A stretch of 64,000 nt of DNA from Sulfurirhabdus autotrophica (GTDB taxonomy: Bacteria > Pseudomonadota > Gammaproteobacteria > Burkholderiales > SMCO01), in NCBI RefSeq assembly GCF_004346685.1, contig NZ_SMCO01000011.1, positions 1 through 64,000 on the forward strand, in the 5' to 3' direction. Every line of letters starts with the position of its first letter. The stretch's first letter is position 1. A program made the translations under genes and the position numbers. The notes below the pieces were generated by a model, which saw only the letters and a list, made by a program, of their open reading frames with translations, ran no database searches and was not told the DNA's origin. This document shows positions 1 to 64,000 of this stretch, one piece after another.

Positions 1-168
1 TTTACTCTTTTAGTTTCATCAGCACCCAATTGCTCAGGTTCGATGTGCCCAAAGACTTGCGCCCACACTTATCGACTGTATATTTTTAAAGAACGGTTAC
101 TGCTTTTTTGCTGCCTTCTCGTGCTTAACGAGAGGTGCGTATTCTACCGACCTCAGCCGCATTGTCAA
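1..168 (-). promoter_or_regulatory. rRNA operon promoter and leader (16S gene lies left of the window)
   Basis: Read on the minus strand, TTGACA (163-168), a 16-bp spacer and TAGAAT (141-146) form a near-consensus sigma-70 promoter. It is followed by a GC-rich discriminator (ACGCACC), as expected for stringently controlled rRNA promoters. Downstream, GTTCTTTAAAAAT (82-94) resembles the boxA antitermination element of rRNA leaders, and the sequence to base 1 looks like the 16S leader. The 16S gene itself is not in the window, so the assignment rests on promoter, boxA and leader character. Confidence 0.75.
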
Positions 169-411
169 GAAGTATTTACACCCCCCTTCACACCGCTGTT
201 CCCCTTTGCCATACAGGCCTCAGGAAGAAGCCGAATTATACAGCCACATTAACTACGGTCAAGACTTTATTACATTTACTTTACATATATTTTATATAGT
301 CATTCGTATCAAGCAATTACAAATAACTAAGTTTTCTCTTTGCCTGCATTTACCGTTACTAATTCTATTTCACACACGTTTAGCGTTAAATATACTTCCA
401 TACTAATATGC
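169..411. other. Intergenic stretch between the rrn promoter and tyrS
   Basis: AT-rich sequence upstream of the rRNA promoter and downstream of the tyrS stop. The A/T-rich bases next to the -35 box could serve as an UP element. No gene or convincing terminator was seen. Confidence 0.4.
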
Positions 412-1611
412 TCAGGATATGGTTACCCTTGCAAATTTACGCTTACCTACTTGCAAGACCAATGTTTCACCTTTAGGAATTGACATGGTTTTATCGGTCA
501 CTTTTTCGCCATTAATCTTGACGCCTCCCTGGTCTACCATTCTCATAGCTTCCGACGTACTTGCTGTAAGGCCGGCTTGTTTGATCACCTGCATTAAAGA
601 TAAGGCATCTGCATCTGCTTTTAATTCAACCTCGGGCATTTCATCGGGTGTTGCGCCCTTTTGAAATCGGGCAATAAAATTTTCGTGAGCGCGGGTTGCA
701 TCAGCACGACTATGAAAGCGTTCGATCATTTCCTCTGCAAGGCGGATTTTTACGTCGCGAGGGTTTGCTCCTTGCGCGACTTCTTGCTTCCATTTTTCAA
801 TTTCAGATATTGGCCTGAAGCTCAACAACTCAAGATACCGCCACATTAGATCATCGGAGACTGACATGATCTTGCCAAACATTTCATCAGGAACGTCGCT
901 GATACCAATATAGTTCCCTAATGATTTGGACATTTTCTGAACACCATCCAAACCTTCCAGTATTGGCATCGTGAGCACCACTTGTGGTGACTGTCCAAAG
1001 TGCTTTTGCAGTTCACGCCCCACTAGAAGATTGAATTTTTGATCAGTGCCACCCAATTCTACATCCGACTTCATTGCCACTGAGTCGTAGCCTTGTATTA
1101 ATGGATAGAGAAATTCGTGTATGGCAATTGGTTGTCCGCTGTTGTACCGTTTATGAAAGTCATCTCTTTCAAGCATTCGAGCGACGGTATGTTTGGCAGC
1201 AAGACTGATTAAATCGGCTGAACTCATGGCATTCATCCAGCTCGAATTAAACATAACCAGGGTTTTTTCAGGATCGAGAATTTTGAAAATCTGCTGCTCG
1301 TAAGAGCGCGCATTTTCTATGACTTCATCGCGTGTCAGCGGCTTTCGCGTTACATTTTTACCAGTTGGATCGCCAATCATGCCAGTAAAGTCGCCAATCA
1401 GAAACATGGCTTCGTGCCCCAGTTCCTGGAATTGCCTTAACTTGTTTAACAATACCGTATGACCCAAATGCAGATCCGGGGCAGTGGGGTCAAAGCCCGC
1501 TTTGATCCGCAGCCGCTTACCCGATGCCAGTTTATCTTTCAGCTCTTGCTCAACCAGCAAATCTTCACTGCCACGCTTGATGAGATGAAGGGCTTCTTCG
1601 ATATTCGTCAT
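412..1611 (-). CDS. tyrS: Tyrosyl-tRNA synthetase
   Basis: A cytoplasmic class I aminoacyl-tRNA synthetase that charges tRNA-Tyr with tyrosine using ATP. The 399-residue length is normal for the family. Visible signatures are the HIGH-type motif HLGH (residues 48-51), the tyrosine-pocket segment with GGTDQ (187-191) and the KMSKS loop (226-230). A C-terminal S4-type RNA-binding domain covers roughly residues 335-399. The start was taken at ATG 1611. The gene runs toward the rRNA promoter on the same strand and diverges from the M23 peptidase gene, an arrangement seen in several Nitrosomonadales. It looks intact. Confidence 0.95.
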
Positions 1612-1745
1612 ACTTTCCTCTATTAATTCTCTTCGTTTATATTTAAGTTTCAGATTGCTCAGGGGAAAATGAACAAATCATAATTTGGCCGCCCAGCTAT
1701 TTTTTGGTATCCTGTCGTCTAGCTATAAAATACCGATGAGACAAA

Positions 1746-3065
1746 ATGAATAATATTGAAGATGCGATTTTAACGCAAAAGCAAAACGAACAAGAACGAA
1801 AATTTGGTTTACGTTGGCTGGTGGGGCTTTCCAGCATACCGCTTTTCGGAATTGTCGCTGCTTTTGGTATTGCACCACAAACCGATACCGGTAAAGTTTC
1901 CGTGCAAACCATTATTGAGCAGCTTCCCTTACCTACTGCCAAGATTGCCGAAGAAAGTAATTCAGAATATTGGCGTGCCGAAAGAATTCAGCGCGGTGAT
2001 ACCGTTGCTGGGTTATTGTCCCGCCTTAAAATTAACGACCCTGATGCACTTAGTTTCCTGAATAGCAGTAAGGATGCATCAACGCTATATCAGTTACGCC
2101 CAGGTAAAATTATTAGCGCACAAACCAATAACGATGGTGAACTACTGACCTTACGTTACATCCATTCCGATGGCACCATGCTGCAAGTTGAGAAAGATGG
2201 TGACAGCTTTAAAGCAAAAGAAGAGCCCGTTCAGCTCGAGAATCGTGTTTCCATGAAGTCAGGGGAAATTAAAAGCTCTCTGTTCGCAGCGACCGACGCT
2301 ATTAATCTGCCTGACTCCATTGCCGTTCAGATGGCTGATATGTTTTCAACGGATGTGGACTTCCATCAGGATTTACGTAAAGGCGATCGCTTCACCGTCG
2401 TTTACGAATCTTTTTATAATAATGGTGAGCCTGTTAAGACCGGCAGAATACTTGCTGCTGAGTTTACAAACCAGGGAAAAACCTATCGCGCTGTTTATTT
2501 TCAAGACAAACAGGGCCATGGCGGTTATTACACACCCGAGGGAAAGAATTTACGTAAAGCGTTTTTGCGCTCTCCATTAGAGTTTTCTCGAATCAGCTCT
2601 GGCTTTACGACTGCCCGCTACCACCCCATCCTTCAAAAATGGCGTGCACATAAAGGCGTTGATTACGCTGCTCCTACTGGCACCCGGATCAAAGCTGTTG
2701 CCGATGCTACAGTTGCCTTTATCGGTACGGAAAGAGGTTACGGCAACTTCATTTTATTGCAGCATCAAGGAAAGTTCAGCACTGCTTATGGCCATCTATC
2801 AGCCTTTGCGAAAGGATTGCATCGCGGTTCCAAAGTGAATCAAGGCGATGTAATAGGCTTTGTTGGCATGACGGGACTGGCGACTGGCCCTCACTTGCAC
2901 TACGAGTTCCGCATTGCTGGCGTTCAACACAATCCGCTGTCTGTTGACATGCCGGTTGCATTCCCTATTGCTGCTGCATACAAACATGATTTCGACAATG
3001 CTGTCGCCCCATTGATGACTCGCTTGAGTTTGCTTCGCGGCACCAATCTGGCTAGTCTTGATTAA
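1746..3065 (+). CDS. M23 family metallopeptidase (LytM/MepM type)
   Basis: A probable membrane-anchored zinc endopeptidase that cuts peptidoglycan cross-links in the periplasm. An N-terminal cytoplasmic tail is followed by one membrane helix (about residues 22-42). A LysM/OapA-like region lies in the middle and the LytM domain is at the C-terminus. The domain carries the metal-binding HxxxD (His302, Asp306 in HKGVDY) and HxH (His383, His385 in GPHLHYEF), so it is predicted to be active rather than an EnvC/NlpD-type activator. It is followed by anmK on the same strand, which fits wall turnover and recycling. A possible promoter, TTGGTA-16-TAAAAT, lies at 1704-1731. Confidence 0.9.
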   Translation: MNNIEDAILTQKQNEQERKFGLRWLVGLSSIPLFGIVAAFGIAPQTDTGKVSVQTIIEQLPLPTAKIAEESNSEYWRAERIQRGDTVAGLLSRLKINDPDALSFLNSSKDASTLYQLRPGKIISAQTNNDGELLTLRYIHSDGTMLQVEKDGDSFKAKEEPVQLENRVSMKSGEIKSSLFAATDAINLPDSIAVQMADMFSTDVDFHQDLRKGDRFTVVYESFYNNGEPVKTGRILAAEFTNQGKTYRAVYFQDKQGHGGYYTPEGKNLRKAFLRSPLEFSRISSGFTTARYHPILQKWRAHKGVDYAAPTGTRIKAVADATVAFIGTERGYGNFILLQHQGKFSTAYGHLSAFAKGLHRGSKVNQGDVIGFVGMTGLATGPHLHYEFRIAGVQHNPLSVDMPVAFPIAAAYKHDFDNAVAPLMTRLSLLRGTNLASLD

Positions 3066-3113
3066 TTCACAACAATAAGGAACGTGGGGTTACGCTAACA
3101 TTCTCATGATTGT

Positions 3114-4232
3114 GTGACCCCATCCTCCAAAATATTGGAATCTCAAACATACTTTGTTGGCCTTATGTCTGGCACCAGCCTGGACGGCATTGACGCAGTA
3201 TTAGTCGCCTTTTCTGACACAGCCTCACACTTGATTCAGAGCGTATACCACCCTTACCCCGAAGAGCTGCGGCAACAACTTCTTGCTTTGCACACCCCCT
3301 CTGACAATGAACTGCACACATGCGCTGTTGTTTCTAGCGATTTAGCACGTCGTTACGCGAGCGCTGTTAACGAATTGCTTTTTAAATGCTCGATCTCGGC
3401 AAAAGCTGTTACCGCAATTGGTGTACATGGACAAACCATACGCCACCAACCTGACGCCGGCTACACGATACAACTGAACAACCCATCACTGCTGACTGAA
3501 TTAACAGGCATTACTTCCATTGCGGATTTTCGCAGTCGAGATATCGCAGCTGGCGGACAAGGCGCTCCTTTAGTACCTGCCTTTCATGCCGCCATGTTCC
3601 AGCATCCGGAACGACACCGCGTCATTGTTAACATTGGTGGTATCAGCAACCTGACAAATCTTCCTTTGAGCGGCAACACAATTGGATTTGATTGCGGCCC
3701 CGGCAACTTGCTTATGGATGCCTGGTGTTTAAAACACGCAGGCCACCCCTATGACAAAAATGGCGATTGGGCAAAAAGTGGCGTGGTGATTTCCGAACTT
3801 TTACAGAAGTTACTTAGCCATTCTTTTTTCCAACAACTACCCCCAAAAAGTGCAGGGCGCGAAAACTTCAACCTTCCTTGGCTGATGCAGTTCCTGTCAG
3901 GTAACGAAAGGCCTGAGGATGTACAGGCAACCTTACTGGAACTGACGGTCAAAAGTATCGCTGAAGCCATTTCGAAGCACTGCAGTGGAGCAGAGGAAAT
4001 CTATCTGTGTGGTGGTGGCGCGAGAAATGGCACATTACTTTCTTCAATGCAGAAAACCCTTAGCATCCAACATGTCGCTCCAACTGACGAACTAGGTGTA
4101 GATGCAGATTGGCTGGAGGCTTTTGCATTCGCGTGGTTAGCGAGACAAACATCACTTGGACTTGCAGGCAACTTGCCGGCTGTGACAGGTGCAAAACACC
4201 CTTGTATTTTAGGCGCAATTTATCCAGTTTAA
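3114..4232 (+). CDS. anmK: Anhydro-N-acetylmuramic acid kinase
   Basis: Phosphorylates and opens 1,6-anhydro-MurNAc to MurNAc-6-phosphate during peptidoglycan recycling. The protein is 372 residues, a normal length. The family N-terminus LMSGTSLDGIDA and ASKHA-fold glycine motifs (FDCGPGN, CGGGARN) are visible. The start is GTG at 3114: the only upstream GTG in frame (3084) runs into a stop after four codons, and the next ATG would cut into the conserved SGTSLDG segment. With amgK and murU elsewhere in the window it forms most of the UDP-MurNAc salvage route. A bidirectional terminator follows. Confidence 0.93.
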   Translation: MTPSSKILESQTYFVGLMSGTSLDGIDAVLVAFSDTASHLIQSVYHPYPEELRQQLLALHTPSDNELHTCAVVSSDLARRYASAVNELLFKCSISAKAVTAIGVHGQTIRHQPDAGYTIQLNNPSLLTELTGITSIADFRSRDIAAGGQGAPLVPAFHAAMFQHPERHRVIVNIGGISNLTNLPLSGNTIGFDCGPGNLLMDAWCLKHAGHPYDKNGDWAKSGVVISELLQKLLSHSFFQQLPPKSAGRENFNLPWLMQFLSGNERPEDVQATLLELTVKSIAEAISKHCSGAEEIYLCGGGARNGTLLSSMQKTLSIQHVAPTDELGVDADWLEAFAFAWLARQTSLGLAGNLPAVTGAKHPCILGAIYPV

Positions 4233-4265
4233 TCCGATAAAGCCTGTTTGAGAATATTACATTTA

Positions 4266-4300
4266 AAAATGGCCGGTCAGAAATCTGACCGGCCATTTTA
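4266..4300. terminator. Bidirectional terminator between anmK and gltA
   Basis: A perfect stem GGCCGGTCAG / CTGACCGGCC with a 4-base loop, flanked by A and T runs on both sides. It serves the convergent anmK (+) and gltA (-). Confidence 0.85.
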
Positions 4301-4321
4301 CTTTCAAGGCTACTTGTTATA

Positions 4322-5479
4322 TTAACCGCGCTTATCTATTGAGATATAAGCTTTATCCCGCTCACCGGTATATACTTGGGTAGGACGGAAAATGCGGTTC
4401 TGGCCCAGTTGTTCTTTCCAATGTGCCAGCCAACCTGCGCAACGTGCCATGGCAAATATAGAAGTAAACTGGTCAGGCTCTATACCCATTTCCCTGTACA
4501 ACACACCTGAATAGAAATCTACGTTCGGGTAAATACCTTTCCCTGCTAACCGTTCAGTCGCCGCCTTTTCCACAGCCAAGGCGATCTCAAACAACGGCCC
4601 CACTTCTCCAGATCTTGTTTCCACCAGATTATGCATCAATCCTTCAAGAATAACTGCTCGAGGATCTTTAACTGAGTATTCTCGATGACCAAAGCCCCAG
4701 ATTTTCTTTTTTGCAGACAGTTGTTTTTCAATGTAAGCACCTGCTTTTTCAGGACTGCCAATTTCTTCCAGCATTTTGATAACCTGCTGGTTTGCTCCAC
4801 CATGCAACGGGCCTGACAGTGCAGCAATACCCGATGTAATAACGGCATAAGGACTAGCCAACGTTGACCCAGCTACCAACACGGCAAAAGTTGAGGCATT
4901 AATCGTATGCTCAGCGTGTAGAATTAAACACACATCGAGAATACGCGCCATTTCCGGATCTGGGTCAGTACCCGTTAACATCCACAAGAAATTTTCGGCA
5001 TGTGTCAGATCTGTACGGGGCTCTATCGGGTCGTAGCCATTATGAATATGTTCCCACATGGCAATCATTGTTGGCATACGTGCCACAATTTTCACCGACA
5101 TGTTATGAACATAATTCAGGTCTTCACAAGCGTCGCCCGTTAAACAGTCGCTGCCTGGATAAAACATACCCAGACAGGCAACCATGGATTGCAACATATC
5201 CATCGGATGACCGGTTGGAGGCAATTGCCGCATTAATTCACGTATACGGAATTTCACCCGACGATTTTTGCGCATCTGCCGATCAAATTCTTCCAGATCA
5301 TGAGCATTGGGCAATTCGCCATCCAACAGCAACAGCGCAGTTTCTTCGAAAGTACTTTGTTTGGTTAGCACCTCAATCGGATAGCCACGATAGGCCAGCA
5401 GACCTTTTTCACCATCGATGAAGGATATGTTTGATTTTGTGGCTGGTACACCCTCAAGGCCTGGTACGTATTCGTTCAT
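4322..5479 (-). CDS. gltA: Citrate synthase
   Basis: Condenses oxaloacetate with acetyl-CoA at the entry of the TCA cycle. Catalytic residues are visible as His in SGPLHGGAN, His in GFGHREY and Asp in NVDFYSG. The protein is 385 residues, the shorter citrate/2-methylcitrate synthase class rather than the ~430-residue hexameric GltA. No prp genes are nearby to argue for methylcitrate synthase. The start was set at ATG 5479 because GGGAG lies just upstream of it; an in-frame TTG four codons earlier has no ribosome site. The gene is convergent with anmK. Confidence 0.9.
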   Translation of the reverse strand: MNEYVPGLEGVPATKSNISFIDGEKGLLAYRGYPIEVLTKQSTFEETALLLLDGELPNAHDLEEFDRQMRKNRRVKFRIRELMRQLPPTGHPMDMLQSMVACLGMFYPGSDCLTGDACEDLNYVHNMSVKIVARMPTMIAMWEHIHNGYDPIEPRTDLTHAENFLWMLTGTDPDPEMARILDVCLILHAEHTINASTFAVLVAGSTLASPYAVITSGIAALSGPLHGGANQQVIKMLEEIGSPEKAGAYIEKQLSAKKKIWGFGHREYSVKDPRAVILEGLMHNLVETRSGEVGPLFEIALAVEKAATERLAGKGIYPNVDFYSGVLYREMGIEPDQFTSIFAMARCAGWLAHWKEQLGQNRIFRPTQVYTGERDKAYISIDKRG

Positions 5480-5482
5480 TAC

Positions 5483-5520
5483 GGCTCCCAAAAAACAAAA
5501 AGGAGGCGAAATTCGCCTCC
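5483..5520 (-). terminator. Intrinsic terminator of erpA
   Basis: On the minus strand the stem GGAGGCGAA / TTCGCCTCC is followed by a T-rich tract (TTTTTGTTTTTT). It lies between the erpA stop and the gltA start, which separates the two minus-strand units. Confidence 0.85.
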
Positions 5521-5542
5521 CAATGAATCAGCAAAATTTTAT

Positions 5543-5893
5543 TTAAGCTGAGAAAGAAGAGCCACACCCACAAGTAGAAGTGGCATTTGGATTCTTAATG
5601 ACAAACTGCGCGCCTTCCAGACCTTCCTGATAGTCAATTTCTGCACCTGCCAGATATTGAAAGCTCATTGGATCGATCAGCAGTGTAACGCCATTCTTCT
5701 GCAAAGCCGTATCATCTTCATTAACCACTTCATCAAAAGTGAAGCCATACTGAAAACCTGAGCATCCGCCACCGCTAACAAACACGCGTAATTTCAGTTC
5801 CGCATTTCCTTCTTCTTCGATCAGCTCTTTTACCTTGCTAGCTGCGCTATCGGTAAAATTCAAAGGGCTTTCCATTTCGGTTACTGCATTCAT
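5543..5893 (-). CDS. erpA: Iron-sulfur cluster insertion protein ErpA
   Basis: A-type iron-sulfur carrier that delivers clusters to apoproteins. At 116 residues it has the HesB/IscA fold with the three conserved cysteines (one in GGGCSGF, two in the C-terminal TCGCGSSF). The acidic helix [11 protein letters not shown] and the EYQEGLEG-like DYQEGLEG segment are typical of ErpA. The start at ATG 5893 is preceded by AAGGAG at good spacing, preferable to an in-frame start five codons upstream. It is the last gene of an argC, DUF6776, bactofilin, erpA minus-strand group. Confidence 0.93.
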
Positions 5894-5947
5894 GATAACT
5901 CCTTGCACATATTAAGTTACTATTATCTATCAACTATTGCTGACAGG

Positions 5948-6358
5948 TCAATTATTAGTCGCAGTTTTCAATTCAACTATCGGAGCTGGCTCATTCCCAT
6001 GGGGATGTATAAGTTTCCCTTCAACAACTGCCCCAAGGTGCATTTCCAGCGTTTTATAGCACACATCACCTGTGACCCTGGATTTTGATTGAAGTTCCAC
6101 ATATTCAGAGGCATTAACTGGGCCGATCACTGTACCATTAATTACGACATGAGATACATTAATCGCCCCTTCAATCACCGCCTGCTCACTCAGAACCAGT
6201 GTACAAGGCTTATCACCTTCTGAACTGACACTTCCTTTTATGCAGCCATCAACGTGTAACCCACCTGAAAACTTCACATTCCCTTCAAGCGTTGTACCAG
6301 CACCAATCAAACTACCGATCTTACTTTGAGGTTTGCTTCGCTTATTTTTGAAAAACAT
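5948..6358 (-). CDS. Bactofilin family cytoskeletal protein
   Basis: A 136-residue protein with a short basic N-terminal tail (MFFKNKRSK) followed by the hydrophobic, glycine-rich repeating strands of the bactofilin beta-helix (GTTLEGNVKFSGGLHVDG, VIEGAINVSHVVINGTVIG). Bactofilins polymerise without nucleotides into membrane-associated filaments that position cell-wall enzymes or shape the cell. It sits 13 bp downstream of a membrane-anchored coiled-coil protein, a possible partner (inference). Confidence 0.9.
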   Translation of the reverse strand: MFFKNKRSKPQSKIGSLIGAGTTLEGNVKFSGGLHVDGCIKGSVSSEGDKPCTLVLSEQAVIEGAINVSHVVINGTVIGPVNASEYVELQSKSRVTGDVCYKTLEMHLGAVVEGKLIHPHGNEPAPIVELKTATNN

Positions 6359-6371
6359 AGTTGATCCTTTT

Positions 6372-7121
6372 CTAAGATATGTTCACGGTCTGTGTAAACA
6401 GGGGCTGCAAAGCACCCTTCTCAAAAACACGCACCTCTACGCTTTTCACTTCCGTGCCAGGTGCAACCTGAAAAATACCTTCAACTCGCTGATAATATTT
6501 AAAATCCAGCGCGACATCTAAAACATTATTTGATCCAGCGCTCGCAATTGGAATAACAATCTTTTTTCCTTTCTGCAAAGTATTCGCCAAAAACCTTACC
6601 CGCCCCTGAAAGTCCTGTCCTCTTTTCCCTGATTGCAAAAATAACGACTGGTAATGATATTCGTTGGGGAAACCACTATGTTCCACCTTAAAGCGGTACA
6701 AACGGACTGCTGATCCAGCTTTACTATCAGTAGACATCAAATTACGAAAAAAAGTAATGTCCTCTTTAAGACGTGCATTCTCGTCCTGAAGCGCCTTGGC
6801 GGACTTTGCCAATTCCCGTTGCGTTGCTATTTCAACTTCAACCTGTCGTCTGGCCACAACAGCTTCTGCTTCAAATTTACCGGTTTCGCGCTGCAATTTA
6901 GACAAACGTTCTCTCAAGTCCGTCAATTCCTGGCGCGTTTCTCTATGATCCAAACCTGTTAGCGCGCTTCCTATGTCATACATCCACCAAGCCAGTGCCA
7001 ACCCCACTGCAAAAGCTGAGACCATAAACAACCAGCGCCAGTACCAGACCACATGTTTACGAATTGACATGCGTGGCACGGCAATTCCAAACTTGCGCCT
7101 AACCGCTCGAACTAACTTCAT
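6372..7121 (-). CDS. Membrane-anchored coiled-coil protein (DUF6776-like), function unknown
   Basis: A 249-residue protein with a basic N-terminal tail and one transmembrane helix at about residues 29-50. A coiled coil covers roughly residues 60-125 (heptads rich in L, E, R, K) and a beta-rich C-terminal domain covers about residues 135-249. It resembles the DUF6776 proteins found between argC and bactofilin in betaproteobacteria. No enzyme motif is visible. Its start overlaps the argC stop by 4 bp, so the two are co-translated. Given its topology it could be the membrane partner of the adjacent bactofilin (inference). Confidence 0.7.
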
Positions 7122-8146
7122 GGCAGCAGAGGTATTTGCTCCAGGCCCATAGCCTCATCCAGTCGGAACATGATGTTCATATTTTGCACTGCCTGACCAG
7201 AAGCGCCTTTCACCAGGTTATCAATTACTGACAATACAACCACCATATCGCCTTCCTGCTGACGATGTACGGCGATTCTGCAAAAATTCGCGCTCCTGAC
7301 TGAGCGTGTTTCAGGATGCGAGCCCGCTGGCATGACATCAACAAAATGTTCGCTTTCATAGCGCTTTTCAAACAGCGCCTGCAAATCCACGTCTTTAGTA
7401 AGACGCGCATACAACGTGGCATGAATCCCTCTTATTAATGGTGTCAGATGAGGCACAAATGTTAAACCAGCCTGTTTACCCGCCATCAGAGAGAGACCTT
7501 GCTTAATTTCAGGCAAGTGCCGGTGCCCAGCCACCCCATATGCTTTAAAATTATCAGATGCTTCTGCAAAAAGGGCGTGTACTTCCGCCTTACGCCCTGC
7601 ACCACTGACACCGGACTTGCAATCAGCAATCAGATGCTCAACATCCACAACACCTGCTTCTATCAACGGCAAAAATCCCAGTTGTGCTGCAGTCGGGTAA
7701 CAGCCGGGGTTTGCAACCAAACGGGCTGTTTTGACTTTTTCCCTGTTCATTTCAGGCAGTCCATATACCGCCTCTTCGATTAAATCAGGGCAAGCGTGCT
7801 CCATTCCATACCATTTCTCCCATACACCTACATCTTTGATGCGAAAATCCGCTGCAAGATCAATAACTCGCACACCCGAATCAAGCAACTCTCGCGTTTG
7901 CTGCATAGCAATGCCATTGGGCGTTGCAAAGAACACCACATCACAATGCTTCAAGGGAGCTTCGCTAGGGTCAGCAAACTTTAAATTTACTCGGCCACGC
8001 AAGTTGGGAAACATCTCGCTTACTGGCATTCCCGCTTCCTTACGTGAAGTGATTGCCTTCAGTTCTACTTTCGGGTGCTGCGCCAAAAGACGAAGCAGCT
8101 CTACACCAGTGTAGCCAGTGCCACCGACAATACCTACTTTAATCAC
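7118..8146 (-). CDS. argC: N-acetyl-gamma-glutamyl-phosphate reductase
   Basis: NADPH-dependent reductase making N-acetylglutamate semialdehyde in arginine synthesis. The 342 residues show the nucleotide-binding [14 protein letters not shown] near the N-terminus, the catalytic cysteine in NPGCYPTA, and the C-terminal catalytic-domain segment VSGAGRKA. This is the type 1 form. No other arg genes lie in the window. Ribosomal genes rplM-rpsI lie upstream, behind their own terminator. Confidence 0.95.
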
Positions 8147-8211
8147 TATCTTCCCCCATCAATTCAATTCGAGAACTTTTTATAATAACCATGGAATACC
8201 CATTAGGCAAT

Positions 8212-8238
8212 AAAAAAGCCGCCCGAAGGCGGCTTTTT
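8212..8238 (-). terminator. Terminator of rplM-rpsI
   Basis: The stem AAAAGCCGCC / GGCGGCTTTT with a CGAA tetraloop is directly downstream of rpsI and has T runs in both directions. Confidence 0.85.
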
Positions 8239-8257
8239 AAACAAACGGTAATTAAAA

Positions 8258-8650
8258 TTAACGCTTGGAGAATTGCTTTGCGCGACGTGCTTTACGCAGA
8301 CCTACTTTCTTACGCTCAACTTCACGTGCATCACGCGTGACCAAACCAGCGGCTCTCAATTGAGGCTTCAGGTTTGCATCATACTCAATCAGCGCGCGAG
8401 TAATGCCATGACGAACCGCACCAGCCTGACCTGATTCACCACCGCCAATCACGTTTACCATGATATCAAAGGTGCCTTCATGATTGGTCAAGACCAAAGG
8501 CTGACGCACGACCATACGGCCAGTTTCGCGAGAAAAATAAATATCTACTGGCTTTTCATTTACCGTGATATCGCCCTTGCCTGGCTTAATAAATACTCTG
8601 GCAACAGCGTTTTTACGACGACCAGTACCGTAATGATAGTTTCCGACCAT
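8258..8650 (-). CDS. rpsI: 30S ribosomal protein S9
   Basis: A 130-residue protein with the S9 hallmarks: [16 protein letters not shown] at the N-terminus, [19 protein letters not shown]-type core and the basic tail ending in SKR that reaches the P-site tRNA. It lies 9 bp behind rplM in the usual two-gene operon. Confidence 0.97.
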
Positions 8651-8659
8651 GGTTTATCC

Positions 8660-9088
8660 TTAAATGTCCAATGCTACAGGTTGCTGAGCAATATGTGGAT
8701 GCTCCGCACCAGCGTAGCACTTGAGTTTTTTCAGCATGGCATAACCCAAAGGACCTTTGGGCAACATGCCTTTAACTGCTTTTTCAAGTGCACGACCTGG
8801 AAAACGAGCCTGCATTTTTGCAAAGTTTGTTTCATAAATACCGCCCGGATAACCGGTATGACGGTAGTAAATTTTATCTTGTTCTTTATTGCCAGTAACA
8901 CGCAATTTTTCCACATTAGTCACAACGATGTAATCACCGGTGTCTACGTGAGGTGTATAGATTGCTTTATGTTTACCGCGCAAACGGTGTGCAATCTCGC
9001 TAGCGAGACGGCCTAGAACTTTATCTGTGGCATCAACCACAAACCAGTCGTGTGTTACCTCATGCGATTTAGCAGAGAAGGTTTTCAT
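8660..9088 (-). CDS. rplM: 50S ribosomal protein L13
   Basis: A 142-residue protein with typical L13 segments ([53 protein letters not shown]). It is the first gene of the rplM-rpsI operon. A likely promoter with TTGACA lies just upstream. Confidence 0.97.
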
Positions 9089-9128
9089 TCAGAAACCTCA
9101 GTCACTTATTAATTTGAGAAAGTCGCAA

Positions 9129-9158
9129 ATTTTATGTCAAAAGCCATCATGTTGTCAA
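9129..9158 (-). promoter_or_regulatory. Probable rplM-rpsI promoter
   Basis: On the minus strand TTGACA (9153-9158), an 18-bp spacer and TAAAAT (9129-9134) lie 40 bp upstream of the rplM start. The match is good, but the spacer is one base longer than ideal. Confidence 0.5.
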
Positions 9159-9263
9159 ACCATAATTGGATTATTTCTCTTTCCGACATACTTTAGCTTT
9201 CTGTTAGCGTTAACCAGATTGGCTTTTACCCATTCTACCATGTTTAGCTCCACCACCTATTTT

Positions 9264-9296
9264 AGAAAAAAAAGCGCAACCTATTTAGGTTGCGCT
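9264..9296 (-). terminator. Intrinsic terminator of the small-RNA candidate
   Basis: A perfect 10-bp stem (9273-9282 with 9287-9296) with a 4-base loop, followed on the minus strand by eight T. No coding gene ends into it. Confidence 0.85.
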
Positions 9297-9370
9297 AAAA
9301 TCCACCAAAGAAGGGGGATGGAGGAGACACCATCAAGACGCTTATTAAGATGGGGAAGCGTCCTGATGTG
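9266..9370 (-). ncRNA. Candidate small RNA with its own promoter and terminator
   Basis: A minus-strand unit with no ORF, set between the divergent rplM and ydcF-type genes. TTGCGC (9399-9404), a 17-bp spacer and GATAAT (9376-9381) give a promoter with start near 9370. The transcript would begin with a 12-13 bp hairpin (CATCAGGACGCTT pairing with AAGCGTCTTGATG). A C/U-rich single-stranded stretch containing UCUCCUCC, an anti-Shine-Dalgarno type motif, comes next. It ends in a perfect 10-bp stem (AGCGCAACCT / AGGTTGCGCT) and eight U. No protein gene on that strand needs this terminator. I do not recognise the family. Confidence 0.6.
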
Positions 9371-9474
9371 TTAGCATTATCTAATATAATAATATTTTGC
9401 GCAACTATTTTTTCTTATCACCCCGAATTCTTTATTAATCACATTTTCTCTTTTTATTTCAAGTGGAATCACCC

Positions 9475-10218
9475 ATGAATTGGATTATTGTCAATTTTGT
9501 TAGCGCTTTTCTTCTTCCACCGATTAATTTACTCGTATTGGGAATAGCAGGATTGGCCACCGTGAAAAAACATCCACGATTAGGGAAAAGCCTTATCGTT
9601 AGTTCATTTTTATTTCTTTTTATTCTATCAACCCCATTTGTTGCAAGCACATTACTTGGCAGCCTTGAAACTTTCCCGGCTGTCACTTCACTCAATCCCA
9701 ATGCTGGCGCGATCGTTATATTAGGCGCGGGGGCTAATTCCAGCGCACCAGAATATGGCGGCGATACAGTTGATGCCTTGAGTTTACAACGGGTGCGTTA
9801 CGGAGCGACTTTACAGCGGCGTAGCGGATTACCGATATTGGTCAGTGGCGGAAACCCCACAGGGGATACTCCCGTGGGCATTCTTATGAAGGATGCATTA
9901 GAGAGAGATTTTCATGTGCCGGTTCGCTGGGTTGAAGATCAATCCAGTAACACTTACGAAAATGCCATTTACAGCTTTAAAATCTTGCACCAGTCCGGGA
10001 TTGATACTATTTATCTGGTATCCCAAGCATGGCATATGCCTCGAGCGGTAGCCTCTTTTGAAAAAGCCGGTTTTCATGTTATTCCCGCACCCACTGTTTT
10101 TAGTTCTGATAAGCACGTCTCGATAATGGATTTTATGCCGAACGCTGTGGCATTCCTCAAAAGTTACTACGCAATTCATGAGATGATCGGGTTAGTGTGG
10201 TATCAATTCAAGAATTAA
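9475..10218 (+). CDS. YdcF/ElyC-type DUF218 membrane protein
   Basis: A 247-residue protein with two N-terminal membrane helices (about residues 5-25 and 38-58) and a periplasmic DUF218 domain. Family segments visible are AIVILGAG, LSLQRVRYGATL, LPILVSGGNP, SSNTYENAIYS and SQAWHMPRAVASFEKAGF. ElyC, a member of this family in E. coli, supports envelope and lipid-carrier metabolism; the reaction is unproven. ATG 9475 is preferred over an in-frame GTG four codons earlier because it keeps the hydrophobic start intact. The ribosome site is weak. Confidence 0.8.
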   Translation: MNWIIVNFVSAFLLPPINLLVLGIAGLATVKKHPRLGKSLIVSSFLFLFILSTPFVASTLLGSLETFPAVTSLNPNAGAIVILGAGANSSAPEYGGDTVDALSLQRVRYGATLQRRSGLPILVSGGNPTGDTPVGILMKDALERDFHVPVRWVEDQSSNTYENAIYSFKILHQSGIDTIYLVSQAWHMPRAVASFEKAGFHVIPAPTVFSSDKHVSIMDFMPNAVAFLKSYYAIHEMIGLVWYQFKN

Positions 10219-10280
10219 CAGACCATTTACCTGATCTGTTAAGATGATGCGCAAAATAATCCAAGAGAAGGAAAATTCGT

Positions 10281-10700
10281 ATGAAGGCACGTATTAAATG
10301 GGTTGAAGGGGTCAGTTTTTTAGGTGAAACGGAAAGCAATCATGCCGTATTGATGGATGGTTCGCCTGAAGCTGGCGGACGTAATTTGGGTGCGCGCCCA
10401 ATGGAACTCATACTGCTAGGCTTAGGAGGATGCTCTTCCTTTGATGTCGTCCTCATTCTCAAAAAACAGAGGCAAGACATTACCGATTGCGTTGCGGAAA
10501 TCAGTGCCGACAGAGCAGATAGCGACCCAAAAGTATTTACCCGCATCCACCTGCACTTTATTGTCACCGGGAAAAATTTAAAGCCAGAGCAAGTTGAGCG
10601 GGCTATCAAGCTGTCTGCAGAAAAATACTGCTCAGCCTCTATCATGATAGGTAAAACGGCTGAAATTACCCATGATTTTAAGATTATTGAAATCCAATAA
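10281..10700 (+). CDS. OsmC family protein (YhfA type)
   Basis: A 139-residue OsmC/Ohr-fold protein. The two redox cysteines of the family are present, in LGGCSSFDVV (about residue 51) and AEKYCSAS (about 114). The GARPMELILLGLGGC segment is typical of the YhfA branch, whose exact role is unclear, although Ohr/OsmC relatives reduce organic peroxides. AGAGAAGG precedes the ATG. It follows the DUF218 gene by 62 bp on the same strand. Confidence 0.85.
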   Translation: MKARIKWVEGVSFLGETESNHAVLMDGSPEAGGRNLGARPMELILLGLGGCSSFDVVLILKKQRQDITDCVAEISADRADSDPKVFTRIHLHFIVTGKNLKPEQVERAIKLSAEKYCSASIMIGKTAEITHDFKIIEIQ

Positions 10701-10731
10701 TCTAGTTACAACTTTTACATACAGAGCACTC

Positions 10732-10757
10732 ACCGCAGAGGCGCGGAGGCGCTGAGA
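10732..10757 (+). repeat. Family 1 repeat, solo copy
   Basis: A copy of the ACCGCAGAGGCGCGGAGG repeat, ending GCGCTGAGA, between the convergent osmC-type gene and the 108-residue unknown gene. No convergent partner was seen nearby. Confidence 0.8.
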
Positions 10758-10779
10758 AAACCCTGGGGATATTCACTGT

Positions 10780-11106
10780 TTAGACTGGGTAGCAGCGTAC
10801 AGCGTAGTAAATATCTTTGTCGATCACTTCAAACAGGCGATCGATATTGGGATGTTTACCGGGATTCTGACGCGCATCTTCAGTGTGCTCTGCAAACAAA
10901 TCCAGCGCTTCCTGTGCTGCCTTAGGGCCGATTCCACCCCATTTTTTGGACACATGGTAGTAAACCCGGAAGGAGCCCTGGGCGCCCGGTTTGTTTTCTA
11001 TGCCTGCTTCTACCTCACCGCTTTCTCCAAACAATTTCATATTGCCAAAACTATCTGTATTTTCCAGCGTTGCCAGATTATCTTGAAAATTCTGCATTGA
11101 TACCAT
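10780..11106 (-). CDS. Conserved small protein of unknown function
   Basis: A 108-residue soluble protein that I cannot assign with confidence. It has an acidic N-terminal half and a conserved-looking centre, VYYHVSKKWGGIGPKAAQEA, then LFAEHTEDARQNPGKHPNID. It may belong to a DUF family of betaproteobacterial small proteins (DUF2322 was considered). No signal peptide or membrane helix is visible. TAGGAG sits 5 bp before the ATG at 11106, which supports real translation. It lies 33 bp downstream of coq7 on the same strand. Confidence 0.7.
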   Translation of the reverse strand: MVSMQNFQDNLATLENTDSFGNMKLFGESGEVEAGIENKPGAQGSFRVYYHVSKKWGGIGPKAAQEALDLFAEHTEDARQNPGKHPNIDRLFEVIDKDIYYAVRCYPV

Positions 11107-11139
11107 TACTCCTAAAGTTTGTTATTACCGTTAAAGGCA

Positions 11140-11766
11140 TCACACCCAATATGCTACGGTTGTCATGACCTTTGAATTGAGTTTCATTGCTTGCTTAACT
11201 GGAACTGGCAGCTCCACACCGCCATGCTGCAGGGCGGTGGTTGCATGTTTTGCTTCATCTTCTCTCATTTGCACCAGCACAGCGTGACTTTTTTCATCAT
11301 GCGCAGGCAAACGCTGCAAATGCCCTTCCAGATGCGCACCCACTTGGTGTTCCGTTTCCGCCAAAAAACCCAAACTCCATTTATCCCCAATGGCGCCTGC
11401 CAATGCGCCAATGGCTAATGATCCGGTGTACCACAAAGGATTAAGAAAGCTTTTGTGGGTACCCAATGCCTGGATCCGGCTTTCGCACCAGGCCAAATGC
11501 TCTGTTTCTTCTGCTGCTGCCTGCTTCAGTGCTTTTTGGGTTTGAGGGTCACGCGCGGTCAGAGCCTGCCCCTGATATAACGCTTGGGCACAGATTTCGC
11601 CACTATGATTGATGCGCATCAGGGCGCCTGCCAAGCGTTTTTCTGTGCTGGTTAAGTCAGGCTCTGGCAAATCTGCTCCAGGCAGGGGTCTTGCTGTTTG
11701 CGCTTTCGTAAACAGCGTACGCAACCCTTTATCAAAATTAATAATGACGTGATCTATATTCAACAT
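11140..11766 (-). CDS. coq7: Demethoxyubiquinone hydroxylase (Coq7)
   Basis: A membrane-associated di-iron monooxygenase that hydroxylates C6 of the ubiquinone ring. The 208-residue protein shows the ferritin-like carboxylate/histidine ligands: Glu in NHSGEICAQ, EETEH, Glu in VGAHLEGH and EDEAKH. This Coq7 form replaces UbiF in many betaproteobacteria. Two further ubiquinone flavin hydroxylases lie at 28.9-31.3 kb. It overlaps the glcF stop by 7 bp. Confidence 0.93.
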   Translation of the reverse strand: MLNIDHVIINFDKGLRTLFTKAQTARPLPGADLPEPDLTSTEKRLAGALMRINHSGEICAQALYQGQALTARDPQTQKALKQAAAEETEHLAWCESRIQALGTHKSFLNPLWYTGSLAIGALAGAIGDKWSLGFLAETEHQVGAHLEGHLQRLPAHDEKSHAVLVQMREDEAKHATTALQHGGVELPVPVKQAMKLNSKVMTTVAYWV

Positions 11767-13052
11767 TTTCCGGTGAACCCCATTTGCCTGGCCAATAAAG
11801 TGACGGGATGTATTACTTCAATCTGCATACCTTGACTTCGCAACCCTTGCGCCAACCACAAGGCGCAACCCACATTGGAAGTTGCTAGATAAGTTGTATC
11901 GCACTGACGCAATGCGTTCAGTTTATCATCCCGAAGTAAACCTGCCATCTCTGGTTGCTGTAAATGATACAGTCCAGCCGCACCACAACATTGGTCATTG
12001 CCCTCCAAAGGCTCGATTTCAGCCAGAGGAATACGACCCAGCAGGGTATACACTGACTTTTCAGCATGAAGCACATTGCGTAATGTACAGGGGTCTTGCA
12101 CCCTAATCTTGGTATCAAGTGAGTCTAAAGTAATACCCTCCCACCCTTCTGCCTGAGATAAGAACGCGCTGACATCCATGACCTTGGTCGCGATATCCGC
12201 TCCCTCCACACTGATTAGGTGATTGTACTCACTTAACATGGCTCCGCAACCGGATGCGACTGAAATAACAGCACTGAGTTTTAACCCTTCAAATGCCTTA
12301 CTGTTCTGCTTTGCTGACTTGGTTGATTCATCCGAAAAACCCGCATGCTGGTGCATTGCTCCACAACACCCCTGCTGCTTAGGGACATGCACCGTATATC
12401 CCAAGCGATTCAATACAAATACTGATGCATTCAGCACTTCGACATCGGTCAAACGTGCCACACAGCCCAGAAACAGCCCTACTTCTGCTCTCATCGAACC
12501 CAGGGCTGGGTAAATTTCTTTCCAATTGTGAATTTCAGGCAATTCAGGCAACTCAGCTTCCAACCCTGCCAAACCAAAACGCTGCAATAGGCTGGATTTT
12601 CGAAGCAAATATTGCAAACCAGATTGCTGATACAGACGAATTGCTCGCCCAAAAGATCGTAGTTTAAAGGGGTTATTTACAACGCTACTTAATGCTCGAT
12701 AACGTTTAGCCCCTGAGGGGTTTGGTCTTTTTTGTTTAATTAACTGGCGAACACCATCCACCGCACGGCCATATTCCACTTTTGAGGGGCAGGCATTTTC
12801 ACAGGCACGGCAAGTCATACACAAATCAATATGCTGAATAAAGCGCTCACTGAGGGATAATCGGTTTTCCAGCACCCCTTTCATCAAGGCGATACGACCA
12901 CGCGGAGAATCTGCTTCAGATTTTGTTTTACGGTAGGTAGGGCAATGGGAAAGACATAGTCCGCAGGCAACGCAGTGGTTGGCAGCCTGATTGGTTTCAT
13001 CCAAACCAGCGAAGTGGGTTATTAATGGTAAAACTGTCGACATGCTTGCCAT
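11760..13052 (-). CDS. glcF: Glycolate oxidase iron-sulfur subunit
   Basis: An iron-sulfur subunit of the GlcDEF glycolate dehydrogenase type. Two 4Fe-4S motifs are visible near the N-terminus (CVACGLCLSHCP and CMTCRACENACP), followed by two CCG domains (CCGAMHQH and CCGAAGLY) that bind further cofactors. The length is about 430 residues. ATG 13052 was chosen over an upstream in-frame TTG; ATG 13043 is equally possible. No ribosome site is obvious. The glcD and glcE partners are not adjacent, so it may act with subunits encoded elsewhere. It is transcribed into coq7. Confidence 0.87.
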   Translation of the reverse strand: MASMSTVLPLITHFAGLDETNQAANHCVACGLCLSHCPTYRKTKSEADSPRGRIALMKGVLENRLSLSERFIQHIDLCMTCRACENACPSKVEYGRAVDGVRQLIKQKRPNPSGAKRYRALSSVVNNPFKLRSFGRAIRLYQQSGLQYLLRKSSLLQRFGLAGLEAELPELPEIHNWKEIYPALGSMRAEVGLFLGCVARLTDVEVLNASVFVLNRLGYTVHVPKQQGCCGAMHQHAGFSDESTKSAKQNSKAFEGLKLSAVISVASGCGAMLSEYNHLISVEGADIATKVMDVSAFLSQAEGWEGITLDSLDTKIRVQDPCTLRNVLHAEKSVYTLLGRIPLAEIEPLEGNDQCCGAAGLYHLQQPEMAGLLRDDKLNALRQCDTTYLATSNVGCALWLAQGLRSQGMQIEVIHPVTLLARQMGFTGKC

Positions 13053-13093
13053 TATACGTAGCAAAGCACCAATACGATCACAATCTGAAATAA

Positions 13094-13121
13094 AAAACGG
13101 GCGTCCGAAGACGCCCGTTTT
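13094..13121 (-). terminator. Terminator of the porin gene
   Basis: A 12-bp stem AAAACGGGCGTC / GACGCCCGTTTT with a CGAA loop, downstream of the porin stop, with T-rich sequence following on the minus strand. Confidence 0.85.
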
Positions 13122-13157
13122 AAGACACTACCAATAATCTAGCTTAAATCAGCCAAA

Positions 13158-14297
13158 TTAGAAGTTGTGAATCATACCTACGCTAACACCGCTGGTAGCT
13201 TGTGTACCAACAGATCCTGCGTTATCACCGTGACCACCACCTGAAACGCTGTATGCTGGGAACACGTTAGCAGTTGTATCACCGTTTTTGTTGTTGGTTC
13301 TAGCATATGCAACATAAGCGGTTGTACGCTTGGACATAGCGTGGTCTGCACCCAAAGCCCACATATTAGCACCGGTGTTGCTTACGTTGCCAATATCTTT
13401 GGCTTTGTAGTATTGCGCCTTAAGGGTGTTAGCTCCATCCAATTTGAACGCAGCGCCCAGACCCCAAACCTTACGGTCATCATCGGTATTGGCAGCAGCA
13501 GTTGTATTCTTGGTATCTTCATACAAAGCAACAACTTTAGCTACGCCGAAATCATATCCACCAGTCAGACGCCAAGCTTTAGGCGCATCGTTGGTACCGC
13601 CAACTTGATGCTTTTCCCAAGCCAAACCAGCAAATACTGGACCATTTGCGTAGATAGCAGCTACAGAAGTAGCACTGGTAGCACCAATTTGATTTGCATT
13701 ACCAGCGGTAAGATTGTTAGCGTTGGTAACGTAACCAGCGATAACCTGGAAGCCACTCATAGATGGGGATGCATACCATACCATGCTGGATGGACGCAGA
13801 TCCCAGCTATCATTCTTAGCTACAGTAGTACCTGCTGCATTAACTAGTGTAGCTGAAGAAATCAGGTTACGTGAGTCGCCCAAGGTGTTACCAAACAGAT
13901 CAACCTTACGGCCGATGGTCTTGAATGGGGTATCATTTTTACCCAGATAAACACCACCGAAACCACCAGTCAGACCTGCGAAGGTGTTACCACAACCAAC
14001 ACTACTGTCAGAACAAGTAGAATCGGTATTACCTGTTCCACCACCGGTGAAGTAGGTTTGAACTTGCCATACAGCTTTCAGGCCATTGCCCAGATCTTCG
14101 TCACCGCTGAAAATGATGTTGGAAGCATTGCTGGAAACGTTGCTCATGGTCTGGTTTGCTGTACCACCAGCATTGCCCTTGATTAAGTCATATGAAAAAT
14201 TCATTTGACCAGAAATTTTAACGTTACCACCATCAGCCATGGCAACAGGTGCTGCTAAAGCACTTGCAATTGCCAATGCGATTAGTTTCTTGTTCAT
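13158..14297 (-). CDS. Gram-negative outer membrane porin
   Basis: A 379-residue porin of the betaproteobacterial general-porin type (Porin_4/OmpC-like). The signal peptide starts MNKKLIALAIASALAAPVAMA, with the mature protein beginning DGGNVKISGQMNFSYD. Amphipathic strand repeats run throughout (WQVQTYFTG, GVYLGKNDTPFKT with the FKT/GRK loop) and the chain ends in phenylalanine (IHNF), the barrel-assembly signal. The start is ATG 14297 with GGAG in front; an upstream extension of 41 codons lacks sense. It is monocistronic with its own terminator, and likely abundant. Confidence 0.93.
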   Translation of the reverse strand: MNKKLIALAIASALAAPVAMADGGNVKISGQMNFSYDLIKGNAGGTANQTMSNVSSNASNIIFSGDEDLGNGLKAVWQVQTYFTGGGTGNTDSTCSDSSVGCGNTFAGLTGGFGGVYLGKNDTPFKTIGRKVDLFGNTLGDSRNLISSATLVNAAGTTVAKNDSWDLRPSSMVWYASPSMSGFQVIAGYVTNANNLTAGNANQIGATSATSVAAIYANGPVFAGLAWEKHQVGGTNDAPKAWRLTGGYDFGVAKVVALYEDTKNTTAAANTDDDRKVWGLGAAFKLDGANTLKAQYYKAKDIGNVSNTGANMWALGADHAMSKRTTAYVAYARTNNKNGDTTANVFPAYSVSGGGHGDNAGSVGTQATSGVSVGMIHNF

Positions 14298-14522
14298 GTG
14301 TTTCTCCGTAAATTGGTTTGAGTTTACATTTTGCGTTTGCAACTTTAATACTGTCGTCGCAAAATTTACCTCTCTAAAACTGAGAAGTTGAACCCATTGT
14401 GCCAAATAGTGAAAAGTCATGACAAGCTTTTAATGATCAATAGGTAACATTAGCAATTATTTATGTTGTTTTTTTGCAACATTGATTTGCGGTCTTGAGA
14501 GAATAGCACAGGGCAGTTTTTT
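14298..14522. other. Porin upstream region
   Basis: A/T-rich 225-bp leader and presumed promoter region of the porin gene. Possible -35 and -10 boxes (for example TTGTCA and CACAAT) are too weak to fix a start site. No gene was seen. Confidence 0.4.
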
Positions 14523-14666
14523 ACTGCGGAGGCGCAGAGGCGCAGAGGAAAACGGGGCTTGTGAAAGTTGTTAATAGTACCGTTAGGGATTTGCCTGGCT
14601 GGATATTTACGAATCAAGCAATTTGGAATGGCCTTTGCTTTCTCAGCGCCTCCGCGCCTCTGGGGT
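14523..14666. repeat. Paired convergent family 1 repeats, 144-bp MITE-like unit
   Basis: Left copy 14523-14548 and inverted right copy 14641-14666 (CAGCGCCTCCGCGCCTCTG core) bracket 92 bp with no ORF. It sits between the porin gene and trpC. The interior does not resemble that of the similar unit at 44315-44453, so only the ends are conserved. Confidence 0.75.
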
Positions 14667-14699
14667 TAAACGGATTTTATTGGAAGCAGGCAACCTGCC

Positions 14700-15542
14700 T
14701 TAGCCAAACAACCTCGCTAGCTCCTGACCTGGATCAGCGGCGCGCATGAATACTTCACCGACGAGGAAGGAATGGACGTTATGATTGCGCATGAGCGCGA
14801 CGTCTTCTGGTTTATGAATGCCGCTTTCGGTGACAACAATGCGGTCAGAAGGGATTCTGGACAATAATTCGATAGTCGTTTCGAGGTGGGTTTCAAACGT
14901 GCGCAGATTGCGGTTGTTGATGCCGATAAGTGGGGTAGTGAGTTTCAGCGCGGCATCCAGTTCAAGCCCATCATGCACTTCTACCAGCACGGCCATGCTG
15001 AGTTTGTGAGCTAGTTGCTCCAGTTCTTGCATAGCGGTGAGATTGAAGGTTGCTGCCCCCTCTCCCCTGCCCTCTCCCATCAAGGGAGAGGGGGTTTGAA
15101 AGGCGGAGACTATGATCAATATGGCATCGGCTCCCATGGCGCGGGCTTCGTAGACTTGATAGGGGTCTATCATAAAATCTTTGCGTAATACCGGCAGGTT
15201 ACAGGCTGCGCGTGCTTGTTTGAGATATTCCGTATTCCCCTGAAAAAATTGTTCGTCTGTTAAGACGGACAGGCAAGCTGCACCGTGCTCGGCGTAACTT
15301 TGCGCTATTTCTGCGGGATTGAAATTTTCGCGTAGCAAGCCTTTACTGGGGCTGGCTTTTTTGATTTCGGTGATAACGGCTGACTTGCCGGCCTGAATTT
15401 TGTTGCGGATTGCGGCTACAAAATCTCTTGGGGCAGTTTGTGCCTGAGCTTCAGCTTTGATTGCGTGTAAGGGTTTGGCAGCTTGTGCGGAGGCTACTTC
15501 CTGTGCTTTGACGGAGAGGATTTTATTTAGGATATCGGACAT
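14700..15542 (-). CDS. trpC: Indole-3-glycerol phosphate synthase with an in-frame repeat insertion
   Basis: Closes the indole ring in tryptophan synthesis, acting on carboxyphenylamino-deoxyribulose phosphate. The TIM barrel shows the catalytic segments [12 protein letters not shown] (lysine near residue 61), VLRKDFMID and VVTESGIH. The length is 280 residues against about 260-265 for the family. The excess is a segment around residues 149-165 containing [12 protein letters not shown], which is the translation of a family 2 repeat inserted between LIIVSA and the [12 protein letters not shown] helix. The reading frame is kept. It is the last gene of the trp operon, separated from trpD by the GxxExxY cassette. 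Confidence 0.93.
15054..15102. repeat. Family 2 repeat inserted inside trpC
   Basis: The C/T-rich run followed by CCCTCTCCCATCAAGGGAG is a copy of the family 2 palindrome (others at 17124, 17193 and 17617). It lies wholly within the trpC coding sequence and keeps frame, adding about 15-18 residues. Confidence 0.85.
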
Positions 15543-15553
15543 AGTTTTTATTC

Positions 15554-15570
15554 ACCGCAGAGGCGCAGAG
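15554..15570 (+). repeat. Family 1 repeat, truncated copy
   Basis: ACCGCAGAGGCGCAGAG, a 17-base partial copy just upstream of the trpC start, 70 bp from a full copy. Confidence 0.6.
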
Positions 15571-15639
15571 TTATTTAAATTAAGTTCAAGTGCACAAGAA
15601 TTCTGAATAGTATTGCTTATGATTTCGAGCATGGCTATT

Positions 15640-16074
15640 TTAACCGCAGAGGCGCGGAGGCGCAGAGGTTTCTTGAAACTGATTAACCAATCGCTTGATG
15701 CCTAATTTAAGTATGGGTACGTTGAAATTAATTAACAGCCCTACGGTGCAAGGGTACAGTTTGAGATAGGTTAGCAGTTGCGCTTCGTGAATCGGGGCTA
15801 ATTTTTCGACTGTTTTAAGTTCAATGATTATTCTTTCATTAACAACCAAGTCCAGCATATAACCACAATCCAATTTTATATTCTTGTAGCTGACTGGCAA
15901 CGCTACTTGCCTGCGAAAATAGAGTCCCTGAGATGACAGTTCATAGCACAAGCATTCTTCATAGGCAGATTCCAACAGTCCGGGGCCTAACGTGCGGTGC
16001 ACTTCAATTGCGCAACCAATGATCGCCTCGATAATTTGGTTTTCACTCTGCGCCTCTGCGCCTCCGCGGTTCAT
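15640..16074 (-). CDS. GxxExxY family protein (PD-(D/E)XK-type) carried as a repeat-ended cassette
   Basis: A 144-residue protein of the GxxExxY family (PDDEXK_3 type). The naming motif is in [14 protein letters not shown], and the nuclease-like core is visible as [17 protein letters not shown], where the E-x-K resembles the catalytic part of PD-(D/E)XK enzymes. The biochemical role is unknown. Its ATG overlaps the trpD stop (ATGA). Its first residues (NRGGAEAQ) and its last ones (SAPPRLCG) are both translated from inverted copies of the family 1 repeat, so the ORF spans exactly one repeat-to-repeat unit lodged between trpD and trpC. It is not a tryptophan enzyme; it looks acquired. Confidence 0.85.
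15643..15668 (+). repeat. Family 1 repeat at the 3' end of the GxxExxY gene
   Basis: A full 26-base copy that encodes the last residues and adjoins the stop codon of the GxxExxY gene. It is the inverted partner of 16046-16071. Confidence 0.9.
16046..16071 (-). repeat. Family 1 repeat at the 5' end of the GxxExxY gene
   Basis: An inverted 26-base copy beginning immediately after the ATG of the GxxExxY gene and abutting the trpD stop codon. Confidence 0.9.
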
Positions 16075-17099
16075 TGCACTTTAAACTGATTTGAAAATGC
16101 TATCAGTTGTTGCAGCTTCGCTTTGGCCGCGCCACTTTCCAATACTGTTTTTGCTTTTTCAATGCCTTCAACCAACGTTTCAGCCAAACCGGATGTGTAT
16201 ATCGCTGCACCCGCATTGAGGGCAACGATATCCCGCGCTGGGCCGGGGTGATTTTCCAGTACCGTCATTAACATGGCTTGGGCTTCTTCCAGATTATGTA
16301 CTACCAGCGAATCAGAGCTGCTGGCTGCCAAGCCAAATTGGGAGGGATTCAAAACATATTCATTTACGTTGCCATCTTTTAGTTCTGCTACGTAAGTATC
16401 ACCCGCAAGGGAAATTTCATCGAGGCCATCAGCGGCGTGGACTACCATAACGTGTCGGCTGCCCAACTCTTTCAACACATGAGCCAGTTTTCCGACCAGG
16501 TCTTTACTGAATACGCCCATCACCTGATTTTTTGCACCGGCGGGGTTGGTCATTGGGCCCAGCAAATTAAAGAGGGTACGCACACCTAGTTCCCGACGAA
16601 CAGGGGCGGCATGTTTCATAGCGCTGTGGTGGTTGGGGGCAAACATGAAACCAACACCGATTTCTTTTACTGATAGCGCTACCTGATCCGGCGTGACGTT
16701 TACATTGACGCCCAACACTTCCAGCACATCGGCACTGCCGCAGGTACTGGATACGGAGCGACCACCATGCTTGGCGACTTTGGCACCCGCTGCGGCAGCC
16801 ACCAATGCGCTGGCTGTGGAGATATTAAAGGTATGAGCCCCATCGCCACCGGTACCGCAGGTGTCAACGACATGCTCCAGATCTTGCAAGGGTACTTTGG
16901 TGGCCAGCTCGCGCATGACATGGGCGGCGGCGGCAAGCTCGGTGATAGTTTCGCCTTTGCAGCGCAAGCCGATCAGTATGCCGGCAATTTGTACCGGGGT
17001 CATTTCGCCCCCCATGATTTGCTGCATGACTGCGAGCATTTCTTCACGAGTGAGATCGCGTTTTTCTATTAAGGCTGTAATTGCGGCTTTAGCGTCCAT
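16071..17099 (-). CDS. trpD: Anthranilate phosphoribosyltransferase
   Basis: Transfers the phosphoribosyl group of PRPP to anthranilate, the second tryptophan step. At 342 residues it shows the PRPP and anthranilate motifs [36 protein letters not shown] and [15 protein letters not shown]. The C-terminus ends normally at KVQ, so the downstream cassette did not truncate it. Upstream it is separated from trpG by the DUF559 gene and family 2 repeats. Confidence 0.96.
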
Positions 17100-17123
17100 T
17101 TATATTGCACCTGTTATTTTACT

Positions 17124-17163
17124 CCCTCTCCCTTGATGGGAGAGGGCTGGGGAGAGGGTGGGG
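17124..17163. repeat. Family 2 repeat upstream of trpD
   Basis: CCCTCTCCCTTGATGGGAG palindrome followed by a G-rich arm (CTGGGGAGAGGGTGGGG), in the trpD leader between the DUF559 stop and the trpD start. Confidence 0.85.
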
Positions 17164-17192
17164 AATAATTAGGTTCGCCCCCCTCTTCCTGA

Positions 17193-17215
17193 CCTTCTCC
17201 AACGAGGGGAGAAGG
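17193..17215. repeat. Family 2-like palindrome variant
   Basis: CCTTCTCC - AACGA - GGGGAGAAGG, a related palindrome next to the 17124 copy. Together they form the downstream border of the DUF559 gene. Confidence 0.65.
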
Positions 17216-17259
17216 GACCTGCTAATTTACATAGCTGTGTCGTGCAAGCGTCCGAGCTA

Positions 17260-17658
17260 TTAACTTTCGGGCATTAAATGCTGGGTAATGACATCCCAAA
17301 CACCATCCATATTTTGCAACACATCATGGTTCCAGAATCTTAACACTACAAATCCTTGCGATTGAAGCCAATCTGTCCTTGCTGCATCTTTTATTACATG
17401 CACTTCATCGGCATGTTGGCCGCCATCCAGTTCTGCCACCAGCTTTTTCTCGAAGCAGACAAAATCTACTACAAAATCACCTATGGGCTGCTGCCGCTTG
17501 AACTTGTATCCATACAACTGTTTTGCCCGTAGGTGCTGCCATAGTTTCTTTTCAGCTTCGGTGGTGTTTTTCTTAGCTGTTTGGCTATGCCGGTTAAATA
17601 GTTTGGCACTTACGTACCCTCTCCCCTGCTCCCTTCCATCAAGGGAGAGTGAGTTCAC
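17260..17658 (-). CDS. DUF559 domain endonuclease-like protein carried in the trp operon
   Basis: A 132-residue protein of the DUF559 family, related to very-short-patch-repair type PD-(D/E)XK nucleases. Typical segments are [33 protein letters not shown] (catalytic Asp region), [11 protein letters not shown] and [12 protein letters not shown]. The activity has not been shown. The start is GTG 17658, which overlaps the trpG stop by 4 bp (GTGA). Its N-terminal [13 protein letters not shown] is translated from a family 2 repeat, which means the repeat supplies the beginning of the gene. Further family 2 palindromes lie past its stop. It is inserted between trpG and trpD. Confidence 0.87.
17617..17651. 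repeat. Family 2 repeat encoding the DUF559 N-terminus
   Basis: CCCTCTCCCCTGCTCCCTTC then CATCAAGGGAGAG, read in frame on the minus strand as the first residues after the GTG start of the DUF559 gene. Confidence 0.85.
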
Positions 17659-18224
17659 GTGCTCGCGCGTAGAAAATTGGCCAGCATTTCGTGTCCATAT
17701 TCCGTGAGTATGGATTCCGGGTGAAACTGCACACCTTCTACTGCAAGGGTTTTATGGCGCACGCCCATAATTTCCTGATCTTCTGTCCAGGCAGTGATTT
17801 CCAGACAATCCGGCAAACTTTCACGCTCAATGACCAATGAGTGATAGCGTGTGGCATTGAACGGATTTGCCAGGCCTTTAAAAACACCTCTATCTTTATG
17901 GTAAACCTGTGAAGTTTTGCCATGCATGAGCTGTTTGGCGTGAACGATCTTGCCGCCGAAAGCCTGACCGATACTCTGATGCCCTAAACAAACACCTAAA
18001 ATGGGTGTTTTACCTGCAAACTGCTTTATTAACGGGACGGATATACCGGCTTCGTTAGGGGTGCAGGGCCCGGGGGAAATCACGATATGGGTAGGATTGA
18101 GCGCTGCCACCTGATCCAGGTCTATTTCATCATTACGATAAACCACCACTTCCTGATTTAACTCTCCAAAATACTGGACAAGGTTATAGGTGAAGGAGTC
18201 ATAATTGTCGATCATTAACAGCAT
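17655..18224 (-). CDS. trpG: Anthranilate synthase component II (glutamine amidotransferase)
   Basis: Supplies ammonia from glutamine to TrpE. The class I amidotransferase triad is visible: Cys in [10 protein letters not shown], and His and Glu in QFHPES. The oxyanion segment is [11 protein letters not shown]. The 189-residue length is normal. In betaproteobacteria such a subunit often also serves aminodeoxychorismate synthase. The gene ends in TGA shared with the DUF559 start. Confidence 0.95.
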
Positions 18225-18225
18225 A

Positions 18226-18318
18226 TTATTTCACCACCGCTGTTAGATATATGAAGCACAGCAAACTCGCCATCATGGTTTTAATTTTTTCAGTTTGCTT
18301 TTTATAAACGTTAGTCAT
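18226..18318 (-). CDS. Possible 30-residue small protein between trpE and trpG
   Basis: The ATG overlaps the trpE stop (the ATG lies in its last codons) and the ORF ends one base before trpG starts. It therefore fills the whole 86-bp gap. The predicted product is basic at first ([10 protein letters not shown]) and hydrophobic at the end ([14 protein letters not shown]), like a tiny membrane peptide. No ribosome site other than coupling is seen. It could equally be non-coding spacer or a leader-type regulator. Confidence 0.3.
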
Positions 18319-19789
18319 GTGCTGTTTCTCCCAATCCGGCAAGTACCAGTTCTGCGGCACGTAGCACGGCGCGGGCTTTATTCTGGGTTTCTGTCCATTC
18401 ACTTTGCGGCACAGAGTCCGCCACGATACCGGCACCGGCCTGCACATACAAAGTATCATCCTGAATAACGGCGGTTCGAATAGCTATCGCTAAGTCCATA
18501 TCACCGTTAAAACCCAGGTAACCTACTGCACCTGCGTAAACCCCCCGTTTGCTGGGTTCCAGTTCGTCAATGATTTCCATAGCGCGCACTTTGGCTGCAC
18601 CGGATACCGTTCCGGCAGGGAATGTGGCACGCAGCACGTCCATATTATTGAGACCTGCTTTCAGTTTTGCCTCTACGTTGGAAACAATGTGCATTACATG
18701 GGAATAGTGCTCGATGTTCATGTTTTCCGTGACTTTGACGCTGCCAGTCTGCGCGACGCGGCCAATGTCGTTACGCCCCAGATCCATTAACATAAGGTGT
18801 TCTGCCAGCTCTTTGGGATCAGACAACAGGTCTTTGGCTAATGCTTCGTCTTCTTCACGGGTAATACCACGAGGGCGGGTACCCGCAATGGGGCGAACAG
18901 TGACTTCATCGCCTTCCTGGCGCACCAGAATTTCCGGTGAGGCGCCGACCACATGAAATCCACCCATATCGTAATAGAACATATAAGGGGAAGGATTCAG
19001 ACTGCGTAATGCGCGATACAGGGAAAGGGGTGAAGCATTAAATGGCTGGCTCATACGTTGCGACAGCACAACCTGCATGATGTCACCGTCAAAAATGTAT
19101 TGTTTGGCACGTTCGACAGCAGCCTTGAAAGCGTCTTCACCAAATTCGGACAGCGCTTGTGCTGGCGCAACCGGTCTTTGCAATGGGGCATCTACCGGCT
19201 GATTCAGACTTCTGCCTAATTCATGCAAGCGTTGCTGAGCCAGCAAATAGGCATCAGGAACAAACGGGTCTGCATAAACGATCAGGTAGAGCTTGCCGGA
19301 CAGATTATCCACTACTGCCAGTTCTTCTGACAGCAGCAGCAGGATATCCGGCATGTGAAGCGTATCGGGCTTGCTGGATTTGGATAGTTTGGGCTCGATG
19401 TAGCGCACGGTATCGTAACCAAAATAGCCTACCAGCCCACCCCCGAACCGCGGCAACCCGGGACGGGGTGAGACTTTGAAGCGCTGCATGTAGTCGCTGA
19501 TGAAGGCCAGCGGATCAGAAACATCCTGCTGTTCCAGTATGCCTTCGTTATTTTCTACGGTGACCAGATGGCCATGGACTCTGATACGGGTTTTAGCAGG
19601 CAGTCCAATAAACGAGTAGCGGCCAAAACGTTCGCCACCCTGCACTGATTCCAGCAGGTAGGAGAAAGGCTGATTCGCCAGTTTAAGATAAACCGATAAA
19701 GGCGTGTCCAGATCGGACAACATTTCTTTTACCAGCGGAATCCGGTTGTAGCCCTGACGAGCCAGTTCGATAAATTTTTGTTCAGTCAT
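18311..19789 (-). CDS. trpE: Anthranilate synthase component I
   Basis: Makes anthranilate from chorismate with ammonia from TrpG. At 492 residues it has the N-terminal tryptophan-feedback segment [16 protein letters not shown] (the LLES motif) and the chorismate-binding core [40 protein letters not shown] and [10 protein letters not shown]. It is the first trp gene in the operon, downstream of rpe and gph. The 148-bp space before it contains a diverged inverted-repeat pair, and no attenuator with tandem Trp codons was found. Confidence 0.96.
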
Positions 19790-19794
19790 GATTT

Positions 19795-19932
19795 TTCACC
19801 ACAGAGACAATTAGACACAGAGAAAACGTTAAATACAAACCATCCGGCTTGCGCCAAACGCAAGCACAAAAAGACAGCATCGCCACGATGCCGCTTTTGT
19901 ACTGATTTGTGCCTCTGTGCCTTTGTGGTTCA
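19795..19932. repeat. Diverged convergent repeat pair between gph and trpE
   Basis: Left arm TTCACCACAGAGACAATTAG (19795 on) and right arm TGCCTCTGTGCCTTTGTGGT (19911-19930) are A/T-shifted relatives of family 1. They enclose about 90 bp without a gene. Confidence 0.55.
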
Positions 19933-19937
19933 TGCCA

Positions 19938-20624
19938 TTAAGCCTTTTTAATGAGCTTGACTGCATCCAGCAGCGTTGGCACAACTGCATCCAGGTCCAA
20001 TTCATCCACACTACGGCCACGGTTATAACCGTAAGGAACGCAGAACACATGGCACTTCGCGGCGCGTGCAGCCTGAGTATCATTGAGCGAATCACCGATC
20101 AGAAGCAACTCCTGCGGCGTAATACCGAAATGTTCGCAGGCATGTAACAGCGGCATTGGATCCGGTTTTTTCTTGGGCAACGAGTCACCAGAAAGTATCA
20201 TCTCGAAATAATCGAACAACCCCGTAGCTTTCAATAACGGCACCGTGAATTTTTCTGCTTTGTTGGTAATACATGCCATACGATAGCCCGCCTGCTTCAG
20301 CGCTTGCAACCCTTCCACCACACCGGGGTAAGGCCTACTCTGGGCACTGACCACATCCATGTAGTGTTTCTCATAAATTGGCAGCGCGCGGCTGAATAGT
20401 TCAGCATCCGGTTCGGCTGTCATATCACGCACCAACACTCTTTTTACCAGTCGTGATACGCCATTTCCAATATAGCTTTTAACCGTGTCCAGATCAATTG
20501 GCGGCAATGCCAGTTCACTGGCCATGCGGGTGGCTGCTTCGGCCAGATCGGGAGCCGTGTGCAGCAGGGTACCATCCAGATCAATGACAACTGCTTTTAC
20601 TGCAATGGGAAACTTGTCTTGCAT
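19938..20624 (-). CDS. gph: Phosphoglycolate phosphatase
   Basis: A HAD-superfamily phosphatase that removes 2-phosphoglycolate. Motif I is DLDGTLLHTAPDL, motif II is in CITNKAEKF, the lysine is in KKKPDP and motif IV is IGDSLNDTQAA. Length 228 residues. The position between rpe and trpE is the usual betaproteobacterial one and supports Gph rather than MupP, the MurNAc-6-phosphate phosphatase that is a close homologue and would complete the AnmK/AmgK/MurU route. Confidence 0.88.
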   Translation of the reverse strand: MQDKFPIAVKAVVIDLDGTLLHTAPDLAEAATRMASELALPPIDLDTVKSYIGNGVSRLVKRVLVRDMTAEPDAELFSRALPIYEKHYMDVVSAQSRPYPGVVEGLQALKQAGYRMACITNKAEKFTVPLLKATGLFDYFEMILSGDSLPKKKPDPMPLLHACEHFGITPQELLLIGDSLNDTQAARAAKCHVFCVPYGYNRGRSVDELDLDAVVPTLLDAVKLIKKA

Positions 20625-20687
20625 TGAGTTTAACCTTTCTCACTACTGAAAACGCTTGTACATTTCCAGTCAGTTTAATTTGATAAA

Positions 20688-21371
20688 TTAGGCTTTTGCC
20701 AGTTCAGCGCGCATAGCAGCAATGACTGTTTCGTAACGATGCGGGTCACTGTCTTTCCCTGCGCCGTAAACAGCTGAACCGGCAACAAAGGTATCAGCAC
20801 CTGCACGGGCGATTTCGGCAATGTTGTTAACCTTTACGCCACCGTCCACTTCCAGCCAGATATCTTTGCCGGTTGCATCGATCATTTTCCGGACTGTACG
20901 CAATTTGTTCAGCGCTTCAGGGATGAATGACTGACCACCAAACCCTGGGTTCACTGACATGATCAGTACCATGTCCAGTTTTTCCAGAACGTGGTCCAGA
21001 TAGTTCAGTGGCGTGCCTGGATTAAATACCATGCCGGCCTTGCAACCACATTCTTTGATCAAACCAATGGTGCGATCAATATGTTCGGAAGCTTCAGGGT
21101 GGAAAGTGATCATGTTGGCGCCAGCCTTGGCAAAATCCGGGATGATACGATCTACCGGCTTGACCATTAAATGCACATCGATCATGGCATCGGTCAGTGG
21201 GCGAATTGCTTCGCATACCAGTGGACCAATAGTCAAATTAGGGACGTAATGGTTGTCCATCACATCAAAATGGATGATGTCTGCACCTGAGGCGAGTACA
21301 TCAGTAATTTCCTGGCCCAGTTTGGCGAAGTTTGCAGATAATATGCTTGGCGCAATTTTAAACTTGGACAT
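20688..21371 (-). CDS. rpe: Ribulose-phosphate 3-epimerase
   Basis: Interconverts ribulose-5-phosphate and xylulose-5-phosphate in the pentose phosphate or Calvin cycles. The 227-residue TIM barrel has the metal ligands in [27 protein letters not shown] and VDGGVK, and the phosphate loop [11 protein letters not shown]. The start at ATG 21371 is preceded by AGGGGAT. It is the first gene of the rpe-gph-trp group, divergent from apaG. Confidence 0.96.
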
Positions 21372-21554
21372 GACATCCCCTATAAAGATTGAAAGTTTGA
21401 TCAAACATAACTTCAAGTTGCATTATGTTTTTCTAAACGCAAAAACCTTTATTCTACCTTCAAATAGTTGCGCTGGACATAGGGCGCGATTCCAGAATCC
21501 ATCAATTTATGCAAATCACTTGCGAGTTAACCGATTTTCGTGTGCAATAGCGTT

Positions 21555-21938
21555 ATGGCTGATAGCAAAAAATACGAAATTACCGTGACACCCAAAACCG
21601 TTTTCATTCCCGAGCAATCGGATGAAGATAACGACCGTTATGTGTTCGCCTATACCATGACCATTACCAATACAGGTAACATGGCTGCGCAACTGATCAG
21701 CCGACACTGGTTAATTACAGATGCCGAAAATCAGGTTCAGGAAGTGCGCGGACTGGGTGTGATTGGAGAGCAACCGTTACTCAAACCGGGCGAGAGTTTT
21801 GAATATTCCAGTGGCACGGCCATTGCCACCCCTGTTGGCACCATGCGCGGAAGTTATCAGATGGTCGCTGAAGACGGTATTAAATTTGATGCAACCGTGC
21901 CTGAATTTACCCTGAGTATGCCGCGAGTACTGCACTAA
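21555..21938 (+). CDS. apaG: ApaG domain protein
   Basis: A 127-residue protein with the immunoglobulin-like ApaG fold. Visible family segments are YVFAYTMTITNTG, LISRHWLITDA, VRGLGVIGEQPLLKPGESFEY and GTMRGSYQM. Its function is unclear; ApaG accompanies diadenosine tetraphosphatase in enterics, but here it stands alone. ATG 21555 was preferred to an in-frame GTG five codons upstream. It is divergent from rpe. Confidence 0.92.
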   Translation: MADSKKYEITVTPKTVFIPEQSDEDNDRYVFAYTMTITNTGNMAAQLISRHWLITDAENQVQEVRGLGVIGEQPLLKPGESFEYSSGTAIATPVGTMRGSYQMVAEDGIKFDATVPEFTLSMPRVLH

Positions 21939-21952
21939 CCAGCACCTTTTGC

Positions 21953-21976
21953 GCTGCGGTCGGGCAGCCTTTTTTT
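21953..21976 (+). terminator. Possible terminator of apaG
   Basis: A short GCTGC / GCAGC stem followed by seven T. The stem is weak, so confidence is limited. Confidence 0.4.
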
Positions 21977-22007
21977 CAATCAGCGCAAACCTTGATTTCC
22001 AGATTTC

Positions 22008-22604
22008 ATGTCACTGAAATTCAGCTATTCTCTCATTGCCCCATTTTATGATGCCGCCATTGCCGGCGCATCAGCGAACATCCGTAAAAAAAACCTGCTA
22101 AACCTGCCTCAGAATGGCAACTTGTCCATCTTGATCAATGGCATTGGCACGGGACTGGATATTCCCTATTTGCCTCATGCGCACCACTACACCGGGCTGG
22201 ATTTGACTGCCGCCATGCTGAAGCGGGCGAGCGCCAGAACTGGAGAATTGCGCATTGATTTAGTGCAAGGGAACAGTTTGACCCTACCCTTTTCAAATGA
22301 AAGCTTTGACCATGCAGTACTCCATTTGATTTTGGCGGTGGTACCTGACCCGCTGGCATGCCTGAGCGAAACCGCCCGGGTACTCAAGCCCGGAGGCAGC
22401 GTGCTGCTGCTGGATAAGTTTCTGAAGCCCAATCAAAAAGCCTGGTTTCGACGCGCACTTACCCCTTTATCTGCACAGATCGCTACGCGCATGGATGTGG
22501 TATTTGAAGATGTGCTGGCTAAAGTGCCACAACTTAAAGTTATTTCAGATGAACCCGTGCTTGCAGGGGGATGGTTTAGAGCCATTCACCTGATTAAAAC
22601 CTAG
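22008..22604 (+). CDS. Class I SAM-dependent methyltransferase
   Basis: A 198-residue Methyltransf_11-type protein. The SAM-binding motif I is in ILINGIGTGLDIPYL, with the acidic motif in YTGLDLTAAML and motif IV/VI in VLKPGGSVLLLD. The start YSLIAPFYDAA is reminiscent of UbiE/BioC-like enzymes, but the substrate cannot be inferred. It is followed by a convergent small gene. Confidence 0.8.
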   Translation: MSLKFSYSLIAPFYDAAIAGASANIRKKNLLNLPQNGNLSILINGIGTGLDIPYLPHAHHYTGLDLTAAMLKRASARTGELRIDLVQGNSLTLPFSNESFDHAVLHLILAVVPDPLACLSETARVLKPGGSVLLLDKFLKPNQKAWFRRALTPLSAQIATRMDVVFEDVLAKVPQLKVISDEPVLAGGWFRAIHLIKT

Positions 22605-22615
22605 GTTAAATTGCA

Positions 22616-22864
22616 TTATTTAACCGGGGTAGGCATATTACGGATCAAATCAAGGCGGATTTTCACCATTTTTCCATCCTGATTTTTGACCAGCACATAA
22701 TCCGCACCCTTTTCTTCCAATAAGTCCTGCGGAAAAACATTACCCATATAAGACATACCTGACTGCTCATCCTGCCAATGCAAATTCATGGACTCATTGC
22801 ACATGATCGCAATCGTGAAGCGCTCATGAATAAAGTGGGGTACGGGGATGTAAGGTTGTGCCAT
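22616..22864 (-). CDS. Small protein of unknown function
   Basis: An 82-residue soluble protein with a beta-rich look (FTIAIMCNES, YVLVKNQDGKMVKIRLDLI). The C-terminal half faintly recalls the Rho inhibitor Rof (IRLDxI ending), but the match is too slight to assign. Its start lies 69 bp from the mltA start on the opposite strand, and the two share a promoter region. Confidence 0.55.
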   Translation of the reverse strand: MAQPYIPVPHFIHERFTIAIMCNESMNLHWQDEQSGMSYMGNVFPQDLLEEKGADYVLVKNQDGKMVKIRLDLIRNMPTPVK

Positions 22865-22875
22865 AGCTGTTCTGA

Positions 22876-22881
22876 TATAAT
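22876..22881 (+). promoter_or_regulatory. Likely -10 box of mltA
   Basis: A perfect TATAAT 15 bp before an ATG at 22891, which would make that ATG nearly leaderless. This argues for the later ATG at 22933. No clear -35 was seen at the right distance. Confidence 0.4.
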
Positions 22882-22932
22882 CCCAAGATAATGCTTTGTA
22901 AACTTTTCACTCATTACTCTATCCAAAATTTC

Positions 22933-24147
22933 ATGGAAAGCCAAATCAAAACCGCTTCACCCTTATTTGCCATCCTGATCCTGTTATTTGGCATCAGTGC
23001 CTGTACGACAGTTTCCAAACCGATGGTTGCCCCTCCGACTATCACCATTCCCCCAGTCGTAACTCCGCCGATTTCAATCAAACCTGAACCAGCTGCACCA
23101 ACACTGCAAATAAGCGACTGGAAAGCTTTGCCTGGCTGGCAGGATGATAACCCGGCTACCGCCTGGGAGGCCTTTTTGCAAAGTTGTAACGGCCTGAAAA
23201 ATCAGGCCGCATGGCAGCAAGTCTGTAAATCAGGGCAGCAAATTCAACACCCGGACAACCAATCCCTGAGACGTTTTTTTGAACAGAATTTCACCCCTTA
23301 TCTGGCAACTAACCCAGATGGCACATCTCAAGGCATGATCACAGGCTATTACGAGCCTTTATTAAGGGGCAGCCGCACTCGCACTGCAAAATACCGCTTT
23401 CCGCTATATGGACCGCCGGACGATTTACTCAACATCGAACTGGCTGATGTTTATCCGGAACTGAAGGGCTTGCGGTTACGAGGCCGCATTCAAGGCAATA
23501 AAGTTGTGCCTTATTACAACCGTGCTGAAATTGAGAGCGCACAATCACCGCTGAAAGGAACAGAATTTTTATGGGTTGATGATCCTATCGACCTGTTCTT
23601 TTTACAAATTCAGGGTTCCGGCCGCGTGAAACTTGATAATGGCGAATCTGTGCGAATTGGATATGCCAACCAAAATGGCTTCCCCTATAAATCCATAGGC
23701 AAAGTGCTGGTTGAACGTGGCGAGCTGCCCCTTGAAAAAGCATCTGCACAAGGTATTAAAGACTGGACGATGAAAAATCCGGGGAAAATGTCCGAGTTAT
23801 TAAACAACAATGCCAGTTATGTGTTTTTCCGGGAGATGCCGAATCATCAAAATGGCCCAACTGGATCCCTTGGCGTCCCCCTCACAGCCGGTCGCAGCAT
23901 CGCCGTTGACCCCCGCTCCATTCCCTTGGGTGCACCGGTTTTCCTTTCCACCACCTGGCCTAACAGTACTAAGCCCCTTAGCCGTTTAGTGATGGCACAA
24001 GATACTGGTGGCGCGATCAAAGGTGGTGTCCGCGCTGATTTCTTCTGGGGTTTTGGTAATGAGGCGGGAGCACTTGCGGGCCGCATGAAGCAGCAGGGAC
24101 AATTATGGGTATTATTGCCCAAGGGGTACCCGATTAGCGCTAATTAA
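22933..24147 (+). CDS. mltA: Membrane-bound lytic murein transglycosylase A
   Basis: An outer-membrane lipoprotein that cleaves glycan strands to 1,6-anhydro-MurNAc ends, the substrate pool for AnmK. The lipobox is in LLFGISAC. A Pro-rich linker follows, then the MltA barrel (MITGYYEPLLRGSR, DDPIDLFFLQIQGSGRV) and the 3D domain with the catalytic aspartate region (VMAQDTGGAIKG, RADFFWGFG). The ATG at 22933 gives a 404-residue product with a proper signal peptide. Convergent with tonB, overlapping by 4 bp. Confidence 0.92.
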   Translation: MESQIKTASPLFAILILLFGISACTTVSKPMVAPPTITIPPVVTPPISIKPEPAAPTLQISDWKALPGWQDDNPATAWEAFLQSCNGLKNQAAWQQVCKSGQQIQHPDNQSLRRFFEQNFTPYLATNPDGTSQGMITGYYEPLLRGSRTRTAKYRFPLYGPPDDLLNIELADVYPELKGLRLRGRIQGNKVVPYYNRAEIESAQSPLKGTEFLWVDDPIDLFFLQIQGSGRVKLDNGESVRIGYANQNGFPYKSIGKVLVERGELPLEKASAQGIKDWTMKNPGKMSELLNNNASYVFFREMPNHQNGPTGSLGVPLTAGRSIAVDPRSIPLGAPVFLSTTWPNSTKPLSRLVMAQDTGGAIKGGVRADFFWGFGNEAGALAGRMKQQGQLWVLLPKGYPISAN

Positions 24148-24908
24148 TTTACAGGTTTCGATGGGATACGAAGAATTTTTCTGTCTGGAATTGGCGCTTC
24201 GTACCGCACTCGCACCATAAAACGGCTTTTCACCTCCCTGCCTTCCCGTTTGGCAGGGGCAAAGCGCGCATTGCGGAAAGCGGCTATCGCAGACTCTTCA
24301 AAATAACCTTCCGGAATAGCATCCACCACGGAAACATCTTTCACCACACCCCGCTCATCAATCAAAATAAGCAATGTGACTTCACCTTCAATATTGGCAG
24401 CGCTGGCATCTTCAGGATATTCAGGGCTGATCGACTGCAAAGGCTTGGGTTGTTCATCCAGCTGTTTTGCAGGATAGAAAGTAGGGTCTTCCATTAAAGG
24501 AATATCCAGCGCAGGCAGACCAGACTTTTGCTCACTCAGCATACTGTCGCTTTGTTTTTGCTCTGACGCATCCGAAGACAGTTTTTGGGGTGGTGCAATG
24601 GCAGGTTGCGGCTCTGGCTCGGTTTTAGCCTGTTTGAGCGGCTCTACAGTTGGCATTGGTTTTTCTTTGACAACCGCTTCTTTTTTTATTTCCACTACTT
24701 CTTTTAACAGCACAGGGGCGGGCTTAGCATGAGGTTTTACCCCTTCCAGACGCGCTTCAATCACTACTTGTCTGGGCATATTTGCACCGCCTGGTTTGAC
24801 CTTTATGCCATAAATAATACCCAGATGAACAACAAGAGAAAGCACTAATGCCAGCGCAATTCGCTGGATAGTTTCCCGACTGATTTTGTTGAAAGCAAAA
24901 GCACTCAT
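24144..24908 (-). CDS. tonB: TonB family energy transducer
   Basis: A 254-residue inner-membrane protein that passes proton-motive energy to outer-membrane receptors. One N-terminal anchor (about residues 18-36, with the SxxxH-like SLVVHLGI containing the conserved histidine) is followed by a Pro/Lys/Glu-rich periplasmic linker. The C-terminal TonB domain starts near SPEYPEDASAANIEGEVTL and ends with FAPAKREGREVKSRFMVRV. No exbB/exbD or receptor lies beside it. Confidence 0.9.
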   Translation of the reverse strand: MSAFAFNKISRETIQRIALALVLSLVVHLGIIYGIKVKPGGANMPRQVVIEARLEGVKPHAKPAPVLLKEVVEIKKEAVVKEKPMPTVEPLKQAKTEPEPQPAIAPPQKLSSDASEQKQSDSMLSEQKSGLPALDIPLMEDPTFYPAKQLDEQPKPLQSISPEYPEDASAANIEGEVTLLILIDERGVVKDVSVVDAIPEGYFEESAIAAFRNARFAPAKREGREVKSRFMVRVRYEAPIPDRKILRIPSKPVN

Positions 24909-25051
24909 CAGAATGATTGATCACGCAATATTGTCAGCCAGCCAGTCATCGGCAAGTACGCCTGTTCATCCAACATATAATCGCATCAAATTCAGTGTTA
25001 TGATTTACAAAAATAATAAAAACCTTCTCACATTGACACGGAAAAACAGAA

Positions 25052-25840
25052 ATGAAAACCAGCCTATTTGCTTTATTTTTTGCGTTCGTCTGCCAAAACG
25101 TATTGGCAGGCGACACGGTTACACTCAAAAAAATTTCCATCCAGTCCGGCGATATCGAAGTGCCTGCCGAGATTGCTACGCCAAAAGGTAACGGCCCCTT
25201 TCCGCCGGTATTATACATCCATGCCAAGCGAGGGTATGACGAAGTCGATCAGCGGCACATCACTACACTGGCAGAGCAGGGATTTCTGGTCTTGGCTCCC
25301 GATTGGCAGAGCGGCCGATTTATCGAGCGCTGGCCTTCTGCCCACAACCCTGCAACAGAAGACGATGTGGAAGCTGCACTAAACACCCTCCAAAAATTGC
25401 CGGATGCCTGCAAAATTCCTGTGGGCTATGTTGGCTACTCCCGTGGCGGCTATTATTCTATACGGCTTGCAGCAAAACGCGGCAAAGATATCGCTGCAAT
25501 CGCCAACTACGCTGGCCATATGCAAAACCCCAACGCGCCAGAACCGGAACAACTTTTTAGTGTAGCGCCGGAGATTGCACAGATCACCACCCCCATGCTG
25601 TTTTTAATCGGTGAACAGGATTATGAATTGCGCCGCATGAATGGCGGGCGTGCTTTTTATGCACTATACGAACGTGGGGTGCCTGTAGAAATGCAATATT
25701 ACCCTTTAGCACGTCGCGCTTTTGATTTCCGTAACGATCAAAGTCCGGAAGAAAAAATTGCGACCAAGCATGCGCGGGAGCGGGTTAAAGCGTGGCTTCT
25801 GAAATATATGAAAGTGGATAAGAACGGGAAATGTAGCTGA
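25052..25840 (+). CDS. Secreted dienelactone hydrolase-like protein with an altered catalytic site
   Basis: A 262-residue alpha/beta hydrolase of the dienelactone hydrolase family, exported by a signal peptide (cut after VLA near residue 19). The nucleophile elbow reads GYSRGGY, so serine replaces the usual cysteine, and the acid is probably the Asp in IGEQDYE. Where the family has its catalytic histidine (AGHAF-type) the sequence reads ARRAFDF, so that His is apparently missing. It may be inactive or may have changed function. It diverges from tonB. Confidence 0.72.
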   Translation: MKTSLFALFFAFVCQNVLAGDTVTLKKISIQSGDIEVPAEIATPKGNGPFPPVLYIHAKRGYDEVDQRHITTLAEQGFLVLAPDWQSGRFIERWPSAHNPATEDDVEAALNTLQKLPDACKIPVGYVGYSRGGYYSIRLAAKRGKDIAAIANYAGHMQNPNAPEPEQLFSVAPEIAQITTPMLFLIGEQDYELRRMNGGRAFYALYERGVPVEMQYYPLARRAFDFRNDQSPEEKIATKHARERVKAWLLKYMKVDKNGKCS

Positions 25841-25854
25841 GGTTTTTCCGCTTA

Positions 25855-25994
25855 ACCGCAGAGGCGCGGAGGCGCTGAGGGAAAGCGGTTTCGAGGTGCA
25901 TTAGCTCGCGTCGGGTGAGGCCGTTAATGCGCTGATACAACATCCGGTGCAATTCGCTTTACTTATTGACACCCTACATCACGCCTTACATGCG
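25855..25994 (+). repeat. ~140-bp direct repeat, copy A
   Basis: It begins with a family 1 repeat (25855-25880), continues TTTCGAGGTGCAT (25889 on) and ends with the CCGGTGCAATTCGC...ACCCTACA module. It resembles 27278-27414 in the same orientation along its length, and both flank the nucleotidyltransferase gene. Confidence 0.75.
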
Positions 25995-26061
25995 TTGCCA
26001 GCCAGCAAGACTCTTGGCGACGCAGCAGCTATCCAGAATTTAAGTTCAATCATCTCAATTG

Positions 26062-26143
26062 TTGGTTATACTAATTTACAGCATTTACTAGTATAACCAA
26101 CATAATCAGTTATACTAAAATTGTCTTGTAGTTAGTATAACCA
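26062..26143 (+). promoter_or_regulatory. Four-site inverted-repeat operator array before the nucleotidyltransferase gene
   Basis: Four copies of the half-site GGTTATACTAA (or its complement TTAGTATAACC) occur: 26062-26074, 26089-26100, 26108-26119 and 26132-26143. They form two inverted pairs repeated at about 43-45 bp, the last one ending 2 bp before the ATG. This looks like an operator for a dimeric repressor. No regulator gene adjoins it. Confidence 0.7.
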
Positions 26144-26145
26144 CC

Positions 26146-27207
26146 ATGAACCATTACACGGAATTAACCAATACGGCACAAACCGCCTATGCGCAACTTG
26201 TTGATGCGGCATTATCTGCAGCGCATTTACGCTCGGTTGCAGATCTTTCTGGCTCCTTTGCGGCAAAGACGGTCAAGGGACACAAATATTGGTACTATCA
26301 GTACACCGAGCCGTCAGGGAAGTTGCGACAAGTTTTCGTAGGACCGGACAATGACGGGGTTAGAGCACTGATCGAGCGAAAAATACAACCCGCTTCCACT
26401 AAAGCGCTTGAACCACTTGCGCGTTCGGCTGAAGCCCTTGGTTGCGCCCCCGTGCTACCGCGCCATTTCAGGGTAGTACGCCGTCTGGCGGAGTACGGGT
26501 TTTTCCAAGCCGGAGGGGTGCTGATTGGCACGCACGCCTTTCTGGCATACGGCAACATGCTGGGGGTGAAGTGGGGTGATGCTTCTCGCACACAAGACAT
26601 TGACTTCGCCCATGCAGGCAAGAGCTTGTCCCTCGCCTTACCTTCTAACATCGAGGTGCAAACGCATGATGCCATCCAATCGCTTCGAATGGGCTTCCTG
26701 CCTATTTCCGGGCTATCCTCCAAGGCTGGTGGCACTTACCTCATTCCGCAAGAGCCCGGATTCAGGCTGGATTTTCTGACGACGCTTCATCGAGGCGGCG
26801 AAAAACCTTACGAACATAAACAATTGCACGTAACCCTGCAACCGCTAAAGTTCATGGAGTTCTCACTTGAACAAGTACAACAAACCGTATTGTTCTGCAA
26901 CGAAGGCGCGGTGGTAGTCAATATACCGCACCCCCTTCGCTATACCTTGGACAAGGTGCTGATATTTGGAGAACGCGAAGGTACATTTGCCGTAAAAGCA
27001 GGAAAGGATTTGCGGCAAGCGGCATCCCTGCTTTCTTATTTCAAGGAACATAGAGCGTGGGAAATCGAAGAGATTTGGAATGACCTGATTACACGAGGCA
27101 AGGGATGGACAACACGAGCGCACAGAGGAATTAAGGTGTTGGACAAAGAGTTCCCATCGCTTTGTTTGCATGATTTGTTAAAATTCCCGGATGCTTCGAC
27201 CAAGTAA
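26146..27207 (+). CDS. GSU2403-type nucleotidyltransferase fold protein
   Basis: A 353-residue protein. The N-terminal part (about 1-85) contains GHKYWYYQYTEPSGKLRQVFVGPD. The nucleotidyltransferase core follows: GGVLIGTHAFLAYGNMLGVKWG, then TQDIDFAHAGK with the DxD metal pair (NTP_transf_8 type). The C-terminal part is helical. Relatives sit in variable regions; a toxin-like or stress role is plausible but unproven, and no partner gene is adjacent. It is bracketed by ~140-bp direct repeats and preceded by a dense operator array, both unlike the neighbouring core genes, which suggests acquisition. Confidence 0.75.
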   Translation: MNHYTELTNTAQTAYAQLVDAALSAAHLRSVADLSGSFAAKTVKGHKYWYYQYTEPSGKLRQVFVGPDNDGVRALIERKIQPASTKALEPLARSAEALGCAPVLPRHFRVVRRLAEYGFFQAGGVLIGTHAFLAYGNMLGVKWGDASRTQDIDFAHAGKSLSLALPSNIEVQTHDAIQSLRMGFLPISGLSSKAGGTYLIPQEPGFRLDFLTTLHRGGEKPYEHKQLHVTLQPLKFMEFSLEQVQQTVLFCNEGAVVVNIPHPLRYTLDKVLIFGEREGTFAVKAGKDLRQAASLLSYFKEHRAWEIEEIWNDLITRGKGWTTRAHRGIKVLDKEFPSLCLHDLLKFPDASTK

Positions 27208-27277
27208 ACGTTTAGATTTGATACCAGTTCAGAAATGCGTATAAAAGAAATATACGAGTATTCACACAAAATAGTTC

Positions 27278-27414
27278 ACCGCAGAGACGCGGAGGCGCAA
27301 AGGAAAATGCTGTTTCGAGGTGCATCAACTCGCGTAGAGTGATCGATAAAGCGACGAATAAAACATCCGGTGCAATGCGCTTCGCTTATTGACACCCTAC
27401 AAAACGCCTTGCGC
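27278..27414 (+). repeat. ~140-bp direct repeat, copy B
   Basis: Same layout as copy A: family 1 repeat (27278-27303), GTTTCGAGGTGCAT, then the CCGGTGCAATGCGCTTCGC module and ACCCTACA. A converging family 1 copy at 27452-27477 closes a 200-bp unit. Confidence 0.75.
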
Positions 27415-27451
27415 GCTTCGCTTATTGCACACTACAACAAATTTTGCTTTT

Positions 27452-27477
27452 CCTCTGCGTCTCAGCGCCTCTGCGGT
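27452..27477 (-). repeat. Family 1 repeat, inverted copy closing copy B
   Basis: CCTCTGCGTCTCAGCGCCTC then TGCGGT, the inverse of 27278-27303, adjacent to the end of the methyltransferase gene at 27522. Confidence 0.75.
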
Positions 27478-27521
27478 GAAGCAAAAATTTGAATTTTCTC
27501 TTACCAAGCAAAAAAAACACA

Positions 27522-28127
27522 CTAAGCAAGTTTGCGCGCAACCATATCCACCAATGCAGACATGCCGTGATGCTTGGTGCCTTCTGCTATAAACTCTTCA
27601 TGCTCCTGCAAATGCAGGATTTCCATATCGGCAAAATAATCCTGCAACATTTTTGGCGTATACAGATTTTCTACCTGCCCGGGGCCACCGGTTTTATATT
27701 CCAGCTGTTTCGGGGTGTAGCCTTGCAATATCAGCAAACCACCCGGCTTGAGTGCTTGCTTGATATGCTGGAACATTTTGGTGCGATCTTCCTGGGAAAC
27801 AAACTGGATGAAGATGGCCACAATTACATCAAATCGGGCTTTTCCCCAATCCCAGCTGAGCAAGTTTGCTTCTTCAAACTGGATATCCACAGCCTTCTCA
27901 GCTGCCAATTTCTTGGCTTTAGCTTGCCCGATAGGTGAGATATCCACTGAAAGCACGTCCAGACCTTGCTGGGCCAACCATACGCCATTTCTTCCCTCAC
28001 CATCGGCTACGGCCAGCACGTGCTGGCACGCTTTTAACAGTGGCTTTTGCGCAGCCAGGAAAACATTGGGCTCAGTGCCGAAAATGTAAGATTCACTATC
28101 GTAGTGTGAGTCCCAAACTTCGCGCAT
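27522..28127 (-). CDS. Class I SAM-dependent methyltransferase (TehB-like)
   Basis: A 201-residue protein with motif I in VLAVADGEGRNGVWLAQQG, the acidic residue in LSVDISPIG and the post-I region ANLLSWDW. The N-terminus WDSHYDSESYIFGTEPN is typical of the TehB/thiopurine-like group often annotated as tellurite-resistance methyltransferase. The substrate is not known. It is the first of a minus-strand pair with dsbC upstream. Confidence 0.82.
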   Translation of the reverse strand: MREVWDSHYDSESYIFGTEPNVFLAAQKPLLKACQHVLAVADGEGRNGVWLAQQGLDVLSVDISPIGQAKAKKLAAEKAVDIQFEEANLLSWDWGKARFDVIVAIFIQFVSQEDRTKMFQHIKQALKPGGLLILQGYTPKQLEYKTGGPGQVENLYTPKMLQDYFADMEILHLQEHEEFIAEGTKHHGMSALVDMVARKLA

Positions 28128-28184
28128 TATTATCCTTGAAAAATATAAGAAACAATTGATGAATGTAATTAAATTGGACCTAAA

Positions 28185-28898
28185 CTATTTTGCTGAAGCC
28201 TCATTTAAATACTTCTCAATCTGGCTTGCAGGTAACGCACCTGGCACCCTACGACCATTCGCAAAAATCAGGGCTGGCGTACCATTCACCTTCAGTTTTC
28301 CACCCAATTCAGCTATTTTATCCAACGGGGTATTGCATGTAGCTACATTTTTAGGTTCAATCCCATTTAACATCAGATCAGTCCACGCTTTAGCTCGATC
28401 AGGGGAACACCAAACCGCCTTGGCTCTTTCACCAGCATTAGGGTGTAACGAGGCGATTGGAAAAAGAAATGTGTAAATAGTGACATTGTTCAAACCTTCC
28501 ATCTCTTTCTCAAGTTTTCTGCAAAATGGACAATCAGGATCAGAGAATACAACCAACTTGCGTTTGCCATTTCCTTTAACAATTTTGATAGCCAAATCCA
28601 ATGGCAGCGTATTAAAATCAACTTTAAGCAAATCCTGCATACGGGCTTCAGTTAGATTAGCCTTGCTCTTAGTTTCTACTAATGCACCCGCAATGAAATA
28701 ATTCGCTTTTTCATCCGCGTATAAAATCTGCCCATCAACTACAATTTCATACATACCCTTAATAGGTATTTTAGTAATACTCTGCACTTCGACACCGTAA
28801 CGTTCTTGCATTGTCTTCTTGATAGCCGCTTCATCAGCTTGCGCTGAACAAGCCAGCAAAAAGACTGGCAGAGCAATGGCAAATATTTTTTTAAGCAT
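28185..28898 (-). CDS. dsbC: Thiol:disulfide interchange protein DsbC
   Basis: A periplasmic disulfide isomerase. The 237 residues comprise a signal peptide (cut near SAQADEA), an N-terminal dimerisation domain (about 22-85) and a thioredoxin-fold domain with the active site DPDCPFCRKLEKEM. The second family segment VNGTPALIFANGRRVPGALP, containing the cis-Pro, is also present. Two further cysteines (VWCSPD, ATCNTP) match the structural disulfide. LptD, with several cysteines, is a plausible client in this window. Confidence 0.93.
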   Translation of the reverse strand: MLKKIFAIALPVFLLACSAQADEAAIKKTMQERYGVEVQSITKIPIKGMYEIVVDGQILYADEKANYFIAGALVETKSKANLTEARMQDLLKVDFNTLPLDLAIKIVKGNGKRKLVVFSDPDCPFCRKLEKEMEGLNNVTIYTFLFPIASLHPNAGERAKAVWCSPDRAKAWTDLMLNGIEPKNVATCNTPLDKIAELGGKLKVNGTPALIFANGRRVPGALPASQIEKYLNEASAK

Positions 28899-28935
28899 AA
28901 AATTTCCTAAAGATTAATGATGCATGTAAATGAAG

Positions 28936-30120
28936 TTAACTCAGGGCATGCCGCATGAGCTGATTTTTAATCCATCCTTGTTTGTTCGTCAGTTTCAATC
29001 CAACATTCCGCACTTGCCGCAGCAAGTCACTTTCATTATTAAACAGTTTTTGCAGCCCATCTGTGACCAATTGCATCGCTAAAATATCTTCTTTACGGGC
29101 GCGATCGTAACGCCTCAGCAACTGATAATTTCCGCAATCGTGTTGCGGACCACGATCAATCAGCACTTCTGCCAGTTTCTGCGCGTCATGAAAACCCAGA
29201 TTGACCCCTTGTCCGGCCAGTGGATGCACATTATGGGCAGCGTCACCAATCAGTGCAATACGTGGTTTGACTAAAGAGTCCAATCTTAACAGCCGCAATG
29301 GAAACGCAGCGGGGGGGGTCACCAGTTGCATGTTCCCCAAGGCGCTATTACCCGCCTCACGCACGGCATTGCAGAACTCACCTTCAGGCAATGCCATCAA
29401 TGCTTGTGCGGATTCATCCCAAGTAGACCAGACAATGGAGATTTGGTTCTCTGGCAGCGGCAACCATGCTAACACACCGTCGTGACGAAACCATTGCCGG
29501 GCGATATTTCCATGGTGTTTTTCTGTAGCAAAGTTGGCCACTACGCCCATCTGTTGATAAGGCTTGGGATTAGCCTCAATGCCCGCTTGACTGCGCACCC
29601 AGGAGTTAGCTCCGTCTGCCGCCACGATCAAATTGGCTTTCAGACTGGTTCCATCCTGCAACTGGAGGGTTGCAAAATCCTCATTGATCTCAAGTGATTC
29701 GCAGTTTGCCGGGCAAAAAATACGGAGGTTTTCCTGCTCTGCCAGTGCTTGCCATAGTGCATGCTGCAGCAAACGGCTTTCCAGTATGAATGCCAGTTCC
29801 GGCATACCTGCTTCGTAAGCGCTGAAATCTAATTGTGCTGAGGCCGCATCGCCGCGAATATGCATGTCGTAAACAGGTGCTACGCGATTAGCATCCAGTG
29901 TTTGCCAGATAGCCAACCGGGACAAAAACTTTACGTTACCCGGGCTGATGGCATAAATCCGGCTGTCCCAGCTTCCTTCTTTGGGTGGCTGTTGAGAAAC
30001 CTGATTTTCAATCAAGGCCAGCTTGAGGCCGCTGCCTTTTAAAGAACGGGCAAAAGCTGCCCCTACTAACCCAGCGCCCACTATGATGATGTCGAATTCC
30101 ATCTCCCCGTCCACATTCAT
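28936..30120 (-). CDS. UbiH/UbiF/VisC/COQ6 family FAD monooxygenase
   Basis: An aromatic-ring hydroxylase of ubiquinone synthesis. The Rossmann motif GAGLVGAAFARSL is near the N-terminus, with DGANSWVRSQAG in the middle and the FAD-binding GDAAHNVHPLAGQGVNLGFHDA toward the end. Length 394 residues. Its start overlaps the stop of the next gene (ATGA); an ATG six codons later is also possible. Which ring position it hydroxylates (UbiI/UbiL/UbiM-like) cannot be told from sequence alone. An eight-base C run lies in the coding strand near 29311-29318. Confidence 0.88.
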   Translation of the reverse strand: MNVDGEMEFDIIIVGAGLVGAAFARSLKGSGLKLALIENQVSQQPPKEGSWDSRIYAISPGNVKFLSRLAIWQTLDANRVAPVYDMHIRGDAASAQLDFSAYEAGMPELAFILESRLLQHALWQALAEQENLRIFCPANCESLEINEDFATLQLQDGTSLKANLIVAADGANSWVRSQAGIEANPKPYQQMGVVANFATEKHHGNIARQWFRHDGVLAWLPLPENQISIVWSTWDESAQALMALPEGEFCNAVREAGNSALGNMQLVTPPAAFPLRLLRLDSLVKPRIALIGDAAHNVHPLAGQGVNLGFHDAQKLAEVLIDRGPQHDCGNYQLLRRYDRARKEDILAMQLVTDGLQKLFNNESDLLRQVRNVGLKLTNKQGWIKNQLMRHALS

Positions 30121-31280
30121 CCCCGTGCCCCGAAGATCATTTTTCTTGCGACCAGACTTTTCAGCGGGGGCAATAAATCCAATCCGATTAATGCGGCTCC
30201 CCTGCTATGGTGTAACAATGGATTGTCATTTGAAAACACCCGCACCAGCGCATCGGTAAATAAAATACCGCCTGCTGTATCCATTCGCCGTTTGCTACTG
30301 TAATGCGCCAGCATTTCAGCACTACCAATATTTGACGGCGATACATGCAAGATTTCAGTTGCCAACTCCCATGCATCACGCAAGCCCAGATTGAACCCCT
30401 GCCCTGCAACTGGATGTAACATTTGCGCAGCATTGCCGAGCGCCACTTTGCGCGGGCCTGTTACCGGTTTTGTATAGCTGAGAGAAAGCGGGAAACTGGC
30501 GCGGTGACCTGCCTGAACAAAACCGCCTAACCGGTCACCAAAATGGGCGTGCAACCTGTGCATAAACGCTGTGTCGTCCAGCTGAAGTATGGCCTCTGCC
30601 GCTTCTGGCGTAGCAGTCCATACCAACGCAAAACCATCTCCAGAAGGCAACAATGCCACCGGCCCATCTGGCGTAAAGCGCTCGTAGGCGACTTGTTTAT
30701 GTGGCAACTCTGTTTTTACCTGGGCCACGACTGCAGTTTGCCGGTAGTCCCTAACATGGCGCTCTGCCCCGGAAACTCCGCTCTGGTTGCGCCCGCCATC
30801 GGCAAGCGCCAGTAGCCGCGCTGTCACTTGATGTGATGCGCCCTGAAAATCAAAATCAGCTACGGCATAACTTTGTGTAGCACGGGTTTGGGTAACCTGC
30901 GCCCCTGTCAGATAATGCACATTGCTTTGCAGCAAGGCTTCATGTAACGCCTGATCCAGCGCAGCATAGTTCACTACGTAACCCAGCGCAGGAATCCCTT
31001 CTTGTTCGGCACTCAAGACTGAACGCCCAAGCCCGCCTTCATGGGAAATATGAATCGTTTCAATAGACGTTGGCTGGGGCAATGCAGACCAGATACCCAT
31101 GCGTTCTAAGATCAATTTGCTGCCGTAAGAAAGCGCGAGGGTACGCGGGTCGGGTTTGCGGCTGAAATCATGACGCGCTTCGAGCACCATCACCTGCAAC
31201 CCACTGGCTTTGAGCGCAAGTGCCAAGGTGGCGCCAACCGGTCCACCACCTACGATAAGCACATCTACATGGTCAATCAT
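30117..31280 (-). CDS. ubiH: 2-octaprenyl-6-methoxyphenol hydroxylase-like FAD monooxygenase
   Basis: A second flavin hydroxylase of the same family, 387 residues, with GGGPVGATLALALKAS at the N-terminus, the family segment DPRTLALSYGSKLILERMG and the C-terminal GNAAQMLHPVAGQGFNLGLRDAWELA. The pairing with pepP upstream and the second hydroxylase downstream mirrors the pepP-ubiH-ubiI operon of gammaproteobacteria. It overlaps pepP by 8 bp. UbiH is the most likely identity. Confidence 0.85.
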   Translation of the reverse strand: MIDHVDVLIVGGGPVGATLALALKASGLQVMVLEARHDFSRKPDPRTLALSYGSKLILERMGIWSALPQPTSIETIHISHEGGLGRSVLSAEQEGIPALGYVVNYAALDQALHEALLQSNVHYLTGAQVTQTRATQSYAVADFDFQGASHQVTARLLALADGGRNQSGVSGAERHVRDYRQTAVVAQVKTELPHKQVAYERFTPDGPVALLPSGDGFALVWTATPEAAEAILQLDDTAFMHRLHAHFGDRLGGFVQAGHRASFPLSLSYTKPVTGPRKVALGNAAQMLHPVAGQGFNLGLRDAWELATEILHVSPSNIGSAEMLAHYSSKRRMDTAGGILFTDALVRVFSNDNPLLHHSRGAALIGLDLLPPLKSLVARKMIFGARG

Positions 31281-32573
31281 GTCGCATCAGCGATTCAATT
31301 TCGCTAACCGTTTTTGGCGCAGCAGCGGTAAGCACTTCGTTACCCTCTACCGTTACTAATATATCGTCTTCGATACGAATTCCGATATTCCAGAAGGCTT
31401 CCGGCACATCATCACCCGGCCGCACGTAACAGCCCGGCTCTACCGTCAAGGCCATGCCGGGTTGCAGTTCACGCCACTTGCCTTCATGTTTGTATTCGCC
31501 GGCATCATGCACATCCAGTCCCAGCCAGTGACCTGTACGGTGCATGTAAAACCGCTTGTAATCACCTGATTCGATCACGGCATCTACAGTACCCTTGCAT
31601 AGCCCGAAATCGATCATCCCTTGTGCTAATACTTTAACGGCTGCCTGATGGGGCTCATCCCAGGTGTGTCCGGAGACAGAGACAGCAATCGCTGCTGCCT
31701 GAGAGGCCAGCACCATTTCGTAAAGGTCTTTCTGGGCTGGACTGAATTTACCGCTCACTGGGAACGTACGGGTGATATCGGCAGCATAGCCACCCATTTC
31801 ACAACCTGCATCAATCAACAGCAAATCACCACTATTTAAGGGTGCATTATTAGCTATATAGTGCAGCACGCAGGCGTTGGCTCCCCCAGCGACGATGGAA
31901 GTATAAGCGGGGGACTCAGCACCATGACGACGAAATTCGTGCATCAGTTCGGCTTCTATTTCGTATTCGTTTCGTCCGGGACGAGTTGCTAGCATGGCGC
32001 GACTATGAGCGCCCGTGGAAATTTCTGCAGCACGACGCATAAGATGAATTTCTTCCGGCCGTTTGATCAAGCGCATTTCGTCCAGAGGAACCCGTATATC
32101 GCGAATTTCCGATGGCGCGACGACGCCGGAGCGCGATTGTTCCCGCACACGATTCAACCACGCTACCATGCGTTCGTCCCAGTGACTGTCTACACCGATA
32201 CCATAAAACATCGTCGGTTGATCAGCCAGCAGTTTGGGCACGAGTTCATCCAGTTTGGAAATGGAATAAGTTTCATCAAATCCAAACGCTTCGCGCGCTG
32301 CTTCTGGGCCATAGCGAAAGCCATCCCAAATTTCACGTTCCATGTCTTTATCACGACAAAACAGGATACTTTTGGGAATATCACCTGCCACCAGGACCAG
32401 CACTGACTCAGGCTCGGCAAATCCTGTCAGGTAATAAAAATAGCTATCAAAGCGGTAGGGGTAGTGGCTATCCCGATTACGCAAGCGCTCAGGCGCTGTA
32501 GGAATGATAGCGATACCCTGCCCCATCAGATCGCTCAAATGGTGGCGCCGTTCTTGATAACGTTTTATGTCGG

Positions 32574-32577
<4 letters not shown>
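31273..32577 (-). CDS. pepP: Xaa-Pro aminopeptidase
   Basis: A dinuclear metal aminopeptidase removing residues before proline. The 434-residue creatinase/aminopeptidase fold has the metal ligands in LLIDAGCEMGGYAADITRTF (two Asp), HRTGHWLGLDVHD (His), VEPGCYV (Glu) and GIRIEDDILVT (Glu). The N-terminal domain is of the AMP_N type. It is translated with ubiH (overlap) and overlaps the upstream unknown gene by 4 bp. Confidence 0.93.
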
Positions 32578-34741
<2,164 letters not shown>

Positions 34742-34797
34742 TGCTTAAATGTTAGAATTATGCGATTTTATCATTTATCCTTGCTTAACTAACAATA

Positions 34798-37170
34798 ATG
34801 CAAACTATCCGTTTATCACCCATTGCACTGGCTCTGCTATATCTGTATCCGACAAGCGCCCTGTCTGCAACCAATTTGCCACTACTCAAAGTTGACCCTG
34901 CATTGTTGCAGGCGGCAGAGCCGACTGTGCAAACAAAAAAAACACCCGACCCCAGTAGCCCCCCCAAGCAGCCAGTTTCAGCAAAACCCATAAATACAGA
35001 GAATTCAGGCACAGCAGCAACAGTTCCACCCGCAAAGTCTGTACAAACGGACTCTGGTGTTGGCCAACCACCCAAAACTACGTCGCCGACCCTTGACCCG
35101 GCAAACGCCCCTATTATTCTCTCTGCAGACCAAATTAAAGGTCACCAGGATCAGGAAGTAGAAGCGTTTGGCAAAGTTGAAATGCAAAAATATGATAAGA
35201 CACTGTTCGCTGAACACCTTACTTACTCTCAGCCAACTGATGAACTGTTTGCCGAAAAAAATGTGCGGATTGAGCAAAAAGGCAACATTATCACCGGGCC
35301 AGAGCTGAAACTGAAGTTGGACACCAATGTGGGTTACATGGAAAAACCAGCTTATGAACTGGCCGGTACCCATGCAAGGGGAACCGGGGAAAGACTGGAA
35401 TTTCAGGGAGAAGATAAATTCCAGATAAAAGATGCGTCTTACACCACTTGCCCTGTGGGGCAGGATGACTGGTTTATCCATGCCGGCAACCTTGATCTTG
35501 ATCGCACTTCGCAAATCGGCACTGCGCATCATGCTTACATAGAATTTAAAGGCGTCCCCATTTTGTATACCCCCTGGCTGGAGTTTCCGCTAAATAATCA
35601 GCGGAAATCCGGCTTGCTTACCCCTAGTTTTGGTAGCAGCGGCAATAGCGGGCTGGAAATCACGACACCTTATTACTGGAATATAGCGCCTAATTACGAT
35701 TTAACATTAAGTCCTCGCCTCTTATCCAAGCGTGGCTTACAGATTGGGTCTGATTTTCGTTATCTGCAACCCACTTACGCCGGTTCGGCACAGTTTGAAT
35801 ATCTACCCAATGACCGCGTTGCAAATATCAATCGTTATGCGCTTAACCTGCAGCACGCTCAAAGATTTGATTACAACTGGTCAGGCAGCCTCAATATACA
35901 AAAAGTGTCAGACGACAACTACTTCCGTGACTTAAGTACCCGGCTGACGAATACCACGCAAACCAACTTGCCAAGAGAAGGGGTATTAAGTTACAACGGT
36001 GGCGGTTGGTGGGGCTTTTCTGCACGCGTACAACGTTTCCAGACATTACAAGATCCGCTTGCTCCAATCGTCCAGCCGTATCATCGCACTCCGCAATTGA
36101 CGCTGACAGCATTGAAACAGGATATCTATGGCACCGACATCGGGCTGACCAGCGAGTTTGTCAATTTCAACAATCCTGCGCCGACGGCTCTACAGCCAGA
36201 CGGAAAGCGCTTTACCATTTATCCGAGCATCAGCTTGCCTTTAAACAACAGCTTTGCTTACATTACACCCAAGATAGGGGTGCATTACACTCATTACACC
36301 CTGGACAAAAACCAGACATCTTTCCCGGACTCGACACGTACAGTACCTATTATCAGCGTAGACAGCGGCATGGTGTTTGAGCGCGACGCCAACTTTTTGG
36401 ATAAAGCATATCTGCAAACGCTGGAACCGCGACTTTATTATCTGCGTGTTCCTTATCGCGACCAGAGCCAGATTCCCAATTTTGATTCAGGGATTGCCGA
36501 CTTTAACTTTGCCCAGATTTTCTCCGAAAATCAGTTTACCGGTGGCGACCGCATCAGCGATGCCAATCAGCTGACCACGGCACTTACCACACGTTTAATA
36601 GAACCTGAAACCGGATTTGAACGCGTAAGGGCTGCGATTGGTCAGCGCTTTTACTTTAACGAGCAACAAGTTACGCTAAATGCACCCGCACGTAACACCA
36701 AAACATCGGATTTTCTGGCCGCGCTGAGCGCTCAGATTTCATCTGCTTGGTCTTTGGATGCCGGCTGGCAATACAACCCCAATCAGCACCTGACTCAGAA
36801 ATCCAGTTTCAGCACACGCTACCGGCCGGAGCCTGGCAAGGTTATCAACATGTCTTATCGATTTACGCGTGACAGCCTGAAACAAATAGATCTTTCTACG
36901 CAATGGCCGTTGAGCGGAAATATTTCCGGATTGGCGCGTTTGAATTACTCCCTGCTTGACAGTACCATTGTGGAAGGGCTTGCCGGCATTGAATATAGTG
37001 CAGGTTGCTGGGCGTTCAGAGTCGTGGCACACCGCATAGCAACAGCCACGGCCCAGTCTTCCAACTCGATTTTCCTGCAACTGGAATTGAACGGCGTAAG
37101 CCGTTTAGGGTCCAATCCGCTGGATACACTAAAGCAAAACATATCTGGTTATACCAAAACAAATGAATAA
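34798..37170 (+). CDS. lptD: LPS-assembly outer membrane protein LptD
   Basis: The outer-membrane barrel that inserts lipopolysaccharide with LptE. The 790 residues comprise a signal peptide (cut near SALSA), a Pro-rich linker, an OstA-type periplasmic domain (about 100-245, starting PIILSADQIKGHQDQEVEAFGKVEM) and a C-terminal barrel. Cysteines in TTCPVGQDDW and AGCWAFRV fit the disulfides that link the periplasmic domain and the barrel. It heads the lptD-surA-pdxA-rsmA operon. Confidence 0.95.
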   Translation: MQTIRLSPIALALLYLYPTSALSATNLPLLKVDPALLQAAEPTVQTKKTPDPSSPPKQPVSAKPINTENSGTAATVPPAKSVQTDSGVGQPPKTTSPTLDPANAPIILSADQIKGHQDQEVEAFGKVEMQKYDKTLFAEHLTYSQPTDELFAEKNVRIEQKGNIITGPELKLKLDTNVGYMEKPAYELAGTHARGTGERLEFQGEDKFQIKDASYTTCPVGQDDWFIHAGNLDLDRTSQIGTAHHAYIEFKGVPILYTPWLEFPLNNQRKSGLLTPSFGSSGNSGLEITTPYYWNIAPNYDLTLSPRLLSKRGLQIGSDFRYLQPTYAGSAQFEYLPNDRVANINRYALNLQHAQRFDYNWSGSLNIQKVSDDNYFRDLSTRLTNTTQTNLPREGVLSYNGGGWWGFSARVQRFQTLQDPLAPIVQPYHRTPQLTLTALKQDIYGTDIGLTSEFVNFNNPAPTALQPDGKRFTIYPSISLPLNNSFAYITPKIGVHYTHYTLDKNQTSFPDSTRTVPIISVDSGMVFERDANFLDKAYLQTLEPRLYYLRVPYRDQSQIPNFDSGIADFNFAQIFSENQFTGGDRISDANQLTTALTTRLIEPETGFERVRAAIGQRFYFNEQQVTLNAPARNTKTSDFLAALSAQISSAWSLDAGWQYNPNQHLTQKSSFSTRYRPEPGKVINMSYRFTRDSLKQIDLSTQWPLSGNISGLARLNYSLLDSTIVEGLAGIEYSAGCWAFRVVAHRIATATAQSSNSIFLQLELNGVSRLGSNPLDTLKQNISGYTKTNE

Positions 37171-37211
37171 ACCAGTATGTCATCCTCACTATTTTCATTA
37201 AAGACTAAATC

Positions 37212-38573
37212 ATGAATTCAGTTACAAAACACACGTCCACCAAGCTCATCACAGCATTAGGTATTGTGCTGGCTTCCATGGCCTGCACTACTGATTTGGC
37301 TCAGGCAGCAACAAGCACCCTGACCCCGGCCACCACACTTTCACCTCAGAAAATTGAGCCTATTGACCACATCGTTGCAGTCGTCAACGATGAAGTGATT
37401 ACACAATTTGAACTGGATGACCGTTTAAACAAGGTAATGCTGCAACTAAAGCAGAAAGGCACTCCCTTGCCTCCCCAGCAAATACTGGAAAAACAATTAC
37501 TGGAACGCATGATCAATGACCGCGTGCAGCTTCAATTCGCCAAACAGACTGGCATTCGCGTAGACGATGCGCAATTGGACAAGGCATTACAGCGCATTGC
37601 TGAAGAAAACAAATTAAACCCTTCACAATTTCGTGCCGCGCTGGAAAAAGATGGATTGAAATTCAGCAAATTCCGTGAAGATATCCGCAACGAGATCATT
37701 CTTTCTAGACTGCGGGAGCGTGATGTAGACAACCGGATCAACGTTACCGATGGCGAGGTTGCAAACTTTCTGAGTACACAAAGCACAGCAGATAAGAATG
37801 AAGAATACAACCTGGGTTACATTCAAATCCGCGTGCCGGAACAGGCTAGCCCGGAACAAATCAATGCCAAGCGTGCACGCGCAGAACAGGCATTAAAAGA
37901 GCTAAAGAGCGGCGCAGACTTCCGCCAGGTTTCAGCCAGTTATTCCGATGCCGCCAATGCCATGGAAGGGGGCATGTTAGGCTGGCGTAATTCCGGTCAG
38001 TTACCCGGTTTATTTGTCGATGCAATCAAATCGCTGCAACCCGGCGAAACCACATCTGTTTTGCACAGCCCTAATGGTTTCCATATTCTGAAGGTCCTGG
38101 ATAAACGCGGCAAAGATACGCCGATGGTGATCAGCCAGACCCACGCACAACATATTTTGATTAAAACCAATGAACTGGTTTCCGAAACAGATGCCAAAAA
38201 TCGACTCAATCAGCTTAAGGAGCGCATTGATAACGGTGCAAATTTTGCCGAACTGGCAAAACAACATTCAGATGATGGCAGTGCCTCAAAAGGTGGAGAT
38301 TTGGGCTGGCTATCTCCGGGAGATACTGTCCCTGAGTTTGAACGCGCCATGGATGCGCTTAAGCCAGGGCAAGTAAGCAAACCGATACAATCACAGTTTG
38401 GCTGGCACCTGATCAAAGTGCTGGAGCGCCGAAATAAAGACGTGTCGGAAGAAAGCCAGAAACTCATGGCTCGCCAGGCAATACGCGCTCGAAAATCAGA
38501 CGAGGCCTACCAGGATTTTGTTCGCCAGATGAGAGATCAGGCCTACGTTGAAAACCGTCTGGAAGAAAAATAA
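37212..38573 (+). CDS. surA: Periplasmic chaperone and peptidyl-prolyl isomerase SurA
   Basis: Carries unfolded outer-membrane proteins to the Bam complex. The 453-residue protein has a signal peptide (residues 1-33), the chaperone N-domain, then two parvulin domains: the first around YNLGYIQIRVPEQ to HSPNGFHILKVLD and the second around ISQTHAQHILIKTN to SQFGWHLIKVLERR. The C-terminal helix closes the core. Its position behind lptD is classical. Confidence 0.95.
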   Translation: MNSVTKHTSTKLITALGIVLASMACTTDLAQAATSTLTPATTLSPQKIEPIDHIVAVVNDEVITQFELDDRLNKVMLQLKQKGTPLPPQQILEKQLLERMINDRVQLQFAKQTGIRVDDAQLDKALQRIAEENKLNPSQFRAALEKDGLKFSKFREDIRNEIILSRLRERDVDNRINVTDGEVANFLSTQSTADKNEEYNLGYIQIRVPEQASPEQINAKRARAEQALKELKSGADFRQVSASYSDAANAMEGGMLGWRNSGQLPGLFVDAIKSLQPGETTSVLHSPNGFHILKVLDKRGKDTPMVISQTHAQHILIKTNELVSETDAKNRLNQLKERIDNGANFAELAKQHSDDGSASKGGDLGWLSPGDTVPEFERAMDALKPGQVSKPIQSQFGWHLIKVLERRNKDVSEESQKLMARQAIRARKSDEAYQDFVRQMRDQAYVENRLEEK

Positions 38574-38586
38574 TAAATTTATCATT

Positions 38587-38613
38587 CCGTAAATAGCCTT
38601 TTGCTATTTACGG
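38587..38613. terminator. Perfect hairpin between surA and pdxA
   Basis: An 11-bp stem CCGTAAATAGC / GCTATTTACGG with a CTTTT loop. No T run follows on either strand, so it may be an mRNA-processing or stabilising hairpin rather than a terminator. Confidence 0.5.
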
Positions 38614-38718
38614 TGTAAAGTGACCGTGTGCCATGCATGCAGATCAAGTTCCAGAATGATGATAACAACTGCTCCCATGCTGATCATTCCCAGACAACAA
38701 CTTCAAGGTTCATAGTTC

Positions 38719-39720
38719 ATGTCTAAGCCCACTGCCATTCCAACGATAGCGCTCACTGCAGGCGAACCCGCAGGTATTGGACCGGATTTATGCGTCATGC
38801 TGGCACAACATACCATACCGGCCCGCATTGTTGTTATCGCAGATAAAGACTTACTTAAAACACGGGCCGCCCAGCTGAATTTACAGATCAATCTAATTGA
38901 TTTTGACCAAACCACCCCTGTTACCCCTGCCCAAGCCGGTACACTGTATGTACTCGACCATACCTTGACCGTACCAGCAGCACCTGGCATTTTACAGCCG
39001 GTCAATAGCAACTATGTACTGGAAACTCTGCGCAGCGCGATCTCTGGTTGCCTGACCGGCACATTTGATGCCATGGTGACCGCGCCAGTCCACAAAGGGG
39101 TCATCAACGATGCGGGTTTCCCTTTTACTGGCCATACCGAATATCTGGCAGAGCACACCAACACCCCTCAAGTAGTCATGATGCTGGTGGGAGGCGGACT
39201 GCGAGTCGCCCTGGCTACCACTCATCTGGCTCTGAATGAAGTGGCAGCCGCTATCACCCATGACAGTCTTCTGGATACCCTGCGCATCCTGCACCATGAT
39301 CTGCAAAACCGCTTTGGGCTGCCTCACCCACGCATACTGGTGGCAGGATTGAATCCCCATGCAGGGGAATCGGGCCATCTGGGACATGAAGAAATCGACA
39401 TCATCATTCCTGCCCTGAACCAGTTGCGCGAAGAGGGAATCGATGTTCGCGGCCCCTATCCCGCAGACACCTTGTTTACGCCAACGTATTTGAAAGATGC
39501 CGATTGCGTCTTTGCCATGTACCACGACCAAGGGTTACCGGTTTTAAAATATGCCAGTTTTGGGGAAGGGGTGAATGTCACGCTTGGATTACCCATCATC
39601 CGCACTTCGGTAGACCACGGCACCGCGCTGGATAAGGCAGGTACTGGCCAGATTGAAAGCGGCAGTTTGCTGGCAGCAATTCAAATGGCCATAACAATGA
39701 TAAACTGCACTCCTGATTAA
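38719..39720 (+). CDS. pdxA: 4-hydroxythreonine-4-phosphate dehydrogenase
   Basis: An NAD-dependent enzyme of pyridoxal phosphate synthesis. At 333 residues it shows ALTAGEPAGIGPDL at the N-terminus, the metal-site histidines in FTGHTEYLAE and MYHDQGLPVLKY, and the C-terminal FGEGVNVTLGLPIIRTSVDHGTALD. It lies in the conserved surA-pdxA-rsmA order. Confidence 0.96.
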   Translation: MSKPTAIPTIALTAGEPAGIGPDLCVMLAQHTIPARIVVIADKDLLKTRAAQLNLQINLIDFDQTTPVTPAQAGTLYVLDHTLTVPAAPGILQPVNSNYVLETLRSAISGCLTGTFDAMVTAPVHKGVINDAGFPFTGHTEYLAEHTNTPQVVMMLVGGGLRVALATTHLALNEVAAAITHDSLLDTLRILHHDLQNRFGLPHPRILVAGLNPHAGESGHLGHEEIDIIIPALNQLREEGIDVRGPYPADTLFTPTYLKDADCVFAMYHDQGLPVLKYASFGEGVNVTLGLPIIRTSVDHGTALDKAGTGQIESGSLLAAIQMAITMINCTPD

Positions 39721-39736
39721 CAGCAGTATCTTCACT

Positions 39737-40522
39737 ATGTCTTCCCACATTCCTCGCAAACGTTTCGGACAAAACTTCCTGGTTGACTCACGAGTCATAC
39801 GGGACATTATTTTTGCCATCGGGCCGAAAGAAAATGATGTGATGGTTGAAATCGGCCCCGGCCTGGGCGCATTGACCCGCCCGTTGCTGGAAAAACTTCA
39901 ACATCTGCATGTGGTGGAAATTGACCGTGACATTGTGAAACGTCTGCATGACGAGTTTACACCGGACCGCCTGACTATTCATGAAATGGATGCATTACGC
40001 TTCGATTTCTCCAGCATTGGCGAACGCTTTCGGGTTGTTGGCAATCTGCCCTACAACATATCCACACCCTTATTGTTCCATCTCAGCCAATTCAACGCGA
40101 ACTTGATCGACTTGCACTTCATGCTCCAGAAAGAAGTGGTTGAACGTATGGTGGCGGTACCTGGCAGCAAAGACTACGGCAGACTCTCTGTCATGCTGCA
40201 ATATTGCTTTGCAATGGAATACCTGTTTACCGTCCCTCCGGATGCTTTCCGGCCAGCGCCAAAAGTTGAATCGGCAATCGTCCGTTTAATTCCTTTTCCT
40301 GCTCCAGAACATCCGGTGCAAGACAAATCCCTGTTTGCCAAAATAGTCGCTGCCGGCTTTGGACAGCGAAGAAAAACGCTGCGCAACACCCTGCATGAAT
40401 TCCTGTCACCAGACGACTTTACACAACTCGCACTCGACCCCCAGCTACGCGCAGAAAACTTATCTGTAGAAGCCTTCGCGCGTATCGCCAATTATTGTTC
40501 AAACAGACAGCAAGAAAAATAA
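39737..40522 (+). CDS. rsmA: 16S rRNA dimethyladenosine transferase
   Basis: Dimethylates the two adjacent adenines near the 3' end of 16S rRNA (KsgA). The 261-residue protein has KRFGQNFLVD, motif I VEIGPGLGALTRPLL, the acidic VEIDRD and the catalytic NLPYNIS (NLPY motif). The C-terminal domain is normal. It starts 16 bp after the pdxA stop. Confidence 0.96.
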   Translation: MSSHIPRKRFGQNFLVDSRVIRDIIFAIGPKENDVMVEIGPGLGALTRPLLEKLQHLHVVEIDRDIVKRLHDEFTPDRLTIHEMDALRFDFSSIGERFRVVGNLPYNISTPLLFHLSQFNANLIDLHFMLQKEVVERMVAVPGSKDYGRLSVMLQYCFAMEYLFTVPPDAFRPAPKVESAIVRLIPFPAPEHPVQDKSLFAKIVAAGFGQRRKTLRNTLHEFLSPDDFTQLALDPQLRAENLSVEAFARIANYCSNRQQEK

Positions 40523-40645
40523 TAAAGAACCAGTTGACAGCACTTGCCAGACTTTCTTGATATAGCAGACAGACCAGGCTTGTAACAATGTCTGTTTCAT
40601 AGAAGAATAGACGATTAACAAAATAAAACAACGGAATCCGTAACA

Positions 40646-41116
40646 ATGTCCTTGATTGAAACCGCCGCCTCCAGCCTCCAGGCTCTCGAACTGGAAGCCA
40701 CCAAAGTAGAAGGTTTTCCGGTACTGAACCTTACTGTAAAAATCCCCAATGGCAAACTGGATATGTTTATTCATGCCCATGAAGACACCCAGCGACTATT
40801 GACTTACGCGCGTCCTCAAGGCCTTGTGATTCGCCATCCCGACATCCCCAACATTGCCGATTTTATCAACAGGGCGAATTATGGTCTGCCCTTGGGTAAT
40901 TTTGAACTGGACATGAACGATGGTGAAATTAACTTCAAAAACAGCATTGATGTTGCAGGTGGCGTTTTAACCAATCAAATGGTGGAAACTTTGGTAAAAT
41001 TCTCAATTGAGTGTGTAAACCATTACCTGCCCGGCTTAAAAGCCGTGCTTGAAGGGCAGCCATCTAAACAAGCCATTGAGGCAATAGACGGCCCAAGCAA
41101 GATTCGTATTGTATAA
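40646..41116 (+). CDS. YbjN domain-containing protein
   Basis: A 156-residue protein resembling the YbjN/type III secretion chaperone-like fold. It has alternating strands (VEGFPVLNLTVKIPN, NFELDMNDGEINFKNSIDVAGG) and a C-terminal helix (VETLVKFSIECVNHYLPGLKAVLE). YbjN-type proteins have been linked to stress tolerance, but no mechanism is established. It is not part of a visible chaperone/effector pair. A 123-bp gap follows rsmA, and the GGDEF/EAL gene starts 51 bp downstream. Confidence 0.7.
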   Translation: MSLIETAASSLQALELEATKVEGFPVLNLTVKIPNGKLDMFIHAHEDTQRLLTYARPQGLVIRHPDIPNIADFINRANYGLPLGNFELDMNDGEINFKNSIDVAGGVLTNQMVETLVKFSIECVNHYLPGLKAVLEGQPSKQAIEAIDGPSKIRIV

Positions 41117-41167
41117 CCCTAAACAAATTTAACGATAATAATCCCGCCAAGGGGGAGAAAAGACAAA

Positions 41168-43801
41168 ATGAATGAGGTCTGCACCCTCACAGGGGCAACC
41201 CCGGTTTCTGAAGCAGATGAACTGGAGTTACATAAACGGTACCTTAAGGCATTGGGTATCGTCGCCGGCCTATTGCTGGAAGAAACCAGCGAGCAGAATC
41301 TGACTGAAGTACTGCGTCTGCTCACCGAAACAACTTGTGTCAATCGTAGCGCACTTTTCCTGAACAAACATGATGAAGGTATCGCAGTCAGCGCAAAACT
41401 CCACTGTACCTGGTCATCAGCGGAAGCCGTCAGCAGCCTGGCAGAGTTCAGCGAATTTCGAGAAATCCAATATATCGACTATCCGCTTCTTTCCGACACC
41501 TTGCACGTTGGCATGGTATTTTCAAAAAACCTTTCTGAACTCCCTCAGGAAGAGGCAGCGCTTTTTGCACGGCACCAAATCCACACAGTTCTGTGCATTC
41601 CACTCCTGGTACAAGGTGAAACGGAAGGTTTTATCGGATTATTCTGCCATAAAACGCGCAGCTGGCAACCAGTAGAAATCAACGTACTCTGCGCTGTTGC
41701 CAACAGCCTTGCCCTGGCCTTGGCTCGCAAACGTGCCGAAATCAACCTGGAAGTAACAACCGGCCGTCTTAAAGCATTGGTTGGCGCCACTGAAGACATG
41801 GTGATTGAATTCGATCATAAAAATCATATTCTCAACACCTGGATTGACAGCCGTACTTTCTCACTGGCACTGGATGCCGACCTGGCCGGGAAAACATTGA
41901 GTCAAGCACTCCCCCCCGAAATGGCAAAAGCAATCCAGCGCGCCACACCCAGAGTCCTTTCCAGTAGCCAGCGTGAGACATTTGAATTCACACTCAGGAT
42001 TAATGACGAAGACCGTTTTTTCTTGGGGCGCTTGCAAATGCTGCCTTCCGAATCAGGGCAATCCCGCAACATTGTGGCGTTGATTCGGGACATTACCGAA
42101 CTGATGCAGGAAGAGGCCCAGCGTTTGTCCATGCTGGAAACACTCAATCTGCTGGAAGAAGCCATTCTGGATTTATCACTGGAGGGAAAACTGCTCAACT
42201 TCAGTGCTGCATGGAGCAAGTTACTCGACACGCCAGCAGACGAAACAGGGCAATACATAGGTAAGCTTTTACTCGACTATGTGATTGAAGATGATCGCCC
42301 AACGCTGCAATCAGTCATTCAGGAACTGGTTTCAGGAAAAAAACACGCCAATATTGTCCGTTTCCGTCTGATTCACAATAAAGATGAGCCAGTATGGATC
42401 GAAGCAAACTTGCTAGCCCACCGCTCCCCTCAGGGAATAATTACTGCACTGCGCGGTGTACTGCGGGACATCACCACCAGTTATTTACAGGAAAAACGTA
42501 TCACGCAACTGGCGCTGCACGATGCGCTTACCCAACTCCCCAACCGAATCTTGCTGGAAGACCATCTGCATCAGGCCATTGCGCGGGCTCAGCGCAGCAA
42601 TTCCAAAGTGGCCATGGGGTTTATAGATCTGGATCATTTCAAGCACATCAATGACACGCTGGGGCACAAAGCAGGCGACACAGTACTGGTTACATTAAGT
42701 AAGCGCTTACAAGCCGTATTACGTGGTATAGACACGCTTTCTCGCTGGGGAGGAGACGAATTTGTTGTGTTGCTGCCAGATGCCAACAACGAAGGTGATA
42801 TTCGGAGAATTGCGGAGCGCTTGCGTGAAGCAGCACGGGAAAGTATTGATCTGGATGGCGTAGAAACAAAGCTCACAATCAGTATCGGGTTTGCCGTTTA
42901 TCCGGATGATGCCAATAGCGCTGAAACGCTTATGAGCGTGGCGGACCACACTATGTTCCACGCAAAAAGCGTGGGACGAAATAATGTGCAATTTTTTCAG
43001 GATATCCATAACAAGTCACTGGATAAAGAAAATGTGTTATTGCAGACCCGCCTCAGCCGCGCAATTCACGAAAAAACACTTCAGGTTTTCTATCAGCCGA
43101 TATTCGATGCCGGTACGGGACAAGTCGTCTCTCTGGAAGCATTGGCCCGGTGGCATGACGAACAAAATGGCTGGATCGGTCCGGATATCTTCATTCCAAT
43201 GGCAGAGCACCTGGGCATCATTCATGAACTGGGCGAGCAAATTTTCGACCATACATTAGAGCGGCTTAAAGGGTGGCGCGAATCCAATCTGCCGGTACAG
43301 GCCTCTGTCAACATTTCGCGCGCGCAATTATTTGCACCCGCGTTTGTAGAAAAACTGAAGCAAAAAGTTGCCCAATATGGTTTAACCCCGCAGGATCTCG
43401 TGCTTGAAATTACTGAAAGCGTGGCATTGCTTGATCTTTCTTACGAATCCAGGCGCCTGAACGAACTGCATGACGCTGGATTTACTATTGCCATTGATGA
43501 TTTTGGAACCGGCTATTCTGCCTTGTCCCAGTTACATTCGATGCCGGTAGACATCCTCAAAATAGACACTTCCTTTACATCGCGGCTCGATACAGAAGAT
43601 GGTCGGCGTATTGTCCAGGCCATTGTGCAAATGGCGGATGCACTCAGTCTGAAAATGATTGTAGAAGGGGTGGAAAACGCTGAAACCGCGCATTACCTGC
43701 AAACTCTAGGGGTAACGCATATGCAGGGCAACTATTTCAGCGAAGCGTTGCCAGCGGGTCTGTGCCAGATGGTACTGGAAGCCAGTCCCAGTTTATTTTA
43801 G
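41168..43801 (+). CDS. GAF-PAS-PAS-GGDEF-EAL cyclic-di-GMP protein
   Basis: A cytoplasmic 877-residue bifunctional-looking regulator with no membrane helix. A GAF domain is at about residues 20-180 and PAS domains at about 190-310 and 320-440. The diguanylate cyclase domain (about 445-610) has an intact GGDEF at 528-532, and the phosphodiesterase domain (about 620-870) has EAL at 657-659, DDFGTGYSAL and DILKIDTSF. Both halves could be active. The GAF/PAS ligands are unknown. A C7 tract at 41911 lies in a coding region with no evidence of phase variation. Confidence 0.9.
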   Translation: MNEVCTLTGATPVSEADELELHKRYLKALGIVAGLLLEETSEQNLTEVLRLLTETTCVNRSALFLNKHDEGIAVSAKLHCTWSSAEAVSSLAEFSEFREIQYIDYPLLSDTLHVGMVFSKNLSELPQEEAALFARHQIHTVLCIPLLVQGETEGFIGLFCHKTRSWQPVEINVLCAVANSLALALARKRAEINLEVTTGRLKALVGATEDMVIEFDHKNHILNTWIDSRTFSLALDADLAGKTLSQALPPEMAKAIQRATPRVLSSSQRETFEFTLRINDEDRFFLGRLQMLPSESGQSRNIVALIRDITELMQEEAQRLSMLETLNLLEEAILDLSLEGKLLNFSAAWSKLLDTPADETGQYIGKLLLDYVIEDDRPTLQSVIQELVSGKKHANIVRFRLIHNKDEPVWIEANLLAHRSPQGIITALRGVLRDITTSYLQEKRITQLALHDALTQLPNRILLEDHLHQAIARAQRSNSKVAMGFIDLDHFKHINDTLGHKAGDTVLVTLSKRLQAVLRGIDTLSRWGGDEFVVLLPDANNEGDIRRIAERLREAARESIDLDGVETKLTISIGFAVYPDDANSAETLMSVADHTMFHAKSVGRNNVQFFQDIHNKSLDKENVLLQTRLSRAIHEKTLQVFYQPIFDAGTGQVVSLEALARWHDEQNGWIGPDIFIPMAEHLGIIHELGEQIFDHTLERLKGWRESNLPVQASVNISRAQLFAPAFVEKLKQKVAQYGLTPQDLVLEITESVALLDLSYESRRLNELHDAGFTIAIDDFGTGYSALSQLHSMPVDILKIDTSFTSRLDTEDGRRIVQAIVQMADALSLKMIVEGVENAETAHYLQTLGVTHMQGNYFSEALPAGLCQMVLEASPSLF

Positions 43802-43833
43802 TCACTCGATCAATTCACAGTGATAGCTGCTCA

Positions 43834-43858
43834 TGCCCAGTAATTAAATAACTGGGCA
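43834..43858. terminator. Hairpin between convergent GGDEF/EAL gene and gloA
   Basis: An 8-bp stem TGCCCAGT / ACTGGGCA with an A/T-rich loop between the two stops. There is no T run, so this is only a possible terminator. Confidence 0.4.
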
Positions 43859-43870
43859 GTTCAGTCCACG

Positions 43871-44257
43871 CTATTGCTTCTTCTGGATAAACTCTATTTT
43901 GTAGCCATCGGGGTCTTCAACAAATGCAATCACGGTTGTGCCATGCTTCATCGGGCCAGCTTCCCGAGAAACCTTACCCCCCAGCTTCTTGACCTCTTCG
44001 CAGGCTTTATAAGCATCCGCCACTTCTATCGCAATATGGCCAAAAGCATTTCCCAGATCATACGTATGAGTATCCCAATTATGCGTCAGCTCAAGCACTG
44101 TATGGTCTGATTCATCCCCATATCCCACAAAAGCCAGGGTGAACTTTCCGTCAGGATAGTCTTTGCGCCGCAATTCTTTCATACCCAGCACGTTTGTATA
44201 AAAGGCTATGCTTTTGTCCAGATCGACTACCCGTAACATCGTATGTAACATTCTCAT
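43871..44257 (-). CDS. gloA: Lactoylglutathione lyase (glyoxalase I)
   Basis: Detoxifies methylglyoxal as its glutathione adduct. The 128-residue vicinal-oxygen-chelate protein has the metal ligands expected for GloA: His in [14 protein letters not shown], Glu in TVLELTHNW, His in FGHIAIEV and Glu in GYKIEFIQ. The glutathione-binding features YTNVLGMK and [15 protein letters not shown] are present. This is the nickel-type bacterial form. Confidence 0.94.
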
Positions 44258-44314
44258 GGGATTTTCCTTTTAAACTTCGAATAAATAGCACATAACGACG
44301 CCAGAAAAATATTT

Positions 44315-44453
44315 ACCGCAGAGGCGCGGAGGCGCAGAGGAAAAACTTCGTTGTGCGATGCGGTATTGCTTTATTGATTGGAGTTACCTCTGGCAGCGCT
44401 GTGTGCAAATACCAAAAGCCCTGCATTTCTCTGCGCCTCCGCGCCTCTGCGGT
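44315..44453. repeat. Paired convergent family 1 repeats, 139-bp MITE-like unit
   Basis: Left copy 44315-44340 (ACCGCAGAGGCGCGGAGG core) and right inverted copy 44428-44453 match at 25 of 26 bases and enclose 87 bp without a gene, between gloA and the DUF45 gene. Confidence 0.85.
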
Positions 44454-44519
44454 GAAAAAACAGTTTATATCAGGCTAACAATGTAAACCAGAAACACCGT
44501 TCAATCGCCAATATTCAGA

Positions 44520-45257
44520 TTAAAACAATCCATACAAAGCACTTTGCGCTCTCAACGCCTGCCTTACCCGCTCATATTCGGGAAAAACACGCGCAACCGT
44601 TTGCCAGAATGCGGGCGAATGGTTCATTTCAAAAAGATGCGCCAGCTCATGGGCCACAACATAATCAATCTGTTCCAGGGGGGCTTTAATCAGACGCCAG
44701 TTCAACCGGATTTCGCCTCGTGCATTGCAGCTCCCCCAGCGGGTTTTAGCATTGGATAACCGCATCTTAGGCATTGGCACGGCAAGACGCAGCGCATACT
44801 CGGCTACCCGTTCATTCAAGCATGCCAGAGCCTGCCGACGATACCACTTCAACACTTCGGTTTCTATCTGGCTGGTATCGTGCTCATTTGTCAGCCATAA
44901 CGATAAATTATCGCCATCCAGAGCCACCTTGCTCCGTCGTACGCCATTTTGCAAACACAAATACAATTCGCTGCCTAAATAGGGAATGGTGACGCCATGG
45001 CACCATTGCATTGCCGGTGGGCGTCTGGACTGAAACTCTTCCAGCTTTTGTATCACCCAGCTGGATTTTTGCATTAAATAGGTATTCAGCCATTGCTCTG
45101 AAACACGCCATGGCATGTTCACTGTCAGCCCTTTATCATCAATGCGCAAGCCCACGGTTTTTCTCTTGGCACTGCGTTTCAGGGTATAAGGTACTGCCTG
45201 ACCCTGTAAGTGGATGCAGCAGGCTTCTATTGCGTTTTTTCTGGAAAACCAACCCAT
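44520..45257 (-). CDS. DUF45/YgjP-type M48-like metalloprotease
   Basis: A 245-residue protein with the zinc motif VVAHELAHLFEMNHSPAFW (HExxH plus the third ligand region), together with RWGSCNARGEIRLNWRLI, which is diagnostic of the YgjP/SprT-like DUF45 group. The N-terminal beta domain starts YTLKRSAKRKTVGLRI. The substrate is unknown. It overlaps nothing; plsC lies 5 bp away on the same strand. Confidence 0.88.
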   Translation of the reverse strand: MGWFSRKNAIEACCIHLQGQAVPYTLKRSAKRKTVGLRIDDKGLTVNMPWRVSEQWLNTYLMQKSSWVIQKLEEFQSRRPPAMQWCHGVTIPYLGSELYLCLQNGVRRSKVALDGDNLSLWLTNEHDTSQIETEVLKWYRRQALACLNERVAEYALRLAVPMPKMRLSNAKTRWGSCNARGEIRLNWRLIKAPLEQIDYVVAHELAHLFEMNHSPAFWQTVARVFPEYERVRQALRAQSALYGLF

Positions 45258-45262
45258 GGCAG

Positions 45263-45982
45263 TTATTCCTCTGTCCGGCTCCCGATACGAACCATCTCTG
45301 ATTCAATCCATTCTTCAACCTGCTGGTTCAGCTCGGATGTTTTAATCCTGGTTGTATCGATCACCTTGCCGATGCTCACGGTAATCGTACCGGGATAACG
45401 CAAGAAAGCATTTTTACCCCAGTACTCTCCGGCATTGTGCGCCACAGGCAATACAGGTGCGCCAGTATGTGTTGCCAGCCATGCTCCGCCAATCCCGTAC
45501 TTTCCTTTTTCACCTGGTTTTACGCGGGTTCCTTCGGGAAACACGACTACCCAGAATCCTAATGCCAACCGCTGTTTTCCCTGGTCGACAATTTGCTTGA
45601 GCGCTTCTTTGCCAGCAGCGCGATCAATAGCAATGGGGCTGGTCATGGCAAGCCCCCAGCCAAAGAAAGGAATGCGCAACAGCTCCCGCTTCAGCACCCA
45701 TACCAGCGGCGGAAAAATAAGCTGAAATGCCATGGTTTCCCAGGCAGATTGATGTTTAGACAGAACTATCGTGGGGGTATCGGGTATATTTTCCGCACCA
45801 ATTATCTTGTATTTAAGGCCACAAATGACACGAACCAGAAACAGATTTAAACGCGCCCAATAGGAAATAATCCGGTAGCGGGTAATGGGATGAAACGGAA
45901 AAGTCAGAATGGAAATAATCGAATAAACCGGCGTGATAACAAACACGCACAAGGCATAAATCAATGAACGTAACCAGATCAT
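45263..45982 (-). CDS. plsC: 1-acyl-sn-glycerol-3-phosphate acyltransferase
   Basis: Makes phosphatidic acid at the inner membrane. At 239 residues it has an N-terminal hydrophobic helix (about residues 5-25) and the acyltransferase blocks: HQSAWE, a variant of HxxxxD/E (LSKHQSAWET), block III VFPEGTRVKPGE and block IV APVLPVAHN. It overlaps gmhB by 4 bp within the gmhB-plsC-DUF45 group. Confidence 0.92.
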   Translation of the reverse strand: MIWLRSLIYALCVFVITPVYSIISILTFPFHPITRYRIISYWARLNLFLVRVICGLKYKIIGAENIPDTPTIVLSKHQSAWETMAFQLIFPPLVWVLKRELLRIPFFGWGLAMTSPIAIDRAAGKEALKQIVDQGKQRLALGFWVVVFPEGTRVKPGEKGKYGIGGAWLATHTGAPVLPVAHNAGEYWGKNAFLRYPGTITVSIGKVIDTTRIKTSELNQQVEEWIESEMVRIGSRTEE

Positions 45983-46527
45983 GATGCTTGAGAGAGCAGG
46001 TGTTTTACCGCTGCAGCTAAATCATCAAAAACGGGTGTATTTTCTGGCAAACCACCTGCAGCAAGGGTTTTTTCGCCTTTTCCGGTTTTCACCAAAATCG
46101 GTTGCGCACCCATGGCAGCTGCCGCCTGCAAATCACGCAAAGAGTCCCCTATAGCAGGCACACCTTCCAGCCCCATATTGAAGCGCTTGGCGATTTCCTC
46201 AAACATACCGGGACTGGGCTTGCGACAGGCACATTTGGAATCTGCCGCATGAGGGCAATAAAACAGCGCATCAATCCTGCCGCCATGCTGGCCCAGCAGC
46301 TTGTGCATTTTGTCATGAATGGCATTCAGCATTGCCATATCAAACAAACCACGCCCTACGCCCGACTGGTTTGTGGCCAATACCACGCGATATCCTGCCT
46401 GATTCAGACGTGCAATCGCTTCCAGACTTCCAGGAATAGGCTTCCATTCATCAGGGGTTTTGATGAAATGATCGCTGTCGTAATTGATCACGCCGTCGCG
46501 ATCCAGAATGACTAATTTCGTGGGCAT
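45979..46527 (-). CDS. gmhB: D-glycero-beta-D-manno-heptose-1,7-bisphosphate 7-phosphatase
   Basis: A HAD phosphatase in the heptose route to LPS inner core. The 182 residues show DRDGVINYDSD (catalytic Asp), the family's zinc-binding cysteine loop CPHAADSKCACRKPSPGM and the GDSLRDLQAA motif. The gene lies between plsC and glyS, a common betaproteobacterial order. Confidence 0.94.
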   Translation of the reverse strand: MPTKLVILDRDGVINYDSDHFIKTPDEWKPIPGSLEAIARLNQAGYRVVLATNQSGVGRGLFDMAMLNAIHDKMHKLLGQHGGRIDALFYCPHAADSKCACRKPSPGMFEEIAKRFNMGLEGVPAIGDSLRDLQAAAAMGAQPILVKTGKGEKTLAAGGLPENTPVFDDLAAAVKHLLSQAS

Positions 46528-46534
46528 GTGCGTT

Positions 46535-48628
46535 TTATCCTGCCAGTTTTGAAATATCCGCTACCTGATTCATAAGGGTACCCAGTTCGTTCAACAACGT
46601 TAGACGGTTGTTGCGAATCAAAGGTTCATCCGCCATCACCATGACTTCATTGAAGAAGGTATCTACTTCAGACCGCACGCCGGCAAGCACACTCAAGGCA
46701 TCCGTATAGTCCCGATTTTGCATGCAAGAACTCACAGCCGGTTTTACGCGGTTTACTGCTTCGAACAGGGCTCTTTCGGCTGATTCCTGGAGCAGAGCAA
46801 TATCTACTTCGCCACTTGGCACTTCTGTCTTTTTCAAGATATTCTGTATGCGCTTGTTTGCAGCAGCCAAGGATTCCGATTCCGGCAATTTGCGGAAAGC
46901 CTGCACCGCTTTCAACCGTGGCATAATCAAGTCGATTCGGGTTGGGCGCTGGCTCACCACGGACTCAATCTCGTCAACAGTGAATGCTTCTTCAGATTGT
47001 GCATCGTTCTTCGCCAATTCGCGCAGATAATGCTTCAAACGCTCCAGCATAAAGCCATGCACATCCGTCGCGACACTGTCAGCCAGCACTTCACCGGCAA
47101 ATTGTGATTTAGCCAATTGCAACAGGTCCAGCAGATCCAGCGGCAATGCCATTTCTGCCAGTATGCGCAACACGCCTAACGCGTGGCGGCGCAAGCCGAA
47201 GGGATCTTTATCACCCGTAGGGATCAGGCCGACACCGTAAATTCCCACCAGCGTATCCAGCTTATCCGCCAGCGCGACACAAGCACCAATATTTTCCTGA
47301 GGTAGAGAGTCTCCGGCAAAACGCGGGTGGTAATGGGCTTCAATACTTTGCGCCACCACTTCCGGCTCGCCATCATTGCGCGCGTAATATTGCCCCATCA
47401 GGCCTTGCAGTTCGGGAAACTCACCCACCATATCAGCCAGCAAATCACCTTTGCACAAATAAGCTGCGCGCTCTGCGTGTTCAGCTTGCGCCCCCAGTTT
47501 ACGGGCAATTTCCCCTGCCAGTTTTCGCAGACGATGCACACGGTCTAACTGGCTACCCAGCTTGTTGTGGTACACCACATTTTCCAATTTTGGCACACGG
47601 TCTTCAAGACGGATTTTACGGTCCTGATCGTAGAAAAACTTGGCATCGGAGAGGCGTGCGCGCAGTACGCGCTCATTCCCATGAATGATATGTTGCGGAT
47701 CGGGCGTTTCAAGATTACTCACCACCAGAAAGCGCGGTAACAACGTACCTTTGGCATCCACCAGCGGAAAGTATTTCTGATGCTGCTTCATGGAAATAAT
47801 CAGGCACTCTTGTGGCACGCTCAGGAAATCCTGACTGAATTCACCGGCATACACCACAGGGAATTCAACCAGCGCGGTGACTTCATTCAGCAGCGCTTCG
47901 TCCCATACCACATGACCTTCACCCGCCTGCGCCTGCAACTTTTCACGAATCAGCGCCTTGCGCTGTTCAAAATCGGCGATCACCTTGCCGCGAGTAGCCA
48001 GTGTGGATTCATATTCAGCGGCATTTTGCAGGGTGATTTCGCCTTCACCTAAAAAGCGATGGCCTCGGGTAAGCCTGCCGCTTTTCAGCCCGAGTACATC
48101 ACCCGGCACCACTTCATTCCCATGCAGCATGATCAGGCCATGCACAGGACGCACAAATTCAATATCACTGTCACCCCAATGCATCATTTTGGCAACGGGT
48201 AACTTTTTAAGCGCGGCCTGAACCTTGCCTTCCAGACTGGCAGCCAGCAGATTGCCAGTCACCATACCCCGATACGCAAAGGCTTCGTTCTTGCCATCCT
48301 GAATCCGCTCCAGCGCATCAATCGCCACACCCTGCTTCTTCGCAAAGCCCATCAATGCCTGCGTTGGATTGCCTTCTGCATCCAGACCCGCTTTCACCGA
48401 AGGTCCTTTGAAAACCACTTCCTGATCCGGAGCTTTACCTGCGACTTTACTCACCGCAACCGCAAGGCGTCTGGGCGTGGCATAAGCTGTAACAACGCTG
48501 TCCGGAGCCAAAAAACCTTCTTCGCGCAATCCCTCTGAAACCGTCTGGGCAAAAACCTGCGACAGGTTTTGCAAAGATTTAGGGGGCAGCTCTTCGGTCA
48601 GGAGTTCGATCAATAAAGTGTCTGACAT
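46535..48628 (-). CDS. glyS: Glycyl-tRNA synthetase beta subunit
   Basis: The 697-residue beta subunit of the alpha2beta2 glycyl-tRNA synthetase; it recognises tRNA and supports editing-like domains. Characteristic parts are the N-terminal LLIELLTEELPPKSL, VFKGPSVKAGLDAEG, the HD-domain segment AERAAYLCKGDLLADMVGEFPELQGLMG and the C-terminal anticodon-binding region. It lies 6 bp after glyQ. Confidence 0.96.
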   Translation of the reverse strand: MSDTLLIELLTEELPPKSLQNLSQVFAQTVSEGLREEGFLAPDSVVTAYATPRRLAVAVSKVAGKAPDQEVVFKGPSVKAGLDAEGNPTQALMGFAKKQGVAIDALERIQDGKNEAFAYRGMVTGNLLAASLEGKVQAALKKLPVAKMMHWGDSDIEFVRPVHGLIMLHGNEVVPGDVLGLKSGRLTRGHRFLGEGEITLQNAAEYESTLATRGKVIADFEQRKALIREKLQAQAGEGHVVWDEALLNEVTALVEFPVVYAGEFSQDFLSVPQECLIISMKQHQKYFPLVDAKGTLLPRFLVVSNLETPDPQHIIHGNERVLRARLSDAKFFYDQDRKIRLEDRVPKLENVVYHNKLGSQLDRVHRLRKLAGEIARKLGAQAEHAERAAYLCKGDLLADMVGEFPELQGLMGQYYARNDGEPEVVAQSIEAHYHPRFAGDSLPQENIGACVALADKLDTLVGIYGVGLIPTGDKDPFGLRRHALGVLRILAEMALPLDLLDLLQLAKSQFAGEVLADSVATDVHGFMLERLKHYLRELAKNDAQSEEAFTVDEIESVVSQRPTRIDLIMPRLKAVQAFRKLPESESLAAANKRIQNILKKTEVPSGEVDIALLQESAERALFEAVNRVKPAVSSCMQNRDYTDALSVLAGVRSEVDTFFNEVMVMADEPLIRNNRLTLLNELGTLMNQVADISKLAG

Positions 48629-48634
48629 AATCCG

Positions 48635-49510
48635 TTACTTCTTGTTTAACATCGGGAAGCCAAGCGCTTCACGAGAATCATAATAAGCCTGAGCCACTTT
48701 TCTCGACAGCACGCGCACCCGGCCGATGTAGGCAGCGCGTTCAGTGACGGAAATGGCACCACGGGCATCCAGCAGGTTGAAAGTATGTGAACACTTCATC
48801 ACCATCTCGAATCCGGGCAATGGCAGATTTGCTTCCATCAGGCGTTTGGCTTCGGATTCGAACATATTGAACTGATCAAACAACCAGTTTACATTGCTAT
48901 GCTCGAAGTTATAACGGGATTGCTCCACTTCGTTCTGGTGATAGACATCGCCATAAGTCACCCCTTCCGTCCAGGTCAAGTCGAACACATTTTCCACGCC
49001 TTGCAGGTACATGGCCAAACGCTCCAGACCATAGGTAATTTCACCCAGTACCGGCTTGCATTTCAGGCCGCCGACTTCCTGGAAATAAGTGAATTGCGTC
49101 ACCTCCATTCCATTCAGCCAGACTTCCCACCCCAAACCCCAGGCACCCAAAGAAGGCGATTCCCAGTCATCTTCCACAAAACGGATATCGTGCACGCCGG
49201 TATCGACGCCAAGCGCACGCAGGGATTCCAGATACAAATCCTGAATGTTCGCGGGGGAAGGTTTCAGTACCACCTGAAACTGGTAGTAATGCTGCAAACG
49301 ATTAGGGTTTTCACCGTAACGACCATCCTTTGGGCGACGTGAAGGCTGCACGTAAGCAGCTTTCCATGGCTCCGGGCCAAGCGAACGCAAAAAAGTGGCC
49401 GTATGGAATGTGCCTGCGCCCATTTCCATATCATAAGGCTGGAGCAGCACACACCCCTGTTTTGCCCAGTAATTCTGCAGGGTCAATATAATTTCTTGAA
49501 AGGTCAACAT
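48635..49510 (-). CDS. glyQ: Glycyl-tRNA synthetase alpha subunit
   Basis: The 291-residue catalytic subunit (class II core) of bacterial glycyl-tRNA synthetase, with the signature [30 protein letters not shown] and [10 protein letters not shown]-like [40 protein letters not shown] completes the site. The glyQ-glyS order is standard. Confidence 0.97.
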
Positions 49511-50273
49511 GTGAAGGACCGAATAAACAAGCTAAAGGGCCTGATTCTACTTCTTTTTAGCCAGCCAAGAAAGTCCGGGAGCAGATAAAGGGTAAAATCG
49601 CAATATTGAATACCTGAGGTCGGGGGTAGCCCGACGGCTAGTATCTTTCTTTTGTTTGCCCAAAAGAAAGGCACCAAAGAAAACGAAGTTTGCGAGCTTT
49701 CGCCTATCGGCGAAATGCCTGCTTACCCCATTTCAGTGCAGGCTAACCTTTAGGTTATGCCGGAGCTAAAAAGGCACCCTATTGCATCGCCCTGCGGGTT
49801 CCCTCTACTTAGTTTTTGAACCGGGCGGCCGCGTAAACTCGCACGTAAACGTGCTCAGACATACTTGCCTTTTCCCCGATTCAAAACCCAAGCCGAAGCG
49901 ATGCAACAAAGGGCATTTAGGCTGGCAAAGCCAGCATCAGAACGCGCTATGCGCGTGGATTTTTTGACTTACCCCCTTCTGCGCCGCTGAGCGTTACCGG
50001 AAAAATCGGGATAAAGGCTGCGCATGTCTGAGCACGTGGACGCGCAGCGGATCGTGCGAGTTTGCGCTGCCGCCCGATTTATTCGGTAACGCTCAGGAAT
50101 CCCGAAGGGACGGCGCAGTTGGCGTCGCCTTCTTTTGGTTACTTTGCTTGGCGAAGCAAGAAAAGGGACTAGCCGCCGGGCTACCCCGGCATGCCGACTC
50201 GCAAAATTCGGTGCAATGCACTTCGCTTATTGCACTCTACATCACGACTTACACGAATTAATCGTAGTAATGG
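49511..50273. repeat. Intergenic region holding a ~565-bp inverted-repeat element (49623-50187)
   Basis: Outer arms GGGGTAGCCCGACGGCTAG (49623-49641) and CTAGCCGCCGGGCTACCCC (50169-50187) match at 18 of 19. Inner arms (about 49820-49885 with 50000-50080) pair over CTCGCACG and CGTGCTCAGACAT segments, so the whole region can fold into one long imperfect hairpin. No transposase or credible ORF is inside. At 50208-50253 a separate TCGGTGCAATGCACTTCGC module follows, which resembles that at 25944 and 27367. Confidence 0.7.
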
Positions 50274-51071
50274 TTATTTCCCATTAAAAAGTGAGTTGCA
50301 TGGACAGTTCTGCGAGCTAATTTTTTTCTGTTCACAGAGCTTTAAACAAGCCTCGAGGGAGGGCTGATCTTCAAACCAATCCATCCCCATCCAACCATCT
50401 GCTGTACGAACCATCCTCCCTGAATTGCTGCCCGGTGGGCGTGACTTCCAAGCATCAAGTGGCGTTCGGATGATGGTTTTATATTCGGGTTGCGTGAGGT
50501 GACTGTTCCGCTCTTTGATATTCTCCGATGACACCACGCCTAGACTAACCATTGCCTCCACATCACGCCCACCGAGGGTTAGAGCCACATTAATGGTTTT
50601 AAATTCGGAGGGAAATTCTTCTAATGGAATGCGATGCCATTCCTTGCCGTCGTATTTGAAGAATACATAAGGCGGGTTAGGGCGCCCCCATTTGTTGTAA
50701 GACAAAGATAAGTTTGGTTCGGCGACGATATAAGGAGTGCCGTTTAACGTATGCACAGCGAGCAAGTTAAAGTTGGTACGACCAAGATCTTCACCATACT
50801 CGCTGGTCCAAGTTATGGCTTTGTTTGAACCAGGCAGCGTGAAGGTAATAGTGTGTTCCTTGATGGGTGGAGGTTGTCCGATTTCATGCCGCCCGCCGTA
50901 ACTTTGCGACCGCTTCACGATGATTTTTTGCCCATCATGCAACAGTACTTCTTCTTTCCAGCTATCCCCGCCAAATCCGAATAATCCTGCGTCTGCACTC
51001 TCGCTCACTACCAAAAGCAATAGCAAGCTAATTGCGCCAAATGCTTTCAATAGCGAATGCCCTTTATTCAT
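50274..51071 (-). CDS. Exported protein of unknown function
   Basis: A 265-residue protein with an N-terminal signal sequence (hydrophobic about residues 10-25, cut near ADAGLFGF). The mature part is beta-rich, beginning WKEEVLLHDGQKIIVKRSQSYGG, with EPNLSLSYNKWGRP in the middle. It ends in a Cys-rich tail (EACLKLCEQKKISSQNCPC) that probably forms disulfides. I do not recognise the family; related exported proteins occur in other betaproteobacteria. It lies alone after the palindromic element. Confidence 0.7.
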   Translation of the reverse strand: MNKGHSLLKAFGAISLLLLLVVSESADAGLFGFGGDSWKEEVLLHDGQKIIVKRSQSYGGRHEIGQPPPIKEHTITFTLPGSNKAITWTSEYGEDLGRTNFNLLAVHTLNGTPYIVAEPNLSLSYNKWGRPNPPYVFFKYDGKEWHRIPLEEFPSEFKTINVALTLGGRDVEAMVSLGVVSSENIKERNSHLTQPEYKTIIRTPLDAWKSRPPGSNSGRMVRTADGWMGMDWFEDQPSLEACLKLCEQKKISSQNCPCNSLFNGK

Positions 51072-51133
51072 GCAGCGCTCCCTTTAATATATTTCACCGT
51101 ATTCATCCTCGCCATCGATTAAAAATCACTGTT

Positions 51134-51412
51134 CTATATGCCGTTTACAGTTTCAATCAATACAAGCTTTTTAGCACGAGGTAATTTTTTGATTTGTGCT
51201 TCTCGTTTACTTGCGCTACTGCGATCACAATGAGGTTCAGAATAAACCAAATGCACAGGCAAACGACAACGTGTATATTTAGAAGCCGTCCCATTATTAT
51301 GCGCCGCCATACGCTTATCCAGATCATTAGTAATCCCTGTATAAAACGTATCATCAGCGCATTGCACCAAGTAACAAAACCAATCACTTTTCATTATTGA
51401 CGAGTTACTCAC
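51134..51412 (-). CDS. GIY-YIG domain protein (UPF0213 type)
   Basis: A 92-residue single-domain GIY-YIG nuclease-fold protein. The motif pair appears as CYLVQCAD and FYTGITND, followed by the conserved RMAAHNNGTASKYTR (Arg and His) and ASKREAQIKKLPRAKK (catalytic Glu in REAQIK). Stand-alone members are common, with unknown function. No partner gene or repeat was seen beside it. The lnt stop is 19 bp upstream of its start side. Confidence 0.88.
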   Translation of the reverse strand: MSNSSIMKSDWFCYLVQCADDTFYTGITNDLDKRMAAHNNGTASKYTRCRLPVHLVYSEPHCDRSSASKREAQIKKLPRAKKLVLIETVNGI

Positions 51413-51430
51413 GCATGCCCCAAACCGGGT

Positions 51431-52960
51431 TTATGATTGCGACACTTTTTTCTGCCTGCCAAAGCTAACGGCAAGCATAATCATGACTGCCATCATCGAC
51501 AATACAGCCCAGTTACCCCATTTAATATACGGCGTTTCACCCACAAACCCCTGCACACGCCCATTCAGCATCCCCTCCACAAACTCCGGCAATCGCTGCT
51601 CTACCACGCCCCGTTCATTCACAATAGCCGTGACGCCGGTATTGGTAGCACGCAACATATAGCGCCCGGTTTCCAGCGCGCGCATCTGGGAAATTTGCAA
51701 ATGTTGATGAGGCGCAACAGAATCCCCAAACCAGGCATCGTTGCTGACATTCACCAACATTGTGGCGGCCGGAAGCTGGCGGATTATTTCTTCACCAAAC
51801 ACATCCTCATAGCAGACATTGACAGCCACACGTTGCCCGGCCACATTCATCGGTTTCTGGAATTTATCACCCCGTGAAAAATCCGTCAGAGGAATCTGCA
51901 GGCTCTCAATAATCCAGCCAAAAAACCATTTAAGCGGCACATATTCACCGAAAGGCACCAGGTGAAATTTGCGGTAGGTTTGGGTTGCTGCGCTACCAAA
52001 GCTTAAAACACTGTTGTAGTAAGACTCGCGCTTATCCCCTTCATATTCCGGCAATCCGATTAACAGATCCCCTTTATTTGCTCTCGCATGCTCGGCCAGT
52101 TCATCCAGATAGCTGCGTGGTACGTTGTGGTAAAACAAGGGTAGTGCGGTTTCCGGTAAAATGATCAGGCGACTGTGACTGGAGAGCACCATATTTCGGT
52201 AGCTGTTTAATGTGCTGACTGTACGATCTTCGCGCCACTTCAAATCCTGGGAGATATTGCCTTGAAGCAGACTGACGCTAACCGCTTCACCTTCCGGCTG
52301 GGTCCAGGCAACTTGCTTCAGTGCAAATCCTGACCCCCATATTGCGAGCAGCAACACTGCCCAAAGCGCCCTGCTGCGATGCCCTGCCGATGTTTTACCT
52401 GTGAGAACGCACAATAATAAGCCAGCGCTCACTGCGGTTAATAGCGAGACACCATAGATGCCCAGCACCGGGGCAAAACCGGCAAGAGGACTATAAGGTG
52501 CCTGCGCATAACCGACGGCCAGCCAAGGGAAACCAGTAAATATCCAGCCGCGTACCCATTCCATCGCCACCCACAATGCCGGGAGCAACAGTGTGGCTTT
52601 GATGATCCATTTGGTCCGGCTCATGTATTGCAAGAAACCCACTGCGGCAGGGAACAACGCCAGAAACAGGCAAAAAAGAAAGGTGGCGGTAGCCGCAAGG
52701 GGGGCAGGCATGGCGCCGTAATCGTGCAGGCTGACATAAACCCAGCTCACCCCTGCACCAAAAAACCCCAGTCCGAATACAAAACCAACCAGTACGGCAG
52801 CAAAACGCCCCGGACTATGCTTCCATAGCCAGAACAATCCTGCCAGACTCAAAACAGGAAAGGGAAAAAGATAGAAAGGGGCAAAACCAGCTACGGCAAG
52901 CACGCCCAGCAGAAGCGCAAAAGGCAGCTTTCTCGACAAGAGATAGAGATGCGGGGTCAA
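51431..52960 (-). CDS. lnt: Apolipoprotein N-acyltransferase
   Basis: Adds the third acyl chain to lipoproteins in the inner membrane. The 509-residue protein has about six N-terminal and one C-terminal membrane helices around a periplasmic nitrilase domain with the catalytic triad: Glu in ILPETALPLF, Lys in KFHLVPFGEYVP and Cys in NVCYEDVFGEE. MltA in this window is a likely substrate. It lies 2 bp downstream of corC. Confidence 0.94.
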   Translation of the reverse strand: MTPHLYLLSRKLPFALLLGVLAVAGFAPFYLFPFPVLSLAGLFWLWKHSPGRFAAVLVGFVFGLGFFGAGVSWVYVSLHDYGAMPAPLAATATFLFCLFLALFPAAVGFLQYMSRTKWIIKATLLLPALWVAMEWVRGWIFTGFPWLAVGYAQAPYSPLAGFAPVLGIYGVSLLTAVSAGLLLCVLTGKTSAGHRSRALWAVLLLAIWGSGFALKQVAWTQPEGEAVSVSLLQGNISQDLKWREDRTVSTLNSYRNMVLSSHSRLIILPETALPLFYHNVPRSYLDELAEHARANKGDLLIGLPEYEGDKRESYYNSVLSFGSAATQTYRKFHLVPFGEYVPLKWFFGWIIESLQIPLTDFSRGDKFQKPMNVAGQRVAVNVCYEDVFGEEIIRQLPAATMLVNVSNDAWFGDSVAPHQHLQISQMRALETGRYMLRATNTGVTAIVNERGVVEQRLPEFVEGMLNGRVQGFVGETPYIKWGNWAVLSMMAVMIMLAVSFGRQKKVSQS

Positions 52961-52962
52961 CG

Positions 52963-53799
52963 CTAAGCCTGGGGAATTACGCTGGCTATTTTTTCAACTA
53001 GCAGTGTATGCAGCCTGCGGCTATCTGCTCGCAATACCTGAAAGGAGAGATTGTCAATGACAACCTCTTCGCCCCGTTTTGGCAAACGGCCAAATTTATT
53101 AATAATCAGCCCACCCACGGTATCAAAATCTTCATCACTAAACGATGTGCCAAAGGACTCGTTAAAATCGATGATTTCAGTCAGCGCCTTCACACGGTAA
53201 CGGCCGCTGCGATCAAGAATAATATTATCTTCGGCTTCATCAAAATCGTACTCGTCTTCGATCTCACCAACAATCTGTTCCAGCACATCTTCAATGGTCA
53301 ACAGACCCGCTACACCACCATATTCATCTACCACGATAGCAATATGATTACGATTACTGCGAAACTCTTTCAGCAGCACATTCAGCCGTTTTGATTCTGG
53401 AATAAATACTGCCGGACGCAGCATATCCCGCACATTGAATTCTTCTCCTGCATAATACCGCAGAATATCTTTTGCCAGCAGGATACCAATCACATCATCT
53501 TTGTTTTCATCCACCACCGGGAAGCGGGAATGCGCTTTTTCAACCAGGAATGGAATAAATTTCTCTACCGGGTCATTGATATCAATCACATCCATTTGCG
53601 AACGGGGAATCATGATTTCCCGCGCTTGCATTTCTGAAACTTGTAGCACACCTTCAATCATACTGAGTGCATCGGCATCCAGCAAATTCCGCTCATAAGC
53701 AGAATGTAACAACTCGACCAACTGTTCACGATCTTCTGGTTCACGCATCAGCAATGCGCCTAAACGCTCTAGCCAACTCGGTTTATCAGGTTCTTCCAT
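52963..53799 (-). CDS. corC: CorC/HlyC family CBS-domain protein
   Basis: A cytosolic 278-residue protein with two CBS domains (about residues 55-180; MIPRSQMDVI at the start and TIEDVLEQIVGEIEDEYDF at the end) and a C-terminal CorC_HlyC transporter-associated domain. It is linked to magnesium/cobalt efflux and, with YbeY and Lnt, to envelope homeostasis. The start is ATG 53799 (EEPDKPSWLERL). The longer in-frame extension upstream overlaps a perfect inverted repeat and is unlikely to be translated. Confidence 0.9.
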   Translation of the reverse strand: MEEPDKPSWLERLGALLMREPEDREQLVELLHSAYERNLLDADALSMIEGVLQVSEMQAREIMIPRSQMDVIDINDPVEKFIPFLVEKAHSRFPVVDENKDDVIGILLAKDILRYYAGEEFNVRDMLRPAVFIPESKRLNVLLKEFRSNRNHIAIVVDEYGGVAGLLTIEDVLEQIVGEIEDEYDFDEAEDNIILDRSGRYRVKALTEIIDFNESFGTSFSDEDFDTVGGLIINKFGRLPKRGEEVVIDNLSFQVLRADSRRLHTLLVEKIASVIPQA

Positions 53800-53825
53800 G
53801 GTTTTCAAACAACTCTTTGGTAATA

Positions 53826-53879
53826 GGTAATGATTGCTGAGTAATAACGCCTGATGCGCCTCACTCAGCAATCATTACC
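53826..53879. repeat. 17-bp perfect inverted repeat between ybeY and corC
   Basis: GGTAATGATTGCTGAGT (53826-53842) pairs exactly with ACTCAGCAATCATTACC (53863-53879) around a 20-base loop. It lies in the only appreciable gap of the phoH-ybeY-corC-lnt operon, beginning 3 bp past the ybeY stop. Confidence 0.85.
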
Positions 53880-53881
53880 GA

Positions 53882-54370
53882 TCACTTTTCTGATCCGTAC
53901 GGGTCAACATACCCCAATTTTACGATAATTTCAGACTCCAGGGCTTCCATCTCTTCGGCCTCGGCTTCATCTTCATGATCATAACCTTGCAAATGCAACA
54001 CGCCATGCACAATCAAATGGGCATAGTGAGCTTCTATGCTGATACCTTGTTCACTTGCTTCTCGGGCCACTACCGGCGCGCACAGCACCAGATCGCCTGA
54101 AAGCGGTATTTCAACTGGTAAATCCAGGTCATCGTAGACAAAAGTCAGCACGTTAGTCGCATAATCCTTGCCCCGATATTCCCGGTTCAGTTCGCGCCCT
54201 TCTGCTTCATCCACTAGCCGCACTGTCATGTCTGCATCGCGTTTTAATGCAGACTTAACCCATTTGCGGATCTGTGGGCGGCTAGGTGCATCTTCCGGTT
54301 GTACTGCGTATTGCACGGACAGATGCAGTTGCTTATTTGGCGTTTTCTTGTGACCGACGCTCATAAGCAT
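53882..54370 (-). CDS. ybeY: Endoribonuclease YbeY
   Basis: A metal-dependent RNase of rRNA maturation. The 162-residue protein contains the signature [16 protein letters not shown] (HxxxHxxxxxH, zinc ligands) and the upstream [16 protein letters not shown] segment. It starts within the 3' end of phoH (ATG 54370 or 54364), so translation is coupled. Confidence 0.93.
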
Positions 54371-55277
54371 TCACAATTTTCTGCACCAGCGGGTGACGCA
54401 CCACATCTTCAGATTTAAAGTAAGTAAAGGCGATACCGCTGACATTTTCAAGTACTTCCTGCGCATCCACCAGTCCGCTTTTCTGCCCGCGCGCCAGATC
54501 AACTTGTGTTACATCGCCCGTCACCACGGCTTTTGTACCAAAACCAATACGCGTCAGAAACATTTTCATCTGCTCGGCGGTGGTATTTTGCGCTTCGTCC
54601 AGAATAATAAACGAGTGATTCAAGGTACGGCCACGCATATAAGCTAACGGTGCAATTTCGATGGCGGAACGCTCAAACAACTTCCCTACTTTTTCAAATC
54701 CCATCAGATCATATAAAGCATCATAGAGTGGTCGCAGGTAAGGGTCTACTTTCTGGCTCAGATCACCGGGTAAAAATCCCAGCTTTTCACCGGCTTCTAC
54801 TGCTGGGCGCACCAGCACAATACGTTTTACCAAATCCCGTTCCAGCGCATCCACTGCGCTGGCCACTGCCAGATAGGTTTTACCGGTGCCGGCAGGCCCA
54901 ATCCCAAAAGTAATATCGTGCCCCTGAATTTGCTGCAAATACTGGGTCTGACGCGGTGTTCTGCCGTGTAAATCCGTGCGCCGCGTCATCAGCACTGGCA
55001 TAGCACCAGTGGTGGATTCCTCGGGATTAAGGGCCGCCTCTACCAAACCCAGTTGAACATCTTCAATAGCCAATTCATTCTCTGCCAGATCATAAAAGCG
55101 TTGCAATAGTTTGGCCGCGATTTCAGTCTGCTGGTGTTTCCCTTTCAAGGTAAACTTCTCACCACGACGGGCGATCGAGATATCCAGAGCCGTTTCGATT
55201 TGTCGCAAATTTTCGTCCAGCACGCCGCAAAGATTGGCAAGACGCGCATTATCAACAGGTGAAAATGAAATATTCAT
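54333..55277 (-). CDS. ybeZ: PhoH-like ATPase (YbeZ)
   Basis: A 314-residue ATPase with an N-terminal KH-like region and a P-loop domain: Walker [12 protein letters not shown], Walker B in [11 protein letters not shown], plus [19 protein letters not shown]. It acts with YbeY in RNA metabolism. It overlaps the miaB stop by 4 bp (ATGA) and the ybeY start. Confidence 0.95.
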
Positions 55278-56614
55278 GATATAGATAGCGCTGTAATCAC
55301 TTCACCACGCAAAGTGTAGTGCAGCGAACCAGTAATGGTGACATCGGCAAACCCGCCAATCAGGCGCGGATCACCCGGAAAATTAACCACCCGGTTATTT
55401 TCAGTCCGGCCGGTCAGTTCTTGATCATCTTTCTTGGATAAGCCTTCTACCAATACCCGCTGAACGCTACCCACCATCGCCAGGCTCACATTCTGAGTCT
55501 GCTCTGCGATCAGCGTTTGCAACCGCTTCAAACGCGCCTGTTTCACTTCATGAGGTACTTCATCCGCAAAATCTGCCGCTGGCGTGCCGGGACGCGGACT
55601 GTATATAAAACTGAAGCTGTTATCAAACCCCACGTCTTCCACCAGCTTCATGGTGCCTTCAAAATCTTCATCAGATTCACCAGGGAAACCCACAATAAAA
55701 TCGGAAGAGATGGTCATGCCCGGCCTGAGCTGGCGCAACCGCCGCACAATGGATTTAAATTCGAGCACGGTGTAGCCGCGTTTCATGGCTGCCAGCACTC
55801 TGTCTGAGCCACATTGAACTGGCAGATGCAGATTGCTGACCAGTTTTGGCAGCTTGCCATAGACTTCAACCAAAGACTGATTAAACTCTTTGGGATGGGA
55901 GGTGGTAAAGCGAATGCGTTCAACACCCGGAATTTCTGACACATATTCCAGCAACAGTGAAAATTCTGCGATTTCGCCATCATGCATCGCGCCACGGTAA
56001 GCATTTACATTCTGCCCCAGCAATGTAACATCTTTGACACCTTGCTCGGCCAGTTGCGCCACTTCAGCCAGCACATCATCAAAAGGCCGGGAAACCTCTT
56101 CACCCCGCGTGTAAGGCACCACACAGAACGTGCAGTATTTACTGCAGCCTTCCATAATGGACACAAACGCGGTGGAACCTTCTACTCGTGCGGGGGGAAT
56201 ATGATCAAATTTCTCTATTTCGGGGAAGGAAATATCTACCTGCGAGCGACCGGAATTTCGGCGTGCCTCCATGAGTTGCGGAAGACGGTGCAGAGTTTGC
56301 GGGCCAAAGACCACATCCACGTAAGGTGCTCTGGAGATAATAACGGCCCCTTCCTGGCTAGCCACACAACCGCCTACGCCAATAACCAGATCTGGCTTAT
56401 CTTTTTTAAGCTCGCGCCATCGCCCCAACTGGTGAAACACTTTTTCCTGCGCTTTTTCCCGAACCGAGCAGGTATTCAGCAGCAGCACATCTGCCTCTTC
56501 CTGCACGTCGGTACGCTCCATGCCTTCGCAAGCATGCAGCACATCCGCCATCTTGTCCGAGTCGTACTCGTTCATCTGACAGCCGAAAGTTTTGATAAAT
56601 ACTTTTTTAACCAC
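55274..56614 (-). CDS. miaB: tRNA-2-methylthio-N6-dimethylallyladenosine synthase
   Basis: A radical-SAM methylthiotransferase that modifies A37 of tRNAs reading U-initial codons. The 446 residues contain the N-terminal UPF0004 domain with cluster cysteines ([29 protein letters not shown]), the radical-SAM [15 protein letters not shown] and a C-terminal TRAM domain. It leads the miaB-phoH-ybeY-corC-lnt operon. Confidence 0.96.
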
Positions 56615-56632
56615 GCTAATTGGGTAGATCGA

Positions 56633-56938
56633 TTATTTCGAGCTCACTTCTTCATCTGGCGTCATGATCCAGACCTTGGAAAGTTCACCCTGAGGATTTA
56701 ACTGATAAAAAATCCGGGCGGATTGAGGAATGGAACCGGGAAGAATGGATCGATTGCTCTGGTCAAAAACACGGGAACCAGGAGACAGTTTATAAACTGT
56801 TCCATCCACGTTAACCTGAGGATACTCAACCCCACGAATCATGCCGGTTTTGACATCTTGCGGCAATAATCTGCCTGCAACCGCCATTTGTGCAAAAGCC
56901 ACACTGAACAAAACGAGCATTAAAATAGATTTCAACAT
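56633..56938 (-). CDS. Small exported protein of unknown function
   Basis: A 101-residue protein with a signal peptide (MLKSILMLVLFSVAFAQMAVA, cut before GRLLPQ). The mature part is beta-rich and includes VKTGMIRGVEYPQVNVDGTVYKL and PGSIPQSARIFYQLNPQG. ATG 56938 is preferred to an in-frame start 58 codons upstream because it gives an intact signal peptide, and the upstream part crosses the tRNA and its terminator. The family is not recognised. It precedes miaB by 18 bp. Confidence 0.7.
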   Translation of the reverse strand: MLKSILMLVLFSVAFAQMAVAGRLLPQDVKTGMIRGVEYPQVNVDGTVYKLSPGSRVFDQSNRSILPGSIPQSARIFYQLNPQGELSKVWIMTPDEEVSSK

Positions 56939-57031
56939 AATGCCATCATAGCACAGAGCATTGCCGCAACCAATTGATATGAAAACACTAGGTAGCAATA
57001 CTGATAAAATGCACCGCTCACCTTCATGAAG

Positions 57032-57072
57032 CAAAAAACAAAACGGGCCCACATCACTGCGAGCCCGTTTTG
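57032..57072 (-). terminator. Terminator of tRNA-Met
   Basis: On the minus strand the stem AAAACGGGC / GCCCGTTTT is followed by GTTTTTTG, downstream of the tRNA. Confidence 0.75.
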
Positions 57073-57085
57073 ATCCTGCTTGTAT

Positions 57086-57162
57086 TGGTGGTGATAAGTG
57101 GACTTGAACCACCGACCCCAGCGTTATGAGTGCTGTGCTCTAACCAACTGAGCTATATCACC
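57086..57162 (-). tRNA. tRNA-Met (CAT anticodon, elongator type)
   Basis: A 77-base cloverleaf with encoded CCA. The acceptor is GGTGATA / TATCACC, the D arm GCTC...GAGC, the anticodon CAT lies at 57126-57128, and the T arm is GGTGG-TTCAAGT-CCACT. The first acceptor pair is normal and the anticodon stem lacks the three G-C pairs of initiators, so it is elongator Met. A CAT tRNA-Ile2 (lysidine-modified) is a remote alternative. Confidence 0.93.
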
Positions 57163-57377
57163 AGAAACCTGTACTACTGTCTTACTGTTTTCGGCTACTT
57201 GCCAATAAAAATAAAACCGCTAAAAACTTAACCGGGCATATTAAAACCAGCTATACGCTATTAATATACGGTGAACGAAGAGAGGATTAACCAACCAACC
57301 TGACCGCCAAACCAAACCGACCCTGCAAGGGGATAGAATATTGCCAATAAATGGTTTTATTGTCAAGCTTTAGGTAG
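57163..57377. other. Spacer between tRNA-Met and the sensor gene
   Basis: A 215-bp A/T-rich gap. No gene, terminator or repeat is convincing. Confidence 0.4.
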
Positions 57378-60300
57378 TTATTTCTCCGTCTCTATTTCAT
57401 GAGGCATACCAGTAGCCCACCCTTGCGCGTAATCTACGCCGATCTCCCGCAATTTTTCCAGAATCGCCTCTGTTTCCACAAATTCTGCGATCGTGGAAAT
57501 TCCCATCACATGCCCAATTTTATTAATAGCTTCTACCATTGCCATGTCTATTGGATCCATCACCATGTCTTTGACAAAACCGCCATCAATTTTTAAATAA
57601 TCCACCGGCAAATTTTTAAGATAGGAGAATGAAGAAACGCCACTCCCGAAATCATCCAGAGAAAAACGACAGCCGATAGACTTCAATTCCTTGATAAACT
57701 GGCTGGCCTGTTGCAGATTGGAAATAGCCACGGTTTCTGTAATTTCAAAACAAACCGCCCCTGGCGGTATCCCGGATATGTAAAACTGATCCGTAACAAA
57801 ATCCAGGAAAGTTTCATCGTTCAGCGTCGCTCCAGACAGATTAATGGCGTACATGCAATCCACTTTTTTCGTCTGAGGCTGACCATTCTGTTTGCGTCTT
57901 TCTGTAAAATGCCTGTCCAGAAAAGCAAACAATGTACGAACAACCCATCGATCGATGTTCGGCATGATGCCGTATCTTTCTGCAGCGGGCATAAAAGCAC
58001 CGGGAAGTACAATATTGTCGGTCTCATCCTTCATCCGGATAAGTACTTCATAATGCTCAGCGATCCCGCCCTCAGGTGTAATTGGTACAATGGGCTGCCG
58101 GTACAGGCAAAATCGTTTTTCCTCAAAAGCACTGGTAATTCTTGATACCCATTGCATTTCCCCGTGTCGTTGAGCTAATCCGATATCGTCCTTCTCAAAA
58201 ACATGCACACGATTACGCCCGCTGTCTTTTGCAGCATAACAAGCCATATCTGCCGCACTGAGTATACTTCCCAGATCTCCGCTTTCCTCGTCCACAACAA
58301 CCAAACCAATGCTGGCGCCAATTTCAAAGGTTTTATCTTCCCAGACAAAGCGCCAGTCTTTAATGACCTGGCGCAAACTGTCAGCGATGCGCAATGCCTT
58401 TTCTACCGGGCAATATTCCAGCAATACGCCAAATTCATCGCCTCCCAAGCGGGCCAAGGTGTCACTTTCACGCATTCTTTCATGAATGATCAAACTTAAC
58501 TGTCGGAGCAACTCGTCACCTGCCACATGACCGCATGTATCATTCACGATCTTGAATTGGTCCAGATCCAGGTACAGTAGAACATGGCTTCCTGTCCCTT
58601 CTTTTGCTGTAAATAACGCCTGAGACAGGTGCTTTTCAAATTCTCTGCGGTTTAAAAGCCCAGTTAGCGCGTCATGGCTGGCCTGCCAGGATAATTGTCT
58701 TGCCATCTTGCGCGCGTGGCTTACATCATGAAAGACCAGAACTACTCCCACTATTCCGCCATCTCTGTCGCGGATAGGCGCTGCAGTATCCTCAATGGCA
58801 ATTTCCTTCCCTTGGCGGTTGATCAACAAGGTATGCGGTGAAATCCCAATCACCCCCCCTTCGTTGATACAGCGCTGAACCGGATTTTCAATAGGCTCTC
58901 CATTAACTTCGTTGACTATATGAAACACCTGTTCAAGGGATTTTCCCTGCGCTTCTTCGTGCGCCCAGCCAGTTAACAGTTGTGCAGCCGGATTCACATA
59001 ATCCACTCTGCCATCTGCATCTGTCGTAATCACTGCATCACCAATCGAATGCAATGTGACTTGTGCACGCTCTTTTGCCTGGAACAACTGCGCTTCCATC
59101 TGTTTACGCTCTGTAATATCCTTAGCCACAGAAATCACGCATGGCTCGCCATCAATTTCCCCCAACTCAGCAGAAAAAAGCAGCCACTTTTTCTGCCCTT
59201 CTTTATTTGTCACTGGAATTTCATGGTCACGAATAAACCCTTGCGCCATCAACGCCTGCGACATTTTAGCGCGACTTTCCACATCCCATATACCCAGTTC
59301 AATGGTTGTCTTGCCAATTATTTCTTCACGCGTATACCCATATTCCTTCAAAAAATTATCGTTAATATCCAGAATACGTCCATCGTTTAATCGACTGATA
59401 CACGTTGCATCCGGACTGGAGTGGAATGCGCGGTTGAATCGCTGCTCCGATTTACGCATTTTCTCTTCGGCTTTTTTGCGTTCCGTTATATTTCGTGCGA
59501 TAGATAACACGGTTAATCGCCCATCAAACTCAAAGAAATGTATATTCACCTCCATGGGTATTTTCTCCCCCAGGCGGGTTACATGAGTGGTCTCCATCAT
59601 ATAACTATTTCCAGACGCCGGATTTTTTCCAAGCCAGGGGATTTTTGCATTATCCTCCGACACTAAAATATCCAAAACTGAACGTTCAAGCAGTTCCTCT
59701 TTTGAATAGCCCAGGCGCTGACAAGCGATTTCATTGACCTCAATAAAATTTCCCGGCTTTCCGTCCGGTGTAAGGTGATAGACAAAAATGCCATCCTGCC
59801 CACTATTAAATAAAGCACGGAAGCGTTTTTCACTTTGTTCTATGCGTAACTTATTTTCCAGAATTCGATCCACCATTTGATCAAATACCTGACCAAAATG
59901 AGCAATTTCATCCGCACCTTTTAACCCTGTTCTTGCATGTACATCACCGGCAGAAAAACGTTGGGCAACAGTCACAACCCTTTCAACTCGGCGCGTTACA
60001 AAATAATGAAGCAGTAACCACAAGAGCACAGCAAGACCGGCAGTAAAAGCACTAAACTGAAACACCTGATCATGCACACGCTGAATGGCTTTCATTTTCG
60101 GGACAACCAGATCACGTCGCATATACAACAAACCTGTGCGCGCAGCCGCGTTACCCTGAGCCCCATCGAGCCGGATCGGATAAAACCCGCCTGCTGAATT
60201 TGCATCCAGAGTTAAATGCACATAATGCTTCTGAAAATTTTTCACATTTGAGATGATTTTATTTCGAATTGCCGCCTGTGCAGGGGTGACTGCGGGCAAA

Positions 60301-60635
60301 ACTGCATCCAGTGTCTTGCCTATCGACTCACGCTGAATTGAAGCAATGACAATTCCATTCTCATCAGTCAACTCCGCAAATTGAACGTTTGGATCGGTCA
60401 CCAGATTTGCTAGCACATCTTCTACCCGAACCTGCTCGTTATTAAGAAGCAGATACTCAAAACGCTCCTGAAGCTTCGACATTTGATCGGAAAGGCTGAT
60501 CAGTGCGCTCTCTTCTACTTCCTTGATTTCCAGTTTTTTACCATAGGTCAGGCTATACAGAGCCACTCCGACGGTAAAGACGAAGAGTAATAAGGGAATG
60601 AATATACGCAGCGGTAAAATCATCGAAATGTTCAC
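57378..60635 (-). CDS. HAMP-PAS-PAS-PAS-GGDEF-EAL membrane sensor of cyclic di-GMP
   Basis: A 1085-residue inner-membrane protein. Membrane helices lie at about residues 9-29 and 190-210, enclosing a ~160-residue periplasmic sensing domain. A HAMP linker (about 212-265) and three PAS domains (about 272-390, 395-515 and 520-640) follow. The GGDEF domain has an intact GGDEF at 731-735. The EAL domain reads EVL at 863-865, a permitted variant of ExL, and retains [10 protein letters not shown] and DYLKIDGGF. Both activities are possible. The sensed signal is unknown. Confidence 0.9.
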
Positions 60636-60986
60636 ATTATTGTTTTAAATAATTTTCGAAGATGTTGCAAAAGACTGGAAAACAGCATTTTTTGCAATAC
60701 GTGAAGCCAAATGGAATATTTAAATAGATCGCTATATAAGCATGTGGGCACTGCCAATTGTACTAAGCAGAAAGAGTCTATTATTACTTAAACGCCCGAA
60801 ATGAATACTACGCAACACACCGAAATAATGCAATGCTGAATATGATCAAACCATAACTGGCATGAAGAATGAGGCGTCTAAAATATTGAAAGGCAAGCCA
60901 CGCATGAACCAATTTTCAGGCAAATTATAGCAATTTCCTGTACATTTTGGAGAAGACACCAAAGCGTTTTCATGGCGTCACAAATA
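60636..60986. other. Intergenic region upstream of the sensor gene
   Basis: About 350 bp, A/T-rich, between the sensor start and the ychF terminator. I see no ORF, RNA or repeat that can be supported. Confidence 0.4.
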
Positions 60987-61034
60987 AAAAGGGCTAATTC
61001 ATTGAGTTATGCAACCCAAATACATTAGCCCTTT
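60987..61034 (-). terminator. Probable terminator of ychF
   Basis: AAAGGGCTAAT (from 60988) pairs with ATTAGCCCTTT (61024-61034) across a long loop, followed on the minus strand by a T-rich run. It lies 46 bp past the ychF stop. Confidence 0.65.
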
Positions 61035-61079
61035 AACACTCAGTATTTAATGGCGAAATTTACACGTCAGCACACACGG

Positions 61080-62171
61080 CTAAACATTAAAACGGAAGTG
61101 CATCACATCGCCATCCTGCACGATATATTCCTTGCCCTCAAGGCGCATCTTGCCGGCCTCTTTAGAGCCTTGCTCACCTTTATAAGCGACGAAATCCTCA
61201 TAGCTGATAACTTCTGCACGAATAAAGCCCTTCTCAAAATCCGTGTGTATCGCAGCAGCAGCGCGCGGTGCGCTATCCCCTTTGTGAATTGTCCAGGCAC
61301 GGACTTCTTTTACGCCGGCGGTAAAATAAGTCTGCAGACCCAGCAAGCTATACGCAGCACGGATCAACCGGTTCAAACCAGGCTCATCCAACCCCATATC
61401 TGCCAGAAAAGCCTGCTTATCTTCGTCTTCCAGATCCACAATTTCAGCCTCAAGCGCACCGCAAATTGCCACAACAGGGGAACCTTCCTGATCGGCAAAT
61501 GCCCGCACACTGTCCAGCAATGGATTGTTTTCAAATCCCTTTTCATCGACGTTAGCGACGTACATTGTCGGTTTTGCTGTCAGTAAACACAAAGGCTGTA
61601 ATAGCTCTTTTTGCTCATCATCCAGATCCAGACTACGTACAGGCTTTCCCTGATCAAGATGACTGCGCACCTGCTCCAGTAACGCTGCTAATTTTGCTGC
61701 GTCCTTATCACCGGAGCGCGATAACTTACTACTGCGGTGTACTGCCTTTTCCACCGTCTCAAGATCTGCCAGCGCCAGTTCGGTATTGATGGTTTCGATA
61801 TCAGAAAGCGGATTGACCTTTCCTGCAACATGCACAACGTTTTCGTCTACAAAGCAGCGAACCACATGAGCTATTGCATCCGTTTCGCGGATGTTGGCAA
61901 GAAACTTATTACCCAGGCCTTCCCCTTTTGAGGCACCCGCAACAATTCCTGCAATATCCACAAACTCGACAATTGCAGGCTGGATTTTCTGCGGCTTGAC
62001 AATATCAGACAACGCAGCCATTCTGGGATCAGGCACTTCAACGATACCCACATTGGGCTCGATCGTGCAAAAGGGATAATTTTCCGCTGCAATACCCGCA
62101 CGGGTCAAAGCATTGAACAACGTAGACTTACCTACATTAGGCAAGCCGACGATTCCGCATTTCAAACTCAT
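61080..62171 (-). CDS. ychF: Redox-regulated ATPase YchF
   Basis: An Obg-family ATPase associated with the ribosome and stress control. The 363-residue protein has the P-loop [25 protein letters not shown] and [17 protein letters not shown]. Its C-terminal TGS domain ends in [15 protein letters not shown]. It uses ATP because the NKxD guanine motif is altered (NVDEKG). A possible promoter TTGGAT-18-TACAAT lies upstream near 62330. Confidence 0.95.
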
Positions 62172-62460
62172 AACATTCCTTTAAATATCAATACACCACT
62201 GATCCAAAGCAGTCATCTAGCCGCTCGCCAGCCTAATTTATGAAGCTAATGGAAATAATCTCAGAGTTACAGCATTGCCAACTCCATACGGAAATCAGCA
62301 ATTTTGACTAAATTCTGTGTAAAAAAAGAGCATTGTAACCTTTACAGTTCGCTTTATCCAAAAAGCAACCTACAATCATCGAACTATCTTTTGAAATAGA
62401 CTTATACAAAAGTACATCCAGTCACATTCAGTAACGCCTGAACCAGCGACTGCTCTCACC

Positions 62461-63180
62461 TCACATATCTGACACCAACAATGCCCGCTGCGCCTCGTCC
62501 AGATAACACCATTCACCTTCTTTCAGCCCCAGTGCATCCAGCGTTAATTTACCCATTGCCGAACGACGTAGCGCCGTGCAATGATTTCCTGCTGCAGCCA
62601 GCATGCGCTTTACTTGATGATATTTCCCCTGCTCCAGCAAAATTTCCAGCTGATGCTCGTCCAACTTACGACAAGTCAATGCTGCCAGCTTTGCAGGTTC
62701 ATCATGTAATTTCACTCCTGCCAGCAACTGCTCGACCAGTTCAGGTGTCACCGGATCAAACGTCGTCGCCACATAAATCTTCGGGACGTGCCGTTTGGGG
62801 GATGACTGTGCGTGGATGAAGGTGCCGTCATCCGACATTAACAACATCCCGGTTGTATCGTGATCAAGTCGTCCCACTGGCTGTACATCACGCCAGGTGA
62901 ATTGTTCCGGTAGCAGGCTCAACACGCCAGGATGGTGGCTGGGTTTCCTGGAACACTCATAATTGGCTGGTTTGTTCAGTGCAATATAGACATGCTCACG
63001 ATAAACCCACAATTCATCAAATAGCGTGAACGCCAGGCCAGTCGTTTCAAAAACGGCGCGAGGGTCTGTAACGGTTTCGCCTGCGATGGACACATCCCCT
63101 TCGCTAATCAGTTGACGACACCACTTTCGGGTGCCAAAACCCTGTGATTTAAGAATGAGGTCCAGCGACAGTTTACTCAA
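62461..63180 (-). CDS. rsuA: RsuA-type rRNA pseudouridine synthase
   Basis: A pseudouridine synthase of small-subunit rRNA (position 516 type). The 239-residue protein has an N-terminal S4 domain (LILKSQGFGTRKWCRQLI) and the catalytic motif GRLDHDTTGMLLMSDDG with the Asp of the RLD signature. The C-terminal KYHQVKRMLAAAGNHC is typical of RsuA/RluB. The start is TTG 63180, preceded by TAAGG at 5 bp, 7 bp behind pth; the longer upstream ORF overlaps pth and is not conserved. It is followed by a 289-bp gap. Confidence 0.88.
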   Translation of the reverse strand: MSKLSLDLILKSQGFGTRKWCRQLISEGDVSIAGETVTDPRAVFETTGLAFTLFDELWVYREHVYIALNKPANYECSRKPSHHPGVLSLLPEQFTWRDVQPVGRLDHDTTGMLLMSDDGTFIHAQSSPKRHVPKIYVATTFDPVTPELVEQLLAGVKLHDEPAKLAALTCRKLDEHQLEILLEQGKYHQVKRMLAAAGNHCTALRRSAMGKLTLDALGLKEGEWCYLDEAQRALLVSDM

Positions 63181-63187
63181 GGCAGCC

Positions 63188-63781
63188 TTAAATACTTTCC
63201 GGTTTGGGTTTGGTGTGCAGTTTGAGCATCGCGGCAGAAAAATCACCCGACAGCAATTGCGGCAACCCGGCAAGACTGGCGTCGACAGCATCATCAATCA
63301 GTGCCTGTTCAGCACGCTGCGGCGCATTGAGCACAAAATTTACCACTGCACTTCGATCACCCGGATGACCGATACCCAGCCGCAGACGCCAAAATTCCGG
63401 TGTACCCAACTGCGCAATAATGTCCTTGAGGCCATTATGGCCACCGTGTCCGCCCCCTTTTTTCAGGCGCACCGTGCCCGGCGGCAAATCCAGTTCGTCA
63501 TGCACCACCAGTATTTCTTCCGGGGTGATTTTGTAAAAACCAGCTAATGCTCCAACAGACCGTCCACTGAGATTCATAAAGGTTTCCGGTTTCAACAGCC
63601 ACACTTCATGACTACCGATAGTGAGACGTGCAGCCAAACCATGGAACTTCTTTTCAGCCTTGAAGCTAGCAGACTTAGTTGCCGCAACAGCATCCACCCA
63701 CCAAAAACCGGCGTTGTGCCGTGTAGCTTCATAATCTCGTCCCGGATTACCTAAACCGACGATCAATCGGATTCCAAGCAT
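63188..63781 (-). CDS. pth: Peptidyl-tRNA hydrolase
   Basis: Frees peptidyl-tRNA that drops off the ribosome. The 197-residue protein contains the family core [21 protein letters not shown] (catalytic His in RHNAGF), [10 protein letters not shown] and [13 protein letters not shown] 63781 gives the usual start and has AGGGTGG in front. It lies downstream of rplY, the usual order. Confidence 0.95.
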
Positions 63782-63812
63782 CGCATTCCACCCTGTACGC
63801 TTCCGCACAAAT

Positions 63813-63858
63813 AAAAAAACCCGTCATCCACGCTGCTAATGCAACCATAGATGACGGG
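63813..63858 (-). terminator. Terminator of rplY
   Basis: A 9-bp stem CCCGTCATC / GATGACGGG, followed on the minus strand by seven T, between rplY and pth. Confidence 0.85.
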
Positions 63859-63879
63859 CTTATACCACAGCCAATTTTT

Positions 63880-64000
63880 TTAGGCCTTTGGTTCTTCTTC
63901 CTTAGCTTCAGCTTCGCCTTCAGTTTCAAGCGCACCGCGTGGGATATGGATAGTCACGACAGCTTGCGTATCACCAGCTTTTGACAATTCAACACCCTTA
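63880..64000 (-). CDS. rplY: 50S ribosomal protein L25/Ctc, C-terminal part (runs off the window)
   Basis: The last 39 codons read KGVELSKAGDTQAVV, TIHIPRGALETEGEAE and an acidic tail ending KA before the stop at 63880. These are characteristic of the CTC-type L25 C-terminal domain. Its neighbour pth, with which it is usually paired, supports this. The gene start lies beyond base 64000. Confidence 0.85.
   Translation of the reverse strand, partial: KGVELSKAGDTQAVVTIHIPRGALETEGEAEAKEEEPKA

What the first reader, a model, noticed from the sequence alone, without database searches (positions are those of the whole stretch)
9266..9370. Unassigned small-RNA gene with anti-Shine-Dalgarno motif
An isolated promoter (TTGCGC-17-GATAAT), a 105-base transcript with two strong hairpins, a UCUCCUCC unpaired stretch and a textbook terminator, all without an ORF. 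The C/U-rich stretch could pair with ribosome-binding sites of several mRNAs, as in the CUCCUCC-type regulatory RNAs of alphaproteobacteria. I do not recognise it in known families.
Basis: partly seen in the sequence, partly recalled or inferred. Interest (0 to 1): 0.62.

Follow-up and report, generated by a model that had tools for sequence, protein, structure and literature searches.

The report
Known ribosome-site-blocking sRNA, new promoter switch
The stretch encodes a small RNA of a known betaproteobacterial family that pairs with ribosome-binding sites; what looks new is a repressor-type DNA switch over its promoter, shared with the gene of a protein that resembles bacterial sulfur sensors.

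Summary
Minus strand 9266-9329 is Rfam RF02278, Betaproteobacteria_toxic_sRNA (61.3 bits, threshold 50), the family of B. cenocepacia ncS27, related to B. pertussis S17. The genome holds a second copy. The window copy lies in an rplM/osmC/coq7 neighbourhood shared by 30 of 58 fetched loci, itself included. Blocking of ribosome-binding sites is published for relatives and inferred here.

New here: both own promoters carry a dyad, ATTAG-N6-CTAAT (one arm imperfect in the window), over the -10 (window 9370-9387). A matrix made from sRNA promoters finds it 3' of one conserved ArsR-family gene in 14 of 18 genomes. The dyad tracks that gene: 73 sites against 0 backward-control sites in 27 genomes with it, 1 against 3 in 13 without. 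The ArsR resembles BigR, YgaV and HlyU and keeps both cysteines. I infer that it represses the sRNA, possibly until sulfane sulfur relieves it. The sulfur signal is the weakest step: soxX upstream stretches mostly lack the dyad (6 of 29 pass), and one dyad-rich genome's ArsR has lost a cysteine.

The parts
9266..9370 (-). sRNA gene, predicted 105-nt transcript (start inferred at 9369/9370)
   Evidence: Rfam RF02278 at 9266-9329, 61.3 bits; fold z -7.36
9399..9404 (-). -35 element TTGCGC
   Evidence: TTG in 19 of 19 of A2
9376..9381 (-). -10 element GATAAT
   Evidence: spacing kept in A2
9370..9387 (-). operator-like dyad ATATTAGATAATGCTAAC (arms ATTAG and CTAAC; one arm base departs from a perfect dyad), over the -10; proposed ArsR site
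   Evidence: best matrix score of the window, 25.8 bits, next 12.1
9331..9368 (-). 5' hairpin, 13 bp; outside the Rfam model of 64 positions
9320..9327 (-). anti-Shine-Dalgarno stretch UCUCCUCC (first site)
   Evidence: unpaired 0.52-1.0; core TCTCCTCCA in 58 of 58 loci, partly by the search pattern
9300..9319 (-). weak middle hairpin with a second C/U site; the site reads CCCCCT (9317-9312) where 18 of 19 relatives have CCTCCT
9266..9296 (-). intrinsic terminator: 10-bp stem 9296-9273 and U tract
8660..9088 (-). rplM (name from recall), downstream neighbour of the conserved locus
10281..10700 (+). osmC-family gene of the conserved locus
   Evidence: PF02566 and NF008009 over cut-off; context
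11140..11766 (-). coq7 (name from recall), also the neighbour of S17 in B. pertussis
   Evidence: PMC11722255

Best explanation
It is a trans-acting sRNA of family RF02278. Its free UCUCCUCC pairs with Shine-Dalgarno stretches and lowers translation of several mRNAs, with Hfq (shown in print for relatives, inferred here). In this lineage both sibling copies are transcribed from promoters whose -10 lies inside an operator, ATTAG-N6-CTAAT. A conserved ArsR-family repressor of the BigR/YgaV/HlyU group most likely binds there and blocks transcription; a signal, perhaps sulfane sulfur or persulfide, would release it and switch on the translational brake together with the efflux genes beside arsR and, in some genomes, a rhodanese gene. 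Shown here: family membership, conservation, neighbourhood, the dyad, and its association with arsR. Inferred: DNA binding, repression, signal, targets.
For: RF02278 over threshold, second copy, family in 251 of 399 genomes of the order at E <= 0.001, 152 over cut-off, two Hfq genes. Published: S17 represses BP2158 by base pairing, with compensating mutations (PMC11722255, Results read); NmsR anti-SD sites needed for repression (PMC5362039, passages). Dyad: 50 sites against 0 control in 18 genomes chosen for it; among 22 others, 23 sites (one palindrome counted on both strands) against 0 control in the 9 with arsR, 1 against 3 in the 13 without. Matrix from sRNA promoters hits the 3' side of arsR at <= 1 of 100 shuffles in 14 of 18 genomes and in 2 of the 9 others. 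At those 16 sites the arms are conserved and the centre is not, 1.82 against 0.58 bits; the -10-like GANAAT is in 0 of 16 against 14 of 19 at sRNAs. ArsR: single match per genome, 85-95% identity in the other 17 dyad genomes; both cysteines align with BigR, YgaV and HlyU.
Against: No binding, expression or target data. The 5' side of arsR also reached <= 1 of 100 in 5 of 18, at lower scores, 7.6-10.1 bits. The 16 arsR-linked sites were picked by the same matrix, so arm conservation is partly by construction. Genomes without arsR are from other families and may differ in base composition. 39 of 59 sRNA entries lack ATTAGA upstream, so the wiring is not a property of the family. ArsR is under the BigR cut-off, 76.9 against 155. 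In G030, with ten dyad sites, the first cysteine is a tyrosine. soxX (6 of 29) and ccoN (7 of 27) mostly lack the dyad. Target ranking in the window was uninformative; gltA 33rd of 60.
Confidence: 0.72

Rival explanations
1. Ordinary RF02278 sRNA under a housekeeping promoter; the dyad is only an extended -10 or discriminator, not an operator.
For: At the sRNAs the dyad sits exactly on the -10, and GANAAT is kept in 14 of 19.
Against: At 16 arsR-linked sites the centre is not conserved while the arms are; the dyad tracks the presence of arsR; it occurs beside arsR/efflux and rhodanese genes.
Confidence: 0.17
2. A regulator of central carbon metabolism tied to amino-acid starvation, as the Neisseria NmsRs are to RelA; sulfur has no part.
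For: Full-length similarity to NmsRb, 46.2 bits against a threshold of 52; the G030 homologue L333, with a perfect dyad and next to a WbuC-like gene, passes NmsRb at 64.6 bits and scores 44.5 for RF02278. NmsR levels rise in a relA mutant (PMC5362039, passages).
Against: Does not account for the dyad-arsR association. It concerns targets and a second input, so it could be true together with ArsR control.
Confidence: 0.3
3. A true toxin-like RNA: a general blocker of translation used to arrest growth.
For: The family is named for growth inhibition of E. coli; ncS27 overexpression slows B. cenocepacia (PMC5688073, PMC4603805, passages).
Against: [quoted passage not shown] coli BL21 and only modestly affected entry to stationary phase, and it has specific base-paired targets (PMC11722255, Results). 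No antitoxin partner was searched for here.
Confidence: 0.08
4. ArsR controls the sRNA, but the signal is not sulfur (an efflux substrate, metal or redox cue).
For: The most regular dyad neighbour is an efflux adaptor or outer-membrane gene beside arsR; one cysteine lost in G030; soxX mostly without dyad.
Against: Two cysteines in the aligned stretch of 26 of 27 orthologues at least, closest solved relatives are persulfide sensors (PMC12423496, PMC10509353, passages); dyads at rhodanese genes in two families.
Confidence: 0.35

Closest known systems
RF02278 Betaproteobacteria_toxic_sRNA (B. cenocepacia ncS03, ncS05, ncS27, ncS62; bdhR1)
   Same: Sequence, anti-SD core, two 3' hairpins, U tract; passes the threshold.
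   Different: Longer, with a 5' hairpin outside the model; dyad over the -10, where several other families have a TTGC..GCA.CA motif near the -35 instead (14 of 39 loci without the dyad).
B. pertussis sRNA S17
   Same: Anti-SD 5' site, terminator; both lie near coq7 (PMC11722255).
   Different: S17 has a 190-nt precursor and a 67-nt processed form; its promoter is not described with this dyad in the sections I read (Results). No direct alignment to S17 was made, as its record was not fetched.
Neisseria NmsRA/NmsRB (RF02877 NmsRb; NgncR_162/163)
   Same: Three-stem layout with a 5' hairpin; full-length match.
   Different: 46.2 bits, under the threshold of 52; siblings are tandem in Neisseria, on separate contigs here.
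BigR/SqrR/YgaV/HlyU group of ArsR repressors (for the proposed regulator, outside the window)
   Same: Sequence similarity and both cysteines aligned.
   Different: Under the BigR equivalog cut-off; an sRNA target was not found in the held papers by the searches.

Membership tests
RF02278 Betaproteobacteria_toxic_sRNA | Covariance-model score at or over the gathering score (50) | tested here: met
   61.3 bits; second copy 52.2
RF02278 Betaproteobacteria_toxic_sRNA | CU-rich anti-SD stretch before a hairpin, then a terminator hairpin with U tract | tested here: met
RF02278 Betaproteobacteria_toxic_sRNA | Growth inhibition on overexpression in E. coli | not testable with these tools
   Needs an experiment; relatives differ (PMC5688073, PMC11722255)
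NmsRb (RF02877) | Covariance-model score at or over the gathering score (52) | tested here: not met
   46.2 bits; the homologue L333 of another genome does pass, 64.6
NmsRb (RF02877) | Tandem sibling genes | tested here: not met
   Two copies on contigs C11 and C5
S17 (B. pertussis) | Position beside coq7 | tested here: met
   coq7 at 11140-11766, within 2.4 kb, with three genes between; S17 is directly adjacent (PMC11722255)
S17 (B. pertussis) | Hfq dependence and RNase E processing to a short form | not testable with these tools
   Two hfq genes are present; a GUGU lies at 9330-9327, by eye like the published cleavage site
Persulfide-sensing ArsR group (BigR/SqrR/YgaV/HlyU), for the proposed regulator | Two conserved cysteines | tested here: met
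   C35 and C101 align with BigR, YgaV and HlyU; G030 orthologue lacks the first
Persulfide-sensing ArsR group (BigR/SqrR/YgaV/HlyU), for the proposed regulator | NCBIfam BigR equivalog cut-off (155) | tested here: not met
   76.9 bits; the general ArsR/SmtB subfamily model is met, 86.4 against 55
Persulfide-sensing ArsR group (BigR/SqrR/YgaV/HlyU), for the proposed regulator | Loses DNA on reaction with persulfide or polysulfide | not testable with these tools
   Needs a gel shift

The most novel reading that the evidence does not exclude
In a group of betaproteobacteria that by gene content mostly oxidise thiosulfate, a two-cysteine ArsR repressor that senses sulfane sulfur directly represses sibling anti-Shine-Dalgarno sRNAs, so that reactive sulfur switches on a broad translational brake on metabolism and transport: a sulfur-to-translation circuit, and the first named transcriptional control for this large sRNA family.
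Probability: 0.42. Interest if true: 0.7.

Novelty: new member of a known kind. Interest (0 to 1): 0.5.

Why it matters
RF02278 sRNAs are common (251 of 399 sampled genomes of the order at E <= 0.001), but what turns them on is open: PMC5688073 (passages) calls the cause of sRNA accumulation in B. cenocepacia unknown, and for S17 only repression by an unnamed factor is postulated (PMC11722255, Results). A concrete operator and a concrete candidate repressor make this testable with one gel shift and one deletion. The searches showed no paper that links such an sRNA to an ArsR; they cover only open papers held here.

Tried and rejected
Target prediction: duplex energies against 60 crudely called gene starts of the window gave no useful ranking; the starts are uncertain and at least one of the 60 (9027-9374) overlaps the sRNA and is doubtful. 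gltA came 33rd. A genome-wide prediction was not run.

soxX, dsrC/tusE and ccoN as regulon members: own-genome sites lie near soxXY, a TusE/DsrC gene and ccoN, but about 10 sites of 15 bits or more and 5 of 16 or more are expected by chance in a genome of this size. In relatives few upstream stretches pass (soxX 6 of 29 tested, of 38 over-cut-off matches; ccoN 7 of 27 tested, of 36). Kept as weak.

Other own-genome dyad candidates with 2 mismatches: 31 places against 15 for the backward control; I fetched part of them; several fall inside genes. Not used.

Named coq7 loci: 80 loci searched with model R1 at E <= 0.1; none has the sRNA, only the window itself matched. Whether rplM lies there was not checked, so true absence at the locus is not shown.

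Rows dropped: of 23 sRNAs folded, four (L133, L157, L169, L174) were left out of A1 and A2 because the dyad was missing or out of register. L159 (same place as L158) was left out of the 58 loci; L132, L149 and L176 gave no sRNA by pattern. The fetched loci came from the better-scoring rows, not at random, and the finding pattern already demanded most of the core.

ArsR in viral contigs: none. Coding reading of the 12-codon frame: rejected, start codon not conserved. PhaR as the regulator of the TTGC..GCA.CA promoters was a thought from recall; the search (listing only) was not followed.

Full report
What is there. On the minus strand, 9370-9266 encodes a predicted 105-nt RNA with a 13-bp 5' hairpin, a mostly free UCUCCUCC, a weak middle hairpin and a terminator. 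Rfam names it: RF02278, Betaproteobacteria_toxic_sRNA, 61.3 bits against a threshold of 50. Under threshold it also fits NmsRb of Neisseria over its full length (46.2 against 52). The genome has a second copy on contig C5 (52.2 bits), between a gene I recognise from recall as dnaE and a WbuC-family cupin gene.

Conservation. The family matches in 251 of 399 sampled genomes of the order at E <= 0.001, 152 over the cut-off; no other genome of this organism's own family is held. I fetched loci of better-scoring matches. In 58 distinct loci, own two included, the core TCTCCTCCA is present in 58 (partly by the finding pattern) and a second C/U site in 52; 30 lie in the rplM/osmC/coq7 neighbourhood of the window, 11 beside dnaE or wbuC, 17 elsewhere. 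B. pertussis S17 lies beside coq7 (PMC11722255, abstract and Results read), so window copy and S17 are plausibly positional orthologues (inference). In 19 close relatives the RNA aligns from promoter to terminator. The window copy is the one of 19 whose second site reads CCCCCT, not CCTCCT; the siblings may therefore differ in targets (inference).

How it works. For S17, print shows Hfq dependence, RNase E-dependent processing and direct repression of BP2158 through the 5' site, restored by compensating changes (PMC11722255, Results). For NmsRA, mutating either anti-SD site abolished repression of all tested targets except gltA, which needed only the second (PMC5362039, passages). ncS27 overexpression attenuated growth and silencing did the opposite (PMC5688073, passages). 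H. seropedicae has four members (PMC7011215, passages). This genome has two hfq genes. That the window RNA works likewise is inferred from membership; no target was established here.

A new feature: the promoter dyad. Both own promoters and 17 relatives' promoters carry ATATTAG-N6-CTNAT-like dyads across the -10. In the own genome four places match within one mismatch: the two sRNAs, one between an ArsR-family gene and an RND-efflux adaptor gene, one upstream of ccoN. In 18 genomes chosen for the dyad at the sRNA, 50 sites match against 0 for the backward control; 21 of the 50 are sRNA promoters (20 flagged, one by coordinates). The independent test: an ArsR orthologue, one match per genome, is in all 18 (85-95% identity in the 17 others) and in 9 of 22 further genomes (53-96%). 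In those 9 the pattern has 23 hits (one palindrome counted twice) against 0 control; in the 13 without arsR 1 against 3.

A matrix from the 19 sRNA promoters finds the dyad within 300 nt 3' of arsR at <= 1 of 100 shuffles in 14 of the 18 genomes and in 2 of the other 9; the 5' side passes in 5 of 18 at lower scores. At the 16 arsR-linked sites the arms are conserved and the -10-like centre is not (1.82 against 0.58 bits; GANAAT 0 of 16, against 14 of 19 at sRNAs), which speaks for an operator and against a mere promoter element, with the caution that the matrix chose those sites.

Of the 9 genomes not chosen for the dyad, three again have it before an RNA of this kind: L347 next to a dnaE-like gene (RF02278 49.0, just under 50), L333 beside a WbuC-like gene (NmsRb 64.6, over its threshold; RF02278 44.5) and L344 (RF02278 28.7, weak). 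L333 also suggests that RF02278 and NmsRb are branches of one family, since it fits both and sits in the neighbourhood of the own second copy.

Which signal. The ArsR's best solved relatives are BigR (3pqj, 3.3e-17), YgaV and HlyU; C35 and C101 align with their cysteines. Papers describe such proteins as sensors that bridge the two cysteines with sulfur and leave DNA (PMC12423496, PMC10451225, PMC10509353, passages). Dyads lie at rhodanese genes in families f42 and f47 (one confirmed by Pfam, the rest by eye). soxX is over the cut-off in 20 of 21 genomes examined. Against: BigR cut-off not met; the most regular neighbour is an efflux system; soxX and ccoN upstream stretches mostly lack the dyad; G030, with ten dyad hits and no soxX over the cut-off, has a tyrosine for the first cysteine.

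What is known and what is new. The sRNA belongs to a known family; that part is ordinary. I found no paper that links such an sRNA to an ArsR: 5 papers hold RF02278 or the family name (four looked into by passages or sections, one by listing), 0 hold four of SqrR, BigR, small RNA, sRNA and sulfide, and the one paper concerns rhizobial AbcR (listing). The library holds open papers only.

Noticed in passing
upstream of sRNAs in L138, L140, L142, L145, L153, L154, L160, L162, L163, L165, L168, L171, L173, L175: A different motif, TTGC..GCA.CA, lies near the -35 of the sRNA in 14 of 39 loci without the dyad (0.15% in shuffles): perhaps another regulator in those families.
   Followed up: partly
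window 9312-9317: The window copy's second C/U site is CCCCCT where 18 of 19 aligned homologues have CCTCCT; the sibling copy keeps CCTCCT.
   Followed up: partly
L333 1334-1425: RNA in a relative (G030) that passes the NmsRb threshold and nearly fits RF02278, with a perfect dyad, beside a WbuC-like gene: a possible link between the two Rfam families.
   Followed up: partly
L179 1002-1319 and orthologues: A 105-aa ArsR-family protein with 85-96% identity across several families of the order, unusually conserved for a small repressor.
   Followed up: yes
L212, L213, L227, L345: The same dyad precedes a rhodanese-like gene next to a membrane-anchor-like gene in relatives of two families.
   Followed up: partly
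window 9295-9333 (-): A 12-codon ATG frame overlaps the anti-SD core; start codon not conserved.
   Followed up: yes
window 10783-11106 (-): DUF2322 gene between osmC and coq7; also found by similarity in L134.
   Followed up: no
window 57089-57162 (-): The only other Rfam match of the window at gathering threshold, a tRNA.
   Followed up: no
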